Of a stretch of DNA of 64,000 nt, positions 1-64,000 are shown one piece after another (the stretch's first letter is position 1; each line of letters starts with the position of its first letter). The translations under genes were made by a program, and so were the position numbers. This stretch comes from Microbacterium sp. BR1 (GTDB taxonomy: Bacteria; Actinomycetota; Actinomycetes; Actinomycetales; Microbacteriaceae). A model generated the notes under the pieces. It was not told the origin of the DNA, did no database searches, and saw only the letters and a list, made by a program, of their open reading frames with translations. The DNA lies in NCBI RefSeq assembly GCF_002812725.1, contig NZ_NMUN01000004.1:744001-808000 (forward strand), given 5' to 3'.

Positions 1-18
1 ACGAACGGAGGTGTTCAT
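1..18 (-). CDS. Start of a gene running off the left edge (partial)
   Basis: An ATG on the minus strand at 18-16 opens a frame reading MNTSVR before the window ends. An AGGAG stretch lies about 11 bases upstream of it. It would be the next gene downstream of the ABC ATPase on the same strand, so a transporter component is a reasonable guess, but six residues cannot show this. Confidence 0.3.
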
Positions 19-78
19 GAGGGGTGTTTCTCCTGTGGTGTGGGATTCGGGTTCGGGATGGGGGTCTGGGTTCGAACG

Positions 79-1215
79 TCAGGGGGCGAGGGCGACCGTG
101 CGATCGATTGCCGGCGCGGGGGCGGGCTCGTCGACCCATTCGAGGCGGCGGCCCGAAGAGCGCTCGAACAGGTGGGCGTGCGAGGCGTCCGCGTGCAGGG
201 TCACCTCGTCGCCGCGGGTGCATACGACGTCGCGCGAGGTGCGCACGTGTACCCGACCGGCGCCCGTGCTGCAGGTCAGGATCTGTTCGCCGCCGAGGTT
301 CTCGACGATGTCGACGCGACCGACGAGCGTGATGCCACTGCCGTCGATCGGTCCGCGCGTCACGGCGAGGTGCTCGGGGCGGATGCCGAGGACGACATCC
401 AGATCATCCGTCGTCCCGGGCCAGAGATCACCGGCGACACCGTCGGCGGTGACGGCCACGGTGCCGTCGATGGTCGTCACCCGAGCGTCGAGGAGATTCA
501 TGGCCGGACTTCCGAGGAAACCCGCGACGAAGACCGACTCGGGACGGTCGTACACCTCTTCGGGGGTGCCGTACTGCTCGATCCGCCCCGCGTTCAGCAC
601 GACGATCTTGGTCGCCATCGTCATCGCCTCGACCTGGTCGTGGGTGACGTACACGAACGTCGCGCCGAGGCGCTGGTGCAGGGCCGTGAGCTCGTGGCGC
701 GTCTGGGTGCGCAGCTTCGCATCGAGATTGGACAGCGGCTCGTCCATCAGGAAAGCCTTCGGGTTGCGGACGAGGGCTCGGCCGACGGCGACGCGCTGAC
801 GCTGTCCGCCCGAGAGCTCCTTCGGCTTCCGATCCAGCAGATGTCCGATCTCGAGGGAGTCGGCGACCTCCTGTACGCGTCGGGCGATCTCGCTCTTCGA
901 GATCTTCTGCACGCGGAGCGGGAACGCGAGGTTCTTCCGGACGCTCAGGTGCGGGTACAGCGCGTAACTCTGGAAGACCATGGCCAGGTCGCGCTTCTTC
1001 GACGGAAGGTCGGTGATGTCGGCGCCGTCGAGCCGGATGCGTCCGGTCGTCGGCTCGAGCAGCCCGGCGATCATGCGCAGCAGCGTGGTCTTGCCGCAAC
1101 CCGAGGGACCGAGCAGCACGACGAAGTCGCCGCGCTCGATCGTCAGGTCGATGTCGCTGACGGCCGCCGTGTTCCGGAAGCTGCGTCCGATCCCGGTGAG
1201 CTGGATCGTGCCCAT
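79..1215 (-). CDS. Sugar-type ABC transporter ATP-binding protein (MsmK/UgpC-like)
   Basis: 378-residue cytoplasmic ATPase that would power a carbohydrate ABC importer. Visible motifs are Walker A GPSGCGKTT (about residues 36-44), a Q-loop in FQSYALYPH (about 81-89), the signature LSGGQRQR (about 134-141), Walker B FLMDEP (about 155-160) and the switch THDQVEAMT. About 130 residues follow the nucleotide-binding domain, as in the MalK/MsmK/UgpC group with TOBE-like regulatory domains. The Shine-Dalgarno GGGGAG lies inside an inverted repeat (1216-1238) just before the ATG. It lies downstream of an RpiR regulator on the same strand. The substrate is not evident. It could also serve the ATPase-less sugar permeases at 23.5-26.6 kb, as MsmK-type ATPases do elsewhere, but that is inference. 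Confidence 0.9.
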   Translation of the reverse strand: MGTIQLTGIGRSFRNTAAVSDIDLTIERGDFVVLLGPSGCGKTTLLRMIAGLLEPTTGRIRLDGADITDLPSKKRDLAMVFQSYALYPHLSVRKNLAFPLRVQKISKSEIARRVQEVADSLEIGHLLDRKPKELSGGQRQRVAVGRALVRNPKAFLMDEPLSNLDAKLRTQTRHELTALHQRLGATFVYVTHDQVEAMTMATKIVVLNAGRIEQYGTPEEVYDRPESVFVAGFLGSPAMNLLDARVTTIDGTVAVTADGVAGDLWPGTTDDLDVVLGIRPEHLAVTRGPIDGSGITLVGRVDIVENLGGEQILTCSTGAGRVHVRTSRDVVCTRGDEVTLHADASHAHLFERSSGRRLEWVDEPAPAPAIDRTVALAP

Positions 1216-1238
1216 GAGACGCTCCCCGCAAGCGTCTC
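1216..1238. promoter_or_regulatory. Inverted repeat enclosing the ribosome binding site of the ABC ATPase
   Basis: GAGACGCT (1216-1223) and AGCGTCTC (1231-1238) are perfect 8-base inverted arms around CCCCGCA. Read on the minus strand the loop carries GGGGAG, the likely ribosome binding site for the ATG at 1215. A second short inverted repeat, CGGGA-atc-TCCCG, lies just upstream. It could be an operator (an RpiR regulator is encoded next door) or a translation-controlling hairpin. Confidence 0.45.
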
Positions 1239-1316
1239 AGTTCTCGGGAATCTCCCGTGAAATTCGCTTGCACCCAGATTCAAGGGAGCGAAAGTAAATT
1301 GCAAGGAAATGGGACG

Positions 1317-2225
1317 TCAACGGATGCCGGTGGCTCCGGAAACATCCCGCTCCGCGCCTGCGTCCTCCGTGACGATGCCGAGCACCTCATCCCGGACCGC
1401 GGCGCGAGCCCGCTCCGCCGTCTCCTTCATGCGCTCCGAGACCGCCATCTGCAGCGCCGAGAGCACCAGGTGCTGCACGAGCCCGCTGCCGACCATGCCC
1501 TGGTCCCAGGCCTGGAAGCGCGCCCCGGCGATGAGCAGGAGGGCGGCGTTCTCCGCGAGCGGCGCACGCGTGAAACTCGTCACGCCGATCACGGTGGCTC
1601 CGGCCTCCGCCGCCGCCGCCGCGACCGCGAGGGTCGCGGCGTTCGCGCCGCTCGAGCTGACGACGAGGCACACGTCCCCGGGCGAGAGGACGCTGGCCGT
1701 CAGCTGCTGCACGACGCCATCGGTGGGCGCCTCGCAGGATCGACCGTTCATGACGAAGGCGACCGCGACCGACTGAGCGGCTGGTCCCGAGGCCCCGGTG
1801 CCGGCGACGAGCAAACGCGGAGCGCGAGCGATCGCCTCCGCCGCGGCGTCGAACACGTCCGGATCGACCGAGGCGAGCGAGGTCTGGATCACGTCCGACG
1901 CGCCCTCGGCGAGAGCATGGAGCCACCCCGCCGTGCCCTCGGCTCGAATGCCGCCGTCCCTGACCGCAGCGCCGAGGTCGCGCACGAGCAGAAGGCGCAG
2001 GTGCTGGAACCCGCGGAATCCGAGCGCCTGACTCATCCGGGTCACGGCGGCTGCCGAGGTGTCTGCAGCTTCCGCGAGATCGGCGCCGGACATGTTCACC
2101 ACGTCCTCCGGGCGCTCCGCGCAGATACGTGCCGCGCGTTGGGCGCTCGGGATCAGGGACGGCAGAACCGCGAGGATGTGATCGATCGTCCCCCCGACGG
2201 GCGGCTCGGTGGCGCGTGCGTTCAT
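1317..2225 (-). CDS. MurR/RpiR family transcriptional regulator with SIS domain
   Basis: 302-residue DNA-binding regulator. The N-terminal 80 residues form an RpiR-type helix-turn-helix; the recognition region reads AADTSAAAVTRMSQALGFRG, followed by the family's FQHLR-like linker. The C-terminal half is a sugar isomerase (SIS) domain beginning near LLVAGTGASG, which in this family binds phosphosugars. It precedes the sugar-type ABC ATPase on the same strand with about 100 bases between, so local control of sugar uptake is likely. No clear Shine-Dalgarno precedes the ATG, so a leaderless transcript is possible. The ligand cannot be read from sequence. Confidence 0.88.
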   Translation of the reverse strand: MNARATEPPVGGTIDHILAVLPSLIPSAQRAARICAERPEDVVNMSGADLAEAADTSAAAVTRMSQALGFRGFQHLRLLLVRDLGAAVRDGGIRAEGTAGWLHALAEGASDVIQTSLASVDPDVFDAAAEAIARAPRLLVAGTGASGPAAQSVAVAFVMNGRSCEAPTDGVVQQLTASVLSPGDVCLVVSSSGANAATLAVAAAAAEAGATVIGVTSFTRAPLAENAALLLIAGARFQAWDQGMVGSGLVQHLVLSALQMAVSERMKETAERARAAVRDEVLGIVTEDAGAERDVSGATGIR

Positions 2226-2358
2226 GAGTTCGGGTCTACCACGTCTTCGCGACGCCCAGGTGGCCGAGAGTTCACCGCCGGAGCACCGACGGCGATCCGG
2301 CGCCGGCCGAGGCGCCGCATCCGCACCGCGGGCGGCTGCGCGTCCCGCCCGCGGCGCC

Positions 2359-3462
2359 CTACCCGTCGACCTTGGTGGATGAGAAGGGGATCGCGCGAGG
2401 CGGGTTCAGGGTGAAGACCTCGACGACCGCCGAGACACCCGCGTTGTCTGCGCCGGCGACGACGATCTGCACGTTCGTCGGATGACTGAGCAGCCGCACC
2501 CGGTCGGGGGTGTCGCTCCCGCTTGCCGTGTCCGGTGTCGAGTCGGGGTGATCCGCGGGCAGCCGCCAGCGGCTCTTGTTCGACAGCGCATCTTTGCCGA
2601 CCCGTGCCAGATCGGCCCGATCGCGGACAGCGTTCTCGAAGATGAAGTTCCGCAGGTCGTCCTTGCTCCATCCCGCGTTCGCGAACAGCTCGGCGTGCTC
2701 GGGAACGAGCACGAGCAGCGTGGAGGTGTACTCGTGGATGAGGGCGCCCGTGCGGCAGATCGTGTCGACGAAGTCGAGGGCGAGCTGCTCGGGGATCATC
2801 GTGTGTCGCGCCTCGATGTGCACGACCGAGCGGATGACGAACATCGTCGCGACGCTGTCGGTGGGCTCGAAGCCGTGCTCGACCGAGAACGAGGGCCAGG
2901 GGCTCTGCTCCTCGTTCTCGGCGATGACCGCCGTCACCTTCGACGGGTTGCCCTGCGTTGCCTGGTCGAGCCCGTGCGGGTGAAGGCCGAAGACGTTGAT
3001 CAAGCCGAGGCGGATGGCTCGCCCGATCGTGGCGTTGGAGCGGAAGCCCCCGCCGAAGATGTTGCCGCGGCTGTTGATCTCGAGCTCGGTGCGCGCGGGT
3101 CCGTTCACCAGGAGGAACGGCGCCGTGCCGGTCGTCGACTGCCAGATGCCGCGGGCGGGGTGCGGCTCTTTCGCCACCGACTCCCACGCGGCGATCACGG
3201 TCGGCAGGTACTCGGGCTTGCAGCCGGCCAGAGCCGCGTTGAGCGCGGCGAGGCGCACCGTGATGCTGCGGTTGAGGTGGGCGACCGTGAAGAGGACCTC
3301 GGCGGGATCCCGGTCGACCGTGGCCAGGAACTCTGCGAGATACGACTCGGTGACGGGAACGACGGGCAGTCCGTCCGTCCACTCGTTCTGGAAGTAGTAC
3401 TCGACGGCGTCGATGATCTCGTGGGAATCGACTTCGGGCGTGCTGGACACCGTGACAGACAT
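2359..3462 (-). CDS. Uncharacterised 367-residue protein with a WTDGLPVVPVT motif
   Basis: Not assigned to an enzyme class. The start at 3462 (MSVTVSS) is chosen because AGAGGAG lies about 8 bases upstream; the frame stays open further back, but the extra residues look non-coding. Near the N-terminus it carries YYFQNEWTDGLPVVPVT, a motif I associate from memory with uncharacterised proteins found beside UGSC-type (seleno)proteins. No Cys or Sec is present in that motif here. No signal peptide or membrane segment is seen, so it is probably cytoplasmic. It is divergently transcribed from the acyl-CoA operon starting at 3659, which suggests a role in the same pathway. Confidence 0.7.
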   Translation of the reverse strand: MSVTVSSTPEVDSHEIIDAVEYYFQNEWTDGLPVVPVTESYLAEFLATVDRDPAEVLFTVAHLNRSITVRLAALNAALAGCKPEYLPTVIAAWESVAKEPHPARGIWQSTTGTAPFLLVNGPARTELEINSRGNIFGGGFRSNATIGRAIRLGLINVFGLHPHGLDQATQGNPSKVTAVIAENEEQSPWPSFSVEHGFEPTDSVATMFVIRSVVHIEARHTMIPEQLALDFVDTICRTGALIHEYTSTLLVLVPEHAELFANAGWSKDDLRNFIFENAVRDRADLARVGKDALSNKSRWRLPADHPDSTPDTASGSDTPDRVRLLSHPTNVQIVVAGADNAGVSAVVEVFTLNPPRAIPFSSTKVDG

Positions 3463-3617
3463 GCGTGGAACTCCTCTGTAACCGCTGATGTGAGCGCTGA
3501 CCCGCCGCGCCGGGGGGCCGCAAGCAATGTCGCATAGGGCCGCGCGGGCCACCGCCGGTGGTTTCACTGTTCGAAAAGCCGCGTCTCAGGGTGACTGTCA
3601 CACGGCAGGATGGCGCA

Positions 3618-3637
3618 GGTACCCCATCACGGGTACC
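3618..3637. promoter_or_regulatory. Inverted repeat in the divergent promoter region of the acyl-CoA operon
   Basis: GGTACCC (3618-3624) and GGGTACC (3631-3637) are perfect inverted arms around CATCAC. It sits 22 bases before the MaoC start and in the divergent region shared with the 2359-3462 gene. The position fits an operator; the IclR regulator encoded at 9886 is the obvious candidate, but no binding evidence exists. Confidence 0.4.
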
Positions 3638-3658
3638 CGATCAGGCAAGGAAGCCCGC

Positions 3659-4156
3659 ATGACCGACAATTCCCCGGCGAGCACGCCGGAAGCCTCCGAG
3701 CAGCTGCAGGTGTTCACGACGATCGACGAGGTCGGCAGCATCGAGGGCCGGGCTTTCGGCCCCTCGACCTGGCGCGCGATCCCGCAGGACGACATCGACC
3801 TCTACGCGCAGCTCTCGGGCGATGACAACCCGATCCACGTCGATGCCGAGGCCGCCGCCACGTCACCGTTCGGCGGGCGGATCGCGCACGGGATGCTGAC
3901 GCTCAGTATGGTCGTTCCGCACCTGCGCGAGATCTACAAGGTGTCGGGCACGAGCACGGGCATCGTCTACGGCTTCAACAAGATACGGTTCCCGAACGCC
4001 GTGCCCTCGGGCGCGAGCATCCGCGTGCGTGGGACGGTCGCGAAGGTGGAGGAGATCCCCGGCGGCTGGCAGGTGACCCTGGCGCTCGTGTTCGAGGTCG
4101 AGGGCGCGACGAAGCCGGCCGTCGCGGCCGAGCTCGTCCTGAGGCACTACAGGTGA
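3659..4156 (+). CDS. MaoC-family (hot-dog fold) dehydratase/hydratase
   Basis: 165-residue protein of the MaoC/(R)-enoyl-CoA hydratase type, which adds water to 2-enoyl-CoA. The hydratase motif is visible as SGDDNPIHVD (about 53-62), with the catalytic Asp and His, followed by GGRIAHGMLT. The start at MTDNSPAS (3659) is preferred because AAGGAAG lies just upstream; an upstream in-frame ATG at 3527 would add 44 residues with no family resemblance. It is the first gene of the operon, and its stop overlaps the next start by 4 bases. The substrate is unknown. Confidence 0.88.
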   Translation: MTDNSPASTPEASEQLQVFTTIDEVGSIEGRAFGPSTWRAIPQDDIDLYAQLSGDDNPIHVDAEAAATSPFGGRIAHGMLTLSMVVPHLREIYKVSGTSTGIVYGFNKIRFPNAVPSGASIRVRGTVAKVEEIPGGWQVTLALVFEVEGATKPAVAAELVLRHYR

Positions 4157-5094
4157 GCGGCGTGGGCATGAATGCGGGAGGTCTCGAAGACATTCGTCTC
4201 GACGGTCGCGTCGCGATCGTCACCGGCGCGGGGCGCAGCCTCGGGCGCGCTTACGCGATCGCCCTGGCCGACGCGGGCGCCGCGGTCGTGGTGAACGACG
4301 TGGACGCGGGCTCCGCGGCCGACGCCGTGACCGAGATCGAGGGCCGCGGCGGGCGGGCGATCGCGTCGGTCGGCCCGGTCGGGTCGGCCGAGACCGCGCA
4401 GCAGCTGGTCGACGACGCCGTGGCCGCCTTCGGTCGCCTGGACGTCCTCGTCGCGAACGCCGGGGTGCTGCGCGACCGCGTCCTGTGGAAGATGTCCGAC
4501 GACGACTTCGACGCCGTGGTCGCGACTCACCTGCGCGGAACGTTCACGACGGGACGAGCGGCGGCGATCCGGATGCGCGAGCAGGGCGAGGGCGGACGCA
4601 TCATCGTGATCGGCTCGCCCGCGGGTCAGTTCGGGTCATTCGGGCAGACCAACTATGCCGCCGTCAAGGCGGGGCTCGTGGCGATGGCGCGCACCTGGTC
4701 GCTCGAGCTCGCCCGGGCCGACATCACGGCAAACGCCGTGATCCCGATCGCGATGTCGCCCATGACCGGCACGATCCCCGCGTACGCGGAACTGTACGAG
4801 CGTTATCTCGCGGGCGAGCCCATTCCTCGCGAGATCCGCCGCGACAACGGGCTGGGCGGGCCCGAAGATGTCGCACCGCTCATCGTCTGGCTCGCCTCCG
4901 AGAATTCGCGGACGGTCACCGGGCAGGCGATCGGCATCGGCGGAGACCGCCTGACCCTCTACGCGCACCCCGCCGTGCTCGATGTCGACTTCTCCGACGG
5001 CGGCTGGAGCGCCGCAGGGATCGACGCCAGCTGGCAGGAGCGTTTCGCCCCTCAGGCGCAGACATCCGGTCCCCCCTCTCGCGCGGAGGGGTGA
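4153..5094 (+). CDS. Short-chain dehydrogenase/reductase (3-hydroxyacyl-CoA/3-oxoacyl type)
   Basis: 313-residue Rossmann-fold oxidoreductase. It shows the nucleotide-binding TGAGRSLGRA (about 24-33), NAG (about 102-104), a catalytic Ser in GSPAG and the YxxxK pair in NYAAVK (about Y168 and K172). The sequence resembles the SDR domain of peroxisomal multifunctional enzymes, which oxidise 3-hydroxyacyl-CoA made by MaoC hydratases. The GTG start at 4153 overlaps the MaoC stop as GTGA, implying coupled translation; ATG at 4168 is an alternative. The C-terminal 45 residues after the SDR core are an extension of unclear role. Confidence 0.88.
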   Translation: MSGVGMNAGGLEDIRLDGRVAIVTGAGRSLGRAYAIALADAGAAVVVNDVDAGSAADAVTEIEGRGGRAIASVGPVGSAETAQQLVDDAVAAFGRLDVLVANAGVLRDRVLWKMSDDDFDAVVATHLRGTFTTGRAAAIRMREQGEGGRIIVIGSPAGQFGSFGQTNYAAVKAGLVAMARTWSLELARADITANAVIPIAMSPMTGTIPAYAELYERYLAGEPIPREIRRDNGLGGPEDVAPLIVWLASENSRTVTGQAIGIGGDRLTLYAHPAVLDVDFSDGGWSAAGIDASWQERFAPQAQTSGPPSRAEG

Positions 5095-5099
5095 CGTAC

Positions 5100-6716
5100 G
5101 TGATCCGCATCCACTACTCCGACCTCTGGCAGGGCATCGCGCGCGAGGCGCCGGAGCGCACGGCGATCATCACGCGTCACGGTGACATGACATGGGGGCG
5201 GTTCGCCGCCGAGTCCGGTGCCCTCGCCCGCTACCTGGTCGACGAGTGCGGGCTGCAGATCGGGGATGCCGCGGCGACGCTGCTCTACAACCGGCCCGAG
5301 TACCTCACGTTCACGTGGGCCTGTCTGGCGACGGGTGTCGCGCCGGTCGCCCTCAACTACCGCTACACGGCCAGCGAGGTACGGGCGCTGTTGATCGATT
5401 CGGACTCGAAGGTGCTCTTCGCGCCCGCGTCGTTCGGCGCGATCGCCGCCGAGGCCGCGGCGGGCCTCGACATCCCGATCGTCCTGGTCGACGACACGGA
5501 CGGCATGTTCGACAGCTCCTCGATCCCCGGCGCCATCCGCTACGACGACATCGTGGCGACGGGCGGTTCCATGCCGGCCGAGGCTCCCGCGGGCGCCGTG
5601 CTGCGCCTCTACACGGGCGGCACGACGGGCGCGCCCAAGGCGGTCGAGTGGGATCTCGACACCCTGCTCGAGGCCCGCCGCCAGTCCACCTGGGCCGTGA
5701 CCGGGATCGAGCCGCCGACGACCCTCGAGCGCGCGATCGAGATCGCCATCGACCCGGCGACCCCGCGAGTCGTGACCCTGCCGATGAGCCCGATGCTGCA
5801 CGGCACGGCCCAGTCGATGACGATGGGCACGCTCTCGCTCGGCGGCACGATCGTGCTGCACGCGTTCGCGAGCATGGACCTCGACGAGGCCTATCGGCTG
5901 CTGACCGAACACCGGGCGACGCGGCTCATCGTCGCCGGGGATGCCCTGGCGCTGCCGCTCGCCGAGATGGCGGAGCAGCACCACGGACTCCCCCACGTGA
6001 AGTGGATCTTCTCGTCCGGCATGCGGTTCAGCGACGACGTGAAGCGTCGCCTGCACTCGATCGGCGACCTCGAGATCATCGACCTGCTGGCGTCGAGCGA
6101 GGGCGGTCCCTACGCGTTCGGCATCACGAAGGGCGTCGACGACCTGCCGGCCCGGCTCGTGCTGACGCCCGGCGCCGTGCTGCTGGACGAGGACTACAAC
6201 GAGATCTCGCTCGAGGCCGGAGCCCTCGGCATCCTCGGCTACCGCGGCGTGCTACCCAAGGGCTACTACGGCGATCCCGAGAAGACGGCGAAGACCTTCC
6301 TCCAGATCCGCGGGCACCGCTACGTCGTGCCGGGCGACTGGGCGCGTTCGAACGGCGACGGCACGATCGATCTGCTCGGGCGCCTCTCGGCCGTGGTCAA
6401 CACCGGCGGTGAGAAGGTGTTCCCGTCCGAGGTCGAAGAGGTGCTGCTCGCGCACCCGAGCGTGGGCGACGCGATCGTATTCGGCCTGCCGCATCCGCGA
6501 TTCGGAGAGGCCGTCAGCGCGATGGTCGCACCCGCGGAGGGCGCCGAGATCGACAGCGCCGAACTGCTCGGGTTCGTCGCGTCGCGACTGGCCGGATTCA
6601 AGAAGCCGCGGCACCTCTTCGTCCGCGAGACGCTCGGCCGCTCGATCACGGGCAAGGTCGAACTCGCGCGGGTGAAAGAGGACGCGCTGCGCGAACTGCA
6701 GGAGGCGAACGCATGA
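5100..6716 (+). CDS. AMP-dependent acyl-CoA synthetase (FadD-like)
   Basis: About 538 residues of the ANL superfamily, activating a carboxylic acid to its CoA thioester via an acyl-adenylate. It shows the phosphate loop YTGGTTGAPK (about 171-180), the A8 hinge region in INTGGEKVFP-like NTGGEKVFPSEVEE, and the C-terminal catalytic Lys in SITGKVELAR. A GTG at 5091 overlaps the SDR stop, but GGAGG directly abuts it; the GTG at 5100 has correct spacing and is preferred. Its end overlaps the next gene as ATGA. The acid is unknown; neighbours suggest an aromatic, alicyclic or branched acid. Confidence 0.88.
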   Translation: MIRIHYSDLWQGIAREAPERTAIITRHGDMTWGRFAAESGALARYLVDECGLQIGDAAATLLYNRPEYLTFTWACLATGVAPVALNYRYTASEVRALLIDSDSKVLFAPASFGAIAAEAAAGLDIPIVLVDDTDGMFDSSSIPGAIRYDDIVATGGSMPAEAPAGAVLRLYTGGTTGAPKAVEWDLDTLLEARRQSTWAVTGIEPPTTLERAIEIAIDPATPRVVTLPMSPMLHGTAQSMTMGTLSLGGTIVLHAFASMDLDEAYRLLTEHRATRLIVAGDALALPLAEMAEQHHGLPHVKWIFSSGMRFSDDVKRRLHSIGDLEIIDLLASSEGGPYAFGITKGVDDLPARLVLTPGAVLLDEDYNEISLEAGALGILGYRGVLPKGYYGDPEKTAKTFLQIRGHRYVVPGDWARSNGDGTIDLLGRLSAVVNTGGEKVFPSEVEEVLLAHPSVGDAIVFGLPHPRFGEAVSAMVAPAEGAEIDSAELLGFVASRLAGFKKPRHLFVRETLGRSITGKVELARVKEDALRELQEANA

Positions 6717-7594
6717 GCCCGATCCCCGGATTCGACCCCGACGCACTGACCGCGATCGACGTGCACGTGCACGTCTCGATCGACTCGACCGGTCGTACGG
6801 CGTCGCCGCCCGCGCTGACCGAGGCGCTCGCGAAGTACTTCAAGAGCGACGAGAAGCCGCGGGATGTCGACGCCACCGCGGCCTACTATCGCGAGCGGCA
6901 GATGGGCGCGGTCGTCTTCACCGTCGACGCGAGCACGAACCTCGACCATGCGCCGAACAGCGTCGACGAGATCGTCGAGGGCGCGGCGCGCAACGCGGAT
7001 GTCCTCATCCCCTTCGGCAGCGTCGACCCTCTGCAGGGTGAGGCAGCCGTCGACGAGGCCCGCCGACAGGCGTCGATCGGCGTACGCGGCTTCAAGTTCC
7101 ACCCGACCGTGCAGGCGTTCGATCCGTCCGACCCCGCCTACACCCCTCTGTTCGACGCGATCGAAGAGCTCTCGCTGCCGATCATCGTCCACACCGGGCA
7201 GACCGGCGCTGGTGCGCAACTGTCGGGCGGATACGGGTTCCGGCTCGGCCTGTCGAATCCGATGCTGCTCGACGACGTCGCGGCGCGGCATCCGGACCTG
7301 CAGATCGTGATGGCCCACCCGAGTGTGCCGTGGCAGGACGAACAGTTGTCGGTCGCAACCCACAAGAGCAACGTCTGGATCGAGCTCTCGGGCTGGTCGG
7401 CGAAGTACTTCGCGCCCTCGCTCGTCCGCGCGGCCCGCACCTACCTGAACGCCAGGACGCTCTTCGGATCGGACCTTCCGGCCCTGACCCCCGACCGCTG
7501 GCTGAGGGACTTCGACGCGCTCGAACTCCCGGATGCGGCCCGCCAGGCGATCGTCAAGGACAACGCCGTGCGACTGCTCGGACTGGGCCGATGA
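6713..7594 (+). CDS. Amidohydrolase-2 family protein (ACMSD-like metal-dependent hydrolase/decarboxylase)
   Basis: 293-residue TIM-barrel metalloenzyme. Metal-ligand candidates are DVHVHV (H18, H20), the GFKFHP strand (H130), IIVHTG (H160), MAHPS (H202) and FGSDLP (D254), in the order expected for the amidohydrolase-2 group that includes ACMSD and gamma-resorcylate decarboxylases. It probably hydrolyses or decarboxylates an intermediate of this pathway. It overlaps the ligase stop and the dehydrogenase start by 4 bases each, so it is firmly within the operon. The reaction cannot be chosen from sequence. Confidence 0.85.
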   Translation: MSPIPGFDPDALTAIDVHVHVSIDSTGRTASPPALTEALAKYFKSDEKPRDVDATAAYYRERQMGAVVFTVDASTNLDHAPNSVDEIVEGAARNADVLIPFGSVDPLQGEAAVDEARRQASIGVRGFKFHPTVQAFDPSDPAYTPLFDAIEELSLPIIVHTGQTGAGAQLSGGYGFRLGLSNPMLLDDVAARHPDLQIVMAHPSVPWQDEQLSVATHKSNVWIELSGWSAKYFAPSLVRAARTYLNARTLFGSDLPALTPDRWLRDFDALELPDAARQAIVKDNAVRLLGLGR

Positions 7595-8820
7595 ACGAGC
7601 CGACCTCACCGTTGGCGCGGGTTGCCGCGACCGCACCGCGACGGGGCGGGCCGCCCACCGACCTGCTGGGCTATGCCGCCGATCTGCTGAGCACGACGGA
7701 ACGCGCGAAGCTGCAGGCCCTGCGCGATCTGCTCGAAGAGAGGGCGCGTCCGCACCTGGCGGAGTGGTGGGAGGCCGGCGAATCCCCCGCGCACCTGCGC
7801 ACGGAGCTCGCGGCCCTGCGCCTCGAGGACGACCCGGCGCTCCTCGATGCGGACGGGGCCCCGAACCCGTACTACATCGGCTTCAAGCACTTCGAGTTCC
7901 AGCGCTTCGACGCATCCATCGGCACGCTCTACGGCGGCCAGGTCGGCATGTTCCGCACGGTCGTGCGCGAGGGCGGCAGTCCCGAGCAGGTTGCGCGCCT
8001 CGATCCGCTCATTCCCTCTTTCGAGCTGACCGGATGCTTCGCCCTCACCGAACCCGAGCACGGTTCCGATGTCGCGGCCGGCATGCAGACGATCGCGACG
8101 CGCGAAGGCGACTCGTGGCGCATCACCGGGCACAAGCGCTGGATCGGCAACGCCGCACTCTCGGATCTGATCTTGGTCGTCGCAAAGGACGTCGCCGATG
8201 GGGCCGCCAAGGCCTTCCTGGTGCCACGCCATGCGCCCGGCGTGACCGTCACCGACATCCGCGGCAAGATCGCGCTGCGCATGGTGCGGAACGGCGACAT
8301 CACGCTCGACGACGTCGTGGTGCCCGAGTCCGAGCGGCTGCAGCGCATCGACTCGTTCCGGGACGTCTCGGCGATCCTCGCCCAGCTGCGCTACGTCATC
8401 GGGTGGAACGCGGCCGGCCTGCAGATCGGCGCGTACGAGGCGGCGCTCCGCTACGCCCTCGGTCGAGAGCAGTTCGGGCGGCCGATCGCCGGTTTCCAGC
8501 TGATCCAGGAGAAGCTCACGCGCATGCTCGGCAATGCGACAGCGACACTGTCGTTCGCGGTTCGCCTGACCGACCTGAAGGTGCGGGGCGAGCTCACCGA
8601 GACCGTCGCCGCGTTGGCGAAGACCTGGGCCGCCGACCGTGTGCGCGAGACCGTCGCGCTCGGTCGCGAGATCGCCGGGGCCGAGGGCATCCGGGTCGAC
8701 AATGACCTCGCCCGTTACTTCACCGACGCCGAGGCGGTCTACACGTACGAGGGCACGCACGAGATGAACTCCCTCATCGTCGGGCGCGCGATCACGGGGC
8801 TGTCGGCGTTCACGCGCTGA
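7591..8820 (+). CDS. Acyl-CoA dehydrogenase, glutaryl-CoA dehydrogenase-like
   Basis: 409-residue flavoprotein that would introduce a 2,3 double bond into an acyl-CoA. The FAD/substrate signature is FALTEPEHGSDV, followed by RWIGNAALSD. Near the end YEGTHEMNSLIVGRAITG carries the catalytic Glu, in the form typical of glutaryl-CoA dehydrogenases rather than straight-chain enzymes. The start ATG at 7591 overlaps the amidohydrolase stop. Together with the ligase, hydratase and SDR it supplies the first three beta-oxidation steps. No thiolase is encoded nearby. Whether it also decarboxylates, as true glutaryl-CoA dehydrogenase does, is unknown. Confidence 0.88.
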   Translation: MNEPTSPLARVAATAPRRGGPPTDLLGYAADLLSTTERAKLQALRDLLEERARPHLAEWWEAGESPAHLRTELAALRLEDDPALLDADGAPNPYYIGFKHFEFQRFDASIGTLYGGQVGMFRTVVREGGSPEQVARLDPLIPSFELTGCFALTEPEHGSDVAAGMQTIATREGDSWRITGHKRWIGNAALSDLILVVAKDVADGAAKAFLVPRHAPGVTVTDIRGKIALRMVRNGDITLDDVVVPESERLQRIDSFRDVSAILAQLRYVIGWNAAGLQIGAYEAALRYALGREQFGRPIAGFQLIQEKLTRMLGNATATLSFAVRLTDLKVRGELTETVAALAKTWAADRVRETVALGREIAGAEGIRVDNDLARYFTDAEAVYTYEGTHEMNSLIVGRAITGLSAFTR

Positions 8821-8840
8821 CCCGCTCTTCCCCGACGTAG

Positions 8841-8863
8841 ACCAGGGTTCACCAGGGTTCACC
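8841..8863 (+). repeat. Short direct repeat before the aldo/keto reductase
   Basis: ACCAGGGTTC occurs twice in tandem, followed by a third partial copy ACC, just ahead of the AGGAGG ribosome binding site at 8868-8873. No function is evident. Confidence 0.4.
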
Positions 8864-8878
8864 ATCCAGGAGGCGATC

Positions 8879-9859
8879 GTGCAGTACACGAAACTCGGCG
8901 CGAGCGGTCTGACCGTGTCGCGCCTCGTGCTGGGGTGCATGAGCTACGGCGAACCCGGGCGCGGTGGGCACGGCTGGTCGCTCGCCGAGGACGACTCGCG
9001 GCCCTTCTTCCGCGCCGCCGTCGAGGCCGGTATCACGACGTTCGACACCGCGAACGTGTACTCGCTCGGTTCGAGCGAGGAGATCACGGGACGGATGCTG
9101 CGCGAGTTCACGACACGTGACCGGGTCGTGATCGCGACCAAGCTCGCCATTCCCATGGGCCCGGGCCCGAACGATCGGGGCTTGTCGCGGGGAGCGATCA
9201 TGACGCAGGTCGACGCGTCGCTCGCGCGCCTCGGCACCGACTACATCGACCTGTACCAGATCCACCGCCACGACCCGCGTACGCCCATCGAAGAGACGAT
9301 GCTGGCGCTGCACGACATCGTGCGGGCGGGCAAGGTCCGCTACATCGGTGCGTCGTCGATGTGGGCGTGGCAGTTCGCGCGGATGCAGCACGTCGCCGAG
9401 CTGGGCGGCTGGACCCCGTTCGTCTCGATGCAGGACCAGTACAACCCGATCATGCGCGAAGAAGAGCGCGAGATGCATCCGTTCTGTTCCGCGACCGGGG
9501 TCGGGGTGCTGAGCTACAGCCCGCTCGCCCGGGGCCGCCTGTCTCGTGCGCACGGTGAGGCGAGTGAGAGGCTCGGGCTCGACGAGACCGGTGCGAAGCT
9601 CTACCGCCAGGACGAGGCATCCGATCGCGCGATCTCGGACGCGGTCGGACAGATCGCCGACGAGCGGGGCGTCAACAGGGCTCAGGTCACGCTCGCGTGG
9701 CAGTTCACCAAGCCCGCGGTCTCGGCGCCGATCATCGGGGCGACCAAGCCGAATCACCTGTCCGACGCGGTCGCGGCGCTCGATCTCGAGCTCACGTCCG
9801 AAGAGGTCGCGCGTATCGAGGCGCCGTACACGCCGCGTCGACCCGAGGGGTTCGTCTAG
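8879..9859 (+). CDS. Aldo/keto reductase
   Basis: 326-residue NAD(P)H-dependent (beta/alpha)8 oxidoreductase reducing a carbonyl to an alcohol or the reverse. The catalytic tetrad is visible: D56 and Y61 in FDTANVYSLG, K88 in ATKLA and H129 in YQIHRHD. The phosphate-binding end reads IIGATKPNHL. The GTG start at 8879 has AGGAGG five bases upstream. It follows the dehydrogenase by 58 bases on the same strand and is probably part of the catabolic operon, although a separate promoter is possible. It ends 26 bases before the convergent IclR gene. Confidence 0.88.
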   Translation: MQYTKLGASGLTVSRLVLGCMSYGEPGRGGHGWSLAEDDSRPFFRAAVEAGITTFDTANVYSLGSSEEITGRMLREFTTRDRVVIATKLAIPMGPGPNDRGLSRGAIMTQVDASLARLGTDYIDLYQIHRHDPRTPIEETMLALHDIVRAGKVRYIGASSMWAWQFARMQHVAELGGWTPFVSMQDQYNPIMREEEREMHPFCSATGVGVLSYSPLARGRLSRAHGEASERLGLDETGAKLYRQDEASDRAISDAVGQIADERGVNRAQVTLAWQFTKPAVSAPIIGATKPNHLSDAVAALDLELTSEEVARIEAPYTPRRPEGFV

Positions 9860-9885
9860 CCGGGATCTCGGGTCCTCGGCCTGGC

Positions 9886-10683
9886 TCAGTTGGCCGCGTC
9901 GCCGTAGCCCGCGGCCGCGAGGGTACGCGAGATCGAGGTCGCGGTCAGGCGGATCAGGTGCACCATCCCGCGGAGATCGCCCGTACCGGGCGGGTAGGCG
10001 AGCGAGACCGAGGCGATGACCGAGCCGTCGAATCCGCGCACGGGTGCCGCGACCGCGACGTTCTCGAGGTCGGTCTGCCGGTCGCTGACGGCGTAGCCGC
10101 TCCGCTGGATGTCGACCAGCACCCGCTCGAGCGTTTCGCGGTCGGTGTAGGTGTGCGCGGTGAAGGCGGGCAGGTCGCCCGACAGGACCTCTTCCTGGAT
10201 GTGCCGGGGCGCGTAGGCGAGAAGCACCTGCCCGATCGCGCTGATGTGCATCTGGTAGCGGTCGCCGATGATCGGGCGGCGCGGGTTCTTTCTGGGGTTG
10301 TGGAAGCGTTCGATCGAGACGAGTTCGATGCCCTCGCGGATAGCGAGATGGGTCGCGAATCCGGTCGTCTCGTACAGGTCGAGCAGATAGGGCCGCGCGT
10401 AACGCTGCAGTCCGACCGAGCGCGGTGCACGCGATGCGACTTCCCAGAGTCGCAGGCCGACGCGGTAGCGGCCATCCGTGTCGCGCTCGAGCGCTCCCCA
10501 TTCGGTCAGGCGTTGCACGATGCGGTAGCAGGTCGCGATCGGGAGGCCGCTGTTGCGACTGATGTCGGAAAGCGCTTGACGCGAGCGAGTACCTTGAAAA
10601 GTGGCCAGGATCGAGAGTGCGCGATCTACGACCGAGCGCGACCCGGCATCGGGGTCGAGGACCTTCATTGGCGCCATCGTCAT
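9886..10683 (-). CDS. IclR family transcriptional regulator
   Basis: About 265 residues. The N-terminal winged helix includes RALSILATFQG and SGLPIATCYRIVQRLTEWGA; the C-terminal IclR effector domain runs from about VGLRLWE to the end. IclR proteins commonly control aromatic or fatty acid catabolic operons, and this one sits convergent to the acyl-CoA cluster. A GTG at 10719 would add 12 residues but lacks a ribosome binding site; ATG at 10683 is used here, with 10677 and 10668 also possible. The region upstream carries an inverted repeat (10695-10728) that may be its own operator. Confidence 0.88.
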   Translation of the reverse strand: MTMAPMKVLDPDAGSRSVVDRALSILATFQGTRSRQALSDISRNSGLPIATCYRIVQRLTEWGALERDTDGRYRVGLRLWEVASRAPRSVGLQRYARPYLLDLYETTGFATHLAIREGIELVSIERFHNPRKNPRRPIIGDRYQMHISAIGQVLLAYAPRHIQEEVLSGDLPAFTAHTYTDRETLERVLVDIQRSGYAVSDRQTDLENVAVAAPVRGFDGSVIASVSLAYPPGTGDLRGMVHLIRLTATSISRTLAAAGYGDAAN

Positions 10684-10694
10684 GCGTGACAGGC

Positions 10695-10728
10695 TACTCC
10701 TCGATGTACGCTTTGGCACCTAGGAGTA
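10695..10728. promoter_or_regulatory. Inverted repeat upstream of the IclR gene
   Basis: TACTCCT (10695-10701) and AGGAGTA (10722-10728) are perfect inverted arms separated by 20 bases, immediately upstream of the preferred IclR start. This spacing and position suit an autoregulatory operator. It does not match the inverted repeat at 3618-3637, so the two may be unrelated. Confidence 0.35.
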
Positions 10729-10797
10729 CGCTGAGCGTTCACGCCGTATCGCCCGTGCGCCCGATTTTCCGCTGCTCGACAGGGTCTTTCCGCCCGC

Positions 10798-10854
10798 CGA
10801 ACCGTCACGAACCGCTGCATGGATCGTCCGTATCGAGCGATTCGTAACGGTTCG
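10798..10854. repeat. Palindromic repeat, copy 1 (VOC-flanking family)
   Basis: Arms 10798-10816 and 10836-10854 pair over 19 positions with two mismatches; the arm core is TCACGAACCGCT. The inner loop is related to that of the second copy at 11401-11463. It lies just downstream of the VOC gene stop, where it could act as a terminator. Confidence 0.7.
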
Positions 10855-10862
10855 ATCCCGGA

Positions 10863-11237
10863 TCACAGGTACGGGCGCGTGATGAGCTCCAGGTAGCGGC
10901 CGGACGGATCGAGCAGGTATACGCCGCGTCCCCCGTGTTCGTCATTGATCTCTCCCGGGCGGGTGCGCTGCGGGTCTGCCCAGTGCTCACGACCGCTGCC
11001 GCCGATCTTCGCGTAGGCGCGGTCGAAGTGTTCGTCGTCGACGAGGTACGCATAGTGCTGGGGCGGGAATTCGATCGACGGAGCCGCGAACTGCAGCAAT
11101 ACCCCGTCGCCGATGAGGATGTTGGTGAACGGTCCCCAGGACGGGGCCTCGTCGGCTTCGAGCAGGTCCCGATAGAAGTCGGCCATCTCGGCCGCATCCT
11201 GGGACGCGATGATGGTGTGGTTGAAGCGCGCGGTCAT
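10863..11237 (-). CDS. VOC family (glyoxalase/dioxygenase fold) protein
   Basis: 124-residue single-domain protein of the vicinal oxygen chelate superfamily. It has the paired beta-alpha-beta-beta-beta pattern: FNHTIIASQDAAEMADFYRD at the start and GVYLLDPSGRYLELI at the end. Candidate metal ligands are the N-terminal His (about residue 7) and the Glu of YLELI. Members include ring-cleaving dioxygenases, glyoxalases and resistance proteins, so the reaction is open. It lies between two copies of a palindromic repeat and is divergent from the interrupted ABM gene. No operon partner is seen. Confidence 0.85.
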   Translation of the reverse strand: MTARFNHTIIASQDAAEMADFYRDLLEADEAPSWGPFTNILIGDGVLLQFAAPSIEFPPQHYAYLVDDEHFDRAYAKIGGSGREHWADPQRTRPGEINDEHGGRGVYLLDPSGRYLELITRPYL

Positions 11238-11400
11238 GATGCTCCTTCGTCTGTGTGAGTGGGTCGAGGTCGCACAGACGACGGGAGGGGCGCGGATCAG
11301 CGATCGACCAGTTCGCCGATCCGGGAGCGGCCGCGAACGGCCTGGCTGGTCATCATCCCGCCGATGCTAACGGGCACCTCCGCCCAGCGCCACCTCGGCC

Positions 11401-11463
11401 CGTCGACCTGTCACGAACCGCTGCATCCGTCGTCCGGATCGAGCGGTTCGTGACGGGTCGACG
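11401..11463. repeat. Palindromic repeat, copy 2 (VOC-flanking family)
   Basis: Arms 11401-11422 and 11442-11463 pair over 22 positions with one G/A difference. The centre holds a nested ATCCG...CGGAT stem. The sequence between positions 11411 and 11460 closely follows copy 1 (10798-10854). It lies in the divergent region between the VOC gene and the ABM gene, where it could be an operator or a dispersed palindromic element. Confidence 0.75.
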
Positions 11464-11616
11464 GCATGCGAAGCTGGCCCCGTGATACTCGAGCACGCCA
11501 TCCTTCCCGTCCGCGCCGGTACCGAGGCTGACTTCGAGGCGGCGTTTGCAGAGGCGCGGCCTGTCGTTGCGAACCAACCGGGCTGCCGTTCCGTGTCCCT
11601 GTCGCGGTCGATCGAA

Positions 11617-11624
11617 TCCCCGAG
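11617..11624. repeat. Left target-site duplication of the IS256-family element
   Basis: TCCCCGAG immediately before the left end of the element, identical to 13063-13070. Eight bases is the usual duplication length for IS256-family insertion. Confidence 0.85.
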
Positions 11625-13062
11625 GGGTGCGTCTCGTAGCTTGGTGTCAATTCCTGCGGGGTTCTCGTCGTCGTTGACGTAGGAGGGCCATCGTGGGATG
11701 ACCAGTTGTTTCCGCCAAGAAGCAAAGAAGAGATCCCACGATGACCCAGAATCAGTCTGCCTTGACGACCCTGATCGCAGAAGTCCTCGCCGATCCTGAC
11801 CTCGCCCATTCCGACGTGTTCCGTCGGATGCTGCAGGCGGGGCTGCAGGACCTTGTTGACGCGGAAGCGACCGCGAAGATCGGCGCGGCCCGTTACGAAC
11901 GCACGGCGGAGCGCACCACGCGTCGCAACGGTGCTCGCGCGAAGACGCTCGCCACGCCCGCGGGGGAGGTCGACATTCAGATTCCGAAGCTGCGGGAGGG
12001 GTCGTTCTTCCCGAGCCTGCTCAGCCCACGCCGCCGTGTCGACAAGGCGCTCTACGCGGTGATCTGCCAGGCCTGGATCGACGGAGTCTCCACCCGCAAG
12101 GTCGACCAGCTCGTCCGCGCGCTGGGCAACGACACCGGCATCAGCCGGTCCACCGTCTCCCGCATCTGCTCCGAGATCGATGAGGTGGTGCACGAGTTTC
12201 TGCACCGCCGGCTCGATCACACCTGGTTCCCGTACCTGTTCCTGGACGCCACCTACCTCGACGTGCGCCACCGTGGCCGGGTTCTCTCCCAAGCCCTCAT
12301 CGTCGCGACCGGGGTCAGCGGCGACGGCCGTCGGGAGATCCTCGGGATGGCTCTCGGCGACGCGGAGACGACGGACTTCTGGACCGAGTTCCTCCGCTCC
12401 CTCCGCGACCGCGGTCTGAAAGTCTCCACCGACACAGACCCGCTCGGCGTGACCCTCGTCACGTCCGACGCTCACGCCGGCATCAAAGCCGCCGTCAAAG
12501 CGATCCTCCCCGGATCGGGCTGGCAGAGATGCCGCGTCCACTTCGCTCGTAACGTCACCCAGAAGCTCGGATCGGCACGCTCCAAGCCCGTCAACGCGCT
12601 GATCTCGACGATCTTCGCGCAGACCACCCCCGAGGCCGTGATCGCCCAGTATCACCAGGTCTCCACGTCCCTCCGCGGGTCGTTCCCGGAGATCGCAGAC
12701 ATGCTCAATGCTGCCGAAGCAGACCTCACCGGATTCGCGCCGCTCCCGCGTGAGCATTGGCAGAAGGTCTGGTCCAACAACCCGATCGAGCGCCTCAACC
12801 GTGAGATCAAACGCCGCGCCGACGTCGTGCAGATCTTCCCCGACCGCGACTCCGTCACCCGCCTCATCGGCGCCGTCCTGCAGGAGCAGCACGAGGAATG
12901 GCAATACGGTGAACGCCGCTACCTCTCCGACATCTCCATGCGCAAACTCGTCCACACACTCCAAGACCACGCCGAGCCTGAGCGCCCCGACCTGTTCCTC
13001 ACCGCCTGACCCTCACCCATCAAGGAAGCAGCCGGATTGACACCACAACACGGGACTTGACC
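11625..13062 (+). mobile_element. IS256-family insertion sequence, complete, 1438 bp
   Basis: Ends are defined by the 8-base duplication TCCCCGAG on both sides (11617-11624 and 13063-13070). The termini are imperfect inverted repeats of about 28 bases: both begin GG and share GGTGTCAAT at bases 19-27 (left end) and its complement at the right end. One full-length transposase gene lies inside. The clean duplication and uninterrupted transposase point to a recent insertion. Confidence 0.9.
11741..13009 (+). CDS. IS256-family (Mutator-type) transposase
   Basis: 422-residue DDE transposase for cut-and-paste or circle-type movement of the surrounding element. The catalytic triad can be placed at FLDATYLD (first Asp), VTSDAHAG (second Asp) and NPIERLNREIKRR (Glu), with the family's RCRVHFARNV helix (C-R-H pattern) between. 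The length is normal for the family and no frameshift is present, so it is probably active. The ATG follows AAGAAGAGA-type purine sequence. It is transcribed in the same direction as the interrupted host gene. Confidence 0.95.
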   Translation: MTQNQSALTTLIAEVLADPDLAHSDVFRRMLQAGLQDLVDAEATAKIGAARYERTAERTTRRNGARAKTLATPAGEVDIQIPKLREGSFFPSLLSPRRRVDKALYAVICQAWIDGVSTRKVDQLVRALGNDTGISRSTVSRICSEIDEVVHEFLHRRLDHTWFPYLFLDATYLDVRHRGRVLSQALIVATGVSGDGRREILGMALGDAETTDFWTEFLRSLRDRGLKVSTDTDPLGVTLVTSDAHAGIKAAVKAILPGSGWQRCRVHFARNVTQKLGSARSKPVNALISTIFAQTTPEAVIAQYHQVSTSLRGSFPEIADMLNAAEADLTGFAPLPREHWQKVWSNNPIERLNREIKRRADVVQIFPDRDSVTRLIGAVLQEQHEEWQYGERRYLSDISMRKLVHTLQDHAEPERPDLFLTA

Positions 13063-13070
13063 TCCCCGAG
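13063..13070. repeat. Right target-site duplication of the IS256-family element
   Basis: TCCCCGAG directly after the right end of the element, matching 11617-11624. Confidence 0.85.
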
Positions 13071-13359
13071 TCTCTATCTGCTCCTGATCGAGTGGGACTC
13101 GGTCGAGGCGCACACAGAGGGCTTTCGGATGTCTCGCGAATACGAGTCGTGGAAAGCCCTGCTGCATCACTTCTACGACCCCTTCCCGGTGGTCGAGCAC
13201 TTCGCATCTGTCAGCGCGGGATGATCTGGCTCGCTCGGGCTGTGCGGCCTGAGCACACACTCAGAAGGGTCGGTTTTCTCATGTTCTTCTCATCTGGGAA
13301 GGGCTGGTCGGCGTGCTTTTCGGGGTGGGGATGTCGGTGGTTGGTCGGATGATGGATGC

Positions 13360-14838
13360 ATGACCGAAACCGCACTGATTGCCCGACTTCGGGCTGATGA
13401 GCGGATGAACGCATTGTTGCCGAAACTGATCGAGGTGCGGGCCGCGAAGGCGCGCCTCGATGCGGAAGAAGCACGCCTGCTGGCCGAGTCGGACACGATC
13501 GCTTCGGACTGGACCGACGAGGCGGAGTACGGGCGGGTCGGGTCGGATGCGGGGTTCCCGTACCGGTCGGTCGCGGCGGAGATCGGTGCGGCGTGGCGGG
13601 TCAGTGACCGCACCGTGCAACGCCAGATGAGCGACGCCGCAACACTCGTCACCGACTACGCGGGAACCCTCGACGCTTTGGCTGCGGGGCTCATCTCGGC
13701 CGCGCACGTCCGGGCGATCGTCACCGCCGGGGCCATCATCGAAACCCCCGGGATGCGGGCCGAGTTCGAACAAGACGTGTTGCACATCGCGTGCGCCCAG
13801 TCCGCGACGCGGCTGACACCGCTCGCGAAGCGGCGGGCGGAGTGGTATGCGGAAACCACGTTCGAGCAACGCCACCGCCGCGCGGTCGAAGACCGCGCCG
13901 TCTGGGTCACCGATGTCGACGACGGCATGGCCGAGCTTCGCGCGCTTCTCCCCGCCGTGGTCGCGCACGGCGTGCACGACCGGCTCAGCGAAATGGCCCG
14001 CACCGTCATCGACGCCCGCCGGGTTGAGCCCGATGGCATGAGAGAGTCCAACACAGACACGGCCGCGCAGACACAGGCTCAGACGGATGGCGAAGCTACC
14101 GACACGGCGGACCTGCGCACGACGGACCAGATCCGTGCCGACATCCTCGGCGACCTGCTCCTCACCGCCGCTCCCACCACGCACGACGGCAGACCCACCG
14201 ACCTCGGCGCGATCCGCGCCACCGCTCAGATCACCGTCCCCGTCATGTCGCTGATCGAGAAACGCATCACCGACCCCTACGAAACCGCGTTCCTCGTCGG
14301 ACACTCCCCCATCGACCCACAAACGGCGTGCATGCTCACCGCCGGAGCACCCGGATGGGACCGGATCCTCACCCACCCCATCTCCGGCCAGGTCCTCGCC
14401 GTCGACCGATACCGACCCAACCACGACCAACGCAGACACCTCACCGTCCGAGACCAACACTGCCGGTTCCCCGGCTGCCGCACACCCGCCAAACGCTGCG
14501 ACATCGACCACACCCTCGACCACGCCCACGGCGGGGTGACCCGCGAACACAACCTCGCCCACCTCTGCGAACGGCACCACACGCTCAAACACAACACCGC
14601 CTGGACCGTCAAACAACTCCCCGGCGGGGTACTCGAATGGACCAGCCCCACCGGACGCGTCTACACCGACACACCCATCAGCACCATCGAATTCGCCCCC
14701 GACCCCGAACACGAAATACCCGACGACCCCGTCCTCGATGCGGTCAGAGCGACACCCGACGAGGTCGATGTGGACTTCGACGTCGAGCTCGCACTCGACG
14801 AGCTGCAGTTCGACCCGCTCGACCTCATCCCGTTCTGA
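13360..14838 (+). CDS. DUF222 domain protein with C-terminal HNH endonuclease motif (13E12 type)
   Basis: 492 residues. The N-terminal two thirds is a DUF222 region (helical, with VRAAKARLDAEEA and SDRTVQRQMSDA). The C-terminus carries an HNH nuclease motif: CRFPGCRTPAKRCDIDH, then LDHAHGGVTREHNLAHLCERHH, including two Cys pairs for zinc and the catalytic His. Such genes are repeated many times in actinobacterial genomes, including the mycobacterial 13E12 family, and their role is unresolved; mobility or self-homing has been suggested. The third base in the 3' half is unusually often C, giving long runs of C-ending codons. It lies next to the IS insertion site. Confidence 0.92.
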   Translation: MTETALIARLRADERMNALLPKLIEVRAAKARLDAEEARLLAESDTIASDWTDEAEYGRVGSDAGFPYRSVAAEIGAAWRVSDRTVQRQMSDAATLVTDYAGTLDALAAGLISAAHVRAIVTAGAIIETPGMRAEFEQDVLHIACAQSATRLTPLAKRRAEWYAETTFEQRHRRAVEDRAVWVTDVDDGMAELRALLPAVVAHGVHDRLSEMARTVIDARRVEPDGMRESNTDTAAQTQAQTDGEATDTADLRTTDQIRADILGDLLLTAAPTTHDGRPTDLGAIRATAQITVPVMSLIEKRITDPYETAFLVGHSPIDPQTACMLTAGAPGWDRILTHPISGQVLAVDRYRPNHDQRRHLTVRDQHCRFPGCRTPAKRCDIDHTLDHAHGGVTREHNLAHLCERHHTLKHNTAWTVKQLPGGVLEWTSPTGRVYTDTPISTIEFAPDPEHEIPDDPVLDAVRATPDEVDVDFDVELALDELQFDPLDLIPF

Positions 14839-14996
14839 CCACGCGGGTCGCCGAGCCCATCAAAACGGACCCACGCACCCCGTGCTCGTCGAGCGAGCGC
14901 AGCGCAGCGCAGCGCAACGTGCCCACCCACACCGTGAGCATCGAGCGTCCGCAGCAAGCCGCCCCCGCGCTCGCGGTCCTCACTCAAGCGAACCGC
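14839..14996. other. Convergent intergenic region with a short tandem GCGCA repeat
   Basis: About 160 bases between two convergent genes. It contains GCGCAGCGCAGCGCAGCGCA-like tandem sequence near 14906-14920 and no open frame with a ribosome binding site. I see no strong terminator hairpin. Confidence 0.5.
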
Positions 14997-16211
14997 TCAG
15001 CAATCCGAGCACGGCAGGGCGCCCTGCGTCGCGGAAGCGAGACGCAGCGCCACGACGCGCGTCGCGGCCTCGTCCAGTCGCTCGGACGACAGAGTGCCGG
15101 ATGCCACGGCATCCACGATTCCGTCGATCACCGCGTTCGCACGGTCCACCGACGAGTACGCCACGCCCAGCACCATGTCGTTCCCGGCAACGAGGGCCGC
15201 GACGGCGTTCGCCACCGGGTCCCGGTACGCCGCGATTCCGGATGCCTCGAGCATCGCCATGTCGTCCGTTATCGCGACCCCGGTGAAGCCCAGCTCGTCG
15301 CGCAGAATGTCGTGCCATGCAACCGACAGAGAGGCCGGTGACGCATCGACCGATGTGTAGGCGAGGTGCCCGAACATCACCAACTGAGCGCCCGCGTCGA
15401 TGCCGGCCCGGAACGGCAGTGCCTCCCCCGCGCGCCATGCGTCGAGTGACATGTCGGTCGACGGAATGGTGCGGTGCGAATCCCCCGGCGCCGCACCGTG
15501 GCCCGGAAAGTGCTTGAGCGTCGAGTCGACGAAGGGCGTCTCGCCCGCTACAGCAGCGGCGACGCGCGGTGCTGCGGCCGCAGCATCCGTTCCGAGCGAC
15601 CGGCGATAGATGAACGACCCGGGGTCGTCGGTGTAGTCCGCCACGATCCCGAAGTTGACGTCGATGCCGGCGCGCTCGACGAGCGAACCCCGCCCCGAGA
15701 ACGCGACCGCCGTGGCCTCCGCTGGCGCGGACTTGAGCGTGAGCGACGACGGAAACTCATCCCACTTCAAGCGGCGCACGTCACCGCCCTCTTGGTCCAC
15801 GGCCACCAGCGCGGGCAGCGCAGGATCGAGCGTGGCCGACTGTGCGAGCGCGCGCAGAGCGGACTCCGAACCGGCCACGTTCGCTCCCATCACGATGAAC
15901 CCACCCGCACCCGTCTGCTCCATGTACGCGCGAACGGTGGCGGGATCGGTCGAAGGCACGTGTCCCATCACGACGGCACCGGCCTTCTGGCGTGGAGTCA
16001 TCGCGGCGACGAGGGCGGCCGCGCGTTCGGCCCGGGCAGCATCGTCCCCCGCGACGACGCGGATCGCGGCGGAGGGATCATCGGCTGCCGACGCCGCGGC
16101 CGCCGAGGAAGCGGGCGCGACGACGGCAGAGGCGGATGGCGCCACGCCCGCCATCGCGATCACCACGATCACCGCGCCCACGGCGGAAACGGCCCTGCGC
16201 CAGTGCCTCAC
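14997..16211 (-). CDS. Glycoside hydrolase family 3 protein (NagZ-like beta-N-acetylhexosaminidase), exported
   Basis: 404 residues with an N-terminal signal peptide (MRHWRRAVSAVGAVIVVIAM then an Ala-rich stretch to about residue 42). The GH3 domain shows VDQEGGDVRRLK, the conserved KHFPGHGAAPGDSH loop with the acid/base His, and the nucleophile Asp in ITDDMAM. These are features of single-domain beta-N-acetylglucosaminidases that trim peptidoglycan fragments. Unlike cytoplasmic NagZ it should act outside the membrane. The GATTxxDS-type loop is intact. It is transcribed alone, convergent with the HNH gene and divergent from the DUF2510 gene. Confidence 0.88.
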   Translation of the reverse strand: MRHWRRAVSAVGAVIVVIAMAGVAPSASAVVAPASSAAAASAADDPSAAIRVVAGDDAARAERAAALVAAMTPRQKAGAVVMGHVPSTDPATVRAYMEQTGAGGFIVMGANVAGSESALRALAQSATLDPALPALVAVDQEGGDVRRLKWDEFPSSLTLKSAPAEATAVAFSGRGSLVERAGIDVNFGIVADYTDDPGSFIYRRSLGTDAAAAAPRVAAAVAGETPFVDSTLKHFPGHGAAPGDSHRTIPSTDMSLDAWRAGEALPFRAGIDAGAQLVMFGHLAYTSVDASPASLSVAWHDILRDELGFTGVAITDDMAMLEASGIAAYRDPVANAVAALVAGNDMVLGVAYSSVDRANAVIDGIVDAVASGTLSSERLDEAATRVVALRLASATQGALPCSDC

Positions 16212-16291
16212 CCGTCCAGCTTAGGCGCGGCGGAAACGCTCCACGCGGTGCTGTTGAATAGTCGATACATCTCCACCGAATCGGGAGCTCC

Positions 16292-16954
16292 ATGTCCGTT
16301 TCACCCCCGCCGCCCGCAGGCTGGTATCCCGACCCCTCCAACGCTCGCCAGCGACGCTGGTGGGATGGGGTCTCATGGTCGAACCAGACCTCACCCTCAC
16401 CCGCCGCCCCCGGCGCGCAACCGCTCGCGCTGCTGCACGCGGAGTCCTCGCCGTCCTCCGCTCCGGTCGTCGCAGCGCCATACGCACTGGCTCGGACAGC
16501 ACCCGCATCGCCCCCGCCCGCATACCGCCCACTCGTGCCCGGCACGGGCGGCCAGCTCGGCTCCGGCTACACGCCCCCGCCCGTCGGTGTGTGGCGATCG
16601 CCGGTCGACACCCGGCCGCTCGTGCGTGGCATGGGCGACGCCATCCGCGCCGTCTTCTCGCGCTACGCGATGTTCGAGGGACGCGCCACGCGCGCCGAGT
16701 TCTGGTACTTCACGCTGTTCTCTGCGCTCGTGACGATCGGGCTCGTGTTCCTGAGCATCGTCCCGATCCTGGGCTATCTCGCGGGGCTCGGGTTCTTCGT
16801 CTGGGGCCTCGGCATCCTGCTGCCGACCCTGGCGCTCTCGGTACGACGCCTGCGCGACGCGGGGTTGCACTGGGCCTGGATCTTCCTGGCGCTGCTGCCC
16901 TTCGGCGGGATCGCGCTGATCGTGCTGTGGTGTCAGCCGCCGAAATATCCCTGA
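16292..16954 (+). CDS. DUF2510-DUF805 membrane protein
   Basis: 220 residues. The N-terminus carries a DUF2510 module (GWYPDPSNARQRRWWDGVSW, about 11-30), a short Trp-rich motif common on actinobacterial membrane proteins. A Pro/Ala-rich linker follows. The C-terminal DUF805 domain starts at FEGRATRAEFWYF and has three or four membrane helices, with the RRLRDAG motif before the last one. Function is unknown. The ATG has GGGAGC upstream. Its stop is 27 bases from the convergent metallopeptidase gene. Confidence 0.88.
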   Translation: MSVSPPPPAGWYPDPSNARQRRWWDGVSWSNQTSPSPAAPGAQPLALLHAESSPSSAPVVAAPYALARTAPASPPPAYRPLVPGTGGQLGSGYTPPPVGVWRSPVDTRPLVRGMGDAIRAVFSRYAMFEGRATRAEFWYFTLFSALVTIGLVFLSIVPILGYLAGLGFFVWGLGILLPTLALSVRRLRDAGLHWAWIFLALLPFGGIALIVLWCQPPKYP

Positions 16955-16981
16955 TCGACGACGAATCCGACCGGACCTGGA

Positions 16982-18064
16982 TCAGGTGCGCTCGGTGCCG
17001 CGGGGCAGGGCCAGTGCGATCTGCTCGGGGAGCGTCAGCGGCGTCTTCGTGACGATGTCGTGCACGAACGCCAGCTTGTGGCGCACGGGACCGACCAGCT
17101 CGAACGGGTAGAGGTCGGCCGAACCCATCGACCGGTTGATCCGGTTGAACGCTTGACTCATCCAGTCCCAGTCGGTCAGCAGGCGCTGGATCGGCTCATC
17201 CCGATAGCTCTCGAGCGGCACGACATCGGTGTCGCGGTTGGTGACGTCCGCATCCAGATGGATGCCGATCGCCGCGGCCGTCTGCAGAGTTCCGGTGATG
17301 TGCAGGTAATGCGCGAAGGTCTCGGCGAAGTCCTCCCACGGATGCATCGTGGCGTACTCCGAGATGAACGACGCGCTCCACCCCTCGGGCGCCCCGCGCG
17401 AGTAGTGGCGTGCGATCGCGTCCTGATAGCTTGCGCGCTCATCGCCGAACAGGGCCCGGCAACGGTCCCAGGCTTCGTCGCTCTGCAGAAGCACGTTCTG
17501 GAAGTAGTGCCCGACCTCGTGCCGCAAGTGCCCGAGCATCGTGCGATACGGCTCGCCCAGCCGCACCCGCAGCGCCTCGCGGCGGTCGTCGAGACTCTCG
17601 GCCAGATCGATCGTGATGATGCCATTGGCATGGCCGATCACGACGCGCTCCCCCGTCGACAGGCTCGAGACGAGGTCGAAGCCGAGTCCGCCCGGACGCA
17701 GATCCCACGGCACGATCGGCAGACCGAGCTCGCCGAGTTGCAGGATCAGCCGCCGCTTCGCCTCCTCGGTCTTGCCGAGCTTCTCGAGGGCGATCGTGTC
17801 GTTGCTGTCGGGTTGGCGGCGGGTGAGTCGACACGAGAAGCACTTTCCCGCCGGCGCATCCTCGCGCACCAACCAGTTGCAACCCCACCCCCGGTTCGAG
17901 CAGGTGTACCAGGTCACGCCCTCGATCACGGTGCGACCCTGACGGATGCCGTAGAACGAGCGGTCGAGCAGGTTGAAACCCAGCTCGCCCTCGCAGTTGG
18001 GACACACGAGCGTGCCGAGAAAGACGAAGTGGCGACAGTGCGGACAACGCGGGGCAGAACTCAC
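16982..18064 (-). CDS. Putative zinc-binding metallopeptidase with N-terminal zinc ribbons
   Basis: About 360 residues. The N-terminus has two Cys pairs, CPHCRH and CPNCEGELGF, then CSNRGWGCNW and CFSCRLTR, indicating zinc ribbons. The catalytic region has HEVGHYFQ (HEXXH) and a downstream EDFAETFAHYLHI segment that can supply the third ligand. This pattern matches the Peptidase_Mx-type putative metallopeptidases; the substrate is unknown. A GTG at 18103 would add 13 residues, but the Cys pairs in related proteins start close to the N-terminus, so GTG 18064 is preferred. It follows the deacetylase gene on the same strand and may be cotranscribed with it. Confidence 0.82.
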   Translation of the reverse strand: MSSAPRCPHCRHFVFLGTLVCPNCEGELGFNLLDRSFYGIRQGRTVIEGVTWYTCSNRGWGCNWLVREDAPAGKCFSCRLTRRQPDSNDTIALEKLGKTEEAKRRLILQLGELGLPIVPWDLRPGGLGFDLVSSLSTGERVVIGHANGIITIDLAESLDDRREALRVRLGEPYRTMLGHLRHEVGHYFQNVLLQSDEAWDRCRALFGDERASYQDAIARHYSRGAPEGWSASFISEYATMHPWEDFAETFAHYLHITGTLQTAAAIGIHLDADVTNRDTDVVPLESYRDEPIQRLLTDWDWMSQAFNRINRSMGSADLYPFELVGPVRHKLAFVHDIVTKTPLTLPEQIALALPRGTERT

Positions 18065-18107
18065 GTGTTCACCGTAGCGCCCGGAACCCGCCTCCTGAGC
18101 CACGGGA

Positions 18108-19637
18108 TCAGGGGGCGTAGCGGACGATTCCGCCGGGAATCTGGCCGTCGAACAGCTTCGACAGGGTCACGAGGCTGAAACCGCGATCGAGCAGACCGTC
18201 CAGGAGCTGCGGCATGATGCGTGACGTGCCCTCCTGAATGTCGTGCATGAGCATGATCGTGCCGATCCGCGGCGCGCTCACCGAGTACGCGAGCAGGTCG
18301 GCATCGGACGGGCCCGCCCAGTCACGCGTGTCGACGCTCCACAGGATCGCGGGCATGCCTGCGACGCCGAGCACACGTTCGTTCAGCGCACCATACGGCG
18401 GACGGAAGGTCGAGACGGCCTGACCCGACAGCGAACGCAGCAGATCCGCCGTCGACCGCAGCTCGGATGCGATCCGCTCGTCCGAGAGCGTCGTCAGGTC
18501 GGGGTGGTTCCAGGTGTGGTTGCCGATCTGGTGGCCCTCGGCCGAAACCCGTCGCACGGTGTCGGGCCGATTCTGCGCGTTGCGACCGAGCATGAAGAAG
18601 GTGGCCGCCGAGTGCCGGTCCCGAAGCGCGTCGAGGATGCCATCGGTCAGTCCGCTCGGTCCGTCATCCATCGTCAGGGCCATGCACGGCACGAGATCGC
18701 ACGATGTCCGGTCGAATGCTGCTCCGGCGGTCGTCGGGCCCGCGAAGGCACCCTGCGCATCGGCGATGACACGCCCGAACTCCGTGAGCGCGGGATCGTA
18801 GGACGTTCGGGGCAGCGAGACCCACACCGGATGCTCGGGGTCGGGCGTCTGCCAACCCGCGAGCCCCTCGAGCTCGGGCGCCGTGAACCCGACCGGCAGC
18901 GGAACGACCAGCTCGCCGTCGACGAACGACGCATCTTGGAGCGCCCTGCTCAGAGCCGCTCGCTGCTCGTCCGACGGCGGAGAAACCTGGCTCAGGCTGA
19001 GGCCGCCCGCGGCACGGCGCGCGACCGACACGACGTCCTCCCAGAGCAGGTCGTTCTGGCCGATCAACGAAGCACCGTCGCCGACCGCGCCGGTCGCGAC
19101 ATCCGCATAGAGGGTGACGATCTGGTCGGACTCGACCGCCGCGGCGGAACCGCGAACGACACGCAGGCGCTCTCCGAACGTCGATCCCGCGGCGTGCACG
19201 ATCTCACAGACGACGACGGTGTGCGAGTCGGTCGCCGCCCCGAGCAGGTCTGCGGCGGGCAGTGCAGTAACCCCCGCTACACACCCACGCTCACGCAGCG
19301 CCGCCTCGACACCGAAGACCTGTGGTTCGTAGCCGACCCCGGACGCGGTGGATTGTTCGCCGATCGCGGCACGCACCGTCGCCTCGACCGCATCGTTCAG
19401 CGGCTGCGACCCGGGCAGGTACGCCCAGCGCGCTTCCACGCGGACGGAGTCGTTCCGGATTCGCTGCGGTGCCAGGGCGATACCGGCGGGGTCGACCGGC
19501 GGTGGTGGTGCCGTCAGCATCCGTCCCACGACCGGCCACTGCGCCGGCGTCCACGACGGATCGGTATCGGGCGCGCATGCCGACAATCCGACGACCCCCA
19601 CGGCGACGAGCACCGCCGCCAGAACCCTGCGCGCCAT
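18108..19637 (-). CDS. Polysaccharide deacetylase (NodB homology, CE4) lipoprotein
   Basis: 509 residues. The lipobox GLSAC (Cys about 21) predicts a lipid-anchored extracellular protein. A large N-terminal domain of about 270 residues precedes the NodB domain. The CE4 motifs are present: TMDDGPS (metal-binding Asp pair), HTWNHP, RPPYG, DTRDW and LMHDI. This points to removal of acetyl groups from peptidoglycan or another surface glycan. Its start overlaps the stop of the upstream membrane-protein gene by one base (TGATG), so the two are translationally coupled. Confidence 0.9.
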   Translation of the reverse strand: MARRVLAAVLVAVGVVGLSACAPDTDPSWTPAQWPVVGRMLTAPPPPVDPAGIALAPQRIRNDSVRVEARWAYLPGSQPLNDAVEATVRAAIGEQSTASGVGYEPQVFGVEAALRERGCVAGVTALPAADLLGAATDSHTVVVCEIVHAAGSTFGERLRVVRGSAAAVESDQIVTLYADVATGAVGDGASLIGQNDLLWEDVVSVARRAAGGLSLSQVSPPSDEQRAALSRALQDASFVDGELVVPLPVGFTAPELEGLAGWQTPDPEHPVWVSLPRTSYDPALTEFGRVIADAQGAFAGPTTAGAAFDRTSCDLVPCMALTMDDGPSGLTDGILDALRDRHSAATFFMLGRNAQNRPDTVRRVSAEGHQIGNHTWNHPDLTTLSDERIASELRSTADLLRSLSGQAVSTFRPPYGALNERVLGVAGMPAILWSVDTRDWAGPSDADLLAYSVSAPRIGTIMLMHDIQEGTSRIMPQLLDGLLDRGFSLVTLSKLFDGQIPGGIVRYAP

Positions 19638-20155
19638 CAGGACGTCACGTCGATCTGTGCGAGAAGTTCGGCGAGCTCGGCGTCGTAGCCCGCGCGCGGG
19701 CCCGACACGAAGGTCAGCAGCGCATTTCCGGAGACGACCACCCCCACAACGAGTTCACCGTCCTGTGTGTTCGCGTGCACCAGTTCCTGACCCGCGACCG
19801 TCGTTTCGCGGCTGAGCGCATCGAGCGGGCGCGGCGCGATGTCGCCCAGCGCGACCACCGGGTCGCCCCCGTCGCGCAGCGTCAGATCGACCTGCATCAG
19901 CCCGTCCGGACTCGTGAGCGTCACGCGTGACTCGTCGGCGAATGTGGGCCGCATCGCCCATCCCGCGGGCACGGGAACGGATGCTTCGGCCTGCTCGGCA
20001 CGGATCGTCGTCGTCGTGTCGTCTTCCGCGACGAGCGTCGTCGCCGCTACCCAGATCGGGGGTAACAAAGCCACGACGGCGACACCCAGCATCGCGGTCA
20101 CGACAGCCGTCAATACGACGACGCCGAGCGCACGTTGAACGGAACTTCTCGCCAC
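19637..20155 (-). CDS. Predicted membrane-anchored extracytoplasmic protein, unknown function
   Basis: 172 residues from the GTG at 20155, chosen for a GAGGA-type ribosome binding site; a GTG at 20245 would add 30 charged residues. One membrane helix (about residues 9-36, LGVVVLTAVVTAMLGVAVVA) is followed by a mixed beta-rich domain with ESRVTLTSPDGLMQVDL and GELVVGVVVSGNALLTF. No family is recognised, though the shape resembles small lipoprotein-like LpqN/PsbP domains. It is coupled to the polysaccharide deacetylase downstream, so an envelope role is likely. Confidence 0.75.
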   Translation of the reverse strand: MARSSVQRALGVVVLTAVVTAMLGVAVVALLPPIWVAATTLVAEDDTTTTIRAEQAEASVPVPAGWAMRPTFADESRVTLTSPDGLMQVDLTLRDGGDPVVALGDIAPRPLDALSRETTVAGQELVHANTQDGELVVGVVVSGNALLTFVSGPRAGYDAELAELLAQIDVTS

Positions 20156-20245
20156 CTCGAAATCCTCGCGGAACGCCCCGCGGTTGACGCGGAAGCGCGC
20201 CGAATATACGTCACGAGTGCACCGCCGCGCCTCCGCGATTCGCAC

Positions 20246-20335
20246 GAGGGTCCGACCTAGACTCCCGACCGGGGAGCTTTGACCGGCGCAATCCGGTGAA
20301 TCAGGGGCAGGCAGAGATCACGAAAAAGGGGAATC
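20246..20335 (+). promoter_or_regulatory. Structured leader before the coiled-coil/HEXXH gene pair
   Basis: The leader can form ACCGG/CCGGT with GAATC directly after it, preceded by GGGGAGC. The arrangement of GGGGA, a short stem and GGTGAATC recalls part of the c-di-AMP (ydaO-yuaA) riboswitch core. The rest of that motif is not convincing and the leader is short, so this is only a lead. AAAGGGGAA before the GTG at 20336 is the ribosome binding site. Confidence 0.25.
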
Positions 20336-20674
20336 GTGTTCCAACAGACGAAGGACATGCGCGAAGCGCAGCCGTCCGTGTCGACACGCCCGCACGATCG
20401 CGAACGTCGGCGCGCACGGGGGCGTCGACTCGTCGCCCTCCTGACGGCCGTCGCCGTCGTCTGCACGCTTGCGGCGTTCGGGGTCGGTGTCACCGCGCAG
20501 ACGCGCGCCGAGGCACGGGTCGTCGAACTCGATGGGCGGATCACCCTGCTCCAGTTGCGCCTGCAGAACCACCTCGACCAGGTCGACGAGCTCACCACAC
20601 GCGCGGCAGAACGCCAGGCCAAGAACGACGACGCCCGCGCCGCACTGGACTCGACGGAAGGTTTTCTTCAGTGA
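20336..20674 (+). CDS. Small single-pass membrane coiled-coil protein
   Basis: 112 residues. A basic cytoplasmic N-terminus (RERRRARGRR) is followed by one membrane helix (about 32-54, LVALLTAVAVVCTLAAFGVG) and then a charged coiled coil to the C-terminus (ELDGRITLLQLRLQNHLDQV). The layout is like FtsL/DivIC-type or phage-shock-type bitopic proteins, but no family is recognised. The stop overlaps the start of the next gene as GTGA, and that gene has the same helix-plus-coiled-coil layout, so the two probably form a complex at the membrane. Confidence 0.75.
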   Translation: MFQQTKDMREAQPSVSTRPHDRERRRARGRRLVALLTAVAVVCTLAAFGVGVTAQTRAEARVVELDGRITLLQLRLQNHLDQVDELTTRAAERQAKNDDARAALDSTEGFLQ

Positions 20675-21615
20675 GGGCCTCGTCATGGACCCTGATCGTC
20701 GTTTCGGGAATCGCGGTCTTCACCATCACGATGGGGACGATCAAGGTCGCGGAACTCAACACCGTGGCCGATGCCCGCGAGTCACGGTTGCTCGCGCTCG
20801 AGACGAAGATCGACGATGCCGAATCGTCCTTGACCGACCTGCGCACCACGATCGACGGCGAGAACGCCGAGGCATCCGTCCTCGCCGAAGCGGGCAAGGA
20901 GCGAGTCGCCTTCGTCGAGGCGGTCGGCGCCCTGCGGACGGCGCTGGACAAGGCCGCGAACAAGGTCGACGTGGGCTCGCAGCGCCAGGCCGCGCTCGAT
21001 GCGCAGGCCACGGTCGCCGCGGCCCCCGCTGAGCCCGAAACCTACGTCGAACCGACCGCGGCCGTGCAGCGCGCGACGAGCGAGGTGGACGCGAAGGTCA
21101 ACGCGTACGAGGCCGAACAGCGTCGCAAGGCGGCCGCGGCCGCGGCGCGCTCATACTCCGCGCCCATCGCCCGAGGATCGGGCTCTGCCCCGTCGACCGG
21201 GGGCGGTGGCGGTGGCGGGGGCGGCGGCGGCTGGTTCGCCGAGATGCGCGCCATCCTGAACAACGTCGGCGGTGGCGGTTACGCCCTGGTCGAGTACGAC
21301 GGCAACTGCGGCGGCGTGACGGCCCCGGCCTGCGCGAGCAGCGGCGGGACCATCATGGTGTCGTCGGCGGTGGCGAACTGGCCGTACGTGACCAAGGTCT
21401 GGGGCATGACGCACGAGCTGGCGCACCAGTACCAGTTCCGGGTGTGGAAGCAGATGACCGCATCGCCGTCGTACCAGACGCTGTTCAACAAGAACCCCGA
21501 ACTGCTCGCGAATTGCATGGCCGCCACGCGCGGTGCGACGCAGGCGGCCGGCGGATGCGGCCCGGCTCAGCTCGGCTGGGCGGCGGGCATCTGGCAGGGC
21601 ATCGTCGCCGGCTGA
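20671..21615 (+). CDS. Membrane-anchored coiled-coil protein with poly-Gly hinge and HEXXH metallopeptidase-like domain
   Basis: 314 residues. An N-terminal membrane helix (about 7-25) is followed by a coiled coil (about 27-160), a run of 11 Gly (about 177-187) and a C-terminal domain of about 125 residues. That domain has MTHELAHQYQF (HELAH at 248-252) and, 25 residues on, NPELLANCMA. This resembles the ELQADC helix that supplies the third zinc ligand in YpfJ-like neutral zinc peptidases, giving E277 as candidate. Four Cys (213, 221, 282, 296) could form disulfides outside the cell. It is coupled to the preceding coiled-coil gene. Protease activity is inferred. Confidence 0.8.
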   Translation: MRASSWTLIVVSGIAVFTITMGTIKVAELNTVADARESRLLALETKIDDAESSLTDLRTTIDGENAEASVLAEAGKERVAFVEAVGALRTALDKAANKVDVGSQRQAALDAQATVAAAPAEPETYVEPTAAVQRATSEVDAKVNAYEAEQRRKAAAAAARSYSAPIARGSGSAPSTGGGGGGGGGGGWFAEMRAILNNVGGGGYALVEYDGNCGGVTAPACASSGGTIMVSSAVANWPYVTKVWGMTHELAHQYQFRVWKQMTASPSYQTLFNKNPELLANCMAATRGATQAAGGCGPAQLGWAAGIWQGIVAG

Positions 21616-21645
21616 CCCGCGCGCCCTCCCCTCCGGGCGCGAGAC

Positions 21646-21691
21646 GTCGCGACACGCCGTTCCACATGTTGCTGGAACGGCGTGTCGCGAC
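21646..21691. terminator. Long palindrome (convergent-end family, copy A)
   Basis: Arms 21646-21664 and 21673-21691 are a perfect 19-base inverted repeat beginning GTCGCGACACGCC, with an 8-base loop. It is followed by CGTTCGGCG. It lies between two convergent genes, so it can end transcription from both sides. It shares its core with the palindromes at 28042 and 42441. Confidence 0.8.
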
Positions 21692-21724
21692 CGTTCGGCG
21701 CGCGACGCCGGGCCCAACGTGGTG

Positions 21725-23422
21725 CTACGGCGCCAACCACACGGTGGATGCGGGCGGGACCACACCCGGCGCCGCGCCCGGATCGCTCGAAAGGACGACC
21801 GACGACCCGGCCGCGTCCAGCGCGTGGGGTGCATCCCCGAAGTTCGTCACGACCTGCCACCCGTTCGGCCGCGCGAACCGGAGTACATCGGGCCGCCCGG
21901 TCTCGATCCACTCGAGGCCCTCGTCCGCCTGAACACGTGCGCGCACGGCGAGGGCCCGACGGTACAGAGCGAGTGTCGAGTCGGGATCATCGTCCTGGCG
22001 CTCGACCGCGTACTCCCCCATCCACGCCGGCTGCGGCAGGTGCGCTTCGCCCGCGCCGAAACCGAATGACGGACCGGATGCCTCCCAGGGCAGCGGCACC
22101 CGGCATCCGTCCCGTCCGAGGTCGGCACCGGGGCTCCGGAAGAATGTCGGGTCCTGGCGCTGCCCGTCCTCGATCTCGGCGACCTCGTGCAGGCCGAGCT
22201 CTTCGCCCTGGTACAGGTATGCGGATCCCGGAAGACCGAGGACGAACAGCGTCGCCGCCCGCGCGCGTCTCTCCCCGCGTTCACGGTCGAGCTTCGGGTC
22301 GGTGCCCCCGGAGAGAAGCCACTCCTGGCCGTGCTTGCGCGCGGGACGGCCATCGGCGCCTCGCTCGGCGTCGGGGAGACCGTATCGGGTTGCGTGGCGC
22401 ACGACGTCGTGGTTCGACAGCACCCAGGTGCTGGACGACCCCGACGACTGCGCCAGCTCGAGGTTCGCGGTCACGATCTCGCGAAACTGCGACGCGTCGA
22501 AGTCGGCCTCGAGCAGGTCGAAGTTGAATGCCTGTCCCAGGCTCTCCGAGCTGGCGTAGAGCGGCACGCGCGATCGGTCGACCCACGCTTCCGCGACGGC
22601 CGTACGCGGAGGGTCGTACGAATCGAACACGGCCCGCCACTCGGCATACACCTCGTGCACGTCGTCGCGGTCGATCGTGGGGTGCTGTCCATCACGGGGC
22701 ATGGCGTCGAGCTCGGCCTGCGTGGGCAGCACGTCCGCGAGGTCCTTCGTGAGCATGTGCGCAACGTCGATACGGAATCCGTCGACACCGCGGTCGGACC
22801 AGAATCGCAGGGTCCGCACGAAGTCGGCGCGCACCTCGGGGTTCGCCCAGTTCAGATCAGGCTGCTCGACCGCGAAATGGTGCAGGTACCACTGACCGTC
22901 GGGTACTCGTTCCCAGGCGGATCCGCCGAAGGCCGAGACCCAATCGCTTGGCGGGAGCGAGCCATCCGGTCCCGTCCCCTCACGGAAGATGTAGCGATCT
23001 CGGGCGGGCGACCCGGGCTCCGCGAGCAGCGCTTCCTGGAACCACTCGTGCAGATCGGACGTGTGGTTCGGCACGATGTCCACGACGACCCGGATGCCCC
23101 GCTCGTGCAACGCCGCCACCATGTGGTCGAAGTCCTCGAGAGTCCCGAGTTTGGGATCCACGTCCCGGTAGTCCGCGACGTCGTACCCGCCGTCCGCCAG
23201 CGCCGACGGATAGAACGGGCTCAACCACACGGCATCGATCCCGAGTTCGTCGAGGTAGTCGACGCGGGAGGTGATCCCCGCGATGTCACCGAGCCCATTC
23301 CCATCCAGATCCGCGAAGCTCCGTGGGTACACCTGGTACACGACCGCCTGGCGCCACCAGGGCGCGGCCTCGGCTGACGCCGTTCGACGGATTTCGGGGG
23401 CCGGGGAGACTGCGTGACTCAT
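21725..23422 (-). CDS. GH13 alpha-glucosidase / oligo-1,6-glucosidase-type enzyme
   Basis: 565 residues, cytoplasmic. The GH13 motifs are DIVPNH, the nucleophile Asp in GFRIDVAHML, the acid/base Glu in AVAEAWVD and LSNHDVV. The opening WWRQAVVYQVYPRSFAD and the domain B length fit oligo-1,6-glucosidases, trehalulose/sucrose-type and alpha-glucosidases. The start at 23422 is preferred because GAAAGGA lies upstream; an ATG at 23455 would add 11 residues. It is the last gene of a minus-strand sugar uptake operon and should hydrolyse the imported alpha-glucoside. The exact linkage is unknown. Confidence 0.9.
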   Translation of the reverse strand: MSHAVSPAPEIRRTASAEAAPWWRQAVVYQVYPRSFADLDGNGLGDIAGITSRVDYLDELGIDAVWLSPFYPSALADGGYDVADYRDVDPKLGTLEDFDHMVAALHERGIRVVVDIVPNHTSDLHEWFQEALLAEPGSPARDRYIFREGTGPDGSLPPSDWVSAFGGSAWERVPDGQWYLHHFAVEQPDLNWANPEVRADFVRTLRFWSDRGVDGFRIDVAHMLTKDLADVLPTQAELDAMPRDGQHPTIDRDDVHEVYAEWRAVFDSYDPPRTAVAEAWVDRSRVPLYASSESLGQAFNFDLLEADFDASQFREIVTANLELAQSSGSSSTWVLSNHDVVRHATRYGLPDAERGADGRPARKHGQEWLLSGGTDPKLDRERGERRARAATLFVLGLPGSAYLYQGEELGLHEVAEIEDGQRQDPTFFRSPGADLGRDGCRVPLPWEASGPSFGFGAGEAHLPQPAWMGEYAVERQDDDPDSTLALYRRALAVRARVQADEGLEWIETGRPDVLRFARPNGWQVVTNFGDAPHALDAAGSSVVLSSDPGAAPGVVPPASTVWLAP

Positions 23423-23486
23423 CAGAGAGCGAGTCCTTTCTTCGGGGGCGGTCATGCGGTTGTGCAGTATGCGCGCGACACGGGCC

Positions 23487-24404
23487 TCAGCCCTTGACGG
23501 CGCCCTGGGTCACACCCTCCATCACCCATCGCTGGGTGAAGAGGTATACGACGATCGCGGGTGCCATGGCCATCAGGTACGACGCGAACGACACGTTGTA
23601 GTTGTTGCTGAACTGGGTCTGGAAGATGCTCTGCACGACCGGGAGAGTCTGCAACCCGGGATCCGAGATGATCAGCGACGGCATCATGAAGTCGTTCCAC
23701 GAGGCCAGGAACGCGAAGATGCCGACCGTAGCGCTCATCGGCGCGAGCAGCGGAAAGATCAGCCGCCAGAACGTCTGCCACGTCGAGGCGCCGTCGATCC
23801 GTGCACTCTCTTCCAGCTCGGCCGGAATCGAGCGCAGGAATGCCGTGAAGAGCAGGATGCTGAAGCTCAGCTGGAACATGATGTGCAGGATCGCAACGCC
23901 GGCCGGGTTGTCTAGGCCGAGCAGTCCCGTCAGCTGGATCTGCGGTAGCGCCACGACCGGGAACGGCAGGAACATCGCGGCGAGCAGGTAGTAGAACGAG
24001 TAGCGGAACAGCTTGCGATCCCAGTTCCGAGAGATGGCGAACGATGCCCATGCGGCCAACACGATGGTGCCGACGACGGTTCCCGCCGTGATGAGCACCG
24101 AGACGGTGAAGGCCAGCGGGAAGTTGGTCAGGTTCCAGGCCGTGACGAACCCTTCGATGCTGAAGGGACTCGGCAGCGAGAAGGCGTTGCCATCCACGGC
24201 CTGCGACTGCGTCTTGAACGCCATCGACAGGGTGACGTACAGCGGGATGAGCACCGTGACGGTGCACAGCAGAAGGATGATCGTGGTCGACCAGTTGACG
24301 CGCTCCATCGCGGATCGGCCCCGGCCGGTCTTGCGCGGAGCGTCGCCCGCGAGCGTCCGTTCGGCGTCGATGTCCTCGGCGATGAGGGCTGGTTGGACTG
24401 TCAT
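23487..24404 (-). CDS. Carbohydrate ABC transporter permease (MalG-type)
   Basis: 305 residues with six membrane helices. The permease EAA loop contacting the ATPase is visible as ELEESARIDGASTWQTFWRLIFPLL. The N-terminal 45 residues are cytoplasmic and charged. This is the second inner-membrane subunit of a sugar importer, pairing with the MalF-type permease encoded immediately upstream; the stop and start overlap as TGATG. The operon continues into the GH13 glucosidase. No ATPase gene is in the operon. Confidence 0.93.
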   Translation of the reverse strand: MTVQPALIAEDIDAERTLAGDAPRKTGRGRSAMERVNWSTTIILLLCTVTVLIPLYVTLSMAFKTQSQAVDGNAFSLPSPFSIEGFVTAWNLTNFPLAFTVSVLITAGTVVGTIVLAAWASFAISRNWDRKLFRYSFYYLLAAMFLPFPVVALPQIQLTGLLGLDNPAGVAILHIMFQLSFSILLFTAFLRSIPAELEESARIDGASTWQTFWRLIFPLLAPMSATVGIFAFLASWNDFMMPSLIISDPGLQTLPVVQSIFQTQFSNNYNVSFASYLMAMAPAIVVYLFTQRWVMEGVTQGAVKG

Positions 24405-25336
24405 CAGAACACGTTCCTTCCGCGCGTCAGCCGCAGCTGGATGAGCGAGATCACGACGACGATGACGAAGAAGATCGTCGCGTTCGCCATCTGGTAGGCA
24501 TAGTCGCCGCCGGTGAAGCCCGTCACGATCGTCATGGCGATGCTGCGGGTGGAGGTGCCGGGACCGCCGTTGGTCAGGCCGACGATGATGTCGTAGGCGT
24601 TCAGGAAGTTCTTGAAGCCGAGGATCACATTGATCACGACGTAGCCCGCGACGAGCGGCAGCGTGATGCGCAGCAGTTGCTGACGTTTCCCCGCCCCGTC
24701 GAGCTCGGCGGCCTCGTATACGTCGCCGGGAATGGAGAGGAGTCCGGCGATGTAGATCAGCAGCGTTCCCGGGATCGCCTGCCACGCGGTCACGATCACG
24801 ATCGCAACCCAGGCCAGGTCGGGGTTCGCGAGGATGCTCTCGCTGAGCCATCCGACTCCCACGGCCTGCCCGAGGGCCGGAACCGAGTTCGAGAACAGGA
24901 AGTTGAAGACGAACGCGATGACGATTCCCGAGATCACCATCGGGATGACGAAGACCGTTCGGAGCGCCGTCTTGAATCGGATGCGCGAGGTCAGCCCCAC
25001 CGCCAGCAGGAACGCGAGCACGTTGACGGCGAGCACCGTCACCGCCGCGAAGCCGAAGGTGAACAGATAGCTCTGCAGGATCGCGGGGTCGGAGAAGAGC
25101 GCGATGTAGTTGATCAGGCCGATGAACTCCCAGTCGCCGAACCCGATCGAGTTGGTGAAGCTGAAGAAGATTCCGATGACTGCCGGCACCGTGATCGCGA
25201 GGGTGAACAGGATGAGGCTCGGCAGCAGGAAGACGTAGTAGATCCCCTCGACCTTGCGCCGCTTCCTGGTGAGCGCGGGCGCGGCGGTGCGCCCGCGAGT
25301 CTTCGGCGTGATCAATGTCGCCGTTGTCGTGGCCAT
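24404..25336 (-). CDS. Carbohydrate ABC transporter permease (MalF/UgpA-type)
   Basis: 310 residues with six membrane helices after a basic N-terminus (TRKRRKVEGIYYVFLLPSL). The EAA motif reads YEAAELDGAGKRQQLLRITLPLV. It forms the translocation channel with the downstream MalG-type permease, receiving sugar from the lipoprotein encoded upstream. The ATG at 25336 has GAAGGGAAG upstream, somewhat far at about 14 bases. Confidence 0.93.
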   Translation of the reverse strand: MATTTATLITPKTRGRTAAPALTRKRRKVEGIYYVFLLPSLILFTLAITVPAVIGIFFSFTNSIGFGDWEFIGLINYIALFSDPAILQSYLFTFGFAAVTVLAVNVLAFLLAVGLTSRIRFKTALRTVFVIPMVISGIVIAFVFNFLFSNSVPALGQAVGVGWLSESILANPDLAWVAIVIVTAWQAIPGTLLIYIAGLLSIPGDVYEAAELDGAGKRQQLLRITLPLVAGYVVINVILGFKNFLNAYDIIVGLTNGGPGTSTRSIAMTIVTGFTGGDYAYQMANATIFFVIVVVISLIQLRLTRGRNVF

Positions 25337-25381
25337 GATGTGTGTCGCTTCCCTTCGTTGGGTCTCGCGTGAAGTGTCGGG

Positions 25382-26644
25382 CTACTGACGCAGAGCGAGA
25401 CGCGCCCAGTCGGCATCCATGACCCGCAGGGTGCGTTCGGCGCTGCCGCCCGTCACGATGCCCTGCATGTAGTTCTCGGTCGGGATGGTCAGCGGGATCG
25501 CCTTGGAGGCGCCCTGGTAGAAGCGCGCCTCGTCGTAGAACTCCTTCATGCCCACGATTCGCGGGTCCGTCACGGGCGCAGCATCCGTCGTCGTCCCGTA
25601 GCCGAGCTGGGCGGCGTTGTACGCGTCCATCACGTCCTTCTGAAAGAGGTACGACAGGAATCCGCGGGCCTCTTCCTGGTGGCGAGACGCCTCGGGGATC
25701 CACGCGGCCAGATCGATGTTCACCCGAACCTCGAGGTCTTCCGGATCATCCGTCATGGGGAGCGGGAAGGTGCCGAGTTTGAGGTCCGGCGACGTCTTGG
25801 CGATCTCGCCGAACGCCCACGGGCCCTGTAGGTACATCGCGGCCTGACCCTGCGCGAAGGCGAGGTTGCCGTCGCCGTAGCCGCGGCTCGCGGCATCCGG
25901 GTTGGTATATGTCTCGGCCAGCATGGTCATGCGGTCTACGGGTTCGAGCAGCGTGCGCTCGAACGAGACGGGCGAATCCGGACCGACCTCGGTGCCGAGT
26001 TCGTTCATCTCGTCGTAGAACTCGGCGACATCGACCGTGCCGCCGACGGTGTAGTCGAACCATCCCTGCGCGACGGTCCACGGGTCCTTGAAGGTGCCGT
26101 AGAACGGGGTGATCCCCGCAGCCTGCAACTGGTCGCAGACCGCGATGAGTTCATCCCAGGTCTGCGGCACCTCGAGGCCCTGCTGCTCGAAGATGTCGAC
26201 GTTGTAGATGACGGATGCCGCCATCACCGAGTACGGCAGCACGCTCGTGCGTCCGGGATAGGTCGCGTACTGATCGACGAGGTCCTGCACCTCGGGCAGG
26301 ATCCGGTCCGCCTCCGGCATGTCGCTCAGATCGCTCAGCGCACCGCGCTCCATGAAGCGCGACATCTCCATGTTGTAGTTCAGCAGGCCGAGGTCGGGCG
26401 GATTGCCGCGGAGGAAGCCCGCCTGGAGGTTCGAGGATGTGTCGAACACGACACGCACGTCATCCTGCGACGAGTTGTACTCGGCGATCAACTCACGAAA
26501 GTACGGGATCGCCTCGGGCTTGCTCAGGTGGAAACGGATCTCGGTCGGCCCGCCCGACGAGCAGCCCGCGAGTGTCCCGCCCAATAACGCGGCTCCCAGC
26601 GCGGCGGCCGTCAGGCGCAGCACCCGTGATCGTAGTCTCGGCAC
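25382..26644 (-). CDS. Extracellular sugar-binding lipoprotein of an ABC importer
   Basis: About 420 residues. The signal sequence RLTAAALGAALLGGTLAGC ends in a lipobox with Cys near residue 28, so the protein is anchored outside the membrane. The body is a family 1 (MalE-like) solute-binding protein, with EIRFHLSKPEAIPYFRELIAEYN at the start and QGQAAMYLQGPWAFGEI in the middle. GTG 26644 is chosen for AGAAGGGA upstream; an ATG at 26692 adds residues that disrupt the signal peptide. First gene of the operon, divergent from the ROK regulator. Confidence 0.92.
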   Translation of the reverse strand: MPRLRSRVLRLTAAALGAALLGGTLAGCSSGGPTEIRFHLSKPEAIPYFRELIAEYNSSQDDVRVVFDTSSNLQAGFLRGNPPDLGLLNYNMEMSRFMERGALSDLSDMPEADRILPEVQDLVDQYATYPGRTSVLPYSVMAASVIYNVDIFEQQGLEVPQTWDELIAVCDQLQAAGITPFYGTFKDPWTVAQGWFDYTVGGTVDVAEFYDEMNELGTEVGPDSPVSFERTLLEPVDRMTMLAETYTNPDAASRGYGDGNLAFAQGQAAMYLQGPWAFGEIAKTSPDLKLGTFPLPMTDDPEDLEVRVNIDLAAWIPEASRHQEEARGFLSYLFQKDVMDAYNAAQLGYGTTTDAAPVTDPRIVGMKEFYDEARFYQGASKAIPLTIPTENYMQGIVTGGSAERTLRVMDADWARLALRQ

Positions 26645-26694
26645 GTCATCGTCCCTTCTCCCGCCCGTGGGCGGTCGTACGTCTCTGTACACAT

Positions 26695-26730
26695 ATTTTG
26701 TAGACCGATTAGATTTATCTATCGAATCAA
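26695..26730 (-). promoter_or_regulatory. Operator-like palindrome in the AT-rich promoter region of the sugar operon
   Basis: TAGATTTATCTA (26710-26721) has 5-base inverted arms and sits in an unusually AT-rich stretch for this genome. On the minus strand a TTGATT (26730-26725) lies upstream and TACAAAAT (26702-26695) downstream, so the palindrome falls between possible -35 and -10 elements, though their spacing is long. The ROK regulator encoded divergently from 26778 is the natural candidate to bind here. Confidence 0.45.
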
Positions 26731-26777
26731 CTCGACGTGGACCATAATGCAGGGAAGCACCCGAAAGGTCAAGACCC

Positions 26778-27992
26778 TTGCCTCACCCGCCTGAGCGAAT
26801 CTCCGCGCCTCGCCGCGCGAGCCTCGACGCGCTGCTCGACTACGCCTGGGACGCGGGGATCTTCACCGCGGGCGAGGCGATGCCGGCGGTCGGGCTCACC
26901 CGTTCGACGACCATCGACGCGCTCGATGAGCTCGTCGAACGCGGCCTCATTCGAGAGTTGCCGAACGCCCGCGAAGTCGGCGACTACAGCAAGGGTCGCC
27001 CCGCGCGCCGCTTCGAGTTCTGTGCCGACGCCGGGATCGTCGTCGGCCTCGACGCAGGACGCGCCCACGCGACGACCACCGTCTCCGACCTGAGCGGCGA
27101 GGTCCTGGCCCGTGAGCACCTCACCCTGGACGATGACTCGGTCGCCGGGCGCCGCGCCATCATGGCCAGGGCTGTCGACGCCGCGCTCGCGGTCGCCGGT
27201 CGCGATCGTTCCGATGTGATCGCGCTGTGCGCCGGAGTGCCGGCGCCCGTGGACGCCGAGGGCATCTCCCCCACACATCACGAGGGTTTCTGGCAACGCA
27301 TGAACCCGGACCTGAAAGACATGTTCGGCGCCTGGGTACCGCTCGTTCGCGTCGAGAACGACGCCTCTCTCGCCGCGGTGGCCGAGGGCAGCATCGGAGT
27401 GGCCCGCGGGTGCCGCGACTACGTGACGCTTCTCGCCGGCGAGCGGCTCGGCGCCGGAGTCGTCGTGGACGGGCGGCTCTTACGGGGCGCGCACGGCGGC
27501 GTGGGCGAGATGATCGCGTTCGATCAGGTCTCGGGTGTGGGTGGCGCATGGGGCCTCGGCTATCGCGCCGCACAGTGGGCTCGCGAGGCCATCGCCGCGG
27601 GCGAACTGCCGCCGCAGCATCCGTTGGCGGCGGTACCCGTCGACGACATCTCCGGGCGTCTCGTGTTCGAACTCGCCGCGGAAGGCGACGCATTCGCCCT
27701 GGCGATCGTGGACCGCGTCGGCCAGATGCTCGCGCAGGTCACCGGCGTCTTCGCGAGCCTTCTCGACCCACGGATGATCGTGATCTCGGGCGCCGTTTCT
27801 GCCGGAGTCGCGGACGTGCTCGTCGCCGCACGTGCCCGCCTGTCCGACGCCCTGCACATTCCGCCGCCCGAGTTGGTCGCTTCGCAGCTGGGCGGTGACA
27901 TCGTGTCGACCGGCGCGGTCTCGGCAGCCATCGAGTTGGCGCGTTCGGGCATCCTGGCACTCGCGCCGCTCGACCGCACCGTCGCCGTCTGA
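26778..27992 (+). CDS. ROK family transcriptional regulator
   Basis: 404 residues. An N-terminal winged helix (AVGLTRSTTIDALDELVERG) is followed by the ROK sugar-kinase-like fold, including VGLDAGRAHATTTVSDLSGE, CAGVPAPVD and LLRGAHGGVGEM. The usual ROK zinc cluster (CxCGxxGCxE) is absent; the region after GGVGEM reads IAFDQVSGVGGAWGLG, so this is a non-kinase, zinc-less variant. It is divergent from the sugar ABC/GH13 operon and likely represses it. The TTG start has GAAAGG about ten bases upstream. Confidence 0.9.
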   Translation: MPHPPERISAPRRASLDALLDYAWDAGIFTAGEAMPAVGLTRSTTIDALDELVERGLIRELPNAREVGDYSKGRPARRFEFCADAGIVVGLDAGRAHATTTVSDLSGEVLAREHLTLDDDSVAGRRAIMARAVDAALAVAGRDRSDVIALCAGVPAPVDAEGISPTHHEGFWQRMNPDLKDMFGAWVPLVRVENDASLAAVAEGSIGVARGCRDYVTLLAGERLGAGVVVDGRLLRGAHGGVGEMIAFDQVSGVGGAWGLGYRAAQWAREAIAAGELPPQHPLAAVPVDDISGRLVFELAAEGDAFALAIVDRVGQMLAQVTGVFASLLDPRMIVISGAVSAGVADVLVAARARLSDALHIPPPELVASQLGGDIVSTGAVSAAIELARSGILALAPLDRTVAV

Positions 27993-28041
27993 CGCGAAAC
28001 GCACCACACGGGCGTTGAGCGACCGCGGCGAGACGACGCGC

Positions 28042-28099
28042 CGAACGGGCGCGACTCGCCGTTCCACACGCCCAGGGAACGGCATGTCGCGTCCGTTCG
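28042..28099. terminator. Long palindrome (convergent-end family, copy B)
   Basis: Arms 28042-28065 and 28076-28099 pair with three differences; the left arm begins CGAACGGGCGCGACTCGCCG. It lies between the convergent ROK and acetolactate decarboxylase genes. The arm is a near copy of the core in the palindromes at 21646 and 42441. Confidence 0.75.
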
Positions 28100-28124
28100 C
28101 GGCGCGGCGCGGCGCGGCCCGGCC

Positions 28125-28850
28125 TCAGCCGCCGGCGCCACCCTCGATCGCCACGATCCGGTGGTCGGCGTCGTGGGTCAGCTCGGTGCGCAAGAACAGG
28201 TCGTCCACCGGCAGGTGCAGGTCGAGCCGCGCGAAGGCGCGCATCCGCAGGTCACCGGAGCCGATCGTGACATCCAGCACGTGCCCGCCCGCGAGTCGGT
28301 CGGCGGCCAAGAAGTGCAGGTGCAGTCCCGCGACGGCGATGCCCTGGTAGATCCGTGGTGCCCAGAATCCGATCAGCGTTCCGGCCCGATCGGTCAGCAC
28401 CGTCTCGACCTGCTCGCGGGTGACCGCGGTCAGAGGCGGTAACGGATGGTGCTGCCGCGGTGTCACCCGCACGCGCACCGCGGCCATCACCCCGTCCACC
28501 CGCACGGCATGGAAAAGGTTCCGACTCAGCAGGAGCCCTTCTACGCACGAGCTCAACGCCGCCAGATCGAGGTTCTCGACCGCCGATGACGGCGCGTCCG
28601 AGAATGGCGCGACGTCGACGAACGGCAGGATGTCCGACTCGGCCATCTGCGTCGGCGGGCCGTCGACGGTGCACTCGTACGCCCGCCCGTCGACGATCAC
28701 CACCTCGCCGCCGAGGCGGTCGCAGCATCCGATCCCGACGTCGCCGGCGCGGAGCGCATCGGCCACCGGCATCCCCGTCTCGTATGCCCCCGCCAACAGC
28801 GCGTCGAGCACGGCGAACTGGGTCACGGCGTCGTTCGAGAGGATCGTCAC
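28125..28850 (-). CDS. budA: Alpha-acetolactate decarboxylase
   Basis: 241 residues. It matches the acetolactate decarboxylase plan: FAVLDALLAGAYETGMPVADAL at the N-terminus, GDVGIGCCDRLGGEVVIVDG, the PFVDVAPF strand, the GTLIGFWAPRIYQGIAVAGLHLHF segment with the zinc-binding His pair, and GGHVLD. It converts acetolactate to acetoin with loss of carbon dioxide. No acetolactate synthase or butanediol dehydrogenase gene is adjacent, so it stands alone. The GTG start at 28850 lacks a strong ribosome binding site; a later start is possible. Confidence 0.88.
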   Translation of the reverse strand: MTILSNDAVTQFAVLDALLAGAYETGMPVADALRAGDVGIGCCDRLGGEVVIVDGRAYECTVDGPPTQMAESDILPFVDVAPFSDAPSSAVENLDLAALSSCVEGLLLSRNLFHAVRVDGVMAAVRVRVTPRQHHPLPPLTAVTREQVETVLTDRAGTLIGFWAPRIYQGIAVAGLHLHFLAADRLAGGHVLDVTIGSGDLRMRAFARLDLHLPVDDLFLRTELTHDADHRIVAIEGGAGG

Positions 28851-28950
28851 AGCCCGACGCTAGCGCGAACGGCCCCGCCCGAAGCGACGATCGCCACAGC
28901 CGGACGGATGAGCGACACGACATCGCTCGAGTCCGCGACGTCTTCCGTTC

Positions 28951-30903
28951 TCAGCGCCCCGGAACCGGCACGGCCCCGACTGTTCCCGGCAGAATCTCGA
29001 ACCCCAGCGGGAACTCGACGAGAAGCTCACTCAGCCGCTTCAGGATGTCGATGTCACCGTCGACGCGCGCATGCCGACCTGCCAGCAGCGCTCCGAGGGT
29101 CGTCTCCCCCGTCATCGCGAGTTCGAGGTCGGCACGGTCGATCGTGATCGTGAGGTCTGGATTCTCCGCCCGTCCGCCCTCCAACGTCGTGAGAGCGCCG
29201 TTCGACAGTTCCACGACGAAGTGCTGATCGGTGTCGGGTGTGATCAGATTCGCAACGAATGAGAGCGTCTCGGCCTTCGTCGGGTCGAGACGGATCGCGA
29301 GGAAATCGAGGAACTGAACGGTGGTGAGCGCCCTGACCAGGTCCGGTCCCGTCGCCGTCGGCGTGACACCCGCCGGAAGCCCCGAGCGCAGTTCGAGCGC
29401 GCCCGCGAGGAAGCTGTTCCGGACGCTGGGGCTTTCCTGCTGGTACCCGATCTGCTCGAAGGCCTCGGCCAACAGCATGCGTGCATCGTCGTTGTCCGGG
29501 TGGGCATAGACGAGCTTGTTCAGGATCTCCGTAGCCAGCAGGTAGTCGCCAGAGGCGATCAGCTGCCGACCCTTCTCGAGGATCGGCGACGCGCCTCCCA
29601 TGAGCTCGACGTAGAGCGGGGCGGAGTCCTTCGGCGAGAGGGGGATGAGCGTCGTCGGGTTCGCATCCCAATAGCCGAGGTAGCGGTTCACGACGGCACG
29701 GGCATTGTGCTGCACCGACCCGTGATAGCTGCGGGCGGCCCACTGCTGCTGGAGAGAATCGGGAACCCGGTAGACGTTGTGGATCTCGTTGACGGTGACG
29801 CCCTGGTTTGCGTAATGGAGCACAGCGTTGTTCAGGTGCGCGTACGTGTCTCGTTGCGCGCGCATGACTTCCTGGATCCGATCGTTGCCCCACCGTGGCC
29901 AGCTGTGGGAGGCGAACATCACCTCTGCCTCTGTTCCGAACCGGTAGAGCGCGGCGTTGATCTGCCGGGACCACTCGAGGGCATCGCGCACGAGCGCACC
30001 GCGCAGCGTGTAGATGTTGTGGATCGTCGCCGTGATGTTCTCGGCCGCCCAGAATGCCTTGAAGTCCGGGAACCAGGTGTTCATCTCGGCCGGAGCCTCC
30101 GTGCCGGGGGTGTTCTGGAAGACCATCCGCACGCCGTCGACGACGAGCTCCTCGAAGTCGTCGACGATCGAGACGGTCGGTGCGATGAGCCCGATCGACC
30201 CGGCGGCGATCCTCTTTCCGATGGCCTGGTCGACATGCCCGAATGGACTCGCGGCCAACAGCGCGCCGTACTGGTAGAACAGTCGCCGTGACATGGCGTT
30301 GCCGGCGTATACGTTCTCGGCGACGGCGTGTTCGAGGAAGCCCGCTGGTGCGATCACCTGAGCGGCGCCGCTCGCGACGTCTTCTTCGTCGACCACTCCC
30401 CGCACTCCCCCGAAGTGATCGCCGTGCGAGTGCGAGAAGATCACAGCGACGACGGGGCGTTCGCCCAAGTGCTCGGTGACGAGCGCCAAGGCGGCCGCGG
30501 CAGTCTCCTTCGTCGTCAAGGGGTCGATCACGATCCAGCCCGTGTCTCCGCGGACGAAGCTGATATTGGCGAGATCGAATCCGCGCACCTGCCAGATCCG
30601 ATCGGGCACGACCTCGAACAGCCCGTAATTCGCGTTGAGCACGGCCTGTCGCTGCAGCGAAGGATGGATGCTGTCGAACTCTTCGGACTCGGTCAGAAAA
30701 GAATATGCGCCGAAATCCCACGCGACGTTGCCCGCCTCGGCCATGATGCGCGTGGCCTCGGGTTTCGCGATGAAGCCACGCGTCGCCTCCTCGAAATCGC
30801 GCTCATCGCTGAACGGCAGGGCCATGCGCGCCTGCCTCTGCGCCAGCACGGTCGCTGCGGACGGATGGGTTCCCTGCGGGTGGAAGTGGGTGAACGGTGC
30901 CAT
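28951..30903 (-). CDS. Alkyl/aryl-sulfatase-type metallo-beta-lactamase hydrolase (SdsA1/BDS1 family)
   Basis: About 650 residues. The metallo-beta-lactamase domain carries the binuclear zinc motif HSHGDHFGG, with further ligands in NTPGTEAPAEM and SHSWPRWG. Beyond it is the alkylsulfatase dimerisation region (LYVELMGGASPILEKGRQLI) and a C-terminal SCP2-like domain (QHFVVELSNGALTTLE). The family cleaves primary or secondary alkyl sulfate esters. No signal peptide is evident. ATG 30903 and GTG 30915 are both possible starts; GAGGGG lies too close to the GTG. It stands alone, downstream of tRNA-Ala. Confidence 0.92.
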   Translation of the reverse strand: MAPFTHFHPQGTHPSAATVLAQRQARMALPFSDERDFEEATRGFIAKPEATRIMAEAGNVAWDFGAYSFLTESEEFDSIHPSLQRQAVLNANYGLFEVVPDRIWQVRGFDLANISFVRGDTGWIVIDPLTTKETAAAALALVTEHLGERPVVAVIFSHSHGDHFGGVRGVVDEEDVASGAAQVIAPAGFLEHAVAENVYAGNAMSRRLFYQYGALLAASPFGHVDQAIGKRIAAGSIGLIAPTVSIVDDFEELVVDGVRMVFQNTPGTEAPAEMNTWFPDFKAFWAAENITATIHNIYTLRGALVRDALEWSRQINAALYRFGTEAEVMFASHSWPRWGNDRIQEVMRAQRDTYAHLNNAVLHYANQGVTVNEIHNVYRVPDSLQQQWAARSYHGSVQHNARAVVNRYLGYWDANPTTLIPLSPKDSAPLYVELMGGASPILEKGRQLIASGDYLLATEILNKLVYAHPDNDDARMLLAEAFEQIGYQQESPSVRNSFLAGALELRSGLPAGVTPTATGPDLVRALTTVQFLDFLAIRLDPTKAETLSFVANLITPDTDQHFVVELSNGALTTLEGGRAENPDLTITIDRADLELAMTGETTLGALLAGRHARVDGDIDILKRLSELLVEFPLGFEILPGTVGAVPVPGR

Positions 30904-31117
30904 GAGCGCGTGCACAGCCCCTCTGTGAGACGGGAAGCCGCAACCGTCGGTGGGTTGCGACCGAGGCCTGGAAAACTACCGCACGCGGGCACGCGTGAGC
31001 CGCGATAGTAACCCCCGTCGGATGCGTGACGCAAGCAGGCGCATACTGGACGACCCGATCGTGGCGCCCGAGACGGCTCGCCCAGGCGGTCCGCCCCGCG
31101 CCGACGTGCTAACAAGC

Positions 31118-31145
31118 AAGAACCCCCGACGTATCGAGGGTTCTT
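31118..31145 (-). terminator. Terminator after tRNA-Ala
   Basis: AAGAACCC (31118-31125) and GGGTTCTT (31138-31145) form a perfect 8-base stem just beyond the tRNA-Ala 3' end on the minus strand, followed by a T-rich GCTTGTT. This is a standard intrinsic terminator. Confidence 0.75.
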
Positions 31146-31149
31146 TCGG

Positions 31150-31222
31150 TGGACCTGAGGGGACTCGAACCCCTGACCCCCTGCATGCCATGCAGGTGCG
31201 CTACCAGCTGCGCCACAGGCCC
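31150..31222 (-). tRNA. tRNA-Ala (anticodon GGC)
   Basis: A 73-base cloverleaf is readable on the minus strand. The acceptor is GGGCCTG/CAGGTCC with one G-T pair, the D arm carries GGCGCAGCTGGTAGCGC, the anticodon stem is CCTGC/GCAGG with loop ATGGCAT (anticodon GGC), and the T arm is GGGGTTCGAGTCCCC. The discriminator is A. CCA is not encoded. Confidence 0.97.
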
Positions 31223-31257
31223 AAACATCGCCCCGAACGAGCGAGGGCAACCCCGCT

Positions 31258-31263
31258 AGATTA
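31258..31263 (-). promoter_or_regulatory. Possible -10 element for tRNA-Ala
   Basis: TAATCT on the minus strand, about 36 bases before the tRNA 5' end. No clear -35 accompanies it. Confidence 0.35.
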
Positions 31264-31301
31264 CTACATCCGGAGCGCCCACTCGAATCGAGACGGATGT
31301 C

Positions 31302-31316
31302 ACGGCGAAGCGCCGT
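31302..31316 (-). terminator. Short hairpin after rsfS
   Basis: ACGGCG/CGCCGT with a three-base loop lies directly after the rsfS stop. There is no T-tract, so it may only weakly terminate. Confidence 0.35.
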
Positions 31317-31709
31317 TCAGACGCCCGTCTCGGCGCCCGCGGCGGCCGGGGCCGGAAGCTCGATCGGGATGACCGGGCAGTCCTTCCACAGGCGCTCGAG
31401 CCCGTAATACACGCGCTCCTGCTCGTGGAAGACATGGACGACGAGGTCACCGAAGTCCAGCAGCACCCAGCGCCCCTCCTGGCGACCCTCCCGACGCAGG
31501 CGCTTGACGCCGGCCTCGTGCATGCGGTCTTCGATCGCGTCGGCGATCGCACCCACGTTGCGCTCGTTGCGCCCGGTGACGATCAAAAAAGCGTCGACGA
31601 GCGGAAGCGGGCCCGAGACGTCCAGGGCTACCAGATCCTCGCCACCCTTGGCGTCGGCGACGGCCGACGCGATCTGCACGAGTTCACGTGCCCGGTCGGT
31701 TGCAGTCAT
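31317..31709 (-). CDS. rsfS: Ribosome silencing factor
   Basis: 130 residues of the RsfS/Iojap/YbeB family, which binds ribosomal protein uL14 and blocks subunit joining when nutrients are low. The core reads ELVQIASAVADAKGGEDLVALDVS, FLIVTGRNERNVGAIADAIED, then EGRWVLLDFGDLVVHVFHEQERVYYGLERLW. The C-terminal 20 residues are Ala/Pro-rich, which is common in actinobacterial versions. The start overlaps the stop of the upstream gene (TGATG). It is the last gene of the nadD operon, a classic arrangement. Confidence 0.95.
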   Translation of the reverse strand: MTATDRARELVQIASAVADAKGGEDLVALDVSGPLPLVDAFLIVTGRNERNVGAIADAIEDRMHEAGVKRLRREGRQEGRWVLLDFGDLVVHVFHEQERVYYGLERLWKDCPVIPIELPAPAAAGAETGV

Positions 31710-32785
31710 CAGAGAGCACCATTCACAAAAGCGAGGATGAGGACGCCCACGAGTGCGAGCGCCAGAACGCCCGCCGTGATCGCCAGGGAGAAAAGGAGTC
31801 GACCGCCCTTTTCCGGCGCGGGGGGACGGATGATCTCGCCCGTGCCGCGCACGGTGCTGATCGCGGCACTGGCGGCGATCGGCGTCGGGGACGACGAAGC
31901 GGGAAGCTCCCCGTCGACCAGCACGGCGTCGACGTCCTTGCCGTCGGTGGAACGGGGGTCGCCCCCGGCGGATCCGAGGCCGTCGGGCAGGTGGAACGTG
32001 CCCGTGATGAGCACCTCACCCGTCGCGTTGACCGGGCCCGAAAGCGGCGGCATGTTCGGCGTCTGCGACAGGATCAGCGCGCTCGACGCACCGATCGCGC
32101 CCGTGGAGGACGCGTTGCGCACGATGAGCTCGTCGAACGATGCCGGCAGCTTCGTCGAAACCTCGTCGTCCTTCAACAGGTGGGCGCCGAACTGCGGGTC
32201 GACCGTCACGACGGGGGCCGCGTCGATGCCGCGCGCGTTCTCGCTCGACGCATCGTCGCGGACAGATCCGGATGCCTCGGCGAGCTCGTCTTTCTGAGCA
32301 TCCGCTTTCGCGGCATCCGCCTTCTTGGCGTCAGCCTTCTTACGACCGGACTTCTTCCCCTCGACCTCGGACTCGGCAGCCTTGGTCGCAGAAGCCTCCG
32401 ATTCGGCAACCGCGGGCGCCGCGGACGGCGCGTAACGCGGAGCGGTCGGCTCGCCCAGAGCCGAGACGGGCATCTGAGCGGCGACGACGTCGGGGGTGAT
32501 GACCGGCACCGAAGCGGTGCGGATGCGTTCTTGCTCGCGCGCCTGACGGCGGGTCAGGGGCGAGACGCCCAGATCGACGTGCGCGTCCGGCATGGGCGCC
32601 GGAGGGGTGAAAGCGGGGGTGGCGGGACGCGCGAGCGGGGCCGAAGGCGCCGGGGTGGCCGCGACATACGTGTCTTCGTCGATCTCGTCGTCTGCGGAGG
32701 CCGTCTCGCCCTGAACGGGCACGGATCCGGTGGCGTGCAGTTCGCGGAGCTTCTTCCGCGTCAGCGGCTGCTCGGGTGTGCTCAT
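31709..32785 (-). CDS. Conserved Microbacteriaceae-type membrane protein between nadD and rsfS, unknown function
   Basis: 358 residues. The start carries [15 protein letters not shown] and later [13 protein letters not shown], both short basic motifs common in disordered actinobacterial proteins. A Lys/Ala-rich segment follows ([17 protein letters not shown]). One membrane helix closes the protein (about 330-353, [24 protein letters not shown]). Most of the chain looks unstructured and cytoplasmic, with a tail anchor. It overlaps nadD by 4 bases and rsfS by one, so it is cotranslated with both. No enzyme motif is visible. Confidence 0.82.
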
Positions 32786-33384
32786 GCGTTGCTCCGATAG
32801 AGATGATGCTTGCTGATGTACTGGACGACCCCGTCAGGAACGAGATACCACACCGGGTCGCCCCGATGCACCCGCTCGCGACAGTCCGTCGACGAAATCG
32901 CGAGCGCCGGAATCTCGAGTTGGCTCACCACCTCACTCGGAAGTCCCCCGGTGTCCAGGACGTGTCCGGGGCGACTCACGGCGACGAAGTGCGCGAGGTT
33001 CCACAGCTCATCATGGTCCCTCCAACTGAGAATCTGCGCTACCGCGTCCGCGCCGGTGATGAAAAAAAGATCGGCGTCGGGCCGCTGCGTCCGCAGATCA
33101 CGCAGCGTGTCGATCGTGTACGTCGGACCGGCACGGTCGATATCCACGCGACTGACGGTGAATCCCGGGTTGGATGCGGTCGCGATGACGGTCATCAGGT
33201 AGCGATGCTCGCTATCGCTGACCCTCTGCTTCTGCCAGGGCGTACCCGTGGGGACGAAGACGACTTCGTCGAGACCCAGATGGCTGGCGACCTCGCTGGC
33301 GGCGACCAGGTGACCGTGATGGATGGGATCGAACGTGCCGCCCATCACCCCGATTCGGGGCCGCTCCCCTGCGTCTGTCGTCAT
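32782..33384 (-). CDS. nadD: Nicotinate-nucleotide adenylyltransferase
   Basis: 200 residues, making deamido-NAD from nicotinate mononucleotide and ATP. The nucleotidyltransferase motif [15 protein letters not shown] opens the protein; [10 protein letters not shown] and the C-terminal [10 protein letters not shown] (normally ISSTxIR) are also seen, with the Ile of ISSTxIR replaced by Cys. The start [10 protein letters not shown] at 33384 is chosen because it lies just ahead of the nucleotide-binding motif; the longer frame upstream is low-complexity Arg. It overlaps the next gene by 4 bases. Confidence 0.94.
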
Positions 33385-33391
33385 GCCCGAC

Positions 33392-33631
33392 CTAGTGGCC
33401 GCTCGCCGTCCCGTGCTCGACCGCCCCGTGCTCGACCGCCGCACCGTGGCTCTGGGCGTAGGCCTGCGCCTTGCCCGCGTGACGGTTGGCCACGTCGCGG
33501 TACGAGAAGACCACAAGAGCGAGAGCCGCGAAGACCGCCAGCGCGATGACGAAGAAGATCACCGTCTCCAGCGCGACGTTGCCGTGGTGACCCTCTTCGG
33601 CCGCGGCCAGGATCGTCGTGACAAGCGTCAT
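33392..33631 (-). CDS. Small single-pass membrane protein upstream of nadD
   Basis: 79 residues. A short N-terminus, one membrane helix (about 22-43, [19 protein letters not shown]) and a His/Ala-rich tail with repeated VEHG ([18 protein letters not shown]). GGAG sits seven bases before the ATG. It lies between proA and nadD on the same strand, 7 bases from nadD. Function is unknown; the His-rich tail could bind metal, which is speculation. Confidence 0.78.
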
Positions 33632-33677
33632 TCTCGTGCTCCGTTCGGGTATGGGCGTGGAGACCCAGTCTAGAGAA

Positions 33678-34994
33678 CTATCGGCGGGTCTGCCCGGCGC
33701 CGCGCGCGAGCCACTTCGTGCTCGTCAGCTCGGGCAGGCCCATGGGTCCACGTGCATGCAGCTTCTGGGTCGAGATGCCGACCTCGGCGCCGAACCCGAA
33801 CTCGCCGCCGTCGGTGAATCGCGTGGATGCGTTGGCCATGACGACGGCCGCGTCGACTTCGGCGAGGAATCGTTCGGCGTTGGCGTCGTCGTCCGTGATG
33901 ATCGATTCCGTGTGTCCCGTGGAGTACGCGCGAATGTGCGCGAGCGCTTCGTTCAGGTCGTCGACGACGCGGATCGAGACGTCGAGGGTGCCGTACTCGG
34001 TCGACCAGTCCTCGTCGGTCGCGGGAACGACATCCGACACGAGAGCGGCGGTCCGCTCGTCGCCGTGCAGCGTCACGCCCTGCTGCTGCAGCGCGGCGGC
34101 GACCGTCGGCAGCACGCGCTCGGCGGCGCTCCCGACGACCAGGACCGTCTCGACAGCGTTGCAGACGCTCGGGCGCTGCACCTTGGCGTTCACCACGATG
34201 TCGCGCGCCCACTCGAGCGGGGCCGATTCGTCGAGCACGATGTGCACGACGCCCGCGCCCGTCTCGATGACGGGGACGGATGACTCGGTCACCACGGTCT
34301 CGATCAGCTGCGCACTGCCCCGGGGTACGAGCACGTCCACGAGCCCACGTGCCTGCATCAGCTCACGCGCACCCTCGCGACCGAAATCGTCGACGGTCTG
34401 GATCGCCTCGGCGTCGATTCCTCGGTCGGCCAGGGCCGTCCGCATGATCTCGACGAGCGCGGCGTTGGACTTCTCGGCCGCCGACCCGCCGCGGAGCACG
34501 ACGGCGTTTCCCGACCGCAGCGCCAGGGCCGCGATGTCGACGGTCACGTTGGGGCGCGCCTCGTAGATCGACCCGACCACGCCGAACGGCACACTGACCT
34601 TCTGCAGAACGACGCCGTTCGGCAGGACGCGCTCGTCGAGCAGGCGACCGACGGGGTCCGGCAGCTCGGCCACCGCGCGCACGGCATCGGCGAGGGCGGC
34701 GACGCGCGCAGCATCCAGTCGCAGGCGATCCTGCAGCGACTCCGACAGACCGGTCGCACGTCCGCGCGCCAGGTCTTCGTCGTTGGCCGCGATGATCCGA
34801 TCGGATGCCGCGTCGATGGCGTGCGCGATGGCCCGCAGCATTCCGGCCTTGTCGCCGTCGCCGAGGAGCCCGACGCTGCGGGAGGCCGACTTCGCCAGAC
34901 GCATCCGGTCGCGCGCGGTCGTGGCACCCCAGGCATCGGGAGACTCTCCCACCGCGGGGTTGCTCGGCGTTGCGCGGGAGGCGGTGCTGGTCAT
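33678..34994 (-). CDS. proA: Glutamate-5-semialdehyde dehydrogenase (gamma-glutamyl phosphate reductase)
   Basis: 438 residues; second step of proline synthesis, NADPH-dependent reduction of glutamyl-5-phosphate. Diagnostic segments are VPFGVVGSIYEARPNVTVD, the catalytic Cys in QRPSVCNAVETVLV, and FGFGAEVGISTQKLHARGPMG near the end. Length is normal. The ATG overlaps the proB stop by one base (TGATG), so kinase and reductase are made together. Confidence 0.97.
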   Translation of the reverse strand: MTSTASRATPSNPAVGESPDAWGATTARDRMRLAKSASRSVGLLGDGDKAGMLRAIAHAIDAASDRIIAANDEDLARGRATGLSESLQDRLRLDAARVAALADAVRAVAELPDPVGRLLDERVLPNGVVLQKVSVPFGVVGSIYEARPNVTVDIAALALRSGNAVVLRGGSAAEKSNAALVEIMRTALADRGIDAEAIQTVDDFGREGARELMQARGLVDVLVPRGSAQLIETVVTESSVPVIETGAGVVHIVLDESAPLEWARDIVVNAKVQRPSVCNAVETVLVVGSAAERVLPTVAAALQQQGVTLHGDERTAALVSDVVPATDEDWSTEYGTLDVSIRVVDDLNEALAHIRAYSTGHTESIITDDDANAERFLAEVDAAVVMANASTRFTDGGEFGFGAEVGISTQKLHARGPMGLPELTSTKWLARGAGQTRR

Positions 34995-35890
34995 CAGCCC
35001 AGTGTATCGACGGGCTCGGCGCTACCGGCGGGAGCATCGGTGCTCGCGGGCAGCGTCGCGCTCGTGGGCGCGGTGCGCACGGGGCCGGTCGGCGTGACGG
35101 GGGTCGCGCGCGGGTCCGGCTCGAACCAGGTGCCGATCGGGGCACCGCTCAGCGCATCGGCGACACGCGCAGCACTCGTGACGAGCACCCCGACACCGGC
35201 AGCGGTCGCGAGGCGGGCCGCCGAGACCTTGGTCGCCGCTCCCCCGGTGCCGACGCTGTTGACGACCACGGAGCCGAACTCGTACCCGCTCAGGTCATCC
35301 CCGAAGGTCACGCGCTCGATAGCCCGTGCGCCGGGCTGGCCCGGGGGCCGGGTGTACAGGTTCTCGATGTCGCTCAGCAGAACGAGCGCATCGGCACCGA
35401 TCAGCTCGGCGACGAGTGCCGCGAGACGGTCGTTGTCGCCGAAGCGGATCTCGTGGGTCGCGACGGTGTCGTTCTCGTTGACGATCGGCAGGATGCGCAG
35501 GCCCAGCAGCCGCTCCATCGCCCGGCGCGCGTTGGAGCGGGGCGTGGAGTTCTCGAGGTCGCCGGCGGTCAGCAGAACCTGTCCGGCGAGCACGCCGTAG
35601 CGGTCGAGGCTCGTCTGATACCGCCACATCAACACGTTCTGCCCCACCGCCGCCGCGGCCTGCTGCGTCGCGAGATCCGTGGGCCGGCCCTCGAGGCTCA
35701 GCAGGGGCAGCGCGGTCGCGATGGCACCGGACGAAACCAGCACGACCTCCGTGCCCCGGGTGTGTACCTCGGCGAGGGCGGCGACGATGGCGTCGATGGT
35801 TGCGGCCTGGTCACCGCTGATCGACGATGAGCCGACCTTGACGACGATGCGCTTCGCTGTCGCGATATCGGCGCGGTGCAGGGCGGTCAC
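34994..35890 (-). CDS. proB: Glutamate 5-kinase, short form without PUA domain
   Basis: 298 residues; first and committed step of proline synthesis. The amino acid kinase fold shows [43 protein letters not shown] and [13 protein letters not shown]. It ends after the kinase domain in a Pro/Thr/Ala-rich tail, lacking the C-terminal PUA domain of the longer enterobacterial enzyme. It overlaps obgE by 4 bases and proA by one base. Confidence 0.96.
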
Positions 35891-37401
35891 TCGTCCCCCT
35901 CGACCTCGCGACGTTCCGCCGCGGCCAGCCGCTGGACCTCGAACTCGGCGCGGGCTTCCGCCTTGGCATCCATCTGGTCGTGATAACGCTCGCGCCGCTG
36001 GGACGTGGTCCGGCGGGTGTTCATGTCGAGGCGCGGGTCCATGCCACGCGGCGCGGTCATGAGTTCGGCGGCGGAACTGAGCGTCGGCTGCCAGTCGAAG
36101 ACGACGCCGTCGCCCTCGCCGATGACGACGGTCGAGCCCGGCTCGGCACCGGCACGGACCAGACCGTCCTCGACGCCCAGCTTGGCGAGGCGATCCGCCA
36201 GGTAACCCACGGCCTCTTCGTTCTGGAAGTCGGTCTGCTGCACCCAGCGGACCGGCTTGTCGCCCAGCACGCGGTAGATGTTGCCGTACGTACCGCCTTC
36301 GACACGGATCGTGTAGTCCTTCTCCTTGTCGCCGCGGGGACGCAGCACGATGCGCTCGGGGGCGGGCTTGGCGGCCAGTTCTGCACGGTGCTCGGCGACG
36401 ACCTCGCCCAGCGCGAACGTCAGCTCGCGCAGGCCCTCGTGGGCGACCGTCGAGATCTCGAACACGCGATAGCCCCGCGACTCGAGCTCGGGCCGCACGA
36501 ACGCGGCGAGCTCGCGACCCTCGGGCACGTCGATCTTGTTCAGGGCGATCAGCTGCGGACGCTCGAGAAGCGGCAGCTGGTCCTCGGGTACGGGATACGC
36601 GGCGAGCTCGGCGAGGATCACGTCGAGGTCGGACAGCGGGTCGCGTCCGGGCTCGAGCGTGGCGCAGTCGAGCACGTGCACGAGCGCGGTGCAGCGCTCG
36701 ACGTGGCGGAGGAACTGAAGCCCCAGGCCGCGGCCCTCACTCGCGCCCTCGATCAGTCCGGGCACATCGGCGACGGTGAACCGCACGTCACCGGCCTGGA
36801 CGACACCGAGGTTCGGGTGGAGCGTCGTGAAGGGGTAGTCGGCGATCTTCGGGCGCGCGGCCGAGATCGCGGCGATCAGGCTGGACTTGCCGGCGGACGG
36901 GAATCCGACCAGCGCGACGTCGGCGACGACCTTGAGTTCGAGGAGGACATCGCCCTCCCACCCGGGCGTGCCGAGCAGCGCGAAACCGGGCGCCTTGCGC
37001 TTCGGCGAGGCAAGGGCCGCGTTTCCGAGGCCCCCGATCCCCCCCGGTGCGACGACGAATCGCATACCCGGCTCGACCATGTCGATGAGCGTCTCGCCCG
37101 AGGCATCCTTCACCACGGTGCCGACGGGAACGGGCAGCTCGACGTCTTCGCCGGCCGCGCCCTGGCGCAGGTCACCGGCGCCGAAGGCACCGTTGTTCGA
37201 CGTGCGGTGCGGTGAGTGGTGGTACGACAACAGGGTCGTGACCTGCGGATCGGCGACGAGAACGATGTCACCGCCGTTGCCGCCACTCGCGCCATCCGGT
37301 CCCGCAAGCGGCTTGAACTTCTCGCGACGGACCGAGACGCAGCCGTTGCCGCCCTTTCCGGCGCGCAGATGGAGCGTCACCCGGTCAACGAATGAGACCA
37401 T
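35887..37401 (-). CDS. obgE: Obg family GTPase (ribosome assembly)
   Basis: 504 residues. The Gly-rich Obg domain ([22 protein letters not shown]) is followed by the G domain, with P-loop [10 protein letters not shown], switch [16 protein letters not shown] and NKID, and then the OCT domain ([16 protein letters not shown]) typical of Gram-positive Obg. A basic/acidic tail of about 60 residues is extra. It acts in large-subunit assembly. The position after rplU-rpmA and before proB is the common actinobacterial order. Confidence 0.97.
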
Positions 37402-37482
37402 CGTGAACTCCTTCCGGGAATGATCAAGGGGCGAGCCGAAGCCCGCCCCCTGACCGAAAACTAAACTGCGGTAGTCGTGCGA

Positions 37483-37740
37483 CTACTCCGCGGCCATGAC
37501 GATGTTGACGACCTTGCGGCCGCCCTTCTTGCCGAACTCGACCGAACCGGCCTGCAGCGCGAACAGCGTGTCGTCGCCACCGCGACCCACACCGGCACCC
37601 GGGTGGAAGTGCGTTCCGCGCTGGCGGACGATGATCTCGCCGGCGCTGACGACCTGGCCGCCGAAGCGCTTGACGCCCAACCGCTGGGAGTTGGAGTCGC
37701 GACCGTTACGGGTGGAGCTTGCGCCCTTTTTGTGTGCCAT
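37483..37740 (-). CDS. rpmA: 50S ribosomal protein L27
   Basis: 85 residues. The N-terminus [20 protein letters not shown] is the conserved tail that reaches the peptidyl transferase centre, followed by [21 protein letters not shown]. There is no Firmicutes-type cleavable N-terminal extension. It lies 16 bases downstream of rplU. Confidence 0.98.
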
Positions 37741-37756
37741 CTCGAATCTCCCGCGC

Positions 37757-38065
37757 TTACTTGATGCCGGTTACCTTGACGCGCGTGAGGTCCTGACGGT
37801 GCCCCTGGCGCTTCTTGTAACCGGTCTTGTTCTTGAACTTCTGGATGATGATCTTGGGGCCGCGCAGCTCGCCGAGAACCTCGGCGGTGACGGTCACCTG
37901 AGCCAGCTTGTCGGCGTCGGTGGTGACGTTGTCTCCGTCGACCAGGAGCACCGCGGGCAGCTCGATCTTGTCGCCGAGCTTGGCCTTCTGACGATCGAGG
38001 ACGACGATCGTGCCGACCTCGACCTTCTCCTGGCGGCCACCGGCGCGCACTACTGCGTAAACCAC
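37757..38065 (-). CDS. rplU: 50S ribosomal protein L21
   Basis: 102 residues from the GTG at 38065: [18 protein letters not shown] at the start and [15 protein letters not shown] near the end are L21 hallmarks. The frame is open further upstream, but L21 begins at this motif, with AGGTG just before the start codon. It begins the rplU-rpmA-obgE-proBA run. Confidence 0.97.
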
Positions 38066-38160
38066 TTCACACCTGTTTCTCTGGGGAACCTTGTGGTTCC
38101 TAATCTCACGGAAGACTCTGCTCCACGGGGCGCGGCATCCCGTGAGATTCCGAACTACCC
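38066..38160 (-). promoter_or_regulatory. Structured leader of rplU
   Basis: Two hairpins precede rplU. One has GGAACC (38085-38090) and GGTTCC (38095-38100) with loop TTGT. The other has perfect 10-base arms, AATCTCACGG (38102-38111) and CCGTGAGATT (38140-38149). Ribosomal protein leaders often bind the encoded protein; whether this one does is not known. The remaining gene-free DNA to 38447 holds a GGATGC/GCATCC inverted pair at 38251-38269 and no convincing gene. Confidence 0.45.
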
Positions 38161-38447
38161 GTGGTGCGGTGCGGAAGCTTCGCTCTCGTCGCGCCGCACG
38201 CAGAGCGGCAGCACGTGACGCACCAAGGGTCGAGTCTACCCGACGGAACCGGATGCGGCAAAAGCATCCGCCCCGCGCGTCGGGACGCGGTCCCGCCCCG
38301 CGAGCCCCGCGGCCTCGCACCTCGCCGACACCGCCCTGTGTCGCCGGGCCCGCCGCCTGTGTCCCGTACGCAACCGGCGGACTCGGGCCGACGGGCGGAC
38401 TCTGCGCGGCCAGCCGCGACCTCGCGGCGCGGAGTTAGGATCTGCGG

Positions 38448-38720
38448 ATGGCCATCCTGATCGACACGGCGCGGTGGCCGGCCCACGGCAGACTCTGGGG
38501 GCACCTCATCAGCGACGACAACCTGGACGAGCTGCACGCCTTCGCCGCAGCCCACGACATCCCGCGCCGCGGATTCGATCTCGACCACTACGACGTGCCC
38601 GCCGAGTCCATCGAGCGTCTGATCGCGGCGGGAGCGCGGCACGTCACCGCGCGCGAGCTCGTGTACGCGCTGCGCGACTCGGGGCTGCGCGTCACCGCGC
38701 GCGAACGCCGCGAGCGCTGA
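38448..38720 (+). CDS. DUF4031 domain protein
   Basis: 90 residues. MAILIDTARWPAHGRLWGHLISD and GFDLDHYDVPAESIERLIAAGA match the small DUF4031 family common in actinobacteria; its role is unknown. It ends in a highly basic tail. It is divergent from rplU and convergent with the RNase E/G gene, from which a strong hairpin separates it. Confidence 0.85.
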   Translation: MAILIDTARWPAHGRLWGHLISDDNLDELHAFAAAHDIPRRGFDLDHYDVPAESIERLIAAGARHVTARELVYALRDSGLRVTARERRER

Positions 38721-38751
38721 GCTGACGCACCCGGCGTTTGGACTCGCCGCG

Positions 38752-38786
38752 CTCGCTCGACGACCCAGTGGGAATCGAGCGAGCGC
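38752..38786. terminator. Hairpin between convergent DUF4031 and RNase E/G genes
   Basis: CGCGCTCGCTCGA and TCGAGCGAGCGCG form a perfect 13-base stem between the two stops. It can terminate both genes. It is not a copy of the long palindromes at 21646, 28042 and 42441. Confidence 0.65.
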
Positions 38787-38800
38787 GAGCGTCGGAGGGC

Positions 38801-41473
38801 CTACTCGTCCGCGCTCGGCATGGTGACGGGCGTACCCGTCACGATCCCGGTCGAGACGCGACGACGCTGACGTCCCTGTCCCGGAGCCTTCGGCTCGGGC
38901 AGAGCCTGCAGTACCGAGTCGAGCAGCTGGTCCTTCTCGGACTTCGGTGCGGCCGAACGCTGTTCGGGACGCTGCTCGCCCCGGTCGTCCCGGCGCTCGC
39001 CCCGCTGGTCGGGACGCTTGCGACGCTTCTTCGTCCGCTCGCCCTCGGCGGCCGGGGCCACGGGGCCCTCCGGCAGAACGATCTCGAGGGATTCGATGGT
39101 CTGCACGGCGACCGCGGCCGGGGCATCCGTCGCTTCGGCATCGGATGCCGCGCCGAGCGTCGAGGCGGCGATCTGCGCGAGGGCCGACTTGACGCCCTCG
39201 GTGATCACGTGGGTGCCACCGTTGCCGCCGTTGCCCGTGCTGCCGCCGTTCGATCCGTTGTTGCCGCCGCGGGGGCGACGGTTGGAGCCGCCGCCGCTGC
39301 CCGACGGCGCCGACGATGACGAACGGTGCTTGACGACGGGGTCGTGATGCACGATCACTCCGCGCCCCGCGCAGACCTCGCAGTTCTCGCTGAACGTCTC
39401 GAGCAGCCCGAGGCCCAGCTTCTTGCGGGTCATCTGCACGAGGCCGAGCGACGTGACCTCGGCGACCTGGTGCTTCGTGCGGTCACGGCTGAGGCACTCG
39501 ACCAGGCGACGCAGCACGAGGTCACGGTTCGACTCCAGCACCATGTCGATGAAGTCGACCACGATGATGCCGCCGATGTCGCGCAGGCGCAGCTGGCGGA
39601 CGATCTCTTCGGCCGCCTCGAGGTTGTTCTTCGTGACGGTCTCTTCGAGGTTTCCGCCCGAGCCGACGAACTTGCCGGTGTTGACGTCGACGACCGTCAT
39701 AGCCTCGGTGCGGTCGATCACGAGCGAACCACCCGAGGGCAGCCACACCTTGCGGTCGAGGGCCTTCTCGATCTGCTCCGTCACGCGGAACTCGTCGAAC
39801 GGGTCGCGATCGCCCTCGTACGGCTCGACGCGCTCGAGCAGGTCGGGCGCGACGGACTCGAGGTACGCCTCGATCGTGCGCTGCGCCTCTTCGCCCTGGA
39901 TGAGCATCTTGCGGAAGTCCTCGTTGAAGACATCCCGCACGATCTTCACCAGCAGGTCGGGTTCCGAGTGCAGCAGGGCCGGGGCCTGGACCGTCTCGAG
40001 CTGCGAAGAGATGTGCTCCCACTGGCTCGTGAGCCGCTGCACGTCGCGCGTCAGCTGGTCTTCCGTCGCGCCCTCGGCCGCCGTGCGGACGATGACACCG
40101 GATGACTCGGGCAGGACTTCCTTGAGGATGCGCTTCAGGCGCGCCCGCTCGGTGTCGGGGAGCTTCCGCGAGATACCGTTCATCGACCCCGCCGGAACGT
40201 ACACGAGGTAGCGGCCGGGCAGCGAGATCTGGCTCGTCAGCCGGGCGCCCTTGTGTCCGACCGGGTCCTTCGTGACCTGGACGAGAACGCGGTCGCCGGA
40301 CTTGAGCGCGAGCTCGATACGGCGCGGCTGGTTGCCCGTCTCGACGGCGTCCCAGTCGACCTCGCCCGAGTACAGCACGGCGTTGCGCCCGCGACCGATG
40401 TCGACGAACGCCGCCTCCATGCTGGGCAGAACGTTCTGCACGCGGCCGAGGTACACGTTGCCGATGAGCGATGCGTCCTGATTGCGGGCCACGTAGTGCT
40501 CGACGAGGACGTTGTCCTCGAGCACGGCGATCTGGATGCGCCCGTTCTTCGACCGCACGATCATGTCGCGGTCGACGGCCTCGCGGCGGGCGAGGAACTC
40601 TGCCTCGGTGACGACGGCTCGACGTCGACCGGCCTCACGACCGTCGCGACGACGCTGCTTCTTCGCCTCGAGACGCGTGGATCCCTTGATGCGCTGCGGT
40701 TCGGTGATGACCTCGACGGCGCGGGGCTGGCGCACCCGGACGACCGTGGAAGGATCCTGCGGTTCGCTCGACTCTTCGCCCGCGCGGCGACGGTTGCGCC
40801 GACGCGACGTGCCCTGAGACTCGCGTGCGTTGCGCTCTTCGGGCTCGTCCCGGTCGTCACGCGATGCGGGTGCCGCGGGAAGCGGCACGATCTCGGGCGC
40901 ATAGAACATCAGCTGTGTCGAGACCTGCGACACGAACACCTCGGGCAGCAGACCCAGCGCTACGGCGGTCGGGATCTTCGGCTCGGCGTCCGGCTCGGGC
41001 GTGGCGTCCGGCTGCGGCTCGGGTTCAGGCGTGGCTGCGGACGCGGGAGCTTCGGATGCCTCAGGCACCGACGCGTCGGCAGCGGGGGCCTCGTTCGCCG
41101 AGACCTCGGGCTCGGGAGCGTCGGGCACTGATGCCTCTGCCGCCGAGACCTCGGGCTCAGGAGCCGCGGACTCCGGCGCTTCGGCCGCAGCCTCCTCGGC
41201 TGCAGCGTCTTGACCTACAGCGTCTTGAGCCACAGGCTCTTCGCTCACGGGGCTCTCCGGCTCGGCCGAAGGCGGCTCGAGGCCGGGCGCGCCTTCGTCG
41301 GCCGCGGAACTCACGTCCGCAGACGCGGCACCCTCGGTCTCGAAAGCGGCACCCTCGTCAACGGAGGGTGCACCCTCGCTCTGCGGGACGTTCCCCGTCG
41401 GCGTCAACGGCGGTTCGGCCGGTGACGCTTCCTGAAGGTCGTTGCGGTCATTGTCATTGTTGTCATCAGCCAT
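38801..41473 (-). CDS. rne: Ribonuclease E/G family endoribonuclease
   Basis: About 890 residues. A long, acidic, Ala/Pro/Glu-rich N-terminal extension (about 300 residues) precedes the catalytic core. The core has the S1 domain (SLIGNVYLGRVQNVLPSMEAAFVDIG), the catalytic Asp region LVIDRTEAMTVVDVNTGKF and RDIGGIIVVDFIDM, and the zinc-link CEVCAGRG. The tail is basic, with a poly-Asn/Gly-rich stretch. This domain order, with extra regions on both sides, is typical of actinobacterial RNase E. The start at 41473 (MADDNND) follows AGGGAG. Confidence 0.95.
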   Translation of the reverse strand: MADDNNDNDRNDLQEASPAEPPLTPTGNVPQSEGAPSVDEGAAFETEGAASADVSSAADEGAPGLEPPSAEPESPVSEEPVAQDAVGQDAAAEEAAAEAPESAAPEPEVSAAEASVPDAPEPEVSANEAPAADASVPEASEAPASAATPEPEPQPDATPEPDAEPKIPTAVALGLLPEVFVSQVSTQLMFYAPEIVPLPAAPASRDDRDEPEERNARESQGTSRRRNRRRAGEESSEPQDPSTVVRVRQPRAVEVITEPQRIKGSTRLEAKKQRRRDGREAGRRRAVVTEAEFLARREAVDRDMIVRSKNGRIQIAVLEDNVLVEHYVARNQDASLIGNVYLGRVQNVLPSMEAAFVDIGRGRNAVLYSGEVDWDAVETGNQPRRIELALKSGDRVLVQVTKDPVGHKGARLTSQISLPGRYLVYVPAGSMNGISRKLPDTERARLKRILKEVLPESSGVIVRTAAEGATEDQLTRDVQRLTSQWEHISSQLETVQAPALLHSEPDLLVKIVRDVFNEDFRKMLIQGEEAQRTIEAYLESVAPDLLERVEPYEGDRDPFDEFRVTEQIEKALDRKVWLPSGGSLVIDRTEAMTVVDVNTGKFVGSGGNLEETVTKNNLEAAEEIVRQLRLRDIGGIIVVDFIDMVLESNRDLVLRRLVECLSRDRTKHQVAEVTSLGLVQMTRKKLGLGLLETFSENCEVCAGRGVIVHHDPVVKHRSSSSAPSGSGGGSNRRPRGGNNGSNGGSTGNGGNGGTHVITEGVKSALAQIAASTLGAASDAEATDAPAAVAVQTIESLEIVLPEGPVAPAAEGERTKKRRKRPDQRGERRDDRGEQRPEQRSAAPKSEKDQLLDSVLQALPEPKAPGQGRQRRRVSTGIVTGTPVTMPSADE

Positions 41474-41530
41474 CGCTGGCGCACTCCCTGGCGGGCGACA
41501 TCCGCGCGTCACCCGGCGAACTCTCGTGCA

Positions 41531-41666
41531 GCACCGCACCTGCGGTGCCGCGAACTCACTCGGTCTGCAGCAGGCCCGTGGCTCGTGCTGCGAAGGGCGA
41601 TCATCGCCCGAAGTCTTCGTCGATACCCGTCCGGCGCGGCCGGCGAGGCATCTAGATCTCATTATC
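41531..41666 (-). promoter_or_regulatory. Long 5' leader and probable -10 of the RNase E/G gene
   Basis: GATAAT (41666-41661, minus strand) is a good -10 and would give a 5' UTR of about 180 bases. The leader contains a GCACCGCA/TGCGGTGC palindrome (41531-41548) and GGGCGAT/ATCGCCC (41595-41609). Long structured leaders permit autoregulation of RNase E in Escherichia coli; the same is only inferred here. Confidence 0.4.
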
Positions 41667-41777
41667 GCATCATCCGGGACCGAATGTGGGCCCCTCGCCG
41701 CATGCGTTGCCCGCGAGTCGCCCCGCGAACCGCGTTATCCCCGGTCGCGCGCACGCCGATCGTGCAGTTTCCGGTGC

Positions 41778-41783
41778 CATAAT
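41778..41783 (+). promoter_or_regulatory. -10 element of the VKOR gene, probably leaderless transcript
   Basis: CATAAT lies seven bases before the ATG at 41791, placing transcription start at or next to the start codon. No Shine-Dalgarno at a workable distance is seen, which fits a leaderless mRNA. Confidence 0.45.
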
Positions 41784-41790
41784 CCGAGGC

Positions 41791-42396
41791 ATGCCCACGC
41801 CCTCCCAGACGCACACCCGCCCCGTAGCCCTCGCCGTCTGGCTCATCATCGCGGGAGTGATCGGCTGGTGGGCGGCTTTCCAGCTCACCCTCGAGCGCAT
41901 TCACCTCCTCGCCGACCCCAACGCATCGCTGTCCTGCGACTTCAGCATCCTGGTGCAGTGTCGCGCCAACCTCGAGTCTTGGCAGGGCATGGTGTTCGGG
42001 TTCCCCAACCCGCTGATCGGGCTCGGCGCGTGGGTCGCCCCGATCGTGGTCGGCGTGGCGATCCTCGCGCGCGCCCGGTTCGCACGCTGGTTCTGGTGGC
42101 TGTTCGAGGCCGGAATGATCTTCGCGATCGCATTCGTGATCTGGCTGATCAGCCAGAGCATCTTCGTCCTCGGCACCCTGTGCCCCTGGTGCATGGTCAC
42201 CTGGTTGGTGACGATCCCGACGTTCTACGCCGTGACCCTCCACCTCTTCCGGTCGGGGCTCGTGCCCGCGCCATCCGGGGTCCGACGCGTCGCCGACACG
42301 CTGATGGGCTGGGTGCCGGTCATGGCCGTCGTCAGCTACGCGATCATCGCCGTGCTCGCGCAGGTGCGCCTGGACGCGCTGAACAACCTGTTCTGA
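41791..42396 (+). CDS. Vitamin K epoxide reductase (VKOR) family membrane protein
   Basis: 201 residues with about five membrane helices. It has the VKOR cysteine set: SCDFSILVQC (C49 and C57) and the redox CPWC (C131 and C134). Bacterial VKOR reoxidises a periplasmic-side DsbA-like protein using quinone, so it should support disulfide formation in exported proteins. The start MPTPSQ is preferred over an ATG at 41686 because the first helix follows it closely and a -10 lies just before it. It ends in a long palindrome facing ndk. Confidence 0.92.
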   Translation: MPTPSQTHTRPVALAVWLIIAGVIGWWAAFQLTLERIHLLADPNASLSCDFSILVQCRANLESWQGMVFGFPNPLIGLGAWVAPIVVGVAILARARFARWFWWLFEAGMIFAIAFVIWLISQSIFVLGTLCPWCMVTWLVTIPTFYAVTLHLFRSGLVPAPSGVRRVADTLMGWVPVMAVVSYAIIAVLAQVRLDALNNLF

Positions 42397-42440
42397 TCGC
42401 GACCGGTCGGGCGAGCGCCGCCGGTCGCCACGCACGCGAA

Positions 42441-42500
42441 CGAACGGTCGCGACTCGCCGTGTGCGTCCGGTGACGCACGCGGCGAGTCACGACCGTTCG
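42441..42500. terminator. Long palindrome (convergent-end family, copy C)
   Basis: Arms 42441-42468 and 42473-42500 pair over 28 positions with two differences, around a four-base loop. The outer part of the arm is CGAACGGTCGCGACTCGCCG. It separates the convergent VKOR and ndk genes, the same position as the related palindromes at 21646 and 28042. Confidence 0.8.
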
Positions 42501-42523
42501 CGGTTCGAGTTCGGGGCTGTGGC

Positions 42524-42940
42524 TCAGCCGAACCAGATGTCGAGTTCGCGCGCGGCCGACTCGGGGCTGTCCGACCCGTGTACGAGGTTCTGCTGCACGG
42601 CCAGGCCCCAGTCGCGGCCGAAGTCGCCCCGGATCGTTCCCGGAGCGGCGCCTGTCGGGTCGGTCGTGCCCGCGAGCGAGCGGAAGCCCTCGATCACGCG
42701 GTTGCCCGCGAGACGGATCGCGACCGACGGCCCCGACATCATGAACTCCACGAGCGGCTCGTAGAAGTGCTTGCCGGCGTGCTCGGCGTAGTGGCGCTCG
42801 AGCAGGTCGCGATCCGGCTCGACGAGCTTGATGTCGACGAGGGCGTAGCCCTTCCGTTCGATGCGCGCCAGGATATCTCCGGTCAGGCCGCGTGCGACAC
42901 CGTCCGGCTTGACGAGGACGAGCGTCTCTTCCGTGGTCAT
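42524..42940 (-). CDS. ndk: Nucleoside diphosphate kinase
   Basis: 138 residues, transferring the terminal phosphate between nucleoside di- and triphosphates. ETLVLVKPDGVARGL opens the fold; the phosphorylated His is in NLVHGSDSPESAARE. The start at 42940 overlaps the upstream DUF4233 gene by 4 bases. The ndk-DUF4233-folC-ileS order is conserved in actinobacteria. Confidence 0.97.
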   Translation of the reverse strand: MTTEETLVLVKPDGVARGLTGDILARIERKGYALVDIKLVEPDRDLLERHYAEHAGKHFYEPLVEFMMSGPSVAIRLAGNRVIEGFRSLAGTTDPTGAAPGTIRGDFGRDWGLAVQQNLVHGSDSPESAARELDIWFG

Positions 42941-43335
42941 TGTGCTTCTCCTTCCGGCGCCGCAGCGCGCGTTCGTGCTTCGATTCTCGGTCCTTGAATG
43001 GTCGCGTACGCCCACATGCCGCCGAAGATCAGGGCGATCAGCAGCATGGCGGGCACCAGGAACGCCGACAGCGCGACGATGACCTGCAGCACCCACCCCG
43101 TGGCGATGCCCGCAGGTTTGTGGACGAATCCGGCGGTCGCGACCATCGCGACCGCGACGACGACCCCCGCGACGATGCCCACCCAGTCGGGTATTCCCGC
43201 CGGCAGCACCTTGAGGCCGAAGATCACGAGACCGCCGAGAAAGACGATGATGGCTTCGAACCCGAGCACGATCGACGCGAGCTGCGCGGTCAGGCTGCGC
43301 TTGCGGCGCGGGCGGCGTTCGCGAGCTGCATTCAC
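42937..43335 (-). CDS. DUF4233 membrane protein
   Basis: 132 residues with four membrane helices after a basic N-terminus (RRPRRKRSLTAQLASIVLGFEAI). This small family is regularly found between folC and ndk in actinobacteria; the role is unknown. It overlaps both neighbours by 4 bases. Confidence 0.9.
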   Translation of the reverse strand: MNAARERRPRRKRSLTAQLASIVLGFEAIIVFLGGLVIFGLKVLPAGIPDWVGIVAGVVVAVAMVATAGFVHKPAGIATGWVLQVIVALSAFLVPAMLLIALIFGGMWAYATIQGPRIEARTRAAAPEGEAQ

Positions 43336-44729
43336 GACGTGCCCCCGGACTTCCAGCCCTCGCTCGAGGACAGGGCTACGGCTTCACCCGCGAGCACGAC
43401 GGACCCTGCGATCACGACGGCGCGACGAGCGGATTCTCCGGCCCAGGCGCGCGCGGACTCCGCCGCGTCGTCGAGGTTCGGGTGCACGCTCGCGTGCAGG
43501 CCCGCCGCCTCGACGATGTCGGCGAGTGCGTCGGGGCTGTCGGCCCGGTCGGAATCGGGTGCCGTCACGAAGACCTCGGTCGCGATGGGCGCGAGGGCCG
43601 CCACGATGCCCGCGGCATCCTTGTCGCCGAGGACACCGAGGACGACGCCCCACTCGTCGAAGTCGAACGAGGCGCGCAGGGCGTCGGCCAGGGCGCGCGC
43701 GCCGTGGGGGTTGTGGGCCGCATCGACCAGCACGGTCGGGTTCGTGCCGACCAGTTGCAGACGTCCGGGCGAGGTCACGGCGCCGAGGCCATCCGCCAGG
43801 ATGTCCCCCGCAATCGCCTGCGTGGCGCCACCGATGAGCGACTCCACCGCCGCGATGGCCAGGGTGGCATTCGCGCCCTGGTGAACGCCGTACAGGGGCA
43901 GGTATTCGTCGTCGTACGTGCCGACGAGCCCACGCACCGAGATCAGCTGCCCGCCGACCGCCAGCCGGTCGGAGGTCAGCGCGAAGTCCTCTCCCTCGAA
44001 GGCGATCGTCGCGCCGCGCGCGGCGGCCGCGGCCCGCAGCACCGCAACGGCCTCGGCGGGCTGGCGGGCAGACACGACCGCAGCGCCATCCTTGATGATC
44101 CCGGACTTGACCTCAGCGATCTTCGCGATCGTGTCGCCGAGCCGATCGGCGTGGTCGAGCGCGATCGGCGCGAACACCGCGACGTCCCCGTCCGCCGTGT
44201 TCGTGGAGTCCCACGACCCGCCCATCCCGACCTCGAGCACCAGCACGTCGATCGGGGCGTCGGCGAACGCGACGAAGGCCAGTGCGGTCAGCAACTCGAA
44301 GAACGTCAGGGGCTCTTCGCCCGCCTCGATGAGCTCCGCGTCCACCAGCCCGACGAACGGGGTCATCTCGTCCCAGGCGTCCGCCACCGCGGCGTCGGGC
44401 ACCGGGAACCCGTCGATCATGATGCGTTCCGTGAAGCGCTCGAGGTGCGGGCTCGTGAAAAGTCCCGTGCGCAGCCCGTGGGCGCGCAGCAGGCTCTCGA
44501 TGATGCGGCTCGTGCTCGTCTTGCCGTTGGTGCCCGTGACGTGCACGACACGATAGGTGCGTTGCGGGTCGCCCAGGTAGTCGAGCAGGCGCGCTGTGCG
44601 CTCCTTGCGCGGCTGCACCCACCGCTCCCCCGCGCGCGCGAGCAGAGCCGAGTACACGGCATCCGCTCGTTCGACGTCCTCCGGCGTGCTCTCCACGGGT
44701 CCGTTGTCGTCGCTCTGGATCTCGCTCAT
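43332..44729 (-). CDS. folC: Bifunctional folylpolyglutamate synthase / dihydrofolate synthase
   Basis: 465 residues of the Mur ligase-like family, adding glutamate to dihydropteroate and folates. Motifs are the ATP loop [36 protein letters not shown] and the C-terminal [11 protein letters not shown]. Overlaps with ileS and DUF4233 by 4 bases each. Confidence 0.96.
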
Positions 44730-47700
44730 GCGCGTCCCTCCGCTCGGGTCACGGCCACGGTGAATGCTCCGGCGTTCGCGAACGCGCCCGCCGCGAAGGA
44801 TGCCTTGTGCTCCGCCTTCGCCTTGTCGGTTCGAGGATTGTCGCCCGCGAAGCTACGCGTCGAGCCGCGGAGGGTCTCGCCCTTCGTGCCGAGCAGGTAC
44901 TCGACCGCGAGGGTCTCGCCCGCGACATCCGCGGTCTCGAAGCCCTCCGAGACGGCCTGCGCGTCCGCCTCGTCTTCGAAGGTGACGATGAGGTGGATGC
45001 GGTCGCTCACGTCGAACCCCGCAGCCTTTCGCGTGTCCTGCACCGCACGGATGACGTCGCGCGCCAGGCCCTCGGCCTCGAGGTCGGGCGTCGTCGTGGT
45101 GTCGAGCAGCACGAAACCACCGGCGGGGAGCAGCGCAAGCGCCTCCCCCTCGGGACGGCCCGTGGTCTCGAGCGCGAGGTCGTACTCCCCCGGTTCCAGG
45201 GCGATTCCGCCCGCGACGACGGCACCACCCGTCTCCGACCAATCGCCCGAACGCGCGGCCTGGATGGCACGCTGCACGTCCTTGCCGATGCGCGGGCCCG
45301 CCGCCCGGGCGTTGACGGTCAGGCGGTGCGTGATCCCGTAGCTCGCGGCCGTATCGGCCTCGAGCTCGATCAGCTCGACGGACTTGACGTTGAGCTCGTC
45401 GCGCAGGATCTCGTCGAACTGCGCGAGACCGACGGCATCCGTCACCACGACCGTCAGACGCGCGAGCGGCAGACGCACGCGCTTGCCCTCGCGTTTGCGT
45501 AGCGCGTTGGCGACACTCGAAACCTCGCGCACCGCATCCATCGCCGTCCGGATGTCGGGGGCTTGCGGGAACGCCTCGGCGTCGGGCCAGTCCTGCAGGT
45601 GGACGCTCCGCCCACCTGTCAGTCCCTGCCACACGCGCTCGCTGACGAGCGGGATGAGCGGTGCGGCGACCCGTGTGAGGGTCTCGAGCACGGTGTATAG
45701 CGTGTCGAACGCCTCGCGGCTGGCCGGGTCGTCGGTGACCCCCACCCAGAACCGATCGCGCGAGCGCCGGATGTACCAGTTGGTCAGCACCTCGGCGAAG
45801 TCGCGCAGGCGCGCGGCGGCCGTCGTCGAGTCGAGCCCCTCGAGGTCCGTCGCGACATCGCGGACGAGCTCGCCGAGCAGCGCCAGGATGTAACGGTCGA
45901 GCACGTCGGTCGAGTCGGTGCGCCACGAGGCCGTGTAGCCCGCGGCATCGGTTTCGCCGTCCGTTCCCGAACCACCGGCGAAAGCGGCATTCGCGCCACC
46001 AGCGAAAGCGGCATTGGCATACGTCGAGAAGAAGTACCACGAGCTCCACAGCGGCAGCAGGAACTCGCGCACACCCGAGCGGATGCCCTCTTCGGTGACG
46101 ACCAGGTTGCCGCCCCGCAGCACCGAGCTCGACATCAGGAACCAGCGCATGGCGTCGGATCCGTCGCGGTCGAGCACCTCCGAGACATCCGGGTAGTTGC
46201 GCAGCGACTTCGACATCTTCTGCCCGTCGCTGCCCAACACGATGCCGTGGGCCGAGACCGCCTTGAACGCGGGGCGATCGAACAGCGCGCCGGACAGCAC
46301 GTGCATGACATAGAACCAACCGCGGGTCTGCCCGATGTACTCGACGATGAAGTCGGCGGGCGAATGCGAGTCGAACCAGTCGCGGTTCTCGAACGGGTAG
46401 TGCACCTGCGCGAACGGCATCGAGCCCGAGTCGAACCAGACGTCGAGGACGTCCTCGATACGGCGCATGGTGCTCTGTCCGGTCGGGTCGTCGGGGTTCG
46501 GGCGGGTCAGCTCGTCGATGAAAGGACGGTGCAGATCGACTTCACCGGAATCGTTGCGTGGCAGGCGGCCGAAGTCACGCTCGATCTCTTCGAGCGAGCC
46601 GTACGCGTCGACGCGCGGGTGCTCGGGGTCGTCGCTCTTCCAGATCGGGATCGGCGAACCCCAATACCGGTTGCGGCTGATCGACCAGTCGCGCGCGCCC
46701 TCGACCCACTTGCCGAACTGGCCGTGCTTGACGTTCTCGGGCACCCAGGTGATGTCTTCGTTCAGCTCGACCAGGCGGTCGCGGAACTCGGTGACGCGCA
46801 CGAACCAGCTCGACACGGCCTTGTAGATGAGGGGGTTCCGGCAGCGCCAGCAGTGCGGGTACGAGTGCTCGTAGCTCGCCTCGCGCACGAGCCGCCCGGC
46901 CTGGCGCAGCAGGCGGATGAGCGGGGTGTTGGCGTCCATCCACAGGTCGCCCGCGACATCCGTCACGGCGGGAAGGAACCGTCCGCCGTCGTCGAGGCTC
47001 AGGATCGTCGGGATGCCGGCGGCCTCGCTGACCCGCTGGTCGTCCTCACCGTAGGCCGGGGCCTGGTGGACGATGCCGGTTCCGTCGGTCGTCGTGACGT
47101 AGTCGTCGACGAGGATGCGCCACGCGTTCTGCGTGCCCCACACCTCGGCGTCGGCGTAGTAGTCGAAGAGGCGGTCGTATGAGACATCCGCCAGCTCGGC
47201 GCCCGCGACCTCGCGCTCGACGGCCTCCGAGGCAGCGGCGGCGTTCTCGTAGCCGAGGTCCTTCGCGTAGTTGCCGAGCAGGTCCGCCGCCAACAGGTAG
47301 CGGTGCGCGGACGCCTCGATCGGGTCATCCGACGCGCCATCCGGCGTCCGGTGTACGTCCGCGGCGCCCGACGGGCCGGCGGGCAGCACGACGTAGCGGA
47401 TGTCGGGGCCCACGGCGAGCGCCATGTTGGTCGGCAGCGTCCAGGGCGTGGTGGTCCAGGCGAGCGCGCGCACGCCGGTCAGCCCGAGCGCCTCGGCCTT
47501 CAGCCCGACGAGCGGGAACGTGACGGTGACGGACGGGTCCTGACGCATCCGGTACACGTCGTCGTCCATGCGCAGCTCGTGCGTCGACAACGGCGTCTCG
47601 TCGCGCCAGCAGTACGGCAGCACGCGGTAGCCCTCGTAGGCGAGACCCTTGTCGTACAGCGTCTTGAAGGCCCAGAGCACGCTCTCCATGTAGGTCGTGT

Positions 47701-48187
47701 CGAGCGTCTTGTAGCCGTTGTCGAAGTCGACCCAGCGGGCCTGGCGGGTGACGTAGTCCTGCCACTCGCGGGTGTAGGCCAGCACCGACTCGCGCGCCTT
47801 GGCGTTGAAGGTGTCGATGCCCATGGCCTCGATCTGCGCCTTCTCGGTGATGCCGAGCTGCTTCATCGCCTCGAGCTCGGCGGGAAGGCCGTGCGTGTCC
47901 CAGCCGAAGACGCGGTCGACCTTCTTGCCCCGCATGGTCTGGAAGCGCGGGAAGAGGTCCTTCGCGTATCCCGTGAGCAGGTGGCCGTAGTGCGGCAGAC
48001 CGTTGGCGAACGGCGGGCCGTCGTAGAACACCCACTCTTCGCTGCCGTCGCGCTGGGCGATGCTCGCGCGGAACGTGTCGTCGTCGCGCCAGAAGTCGAG
48101 CACCTCGCGCTCGATCTCGGGAAAGCGGGGGCTCGCGGGGACCGCATCGGCGGCGGGTCCGAACGCTGAGGGCTGGGGGTAGGTCAT
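44726..48187 (-). CDS. ileS: Isoleucyl-tRNA synthetase, type 2 (eukaryote-like)
   Basis: 1153 residues charging tRNA-Ile. The HIGH motif appears as PHYGHLL and the KMSKS loop as [10 protein letters not shown]. The editing domain ([14 protein letters not shown]) is present. Length and the PHYGH form fit the type 2 enzyme, which elsewhere is naturally less sensitive to mupirocin. An in-frame 24-base duplication gives ANAAFAGG twice (DNA 45971-46018) within the region after KMSKS, probably a surface loop. The start ATG lies just after a T-box leader. Confidence 0.97.
45971..46018 (-). repeat. In-frame 24-bp tandem duplication inside ileS
   Basis: Two adjacent 24-base units (45971-45994 and 45995-46018) differ at only a few positions, each encoding ANAAFAGG. 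Confidence 0.8.
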
Positions 48188-48189
48188 GG

Positions 48190-48430
48190 CTTCTCGCAGG
48201 TGCTGTCGTGTGCTTCCTGCCGGGACGACCCTCTGGGTTCACATCTGTGACGAGATCTGATCCGGACGAGCCGCGGTACCACCCTGCTTGCCGCTATGCG
48301 CAGCCACTTTCACAGCGGCTGTGACGGGCCTGCCCCGCTCGGTTCTAGTGAGGACCCGACTTGACGCCGGGGACCCGTTCTTCCGAGAGCTCCCCGGTGA
48401 TGGCCGGATCGATGCTCGTGGGTTCAGTCT
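48190..48430 (-). promoter_or_regulatory. T-box leader of ileS
   Basis: The T-box sequence AGGGTGGTACCGCGG is on the minus strand at 48285-48271, the part that pairs with the uncharged tRNA acceptor end. Upstream, stem I contains CCATCACCGGGGAGC, with the Ile codon ATC at 48401-48399 as likely specifier. The short stem I and the absence of a terminator before the ATG fit the actinobacterial type that controls translation initiation. Uncharged tRNA-Ile would turn on synthesis. Confidence 0.9.
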
Positions 48431-48780
48431 AACGGGCCTCGGCATCCTGGGTTCGGCCATGAGGTGAACATCCGGGAGGATCCGTGGGGCAGAGCCCGCC
48501 GCATCGCGCGTGGCATCGCGGCTATGCGGGGGAAGCCGCACGGTCGTGCGTCGACTGGGCTTTCGCGACACCCGGACCTCGCGTCGATGAACGTCGCGAT
48601 CCGACTCGGGATAACCGTGCGCCGCCGCTTCGTCGTCCGCTCGCACGGAATCGACATGCCGCACCTGGCGTTCGCCGTGTCGCGTTCGTCGTGGTTCGCC
48701 GGAAGGCGGCGCCCGCGGGACGACACCGCGGGCCGCGTATGGGTCGGGTGCTCCGCGTCGTGCTCGACGCGTCCGGCCCC
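48431..48780. other. Gene-free region between the ileS leader and the DUF559 gene
   Basis: About 350 bases. A GTG frame at 48464-48931 starts near GGGAGG-like sequence but runs antisense into the DUF559 gene and shows no family features. The ileS promoter should lie at its left side. It could contain a decayed gene, but I cannot support one. Confidence 0.4.
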
Positions 48781-49563
48781 TCACGCCAGATGCAGCCGCT
48801 GGGCCACGGCGCGCATGATGAGGTCCTGCACCTCGTGCCACCGGTCGATGACCTGCCCGTACCCGACGCGGATCACGTGGTACCCGAGCAGGCGCAACGC
48901 GGCATCGTGGGCGATGTCCTCCTCCCGCTGAACCCCGACATGATGCCCGCCGTCGATCTGCAGCACGAGCCGGTCCCCGATCAGCAGGTCGACGCGGTGG
49001 CCCGCGATCCAGGTCTGCCGCCGCAAGGGAAGGCGCAGCCACCGCAGACGGGGCACGACGAAGGTCTCGAGCCCCGAATCCGACCATGGGCTCGCCAACT
49101 CCAGCATTTCGCGAGCGGCGGCGGGCAGAGCCATCCGTCTGAGCGCTTCGGGTTCGACGCGTTGCTGACGCAGCGCCGATTCCCAGACCGCAAGCGCCGC
49201 TTCGCGAGGTTGACAGGCCGCGACGATCGCGAGCACGTTTTCGATCGGGTCGACGAGCGCATCCGGATGCCTCGGCACCAGCGCCTTGTGCCAGTGCACG
49301 GTGGCGCCCGGGATGTCGATCCGTCCGGCATGCTGAGGCGCGGCGACATGGGGCTGCTTCTCATCCAGAACCCACAAGCCGAGTCTTCGAGCAGCGGTCA
49401 CGCAGGTGAGAACGACTCCGCGTCGCGCCGCCGCAATCAGCATCGGATCCGCCCCAGGCGCCGCGACCCAGCCCCTGCGCACTCGCTCGATATGCCCCGC
49501 TCCGAGCGCGCAACGCAGGACGTGATCGCTGACGCCGAGCTCGCGCAGCGCGCGCACCCGCAT
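48781..49563 (-). CDS. DUF559 (Vsr-like) endonuclease-domain protein with AbiEi-like N-terminus
   Basis: 260 residues. The N-terminal 70 residues are helical and resemble the winged-helix part of AbiEi-type antitoxins (LRELGVSDHVLRCAL, RVRRGWVA). The C-terminus has a DUF559 domain: GHRVDLLIGDRLVLQIDGGHHV then DAALRLLGYHVIRVGYGQVI, with the Asp and Gln-Ile-Asp acidic residues of PD-(D/E)XK/Vsr-type nucleases. The ATG at 49563 has GGAGG five bases upstream; the frame is open further back but not coding-like. Such genes are common and unlinked in actinobacteria; a defence or repair role is inferred only. Confidence 0.85.
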   Translation of the reverse strand: MRVRALRELGVSDHVLRCALGAGHIERVRRGWVAAPGADPMLIAAARRGVVLTCVTAARRLGLWVLDEKQPHVAAPQHAGRIDIPGATVHWHKALVPRHPDALVDPIENVLAIVAACQPREAALAVWESALRQQRVEPEALRRMALPAAAREMLELASPWSDSGLETFVVPRLRWLRLPLRRQTWIAGHRVDLLIGDRLVLQIDGGHHVGVQREEDIAHDAALRLLGYHVIRVGYGQVIDRWHEVQDLIMRAVAQRLHLA

Positions 49564-49922
49564 CACGCCTCCACGCGCCCGAACCTGGTCCGCCACACCC
49601 ACCCGTCGAGTTTGATGCGCCGCCGCAGAACCCCACATGGTGTTTGCGCGCTTTCGCGCGCGGCGCCACACCACGTCGCATTGTGGAGGAGGTGTTGCGG
49701 GGACCACCTTGGCCTCCGTTTCGGAGGAGATCTCGCGTTCGGAGGATGGAATCGGCGGGAAGCATCCTCCGCAACCGGGATCTCCTCCCATGTCGGGCGG
49801 GGCGGGGTCGAGGCTGATATGGGACCGACCGGATGCCTGAGCCGCGGGCCGCGCGATAAACTCGCCGGACATCCCACACTCAGGCACGCACACACCGTGC
49901 CGCACATATCGAGGAGACACCC
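49564..49922. other. Divergent intergenic region between DUF559 gene and valS
   Basis: About 360 bases with promoters for both genes expected. GATAAACT near 49855 is a possible -10 for valS. No T-box sequence is present, unlike ileS. GAGGAGACACCC precedes the valS ATG. A GGAGG-rich stretch at 49690-49745 can fold, but no RNA family is recognised. Confidence 0.45.
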
Positions 49923-52490
49923 ATGGCCGAAGTACCCGACAAGCCGGCTCTCGAGGGCCTCGAAAACAAGTGGGATGCCGCGTGGAGCGAACGGGGCACG
50001 TACCTCTTCGATCGCGCAGCGGCCGAGGCATCCGGTCGCCAGGGCGTCTACAGCGTCGACACTCCCCCGCCGACAGCGAGCGGGAGCCTGCACATCGGGC
50101 ACGTGTTCAGCTACACGCACACCGACGTCAAGGTCCGGTTCGAGCGGATGCGCGGCAAGACCGTGTTCTACCCCATGGGCTGGGACGACAACGGTCTGCC
50201 CACCGAGCGACGCGTGCAGAACTACTACGGCGTTCGCTGCGACCCCACCCTGCCGTACGACGCCGACTTCACGCCCCCGTTCGAGGGCGGCGACAACAAG
50301 TCGAGCAAGGCAGCGGACCAGATCCCGGTGAGCCGCCGCAACTTCATCGAGCTGTGCGAGCGCCTCACGGTCGAGGACGAGAAGGCGTTCGAGGACCTCT
50401 GGCGCAGCCTCGGCCTGAGCGTCGACTGGACCCAGACCTACCGCACGATCTCGGATGACACGATCCGCACCAGCCAGCTCGCGTTCCTGAAGAACCTCGA
50501 GCGCGGCGAGGCGTACCGTGCCCTCGCCCCGACGCTGTGGGATGTCGACTTCCGGTCGGCGATCGCACAGGCCGAGCTCGAAGACCGCGATCAGCCCGCC
50601 GCGTACCATCGCCTCGCGTTCCACAAGCCCGACGGCGACGACGTCTTCATCGAGACCACGCGCCCCGAACTGCTGGCCGCGTGCGTCGCGCTCGTGGCGC
50701 ACCCGGATGACGAGCGCTACCAGCCCCTGTTCGGCACGACCGTCACGAGCCCGCTGTTCGGCGTCGAGGTTCCGGTGCTCGCGCATCCGCTCGCCCAGCA
50801 GGACAAGGGCTCGGGCATCGCCATGATCTGTACGTTCGGCGACGTGACCGACATCATCTGGTGGCGCGAACTCGACCTGCCCAACCGCACGATCATCGGG
50901 CGCGACGGACGCATCATCGCCGAGGCGCCCGACGCGCTGACGACGGATGCCGCGAAAGCCGCGTATGCGGAGCTCGCCGGCAAGACCGTGTTCAGCGCCA
51001 AGAAGCGCATCGTCGAGCTACTCGCCGAGTCTGGCGAGATGGAGGGCGACCCGAAGCCCTTCACGCACGCCGTGAAGTTCTTCGAGAAGGGCGACCGACC
51101 CCTGGAGATCGTCTCGACTCGTCAGTGGTACCTGCGCAACGGTGCCCGCGACGCCGAGCTGCGCGACCGCCTGCTCGCGCTCGGCAACGAGATCTCGTGG
51201 CACCCCGACTTCATGCGGGTGCGCTACGAAAACTGGGTGAACGGGCTCACGGGCGACTGGCTGGTCTCGCGCCAGCGCTTCTTCGGCGTGCCGATCCCCG
51301 TCTGGTACCCGCTCGACGAGAACGGTGAGCGCGACCACGACCGCGTGCTGACGCCGGATGCCTCGCAGCTTCCGGTCGATCCGTCCACCGATGTGCCGCC
51401 CGGGTACACGGCCGACCAGCGCGACGTGCCCGGCGGCTTCACCCCCGAGCTCGACATCTTCGACACCTGGGCGACCTCGTCGCTGACCCCGCAGCTCGCG
51501 GGCGGCTGGGAGCGCGACCCGGAGCTCTGGGACCTCGTCGCACCGTTCGACCTGCGACCCCAGGGGCAGGACATCATCCGCACCTGGCTCTTCTCCACCC
51601 TCCTCCGCAGCGCTCTGCAGGACGACCGTACCCCGTGGACGGATGCGGCGATCTCGGGATTCATCGTCGACCCCGACCGCAAGAAGATGTCGAAGTCGAA
51701 GGGCAACGTCGTCACGCCCGCCGACATCCTCGAGCAGCACGGTTCCGACGCCGTGCGGTACTGGGCGGCGTCGAGCCGCCTCGGCACGGACGCCGCGTTC
51801 GATCCGCAGAACCCGACGCAGATCAAGATCGGCCGACGCCTCGCGATCAAGGTGCTGAACGCCGCGAAGTTCGTGCTCTCGTTCCCGGTGCCCGAAGACG
51901 CCGAGGTCACTCACGCGGTGGACGCTTCGATGCTCGCGAGCCTCGACGGGGTCGTCCGCGACGCGACAAAGGCCCTCGAGGCGTACGACCACGCCCGCGC
52001 GCTCGAGCTCACGGAGGCGTTCTTCTGGACCTTCTGCGACGACTACCTCGAGCTCGTCAAGGAGCGCGCCTACGACCGCACGAACGAGGGCCAGGCATCC
52101 GCTGCGCTTGCCCTGCGCATCGCGCTCGAGACGATGCTCGCCCTTCTCGCGCCCGTGCTCGTGTTCGCGGCCGAAGAGGCATGGTCGTGGTTCCACGACG
52201 ACTCGGTGCACACGAGCGCGTGGCCGACCGTGGTGGGCCGCCCCGGCGACCCCGCCGTGCTGATCGCCGCGAGCGAGGCGCTGATCGGCATCCGGCGCGC
52301 CAAGACCGAGGCGAAGGCCTCGCAGAAGACCCCCGTCGCCCACGCGACGATCGAGGGAACGGATGCGACCGTCGCCGCCCTGCGACTCGTCGAGGGCGAC
52401 CTGCGCGCCGTCGGACGCATCGCAAACATCGAGTTCGTCGTGGGGGAATCCACGCGCGTCTCGTCCATCGAACTGGCACCGGAGGCCTGA
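49923..52490 (+). CDS. valS: Valyl-tRNA synthetase
   Basis: 855 residues charging tRNA-Val. HIGH motif in GSLHIGHVFSYTHTD, the WDDNGLPTERRVQN segment, editing domain ETTRPELLAACVALVAHPDD and KMSKSKGNVV. The anticodon-binding region follows. The C-terminus is short, lacking a long coiled-coil arm. The gene order differs from ileS, and it is transcribed oppositely. It overlaps nothing; a small gene starts one base after its stop. Confidence 0.97.
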   Translation: MAEVPDKPALEGLENKWDAAWSERGTYLFDRAAAEASGRQGVYSVDTPPPTASGSLHIGHVFSYTHTDVKVRFERMRGKTVFYPMGWDDNGLPTERRVQNYYGVRCDPTLPYDADFTPPFEGGDNKSSKAADQIPVSRRNFIELCERLTVEDEKAFEDLWRSLGLSVDWTQTYRTISDDTIRTSQLAFLKNLERGEAYRALAPTLWDVDFRSAIAQAELEDRDQPAAYHRLAFHKPDGDDVFIETTRPELLAACVALVAHPDDERYQPLFGTTVTSPLFGVEVPVLAHPLAQQDKGSGIAMICTFGDVTDIIWWRELDLPNRTIIGRDGRIIAEAPDALTTDAAKAAYAELAGKTVFSAKKRIVELLAESGEMEGDPKPFTHAVKFFEKGDRPLEIVSTRQWYLRNGARDAELRDRLLALGNEISWHPDFMRVRYENWVNGLTGDWLVSRQRFFGVPIPVWYPLDENGERDHDRVLTPDASQLPVDPSTDVPPGYTADQRDVPGGFTPELDIFDTWATSSLTPQLAGGWERDPELWDLVAPFDLRPQGQDIIRTWLFSTLLRSALQDDRTPWTDAAISGFIVDPDRKKMSKSKGNVVTPADILEQHGSDAVRYWAASSRLGTDAAFDPQNPTQIKIGRRLAIKVLNAAKFVLSFPVPEDAEVTHAVDASMLASLDGVVRDATKALEAYDHARALELTEAFFWTFCDDYLELVKERAYDRTNEGQASAALALRIALETMLALLAPVLVFAAEEAWSWFHDDSVHTSAWPTVVGRPGDPAVLIAASEALIGIRRAKTEAKASQKTPVAHATIEGTDATVAALRLVEGDLRAVGRIANIEFVVGESTRVSSIELAPEA

Positions 52491-52491
52491 C

Positions 52492-52740
52492 ATGCAACTC
52501 GGAACCCGCTGGACCGCCGGAGAGCAGCCGCCCGCGGCCGTTCCCGCCGCGCTTCGACCCGCGATCAGCGAGGTCGAAGAGGCGACCCCGGGCGACATGC
52601 CCGGTCAGCCGAAACCGCGCTGGACTCTCACCTGGCTCGAGGGCCGCCCGATCGCCGAGCTCGACACCGGCGTCATCGTCGAGCTGAACGCGGACGGCGA
52701 GGCCATCGTGCGGCACGACCCCGACGACGAGTTCGGCTGA
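52492..52740 (+). CDS. Small conserved protein downstream of valS, unknown function
   Basis: 82 residues. Starts MQLGTRWTAGEQPPAAVP, has PRWTLTWLEGRPIAELDTG, and ends in an acidic DPDDEFG. GGAGG precedes the ATG, and the valS stop is one base away, so the two are cotranscribed. No membrane helix or known motif is seen. Confidence 0.75.
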   Translation: MQLGTRWTAGEQPPAAVPAALRPAISEVEEATPGDMPGQPKPRWTLTWLEGRPIAELDTGVIVELNADGEAIVRHDPDDEFG

Positions 52741-52784
52741 CCCTCGCCGACACCCGGGCGAGGCCTCCGGGATACGCTGGCTAG

Positions 52785-54842
52785 ATGCTCTCCGACGTGT
52801 CGAATCCCCTGCTCTCCCCCAGCACTCTGCCGTACGAACTGCCCGACTACGCGGCCATCCGCCCCGAGCACTATCTGCCCGCGTTCGAGCGGGGTTTCGC
52901 CGCGCAGCGGGCCGAGATCGACGCCATCACGGCGGATGCCGAAGAGCCCACTTTCGAGAACACGCTGATCGCGCTGGAGCAGAGCGGAGAGCTGCTCGGC
53001 CGGGTCGCCCAGACCTTCTACACGGTGTCGTCCGCGGACGCCACACCCGAGATTCAAGAGATCGAAGACGCGCTCGCGCCTCTCATGGCGGCCCACCAGG
53101 ACGCGATCCAGCTCGACGCGAAGCTCTTCTCCCGCATCTCGACGATCCTCGAGCAGATCGAGGACCTCGATCTGAATGCCGAGCAGAGATTTCTCGTCGA
53201 GCGCCACCACCGCGAGATGAACCACGCGGGAGCGGGCCTCGACGCGCAGGCGAAGGAGCGACTCACCGCGCTCAACCAGCGCCTGTCGATCCTGACCACC
53301 ACGTTCGAGAAGAACCTGCTCGCCGACACCAACGACCTCGCGGTCGTGTTCGACGAACCCGCCGAACTCGACGGCCTCACCGAGGGGGAGATCTCGGCAG
53401 CGGCACAGGCGGCAGCCGACCGAGGGCGCGAGGGCGCGTACGCGATCACGCTCACGTTGTTCACGGGACATCCGTATCTCTCGCTCCTGACCAACCGCGA
53501 GAGCCGCCGCCGGATCATGGATGCCTCCCGCTCACGCGGCAACCGCGGCAACGCGAACGACAACGGCTCCGTGCTGACCGAGATCGTGCGTCTTCGCGCC
53601 GAGCGCGCCGCGCTGCTCGGGTACGAGTCCCACGCCGCGTACATCACCGCCGACGAGACCGCGGGATCGCCCGAGGCCGTGCACGAGTTGCTGCGTCGAC
53701 TCGCGGTTCCGGCCGCGCGCAACGCGGAACGCGAGCGCGCCGAGCTGCAGGTGCTCGCGGATGCCGAAGCGGAACCCTTCGCGATCGAAGCCCACGACTG
53801 GGCGTACTACACCGAGAAGGTCCGGACGGCGAACTTCGACATCGACACCGCTGCGCTTCGCCCCTGGTTCGAGGCAGAGCGTGTCCTGCAGGACGGCGTC
53901 TTCTACGCCGCCGAGCAGCTGTACGGCGTGCGCTTCGTCGAGCGCCCCGATCTGCGCGCATACCACCCCGAGGCCCGGGTGTTCGAGGTTCTCAACGCCG
54001 ATGACTCCCCCGTCGGGCTCTTCGTGCTCGACCTGTACACGCGCGACTCCAAGCGCGGCGGGGCGTGGATGAACTCGATCGTGTCGCAGTCCGCCCTGCG
54101 CGGAACGCGCGCGGTCGTCGTGAACAACCTCAACGTGTCCAAGCCCGGCGCGGGGCTCCCCACACTCCTGACCCTGGACGAGGTCACGACCCTCTTCCAC
54201 GAGTTCGGGCACGCGCTGCACGGGCTGTTCGCGACCGTGACCTATCCGCACTTCGCGGGCACCAACGTGCACCGCGACTTCGTGGAGTTCCCCAGCCAGG
54301 TCAACGAGATGTGGATCCTGTGGCCGGAGGTTCTGCGCAACTATGCGCGGCACGTCGAGACGGGCGAACCGCTGCCGGAAGACATCGTCGATCGCCTCCG
54401 CTCGACCGAGACGTTCAACCAGGGGTTCGCGACGAGCGAGTACCTCGCGGCGTCCTGGCTCGACCAGGCCTGGCACTCGCTGTCCGAGAGCGCCGCGGAA
54501 TCCGTGACCTCCGTGGCCGACTTCGAGCGCGAGGCGCTGGCGAACATCGGTCTCGACCTTGCTGCCGTACCGCCCCGCTACGCCTCGACGTACTTCGCCC
54601 ACGTCTTCTCGGGCGGCTACAGCGCCGGCTATTACTCCTACATCTGGAGCGAGGTGCTCGACGCCGACACGGTGCAGTGGTTCCGCACGCACGGCGGACT
54701 GCGCCGCGACAACGGCGACCGGTTCCGCCAGCGCCTGCTCGGTGTGGGCGGGTCGAAGGATCCGCTCGAGGCGTATCGCGACTTCCGCGGTCGTGACGCG
54801 GACATCCAGCCGCTGCTGTCGCGCCGGGGCCTCGACGCCTAA
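52785..54842 (+). CDS. M3 family metallopeptidase (peptidyl-dipeptidase Dcp/oligopeptidase)
   Basis: 685 residues, cytoplasmic. The zinc site is LFHEFGHALHG (HEXXH), with the third ligand Glu in the following HRDFVEFPSQVNE segment. The start LLSPSTLPYELPDYAAIRPEHYLPAFERG and the end of the catalytic domain YYSYIWSEVLDAD are typical of Dcp. It degrades short peptides to dipeptides or small pieces. The ATG is close to a TACGCT-like -10, so it may be leaderless. Convergent with the response regulator by 19 bases. Confidence 0.95.
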   Translation: MLSDVSNPLLSPSTLPYELPDYAAIRPEHYLPAFERGFAAQRAEIDAITADAEEPTFENTLIALEQSGELLGRVAQTFYTVSSADATPEIQEIEDALAPLMAAHQDAIQLDAKLFSRISTILEQIEDLDLNAEQRFLVERHHREMNHAGAGLDAQAKERLTALNQRLSILTTTFEKNLLADTNDLAVVFDEPAELDGLTEGEISAAAQAAADRGREGAYAITLTLFTGHPYLSLLTNRESRRRIMDASRSRGNRGNANDNGSVLTEIVRLRAERAALLGYESHAAYITADETAGSPEAVHELLRRLAVPAARNAERERAELQVLADAEAEPFAIEAHDWAYYTEKVRTANFDIDTAALRPWFEAERVLQDGVFYAAEQLYGVRFVERPDLRAYHPEARVFEVLNADDSPVGLFVLDLYTRDSKRGGAWMNSIVSQSALRGTRAVVVNNLNVSKPGAGLPTLLTLDEVTTLFHEFGHALHGLFATVTYPHFAGTNVHRDFVEFPSQVNEMWILWPEVLRNYARHVETGEPLPEDIVDRLRSTETFNQGFATSEYLAASWLDQAWHSLSESAAESVTSVADFEREALANIGLDLAAVPPRYASTYFAHVFSGGYSAGYYSYIWSEVLDADTVQWFRTHGGLRRDNGDRFRQRLLGVGGSKDPLEAYRDFRGRDADIQPLLSRRGLDA

Positions 54843-54861
54843 CGCTGAGCACCGTCCGACC

Positions 54862-55494
54862 TCAGCGCAGGATGCCGCTTTCGCGCCCGGCGGCGACGGC
54901 GGCGCTCCGAGACCGGACGCCCAGCTTGGTGTAGATGTGCGCCAGGTGTGACTTGACCGTCGCATCCGTCACGTGCAGCGATGCCGCGATCTCGAGGTTC
55001 GACAGGCCAGCGGCAACCGCTTGCAGCACGCTCAGCTCGCGCACGGTGAGCGAGGTGGCGGGCGTACGGATCCGATCGAGCAAACGTCCGGCCACCGTCG
55101 GCGCGAGCGCGCTCTCGCCTGCCGCGGCCGCGCGGATGGCGGCGAGAAGCTCGTTCGGCGGGGCGTCCTTCAGCAGATAGCCGTTGGCTCCTGCCTCGAC
55201 CGCCCCGAGGATGTCGGAGTCGCTGTCGTAGTTGGTCAGAACGAGCACGGCGGGCGCGGGGCTCTGACGTTTGAGTGCCGCGGTCGCCTCCACGCCCGAG
55301 GGCGCACCACCGAACTGCAGATCCATCAATACGACGTGAGGCTGGAGCTCGACGGCGAGCCGCACGGCGTCGTCCGGCGTCGCCGCGTCCGCGATCACCG
55401 ACAGCCCCGGGTCGGTGCCGATGAGCGCGCGGATCCCGGCCCGCACGACGGGGTGGTCGTCGGCGATGAGCACCGTGATCGCAGGCACGCTCAC
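54862..55494 (-). CDS. LuxR/NarL-type response regulator
   Basis: 210 residues. The receiver domain has ADDHP (acidic pocket), the phosphoacceptor D58 in VVLMDLQFGG, and a K in LLKDAPP. The C-terminal helix-turn-helix reads LTVRELSVLQAVAAGLSNLEIA and VTDATVKSHLAHIYTKLGV. The start overlaps the histidine kinase stop by 4 bases. It probably controls the divergent ABC exporter operon at 56830, where a strong inverted repeat lies. Confidence 0.94.
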   Translation of the reverse strand: MSVPAITVLIADDHPVVRAGIRALIGTDPGLSVIADAATPDDAVRLAVELQPHVVLMDLQFGGAPSGVEATAALKRQSPAPAVLVLTNYDSDSDILGAVEAGANGYLLKDAPPNELLAAIRAAAAGESALAPTVAGRLLDRIRTPATSLTVRELSVLQAVAAGLSNLEIAASLHVTDATVKSHLAHIYTKLGVRSRSAAVAAGRESGILR

Positions 55495-56675
55495 GGGGTC
55501 CCCACGGGCAGTTCGACGCTGAGTCGCGTGCCTGCGCCAGGCGTGCTCTGCAGGTCGAGCGTGCCATCGAGCTCTTCGACCCGTGCACGAATAGCCCGCA
55601 GGCCGAACGACTCACCACCACCCGTAGGAACGAGCTCGTCGATGGGGAACCCGACCCCATCGTCGACGACGACCAGCAGCACCGAGGTGCCGTCGCGCCA
55701 GAGCGATACGGTCGCCTTCGTCGCGTCCGCGTGCGAGATCACGTTCGCCATCGCACCCTGCGCGACCCGCAACAGTGCGGTCTGCACGGTCATGGGCAAG
55801 TCGAGCGCGTCTGCGGCACGCACCTCGACGGTCAGGCCCGGACGTCGCCATGTCTCGGCGAGGCGTCTCAGCGCTCCGCCGAGGCTGCGCTCATCCAGCA
55901 GCGGCGGTGTCAGCTCGCGGATGAACCTGCGCGTTTCGGAGAGGCTTTCCGTGGCGGCCTGGCGCGCGAGACGCACCTGGGTGATCGTCTGAGCGTCGGG
56001 GTCCATCCGTTCGACCGCGTTCAGCAGCAGCGTGATGCTCGATAGGCTCTGCGCCACCGTGTCGTGGATCTCACGGGCAAGCCGCTCGCGCTCCGACATC
56101 ATGCCGGCCTCGCGCTCCACGGCCGCAAGCCGACTTTGCGCGGCAAGAAGTTCTTCGTAGAGCCTCTGATGCTCCGCGCTCTCGACCCGCAGCGCCCGGT
56201 AAGCGCGGCCGATCAATATCGCAACCCCCGCCCCCACGATCGGCCCGATCACGCCACCAACGGTCCACTCACCGTGCATTCCCAAAGCGACAACCGCACC
56301 GATCGTCGCGAGCCCGACGGACGCGGTCGCGATGGGCTCGGGCAGCAGATCGAGGTACAGGAAGAAGAGCGGAAAAGCGAGATACGCCGCGAACGGCGTG
56401 AGACTCATCAGCACGATCCACTCGACCGTGAGGATCGCGATCCAGGCCCACTGCAGCGCGCGGCGTCGGCGAGCGTCGGCGATCGCGTGGCCGAGGAGAG
56501 CGACGCCGTAGGTCAGCATCATCACGATGGCCAGGATCAGGATGGCGGGGGCGGGTGCGCCCGGGACGAGCAACCCCATGACGACCGAGAACGCCAGCAG
56601 GGCGACGAACAAGACCTGCAGCCCGACCTGAAGGCCCACGACGATGGGGTTGACGGGCGGGTGCTGAGCAGACAT
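55491..56675 (-). CDS. Sensor histidine kinase (HisKA_3 type)
   Basis: 394 residues. The N-terminal half has about five membrane helices and little outside the membrane, so it may sense membrane state. The phosphoacceptor is H204 in REIHDTVAQSL, followed by the ATPase domain with VDDGVGFP and GESFGLRAIRARVEEL. This is the DesK/NarX-like class that pairs with LuxR-type regulators. ATG 56675 is preferred for AGGAG five bases upstream over a GTG at 56687. Coupled to the response regulator. Confidence 0.94.
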   Translation of the reverse strand: MSAQHPPVNPIVVGLQVGLQVLFVALLAFSVVMGLLVPGAPAPAILILAIVMMLTYGVALLGHAIADARRRRALQWAWIAILTVEWIVLMSLTPFAAYLAFPLFFLYLDLLPEPIATASVGLATIGAVVALGMHGEWTVGGVIGPIVGAGVAILIGRAYRALRVESAEHQRLYEELLAAQSRLAAVEREAGMMSERERLAREIHDTVAQSLSSITLLLNAVERMDPDAQTITQVRLARQAATESLSETRRFIRELTPPLLDERSLGGALRRLAETWRRPGLTVEVRAADALDLPMTVQTALLRVAQGAMANVISHADATKATVSLWRDGTSVLLVVVDDGVGFPIDELVPTGGGESFGLRAIRARVEELDGTLDLQSTPGAGTRLSVELPVGTP

Positions 56676-56719
56676 GACGCTCCTCACGCTACGCGCCCCC
56701 GGCGGCGCGCACGTCGTCC

Positions 56720-56747
56720 GAAAGGTGGAGAGGACGCTCCACCTTTC
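56720..56747. promoter_or_regulatory. Perfect inverted repeat between the two-component system and the ABC exporter
   Basis: GAAAGGTGGAG (56720-56730) and CTCCACCTTTC (56737-56747) are perfect 11-base arms around AGGACG. It is in the divergent promoter region of the kinase/regulator and exporter operons, 83 bases before the exporter ATG. This is a strong candidate binding site for the adjacent LuxR-type regulator. Confidence 0.65.
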
Positions 56748-56829
56748 TCGCGCGCAGAACCATCCGCTGCGCGGATGCTCCCGTGCGGGGCTGCAACGAG
56801 GCTGGACTCATTCCACGAAAGGACCCCTC

Positions 56830-57894
56830 ATGTTCGTCGCTTGGCGCGATCTTCGATTCGCTCGTGGCCGCTTCGCCCTCATCGGCACGGTCGTGGCACT
56901 CATCAGTGTGCTCGTGGGGTTTCTCAGCGGCCTGACCGGCGGGCTCGCGCAGCAGAACGTCTCTGGCGTCTTGAACCTCGGCGCGGATCGCATCGTGCTC
57001 GGACCGAGTGTCGCGGGTGCCACACCAACGTTCGCGGACTCCTCCGTTGCCCCCGCTCAGCAGAAGGAGTGGAAAGACTCCTCGGGCGTGACCTCCGCCA
57101 TCCCGTTCGGCTTGTCGCAAACCCGCGCCCAGACCGACGCGGACCGCACGGCCGTGGCGATCTTTGCGACGACCCCCGGCGAACGGGGCGCTCCGACCGC
57201 GGCGGGCGCGATCACCCTGTCCGCGCCGGCCGCGACGGCACTCCAGGCGGCCGTGGGTGACACCGTGACCATCGCCGATACCCCGTATCACGTCGCTGGG
57301 ATCCGTGGCGACGAGTGGTACAGCCACACTCCCGTCGTCTGGCTGACGCTCGCGGATTGGCAGGCGCAACAGTCGAAGGTCGGAGGCGGAGCGGATGCTG
57401 TAACGGCACTGCTCGTGTCCGGCGACGCCGATTGGTCGGCGCTCGACGCAGAGGCTGGCACCGTGTCCACGTCCACCCTCGGTTCTCTCACCCTGTTGCC
57501 GGCGTTCCGATCCGAGATCGGATCCCTGCTGCTCATCGTGGCGCTGCTCTTCGGTATCTCCGCGCTCGTCATCGGGGCCTTCTTCACCGTATGGACCATG
57601 CAGCGCCGTGGCGACGTCGCCATCCTCAAGGCGCTCGGAGCGACGACGGGCGCCCTGGTTCGCGACGCGCTCGGCCAGGCCCTCGTGGTGCTCATCGCCA
57701 CAACGGCGCTCGGCACGGGGATCGTCGTGGCTGCAGGTATCGCCGTCTCGGGATCGTTACCGTTCCTCCTCAGCCCGTGGACCACCGTCGCCCCTGCGAT
57801 CCTCATGGTCGTCGTGGGCGTGATCGGCGCCGCGTTCGCCCTCCGCACCGTCACCACCTCCGACCCCCTCACCGCACTCGGGAGCAACCGATGA
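56830..57894 (+). CDS. ABC transporter permease, FtsX/MacB-like (DevC type)
   Basis: 354 residues. One N-terminal helix (RFALIGTVVALISVLVGFLSG), an extracellular domain of about 210 residues, then three helices in the FtsX arrangement (SLLLIVALLFGISALVIGAFF and others). The short loop RRGDVAILKALGATTGAL is the FtsX contact motif. The start at 56830 has AAAGGA upstream. It overlaps the ATPase gene as ATGA. Such pairs export lipids, peptides or hydrophobic drugs; here probably under the divergent kinase/regulator. Confidence 0.92.
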   Translation: MFVAWRDLRFARGRFALIGTVVALISVLVGFLSGLTGGLAQQNVSGVLNLGADRIVLGPSVAGATPTFADSSVAPAQQKEWKDSSGVTSAIPFGLSQTRAQTDADRTAVAIFATTPGERGAPTAAGAITLSAPAATALQAAVGDTVTIADTPYHVAGIRGDEWYSHTPVVWLTLADWQAQQSKVGGGADAVTALLVSGDADWSALDAEAGTVSTSTLGSLTLLPAFRSEIGSLLLIVALLFGISALVIGAFFTVWTMQRRGDVAILKALGATTGALVRDALGQALVVLIATTALGTGIVVAAGIAVSGSLPFLLSPWTTVAPAILMVVVGVIGAAFALRTVTTSDPLTALGSNR

Positions 57895-58598
57895 TCAGCA
57901 TGCAGAACGTCACCCTCACCTTCCCCGACGGAACCTCGCGCGTCCGTGCCGTCGACGATGTGTCGCTCGTCGTTCAGCCAGGCACCATCACCGGGATCAC
58001 CGGCCCCTCGGGGTCTGGCAAGTCGAGCCTGCTGGCGATCGCGTCGACGCTGATCCGCCCGGACAGCGGGCGCGTGATGATCGGCGATGTCGAGGCATCC
58101 GCTCTCTCGCACGACGAGGCGACCGAGCTGCGTCGCACCTCGATCGGGATCGTCTTCCAACAGTCGAACCTGCTGCCCTCGCTCACCGCCGAGGAGCAGC
58201 TGCTCGTCATGGGTGAGCTGGGCGGCCGTCGTGCCGAGCATGGTCGCAGCGCCGAGCGTGGACGACACGCTCGCACGGAACGGCGCGAGCGCGCGGCGTC
58301 GCTCCTGGACGCCGTCGGGATGTCCGAGCACCGCGGCAAGCGGCCGCACCAGCTGTCGGGCGGACAACGCCAACGCGTGAACATCGCGCGGGCGCTGATG
58401 AACGATCCGTCGGTCTTGATCGTCGACGAGCCGACGAGCGCGCTCGATTCGGAACGCGGTGCGCAGATCATGGCGCTCATCGCGGACCTCACCGCCGAGC
58501 GCTCGACGGCGACACTGCTCGTCACGCACGACCTGTCGTTGACACCCACGATGCACGATGTCGTGCACCTGCGCGACGGAGCGCTCGCTCGTATCTAG
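57891..58598 (+). CDS. ABC transporter ATP-binding protein (MacB/LolD-like)
   Basis: 235 residues. Walker A GPSGSGKSS, Q-loop VFQQSNLLPSLTAEEQL, signature LSGGQRQRVNIARAL, Walker B LIVDEPTSALD and switch HDLS. A charged insertion (RRAEHGRSAERGRHARTERRER, in part) lies between Q-loop and signature and is Arg-rich. It forms the exporter with the upstream FtsX-type permease; start and stop overlap as ATGA. Confidence 0.94.
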   Translation: MISMQNVTLTFPDGTSRVRAVDDVSLVVQPGTITGITGPSGSGKSSLLAIASTLIRPDSGRVMIGDVEASALSHDEATELRRTSIGIVFQQSNLLPSLTAEEQLLVMGELGGRRAEHGRSAERGRHARTERRERAASLLDAVGMSEHRGKRPHQLSGGQRQRVNIARALMNDPSVLIVDEPTSALDSERGAQIMALIADLTAERSTATLLVTHDLSLTPTMHDVVHLRDGALARI

Positions 58599-58655
58599 GC
58601 GGCCGGGGTCTTGATCACGGTGAACTGAGTGCCGTCGCGCTCTGCCGGGAAGGGG

Positions 58656-59924
58656 TCAGGCGCTCTTCTTCGCCCGGTTCATGACGAGCGTGGGGGCCGC
58701 TCCGTCGTCCACCGCGGCGCGGGTGACGATGACCTTCCTCACGTTCTCGGTCGAGGGGATGTCGAACATGATCGGACCGAGCACGTCCTCGAGGATCGCG
58801 CGCAGCCCGCGGGCACCCGTCTTGCGGCCGACCGCGAGTTCGGCGATCGCTTCGAGCGCGTCCAGTTCGAAGTCCAGTTCGACACCGTCGAGTTCGAACA
58901 TCCGCTGGTACTGCTTCACGAGCGCGTTGCGCGGTCCCGTGAGGATCTCGATGAGCGCCTCGCGATCGAGTTGCGAAACGGATGCCACGACGGGCAGACG
59001 TCCGATGAACTCGGGGATCAGACCGAACTTGTGCAGGTCTTCGGGCAGGACCTCGCTGAAGAGGTTCTGGTCGTCGTCCTTCTCGTGCAGGCGGGCGCCG
59101 AAGCCGACGCCGTGACGGCCGACGCGCGACGAGATGATGTCTTCCAGACCCGCGAAAGCGCCCGCGACGATGAACAACACGTTCGTCGTGTCGATCTGGA
59201 TGAACTCCTGGTGCGGGTGCTTGCGTCCACCCTGCGGCGGGACCGAGGCGACCGTGCCCTCGAGGATCTTCAGCAGCGCCTGCTGCACACCCTCACCCGA
59301 TACATCCCGTGTGATCGACGGATTCTCGGCCTTGCGGGCGATCTTGTCGACCTCGTCGATGTAGATGATGCCCGTCTCGGCGCGCTTCGTGTCGAAGTCC
59401 GCGGCCTGCAGGAGCTTGAGGAGGATGTTCTCGACGTCTTCTCCGACGTACCCGGCCTCGGTCAGGGCGGTCGCATCGGCGACGGCGAACGGCACGTTCA
59501 GTCTCTTGGCGAGGGTCTGGGCCAGGTACGTCTTGCCGCAACCGGTCGGGCCGAGGAGCAGGATGTTGCTCTTCGCGATCTCGACCTCTTCGGCGCGCTG
59601 CTCGGCCGACTGGATCGTGCCGTGCGCGCGGACCCGCTTGTAGTGGTTGTAGACGGCGACGGACAGGGCGCGCTTGGCATCCTGCTGCCCGACGACGTAC
59701 TCCTCGAGGAACGAGAAGATCTCACGCGGCTTGGGAAGGTCGAAGTCCGAGACGACGCCGGTGCCGGCCTCGGCCATCCGTTCTTCGATGATCTCGTTGC
59801 AGAGCTCGACGCACTCGTCGCAGATGTAGACGCCGGGACCGGCGATCAACTGCACGACCTGCTTCTGGCTCTTGCCACAGAAGGAGCACTTGAACAGGTC
59901 TGCGCTTTCGCCGATGCGGGCCAT
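58656..59924 (-). CDS. clpX: ATP-dependent Clp protease ATP-binding subunit ClpX
   Basis: 422 residues, the unfoldase that feeds ClpP. N-terminal zinc-binding domain CSFCGKSQ...CDECVELC, Walker A GPTGCGKT, Walker [11 protein letters not shown], and the pore loop GYVGED. The start [10 protein letters not shown] (59924) has AGGAGGAGCCC upstream; the longer frame adds only Arg-rich residues. It is downstream of clpP2 and clpP1 on the same strand. Confidence 0.97.
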
Positions 59925-60037
59925 CGGGCTCCTCCTCATGCGTGCCCGGACGACCGGGCGGGACAATAGTGCGAGCCTAACAACTCGCCCCGACATCCGG
60001 TCGTATTGACAGGGTGCCGGGGCGAGCCGGTTACGGA

Positions 60038-60730
60038 CTACTTGGTCAGTGCCGCGGGAACGCGCTTGCGGCTCGTCAGCACCTGGTCGACGAGACCGTA
60101 TGCGACGGCCTCTTGCCCGCTCAGGATCTTGTCGCGATCGATGTCGCGGTTCACCTCTTCGCGGGTCTTGTGGCTGTGCTTGGCCAGCGTGTCCTCGAGC
60201 CAGGTGCGCATGCGCAGGATCTCGGCCGCCTGGATCTCGATGTCGGACGCCTGCCCGTGACCGGCCTCGCCCATGGCGGGCTGGTGGATCAGGATGCGGG
60301 CGTTCGGCAGGGCGAGACGCTTGCCGGGCGCGCCGGCCGCGAGCAGCACGGCCGCGGCCGAGGCCGCCTGACCGAGCACGACGGTCTGGATCTGGGGCGA
60401 CACGTACTGCATCGTGTCGTAGATCGCCGTCATCGCGGTGAACGATCCACCGGGCGAGTTGATGTACATGATGATGTCGCGGTCGGGGTCCTGGCTCTCG
60501 AGAACGAGGAGCTGGGCCATGACGTCATCCGCCGAGGCGTCGTCGACCTGGACGCCCAGGAAGATGACGCGGTCCTCGAACAGCTTGTTGTACGGGTCCT
60601 GGCGCTTGTAGCCGTAGGCCGTGCGCTCCTCGAACTGGGGCAGGATGTAGCGCGATCCGGGGGCCTGGAGTCCGCGGTGCGCGAGACCCTCTGCCGCGGC
60701 TGAACCGAAGGTGGGGATGTCCATAGTCAT
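60038..60730 (-). CDS. clpP2: ATP-dependent Clp protease proteolytic subunit (ClpP2-type)
   Basis: 230 residues. The catalytic Ser is in [11 protein letters not shown], His in ARILIHQP, and Asp in the NRDIDRDK region. N-terminal 20 residues precede the processing region ([15 protein letters not shown]). Actinobacteria need two different ClpP rings that join into one active complex; this copy follows clpP1. Length fits ClpP2. Confidence 0.95.
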
Positions 60731-60756
60731 GCTTCCTTGTCTTTCGCCTTCGAGCC

Positions 60757-61341
60757 TCAGTTGGCCGTTCCGCCGCCGCCGGTGACGTCGGAGAGGTGCG
60801 CACGGATGTGGTCGACGAAGCCGTACTCGAGGGCTTCCTCGGCGGTGAACCAGCGGTCGCGGTCACCGTCTTCGTTGATCTGCTCCACGGACTTGCCCGT
60901 CTGGGCCGCCGTGATCTCGGCCAGGCGGTTCTTCATCGAGACGATGAGCTGGGCCTGCGTCTGGATGTCGCTCGACGTTCCGCCGAAGCCGCCGTGCGGC
61001 TGGTGCAGCAGCACGCGGGCGTTGGGCGTGATGTAGCGCTTGCCCTTGGTGCCGCTTGTGAGCAGCAGCTGACCCATCGAGGCCGCCATGCCGATGCCCA
61101 CCGTGACGATGTCGTTGGGGACGAACTGCATCGTGTCGTAGATCGCCATGCCTGCCGTGATCGATCCGCCGGGCGAGTTCACGTAGAGGAAGATGTCCTT
61201 GTCCGGGTCTTCCGCGGCGAGCAGCAGGATCTTGGCGCAGATCTCGTTGGCGTTCTCGTCGCGCACCTCGGATCCCAGCCAGATGATGCGGTCCTTCAGC
61301 AGCCTGTCGAAGACACTCGTTGCCATCAATGGTTCGGCCAT
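60757..61341 (-). CDS. clpP1: ATP-dependent Clp protease proteolytic subunit (ClpP1-type)
   Basis: 194 residues. Catalytic Ser in [11 protein letters not shown], His in [10 protein letters not shown] and Asp in [10 protein letters not shown]. The start [10 protein letters not shown] at 61341 follows GGGAGCAACG; ATG 61353 is possible but has no ribosome binding site. It is 26 bases upstream of clpP2. Confidence 0.95.
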
Positions 61342-61711
61342 CGTTGCTCCCATTCGTTGTACGTCTGCGACGAATCTACCGGCGCGGATCGGCGCCTTCG
61401 CCCGTGTTCGCCCTCGGCAGAGCGGGTGTCGCTGAGCGCTCCCCCGCATCCGCCCGAACGGGTCGATTCGGGGTCCATGCAGACACCCCTGCCGCCGGCC
61501 TCACCGCACCAGATCGGTTGGGGCGTCGCGATCCCGTTGGGGCGTGGGACTCCGCGCCCCAACGGTTCCCCGGCGCCCCGGGTCGCGGGGAGGGTGTGGG
61601 ACTCCGTGCCCGAACGGTTCTCCGGCGCCCCGGATCGCGGGTGGGGCGTGAGACTCCGCGCCCCACAGGGACCCCGACACCCCGGGTAGCGCGGAAAGGG
61701 CGCAGAAAGCA
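61342..61711. repeat. Threefold imperfect tandem repeat between clpP1 and tig
   Basis: Three units of about 52 bases occupy 61539-61590, 61591-61641 and 61642-61694. Each opens with a GGGGCGTGGGACTCCGC-like sequence and contains GGNNCCCCGGN-like and GTCGCGG-like parts. The GGGGCG/CGCCCC halves of the first and third can form hairpins. A partial fourth unit may start near 61518. It lies in the promoter side of the clpP operon. No gene is seen. Confidence 0.65.
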
Positions 61712-61747
61712 GAAGAGGACGGATGCTGCGGGGCATCCGTCCTCTTC
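61712..61747 (-). terminator. Terminator of tig
   Basis: GAAGAGGACGGATGC (61712-61726) and GCATCCGTCCTCTTC (61733-61747) form a perfect 15-base stem with a 6-base loop, just beyond the tig stop on the minus strand. Confidence 0.8.
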
Positions 61748-61762
61748 GTAACGCTTCGGCGA

Positions 61763-63223
61763 CTACGCCTTGTCGGCCGCGGCCTTCTTCGCGGGCGCCT
61801 TCTTGGCCGGCGCCTTCTTGGCGGGCTTCGTGGCTGCCTCGGCCTCTTCTGCCTCGATCAGGACGTCCGCCTCGGCGGCGGCATCCGCGATCTCTTCGGC
61901 CTCTTCGACGACCTCTTCCTCGGCCTCGAGCTCGTCGTCCTCATCGTCGACGGCGATGAAGCCGGACAGGTCGACGGACTTGCCGTTGGTGTCGACGACG
62001 GTGACCTTGCCGAGCGCGACCGCGAGGGCCTTGTTGCGCGCGACCTCACCGACGAGCGCGGGCAGCTGGTTGCCCTGCTGCAGCGCCTGCATGAAGTCCT
62101 GAGGGGCCATGCCGTACTGCGCGGCCGACTGGATGATGTACTGGCTCAGCTCGTCCTGCGAGACCTGCACATCGGCGTCCTCGGCGAGCTTGTCGAGCAC
62201 GACCTGGGTGCGGAACTGCTTCTCGCTGGCCTCGGTCACCTCGGCGCGGTGCGCGTCGTCCTCGAGGCGGCCTTCGCCCTCGAGGTGCGCGTGCACCTCG
62301 TCTTCGACGAGCTGAGCGGGGACCGGGATGTCGAGCTGGTCGAGAAGCGTTTCGAGCAGCTTGTCGCGCGCGGCAGAGCCCTGCGTGAAGGCCGACTGCT
62401 GACCGACGCGCTCGCTCAGGCTCTCGCGCAGCTCGGCGATGGTGTCGAACTCGCTCGCGATCTGCGCGAAGTCGTCGTCCGCCTCGGGCAGCTCGCGCTC
62501 CTTGACGGCGGTGACGGACACGACGACCTCGGCCTCTTCGCCGGCGTGGTCGCCGCCGACGAGCTTCGAGCGGAAGGTGGTCTCTTCACCCGCGGTCAGC
62601 GAATCGATGGCCTCGTCGATCCCCTCGAGCAGTTCGCCCGAGCCGACCTCGTACGACACGCCACCGGCGCGGTCGATCTCGACGCCGTCGATCGTGGCGA
62701 CCATGTCGAGTTCGACGAAGTCACCCGTCTTGGCAGGACGGTCGACCGTGATCAGCGTGCCGAAGCGGCCGCGCAGGCGGTCGAGCTCCTCGTCGATGGC
62801 GGACTCGTCGACCTCGACGGCGTCGACCGTCAGCGTGATGCCCTCGAGCGGGGGCAGGGTGACCTCGGGGCGGACGTCGACCTCGACCTCGACCTTGAGG
62901 TCTCCCGAGAAGTCCTTGTCGCTCGGCCACTCGATGATGTCGGCGGAGGGACGACCCACGACGCGCACGTTGTTCTCGGTCACGGCCTCGCGGAAGAAGC
63001 GGTCGAGCGCCTCGTTCACGGCGTGCTCGATGACCGCGCCGCGACCGACGCGCTGGTCGATGATCGGAGCAGGCACCTTGCCCTTGCGGAAGCCGGGCAC
63101 CTGGATGTCCTCGGCGATGTGCTCGTAGGCGTGCGAGATGCTGGGCTTCAGCTCCTCGGGCGTGACCGTGATGTGCAGCTTCACGCGCGTGGGGCTGAGC
63201 TGCTCGACGGTGCTATTCACCAT
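61763..63223 (-). CDS. tig: Trigger factor (ribosome-associated chaperone and peptidyl-prolyl isomerase)
   Basis: 486 residues. The ribosome-binding signature is in [19 protein letters not shown], the FKBP-like domain from [16 protein letters not shown], and the C-terminal chaperone domain [15 protein letters not shown]. The tail is Glu-rich then Lys/Ala-rich ([14 protein letters not shown]), longer than in Escherichia coli. The start MVNSTVEQ at 63223 follows GAGGAGAAC; a longer frame at 63253 lacks family similarity. Confidence 0.96.
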
Positions 63224-63294
63224 GCTGGTTGTTCTCCTCGTGATTGATCGCACGCGCGATTGCGCTGCGGGTCAGGGTCTGTGTGGATCGTCCG

Positions 63295-63368
63295 TCGGGG
63301 CGACAGGATTTGAACCTGCGGCCTCCCGCTCCCAAAGCGGGCGCTCTACCAAGCTGAGCTACGCCCCG
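63295..63368 (-). tRNA. tRNA-Pro (anticodon UGG)
   Basis: A cloverleaf of 74 bases on the minus strand: acceptor CGGGGCG/CGCCCCG, D arm GTAGCTCAGCTTGGTAGAGC, anticodon stem CCCGC/GCGGG with loop TTTGGGA (anticodon TGG), T arm GCAGGTTCAAATCCTGT. Discriminator A; no encoded CCA. The first base C is typical of tRNA-Pro. Confidence 0.96.
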
Positions 63369-63686
63369 GGTGGCCCCACGCGTCAGCGCGGGTACGAAAC
63401 GACCCCCAAGAGTCTAGCCGAGTCGCTCGCCGCGCCGTCGCGACCCGGATTGCGGCGCCGTAGCCCGTCGCGCCGTGCACAACGACGCACATCCTTGCTC
63501 CGCCGGCCCGCTGCGCGGCGTGGCATCACCGAGCCGCGCCACGCTTGCGACGATGTGCACGACCGCCGCGCACGCCCGTTTCGGGGGCGGCCGCAGATTC
63601 GGTTAGACTTTCGGATGCCGCGGCTCGCCGCGTGTGCTCGACCGACAACTGAATCCACCGTTTTCGGCGTCATTCCGCTGAAATTC
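63369..63686. other. Gene-free region between tRNA-Pro and tRNA-Gly
   Basis: About 320 bases. TAGACT at 63604-63609 is a possible -10 for the tRNA-Gly transcript, with a long leader. Open frames here look non-coding. I see nothing else. Confidence 0.5.
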
Positions 63687-63757
63687 GGGGCTGTAGCTTA
63701 GTGGTAAAGCCTCTGTCTTCCAAACAGATGATGCGAGTTCGATTCTCGTCAGCCCCT
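63687..63757 (+). tRNA. tRNA-Gly (anticodon UCC)
   Basis: A 71-base cloverleaf: acceptor GGGGCTG/CAGCCCC, D arm TAGCTTAGTGGTAAAGC, anticodon loop CTTCCAA (anticodon TCC), T arm GCGAGTTCGATTCTCGT. The discriminator is T, followed by CCA at 63758-63760, which is encoded here, unlike the Ala and Pro genes in this window. Confidence 0.97.
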
Positions 63758-63965
63758 CCATATGCGTCTGCTCGGCCCACTGCTCCGGGCCGCTGCCTCC
63801 GTGCCCGTCTGTCGAACCTGTCCACGGGACGCGTCGGCCACCCTCCCCGACATCCGCTACGTCGATCGGTGGCGCGGATGCGGAGAACTGGCGCCATCGC
63901 GTGACGGCGCGTCGCTTCGACAGGCTCAGCGACCGTGACTGCCGGCTCAACGACCGGGGCCCTGC

Positions 63966-64000
63966 TCAGGCCGGAGCGGCCTCCGCGTGCTCCGCGGCGA
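63966..64000 (-). CDS. Possible 3' end of a gene entering from the right edge
   Basis: On the minus strand an open frame reads AEHAEAAPA before a TGA at 63968-63966. The composition fits a coding end, but the piece is too short to identify. The stretch 63911-63930 resembles TTCGACAGGCTCAGCGACC, a sequence I have seen near gene ends in this group. Confidence 0.25.
   Translation of the reverse strand, partial: AAEHAEAAPA

Follow-up and report, generated by a model that had tools for sequence, protein, structure and literature searches.

A conserved two-gene unit of Microbacterium encoding a putative membrane-tethered zinc peptidase and a small coiled-coil protein

Introduction

The minigluzincins are counted among the gluzincins. 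Gluzincins are characterized by HEXXH and a Glu 20–60 residues downstream, and exchange of the Asp in their EXXXD motif for Ala abolishes function in BlaR1 and in a rat dipeptidyl peptidase (PMC3356374); in MecR1, the gluzincin core is embedded in the membrane (PMC6925264). A protein of the YpfJ family (PF04228) is a protease with one zinc that is inactivated by mutation of His and Glu and inhibited by DTT (PMC3269727), and the FP0506 elastase of Flavobacterium psychrophilum has PF04228 as its first HHpred hit (PMC6414381).

Here we describe two adjacent genes, A and B, in a 64,000-nucleotide stretch of the Microbacterium sp. BR1 genome (contig NZ_NMUN01000004.1, positions 744,001 to 808,000; hereafter the window). 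An earlier note made from the letters alone had proposed that they encode an extracellular protease on a flexible arm and a small partner protein. A literature search, with most subscription journals outside its reach, found no description of such a pair. The A-B unit is real and conserved, and it has no family name in the libraries that we searched.

Results

Layout of the gene pair

Both genes score as coding and they overlap by 4 nt; the earlier note's reading of two coupled genes, whose products both have a single membrane helix and a coiled coil, is borne out (Table 1). The Gly run, HELAH and PELLANCMA that it had pointed out are all found in B where it had placed them, with E277, part of PELLANCMA, 25 residues after H252. 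The Cys of B lie at residues 213, 221, 282 and 296.

Table 1. Features of the A-B locus, in window coordinates.
Feature	Position	Strand	Remarks
Gene A	20336..20674	+	GTG start, 112 aa; N-terminus basic, then a single membrane helix, a coiled coil and a conserved motif at the C-terminus
A membrane helix, predicted (~residues 32-53)	20429..20494	+	Hydropathy maximum; limits approximate, by reading
A C-terminal tail DSTEGFLQ	20648..20671	+	Family pattern present at 44/45 loci
Gene B	20671..21615	+	GTG start, 314 aa; single membrane helix followed by a coil, a helical stalk, a linker and the HExxH domain
B membrane helix, predicted (~residues 7-27)	20689..20751	+	Hydropathy; limits approximate
B membrane-proximal coiled coil (~residues 28-80)	20752..20910	+	Same length as A's coil; low-confidence helix 18-96 in AlphaFold 2
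B helical stalk (~residues 81-159)	20911..21147	+	Low-confidence model; KVD motif recurring in relatives by reading
B Gly11 linker (residues 177-187)	21199..21231	+	Not conserved among relatives
B putative zinc peptidase domain (residues 188-314)	21232..21612	+	Four conserved Cys
B HELAH (residues 248-252)	21412..21426	+	Putative zinc ligands and catalytic Glu
B ELLANC (residues 277-282)	21499..21516	+	Putative third ligand E277; Asn where Asp is usual
Perfect 19-bp inverted repeat	21646..21691	.	Likely bidirectional terminator 3' of B

The inverted repeat lies between B and a convergent gene (21725-23455) and folds at -42.8 kcal/mol (z -6.1). On the minus strand, 2.2 kb from A, is a second putative zinc peptidase (16982-18103; PF15887, Peptidase_Mx, with a zinc ribbon), and 18108-19637 (minus strand) encodes a polysaccharide deacetylase (PF01522) that, with its neighbours, keeps its place beside A-B in M. 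lacus.

Distribution and pairing

The B domain was found in 44 copies in 43 of 198 sampled Microbacterium genomes (14-row domain profile, E<=1e-55), with weak matches in two further genomes of the sample. Gene A was detected in 42 of the 198 (10-row A profile, E<=1e-5), all of which also have B, leaving a single B-bearing genome (G192) in which A was not detected at this threshold; nor was A found, at E<=1e-5, in the 155 genomes that lack B, seven of which gave weak partial matches to the coil part of the A profile (E 1.7e-4 to 0.0098). The search for homologous pairs that the earlier note had called for showed that B is preceded on its own strand by an A-type gene at 44 of 45 distinct loci. 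Genes were called at 33 loci and B was recognised in 30 of these, 28 of them in the genus cluster; at 27 of the 28, A stands immediately before B (gap -4 to 22 nt), and it does so across several unrelated gene contexts. One lineage (L006/L047) has B without A. Co-occurrence (42 of 43 genomes) and adjacency strongly support the small protein as a partner of B, as had been proposed.

In a domain tree of 46 rows, whose root is unsettled, whose support is patchy and which has several long branches, two changes are enough to account for the paired state, and they can be read as a single gain plus a loss in L006. Five sequences (L113-L116 and L118) were read and excluded from alignments and tree; three further matches (L002, L003 and L004) are of low complexity, and L041 is without HExxH.

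At family level, the genus domain profile matched 8 of 299 Microbacteriaceae genomes, and a 4-row profile of distant relatives matched 19 of the 299, several weakly. Of 396 genomes from the phylum, five were matched by the genus profile: two belong to the genus, and three gave short matches to another HExxH protein. Matches L043-L045, which are short and hit a different type of HExxH protein that reads as YgjP-like, were left unused. Viral contigs gave no match to the B domain alignment. The relatives that we read are single genes, many encoding a membrane helix and a coil, followed by HExxH and ExxADC or a near form; their Cys order is that of the paired B, several have the Asp of ExxAD, and the 97% obtained in profile comparison of paired and single-gene domains supports their relation. 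N-terminal to the domain, by contrast, paired and single-gene B do not match (1.2%), so that relatedness is established for the domain only. Two single-gene relatives occur in Microbacterium itself (L181 and L182, with HE[FY]AH and ETMADC), and four, in a small-genome genus, lie directly downstream of a gene reading as peptidyl-tRNA hydrolase (L105, L106, L108 and L109). Two coil-less distant relatives (L112 and L117, with HECGH/HECSH and EHMADC/EHAADC) suggest a wider unnamed family.

The HExxH domain of B

Neither A nor B has a family match in Pfam, NCBIfam or PHROGs. B has no match to PF04228 at the Pfam model cut-off, and there are 0 PF04228 matches in the whole genome of the window, while 4 of 14 control genomes match. 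A PDB sequence search gave no result for B, and the same was true of a YpfJ protein; matches of B residues 6-50 to an unnamed PHROG (E 0.0047) and to an Rz-like spanin (E 0.03-0.07), among the lowest E-values of the family searches, are below use.

In profile comparisons, the wider family scored 93.6-95.4% with YpfJ/PF04228. For M48 and M78, represented by shallower alignments of 4 and 6 rows, the scores were 38-78% and 46-89%, respectively (usable rows came from 4 of 4 loci tried for M48 and from 6 of 11 for M78); the overall range for Peptidase_M48 (PF01435) against its 4-row alignment was 27-78%, and an earlier alignment of four relatives had scored 72-89% with YpfJ. The genus family taken alone does not discriminate, scoring 25-44% throughout (27% with M48 and 43% with M78, like YpfJ). 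A rival reading places B not with YpfJ but with M60-like, M48-like or M78-like peptidases, given these undiscriminating scores, the 89% reached by M78 with the widest alignment, and the fact that the sole Pfam peptidase match of B is to Peptidase_M60 (PF13402; E 0.0035, 17.4 bits, versus a cut-off of 25.8). However, the M60 match covers residues 230-260 only, the wider family scores highest with YpfJ, and the two have a common four-Cys order, all of which makes another family a distinctly unlikely home for B.

That order (two Cys before HExxH, one after ExxA[D/N] and one in the tail) occurs in all 45 distinct B domains, namely the 44 genus copies found by profile and the M. lacus copy (L034). 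Fifteen canonical YpfJ proteins all have two Cys before HExxH; 13 of them also carry the Cys of ADC together with a tail Cys, and the remaining two proteins (L077 and L078) have neither, which points to a disulfide between the ADC Cys and the tail Cys in that family. HExxH with its catalytic Glu, the second Glu with its fixed distance from HExxH, ANC and the four Cys are likewise invariant in 45 of 45 B domains, so that the motif is more than a chance occurrence, a count to be read with the fact that the pattern used to collect them itself requires HExxH and E..A..C; that pattern recovered every copy found by profile, and there is thus no B domain copy without these elements. Homologues lacking the motif had been named as evidence that would tell against the putative metal site, and because the homologues keep it, that reading survives. 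The Asp position is a different matter. The Glu at 25 residues and the ExxA are invariant, yet the fourth residue after the Glu is Asn in 45 of 45 domains, which departs both from the EXXXD of gluzincins and from the ExxAD that follows HExxH in YpfJ. The YpfJ likeness seen in the earlier note thus holds for the wider family's profile scores and for the four-Cys order, but not for PF04228 itself, the Asp, or the genus family alone, which does not discriminate. Since B has no family in Pfam or NCBIfam, we call its domain gluzincin-like, and YpfJ-like in working, and a member of neither. AlphaFold 2 models of the domain and of whole B, built on two near-identical rows only, reached pLDDT values of 44 and 52; their low-confidence order of helix, strands, active helix and Glu helix is compatible with a gluzincin fold.

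The one named relative found is M. lacus (NZ_NMUM01000005.1, locus L034, 86% identity). Between it and the window, dN/dS is 0.134 for A and 0.084 for whole B; within B, the first 180 codons give 0.139 and the domain alone gives 0.017, so that the domain is the part most guarded by selection. The flexible long-Gly arm of the earlier note fares less well: among 37 B-type proteins read, only those of the window (11) and of L051 (10) have a Gly run longer than 4, and the run is not conserved.

The uniform Asn could indicate that B is a pseudo-peptidase, in which the zinc site is kept as a structural or binding unit (its ligands being, for example, proteins or parts of the wall) and A is a partner in structure, because Asp to Ala exchange abolishes activity in related enzymes (PMC3356374). 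Against this stand the invariance of the catalytic Glu of HExxH in 45 of 45 domains and the dN/dS of 0.017. Asn, moreover, can still hydrogen-bond a ligand His. We regard a pseudo-peptidase as unlikely, and B is probably an active zinc peptidase.

Gene A, its coil and its tail

Hydrophobic heptads are well marked in A: the score of the window's protein was reached by 10 of 2000 column shuffles, and that of 18 non-redundant A sequences by none of 2000. The protein closes with a family pattern, S/T/D shortly before a Gly and then two hydrophobics, that stands at the exact C-terminus in 43 of the 44 A found and 7 residues before the end in the other. As first written, with a residue required between S/T and Gly, the pattern was found at 37 of 45 loci, and in widened form at 44 of 45; it ends 111 of 7514 open segments longer than 55 aa at these loci, A copies included. 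Codon changes in the tail are synonymous or exchange one hydrophobic residue for another, so it is as protein that the tail is maintained; an origin as a ribosome site was rejected on the same grounds.

Its tail being among the most conserved stretches of A (10-row profile) and at the very C-terminus in 43 of 44, and A never having been found without B in 198 genomes (E<=1e-5), A might be a regulator rather than a scaffold, its hydrophobic tail docking on the stalk or domain of B and keeping the peptidase inactive until the coil is altered by a signal. Yet A has no sensor domain by Pfam, NCBIfam or PHROGs, its tail aligns not with the active site of B but with the beginning of the stalk, and one lineage does without A; we consider regulation of this kind rather unlikely.

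Heptads are present in B as well (23 of 2000 shuffles for the window's protein, 12 of 2000 for 21 non-redundant B). Tested singly, 10 of 27 paired B and 6 of 12 single-gene B pass, so the coil of B is no mark of pairing, and the notion that B loses its coil where A is lost was rejected, paired and single-gene proteins scoring alike. In the first heptad test, L047 scored 0.078, which 2000 of 2000 shuffles reached. From membrane helix to end motif, the median span is 64.5 residues in A and 65.5 in B (n = 27). No covariation of the two lengths was seen (rho 0.002, n = 27) in this set, in which the start of A had been called too short in two or three cases. Profile comparison of A with the N-terminus of B gave 87.5% over 82 columns, and none of 60 heptad-block shuffles reached that score; with the B alignment reversed the value was 51.5%, so part of the match is composition. 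Against the N-terminus of the single-gene relatives, A scored 27.9%, and 4 of 60 shuffles reached this.

Neighbouring genes

At the gene-called loci, the neighbours of A-B give no substrate. In one syntenic clade, copZ- and copA-like genes (named by reading) adjoin A-B at 8 of 20 loci, from which one might suppose a copper-stress protease; such genes are absent within seven genes at the clade's other loci and in the other contexts examined, the window included, and a presence at only these 8 led us to reject the copper link as highly improbable.

Discussion

Our preferred reading, to which we give a probability of about 0.6, is that B is a gluzincin-like peptidase, tethered as a type II membrane protein, which a coiled coil of A and B keeps within the cell-wall zone. 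Both proteins would form one membrane complex, each anchored N-in by its single helix, and their coils of equal length (~65 residues from membrane helix to end motif) would pair in parallel outside the membrane, A ending there with its hydrophobic tail and B extending through its helical stalk and then a flexible linker into a domain of ~127 residues that carries disulfide bonds. That domain would bind zinc through H248, H252 and E277, with E249 hydrolysing peptide bonds; coil and stalk would hold it in the wall zone, several nanometres above the membrane by a reckoning from lengths, and the linker would let it swing, so that B would act as a tethered endopeptidase cutting proteins close to the membrane. 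Of this model, the genes, their conservation, the near-obligate pairing, the motif with its Cys pattern and the matching coil lengths are observed, whereas topology, disulfides, zinc binding, catalysis, A-B contact and the origin and role of A are inferred. Because of the four invariant Cys and the predicted N-in anchors, the domain very probably lies outside the membrane, and contact between A and B is likely.

As for the small protein, A may be a stub of B in a parallel heteromeric coil, and possibly a copy of it: it may derive from a truncated copy of the membrane-coil segment of B, and may serve to assemble, place or restrain B. A fuller version, in which A is a duplicated, truncated copy of the protease's membrane-coil stalk, gained once in Microbacterium from single-gene ancestors and now an obligate, perhaps gating, partner, is more speculative and in our view rather unlikely.

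Together with its relatives, B makes up an unnamed group of putative membrane-tethered gluzincin-like enzymes in several Microbacteriaceae genera, unrecognised by the Pfam and NCBIfam copies searched. Since paired and single-gene versions both occur naturally, the contribution of a coiled-coil partner to a tethered protease can be addressed by direct comparison, and the Asn at a normally essential Asp makes the group suited to asking which parts of the gluzincin site are indispensable.

Among known systems, the wall enzymes that join a coil to a hydrolase (e.g., M23 with a coiled coil) resemble B in having a coil, a Gly-rich linker and a catalytic domain, but that domain is a different one. 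The window's own genome holds an open reading frame with a coiled coil, a poly-Gly linker and, by reading, an M23-like end (L002; G000:C9, ~104861-105169). Gluzincins such as thermolysin, M48 and M56 (BlaR1/MecR1) are alike in the spaced Glu, at 25 residues in B and 37 in BlaR1 (PMC3356374), whereas B has EXXXN instead of EXXXD, and four conserved Cys; unlike MecR1, with its core inside the membrane (PMC6925264), B carries its domain on a predicted stalk. FP0506 is by description a predicted surface gluzincin with HExxH and ExxA, like B, but is a lipoprotein (PMC6414381). With YpfJ (PF04228, e.g., KPN_02809), B has in common a Cys pair, a strand, the HExxH helix, the ExxADC region and a last Cys, in the same four-Cys order; it differs in its Asn for Asp, in being without the long C-terminal half (GDDxIQ...HGSSxQR..WF, by reading) and a Pfam match, and in adding to the catalytic domain a coil, a stalk and a partner.
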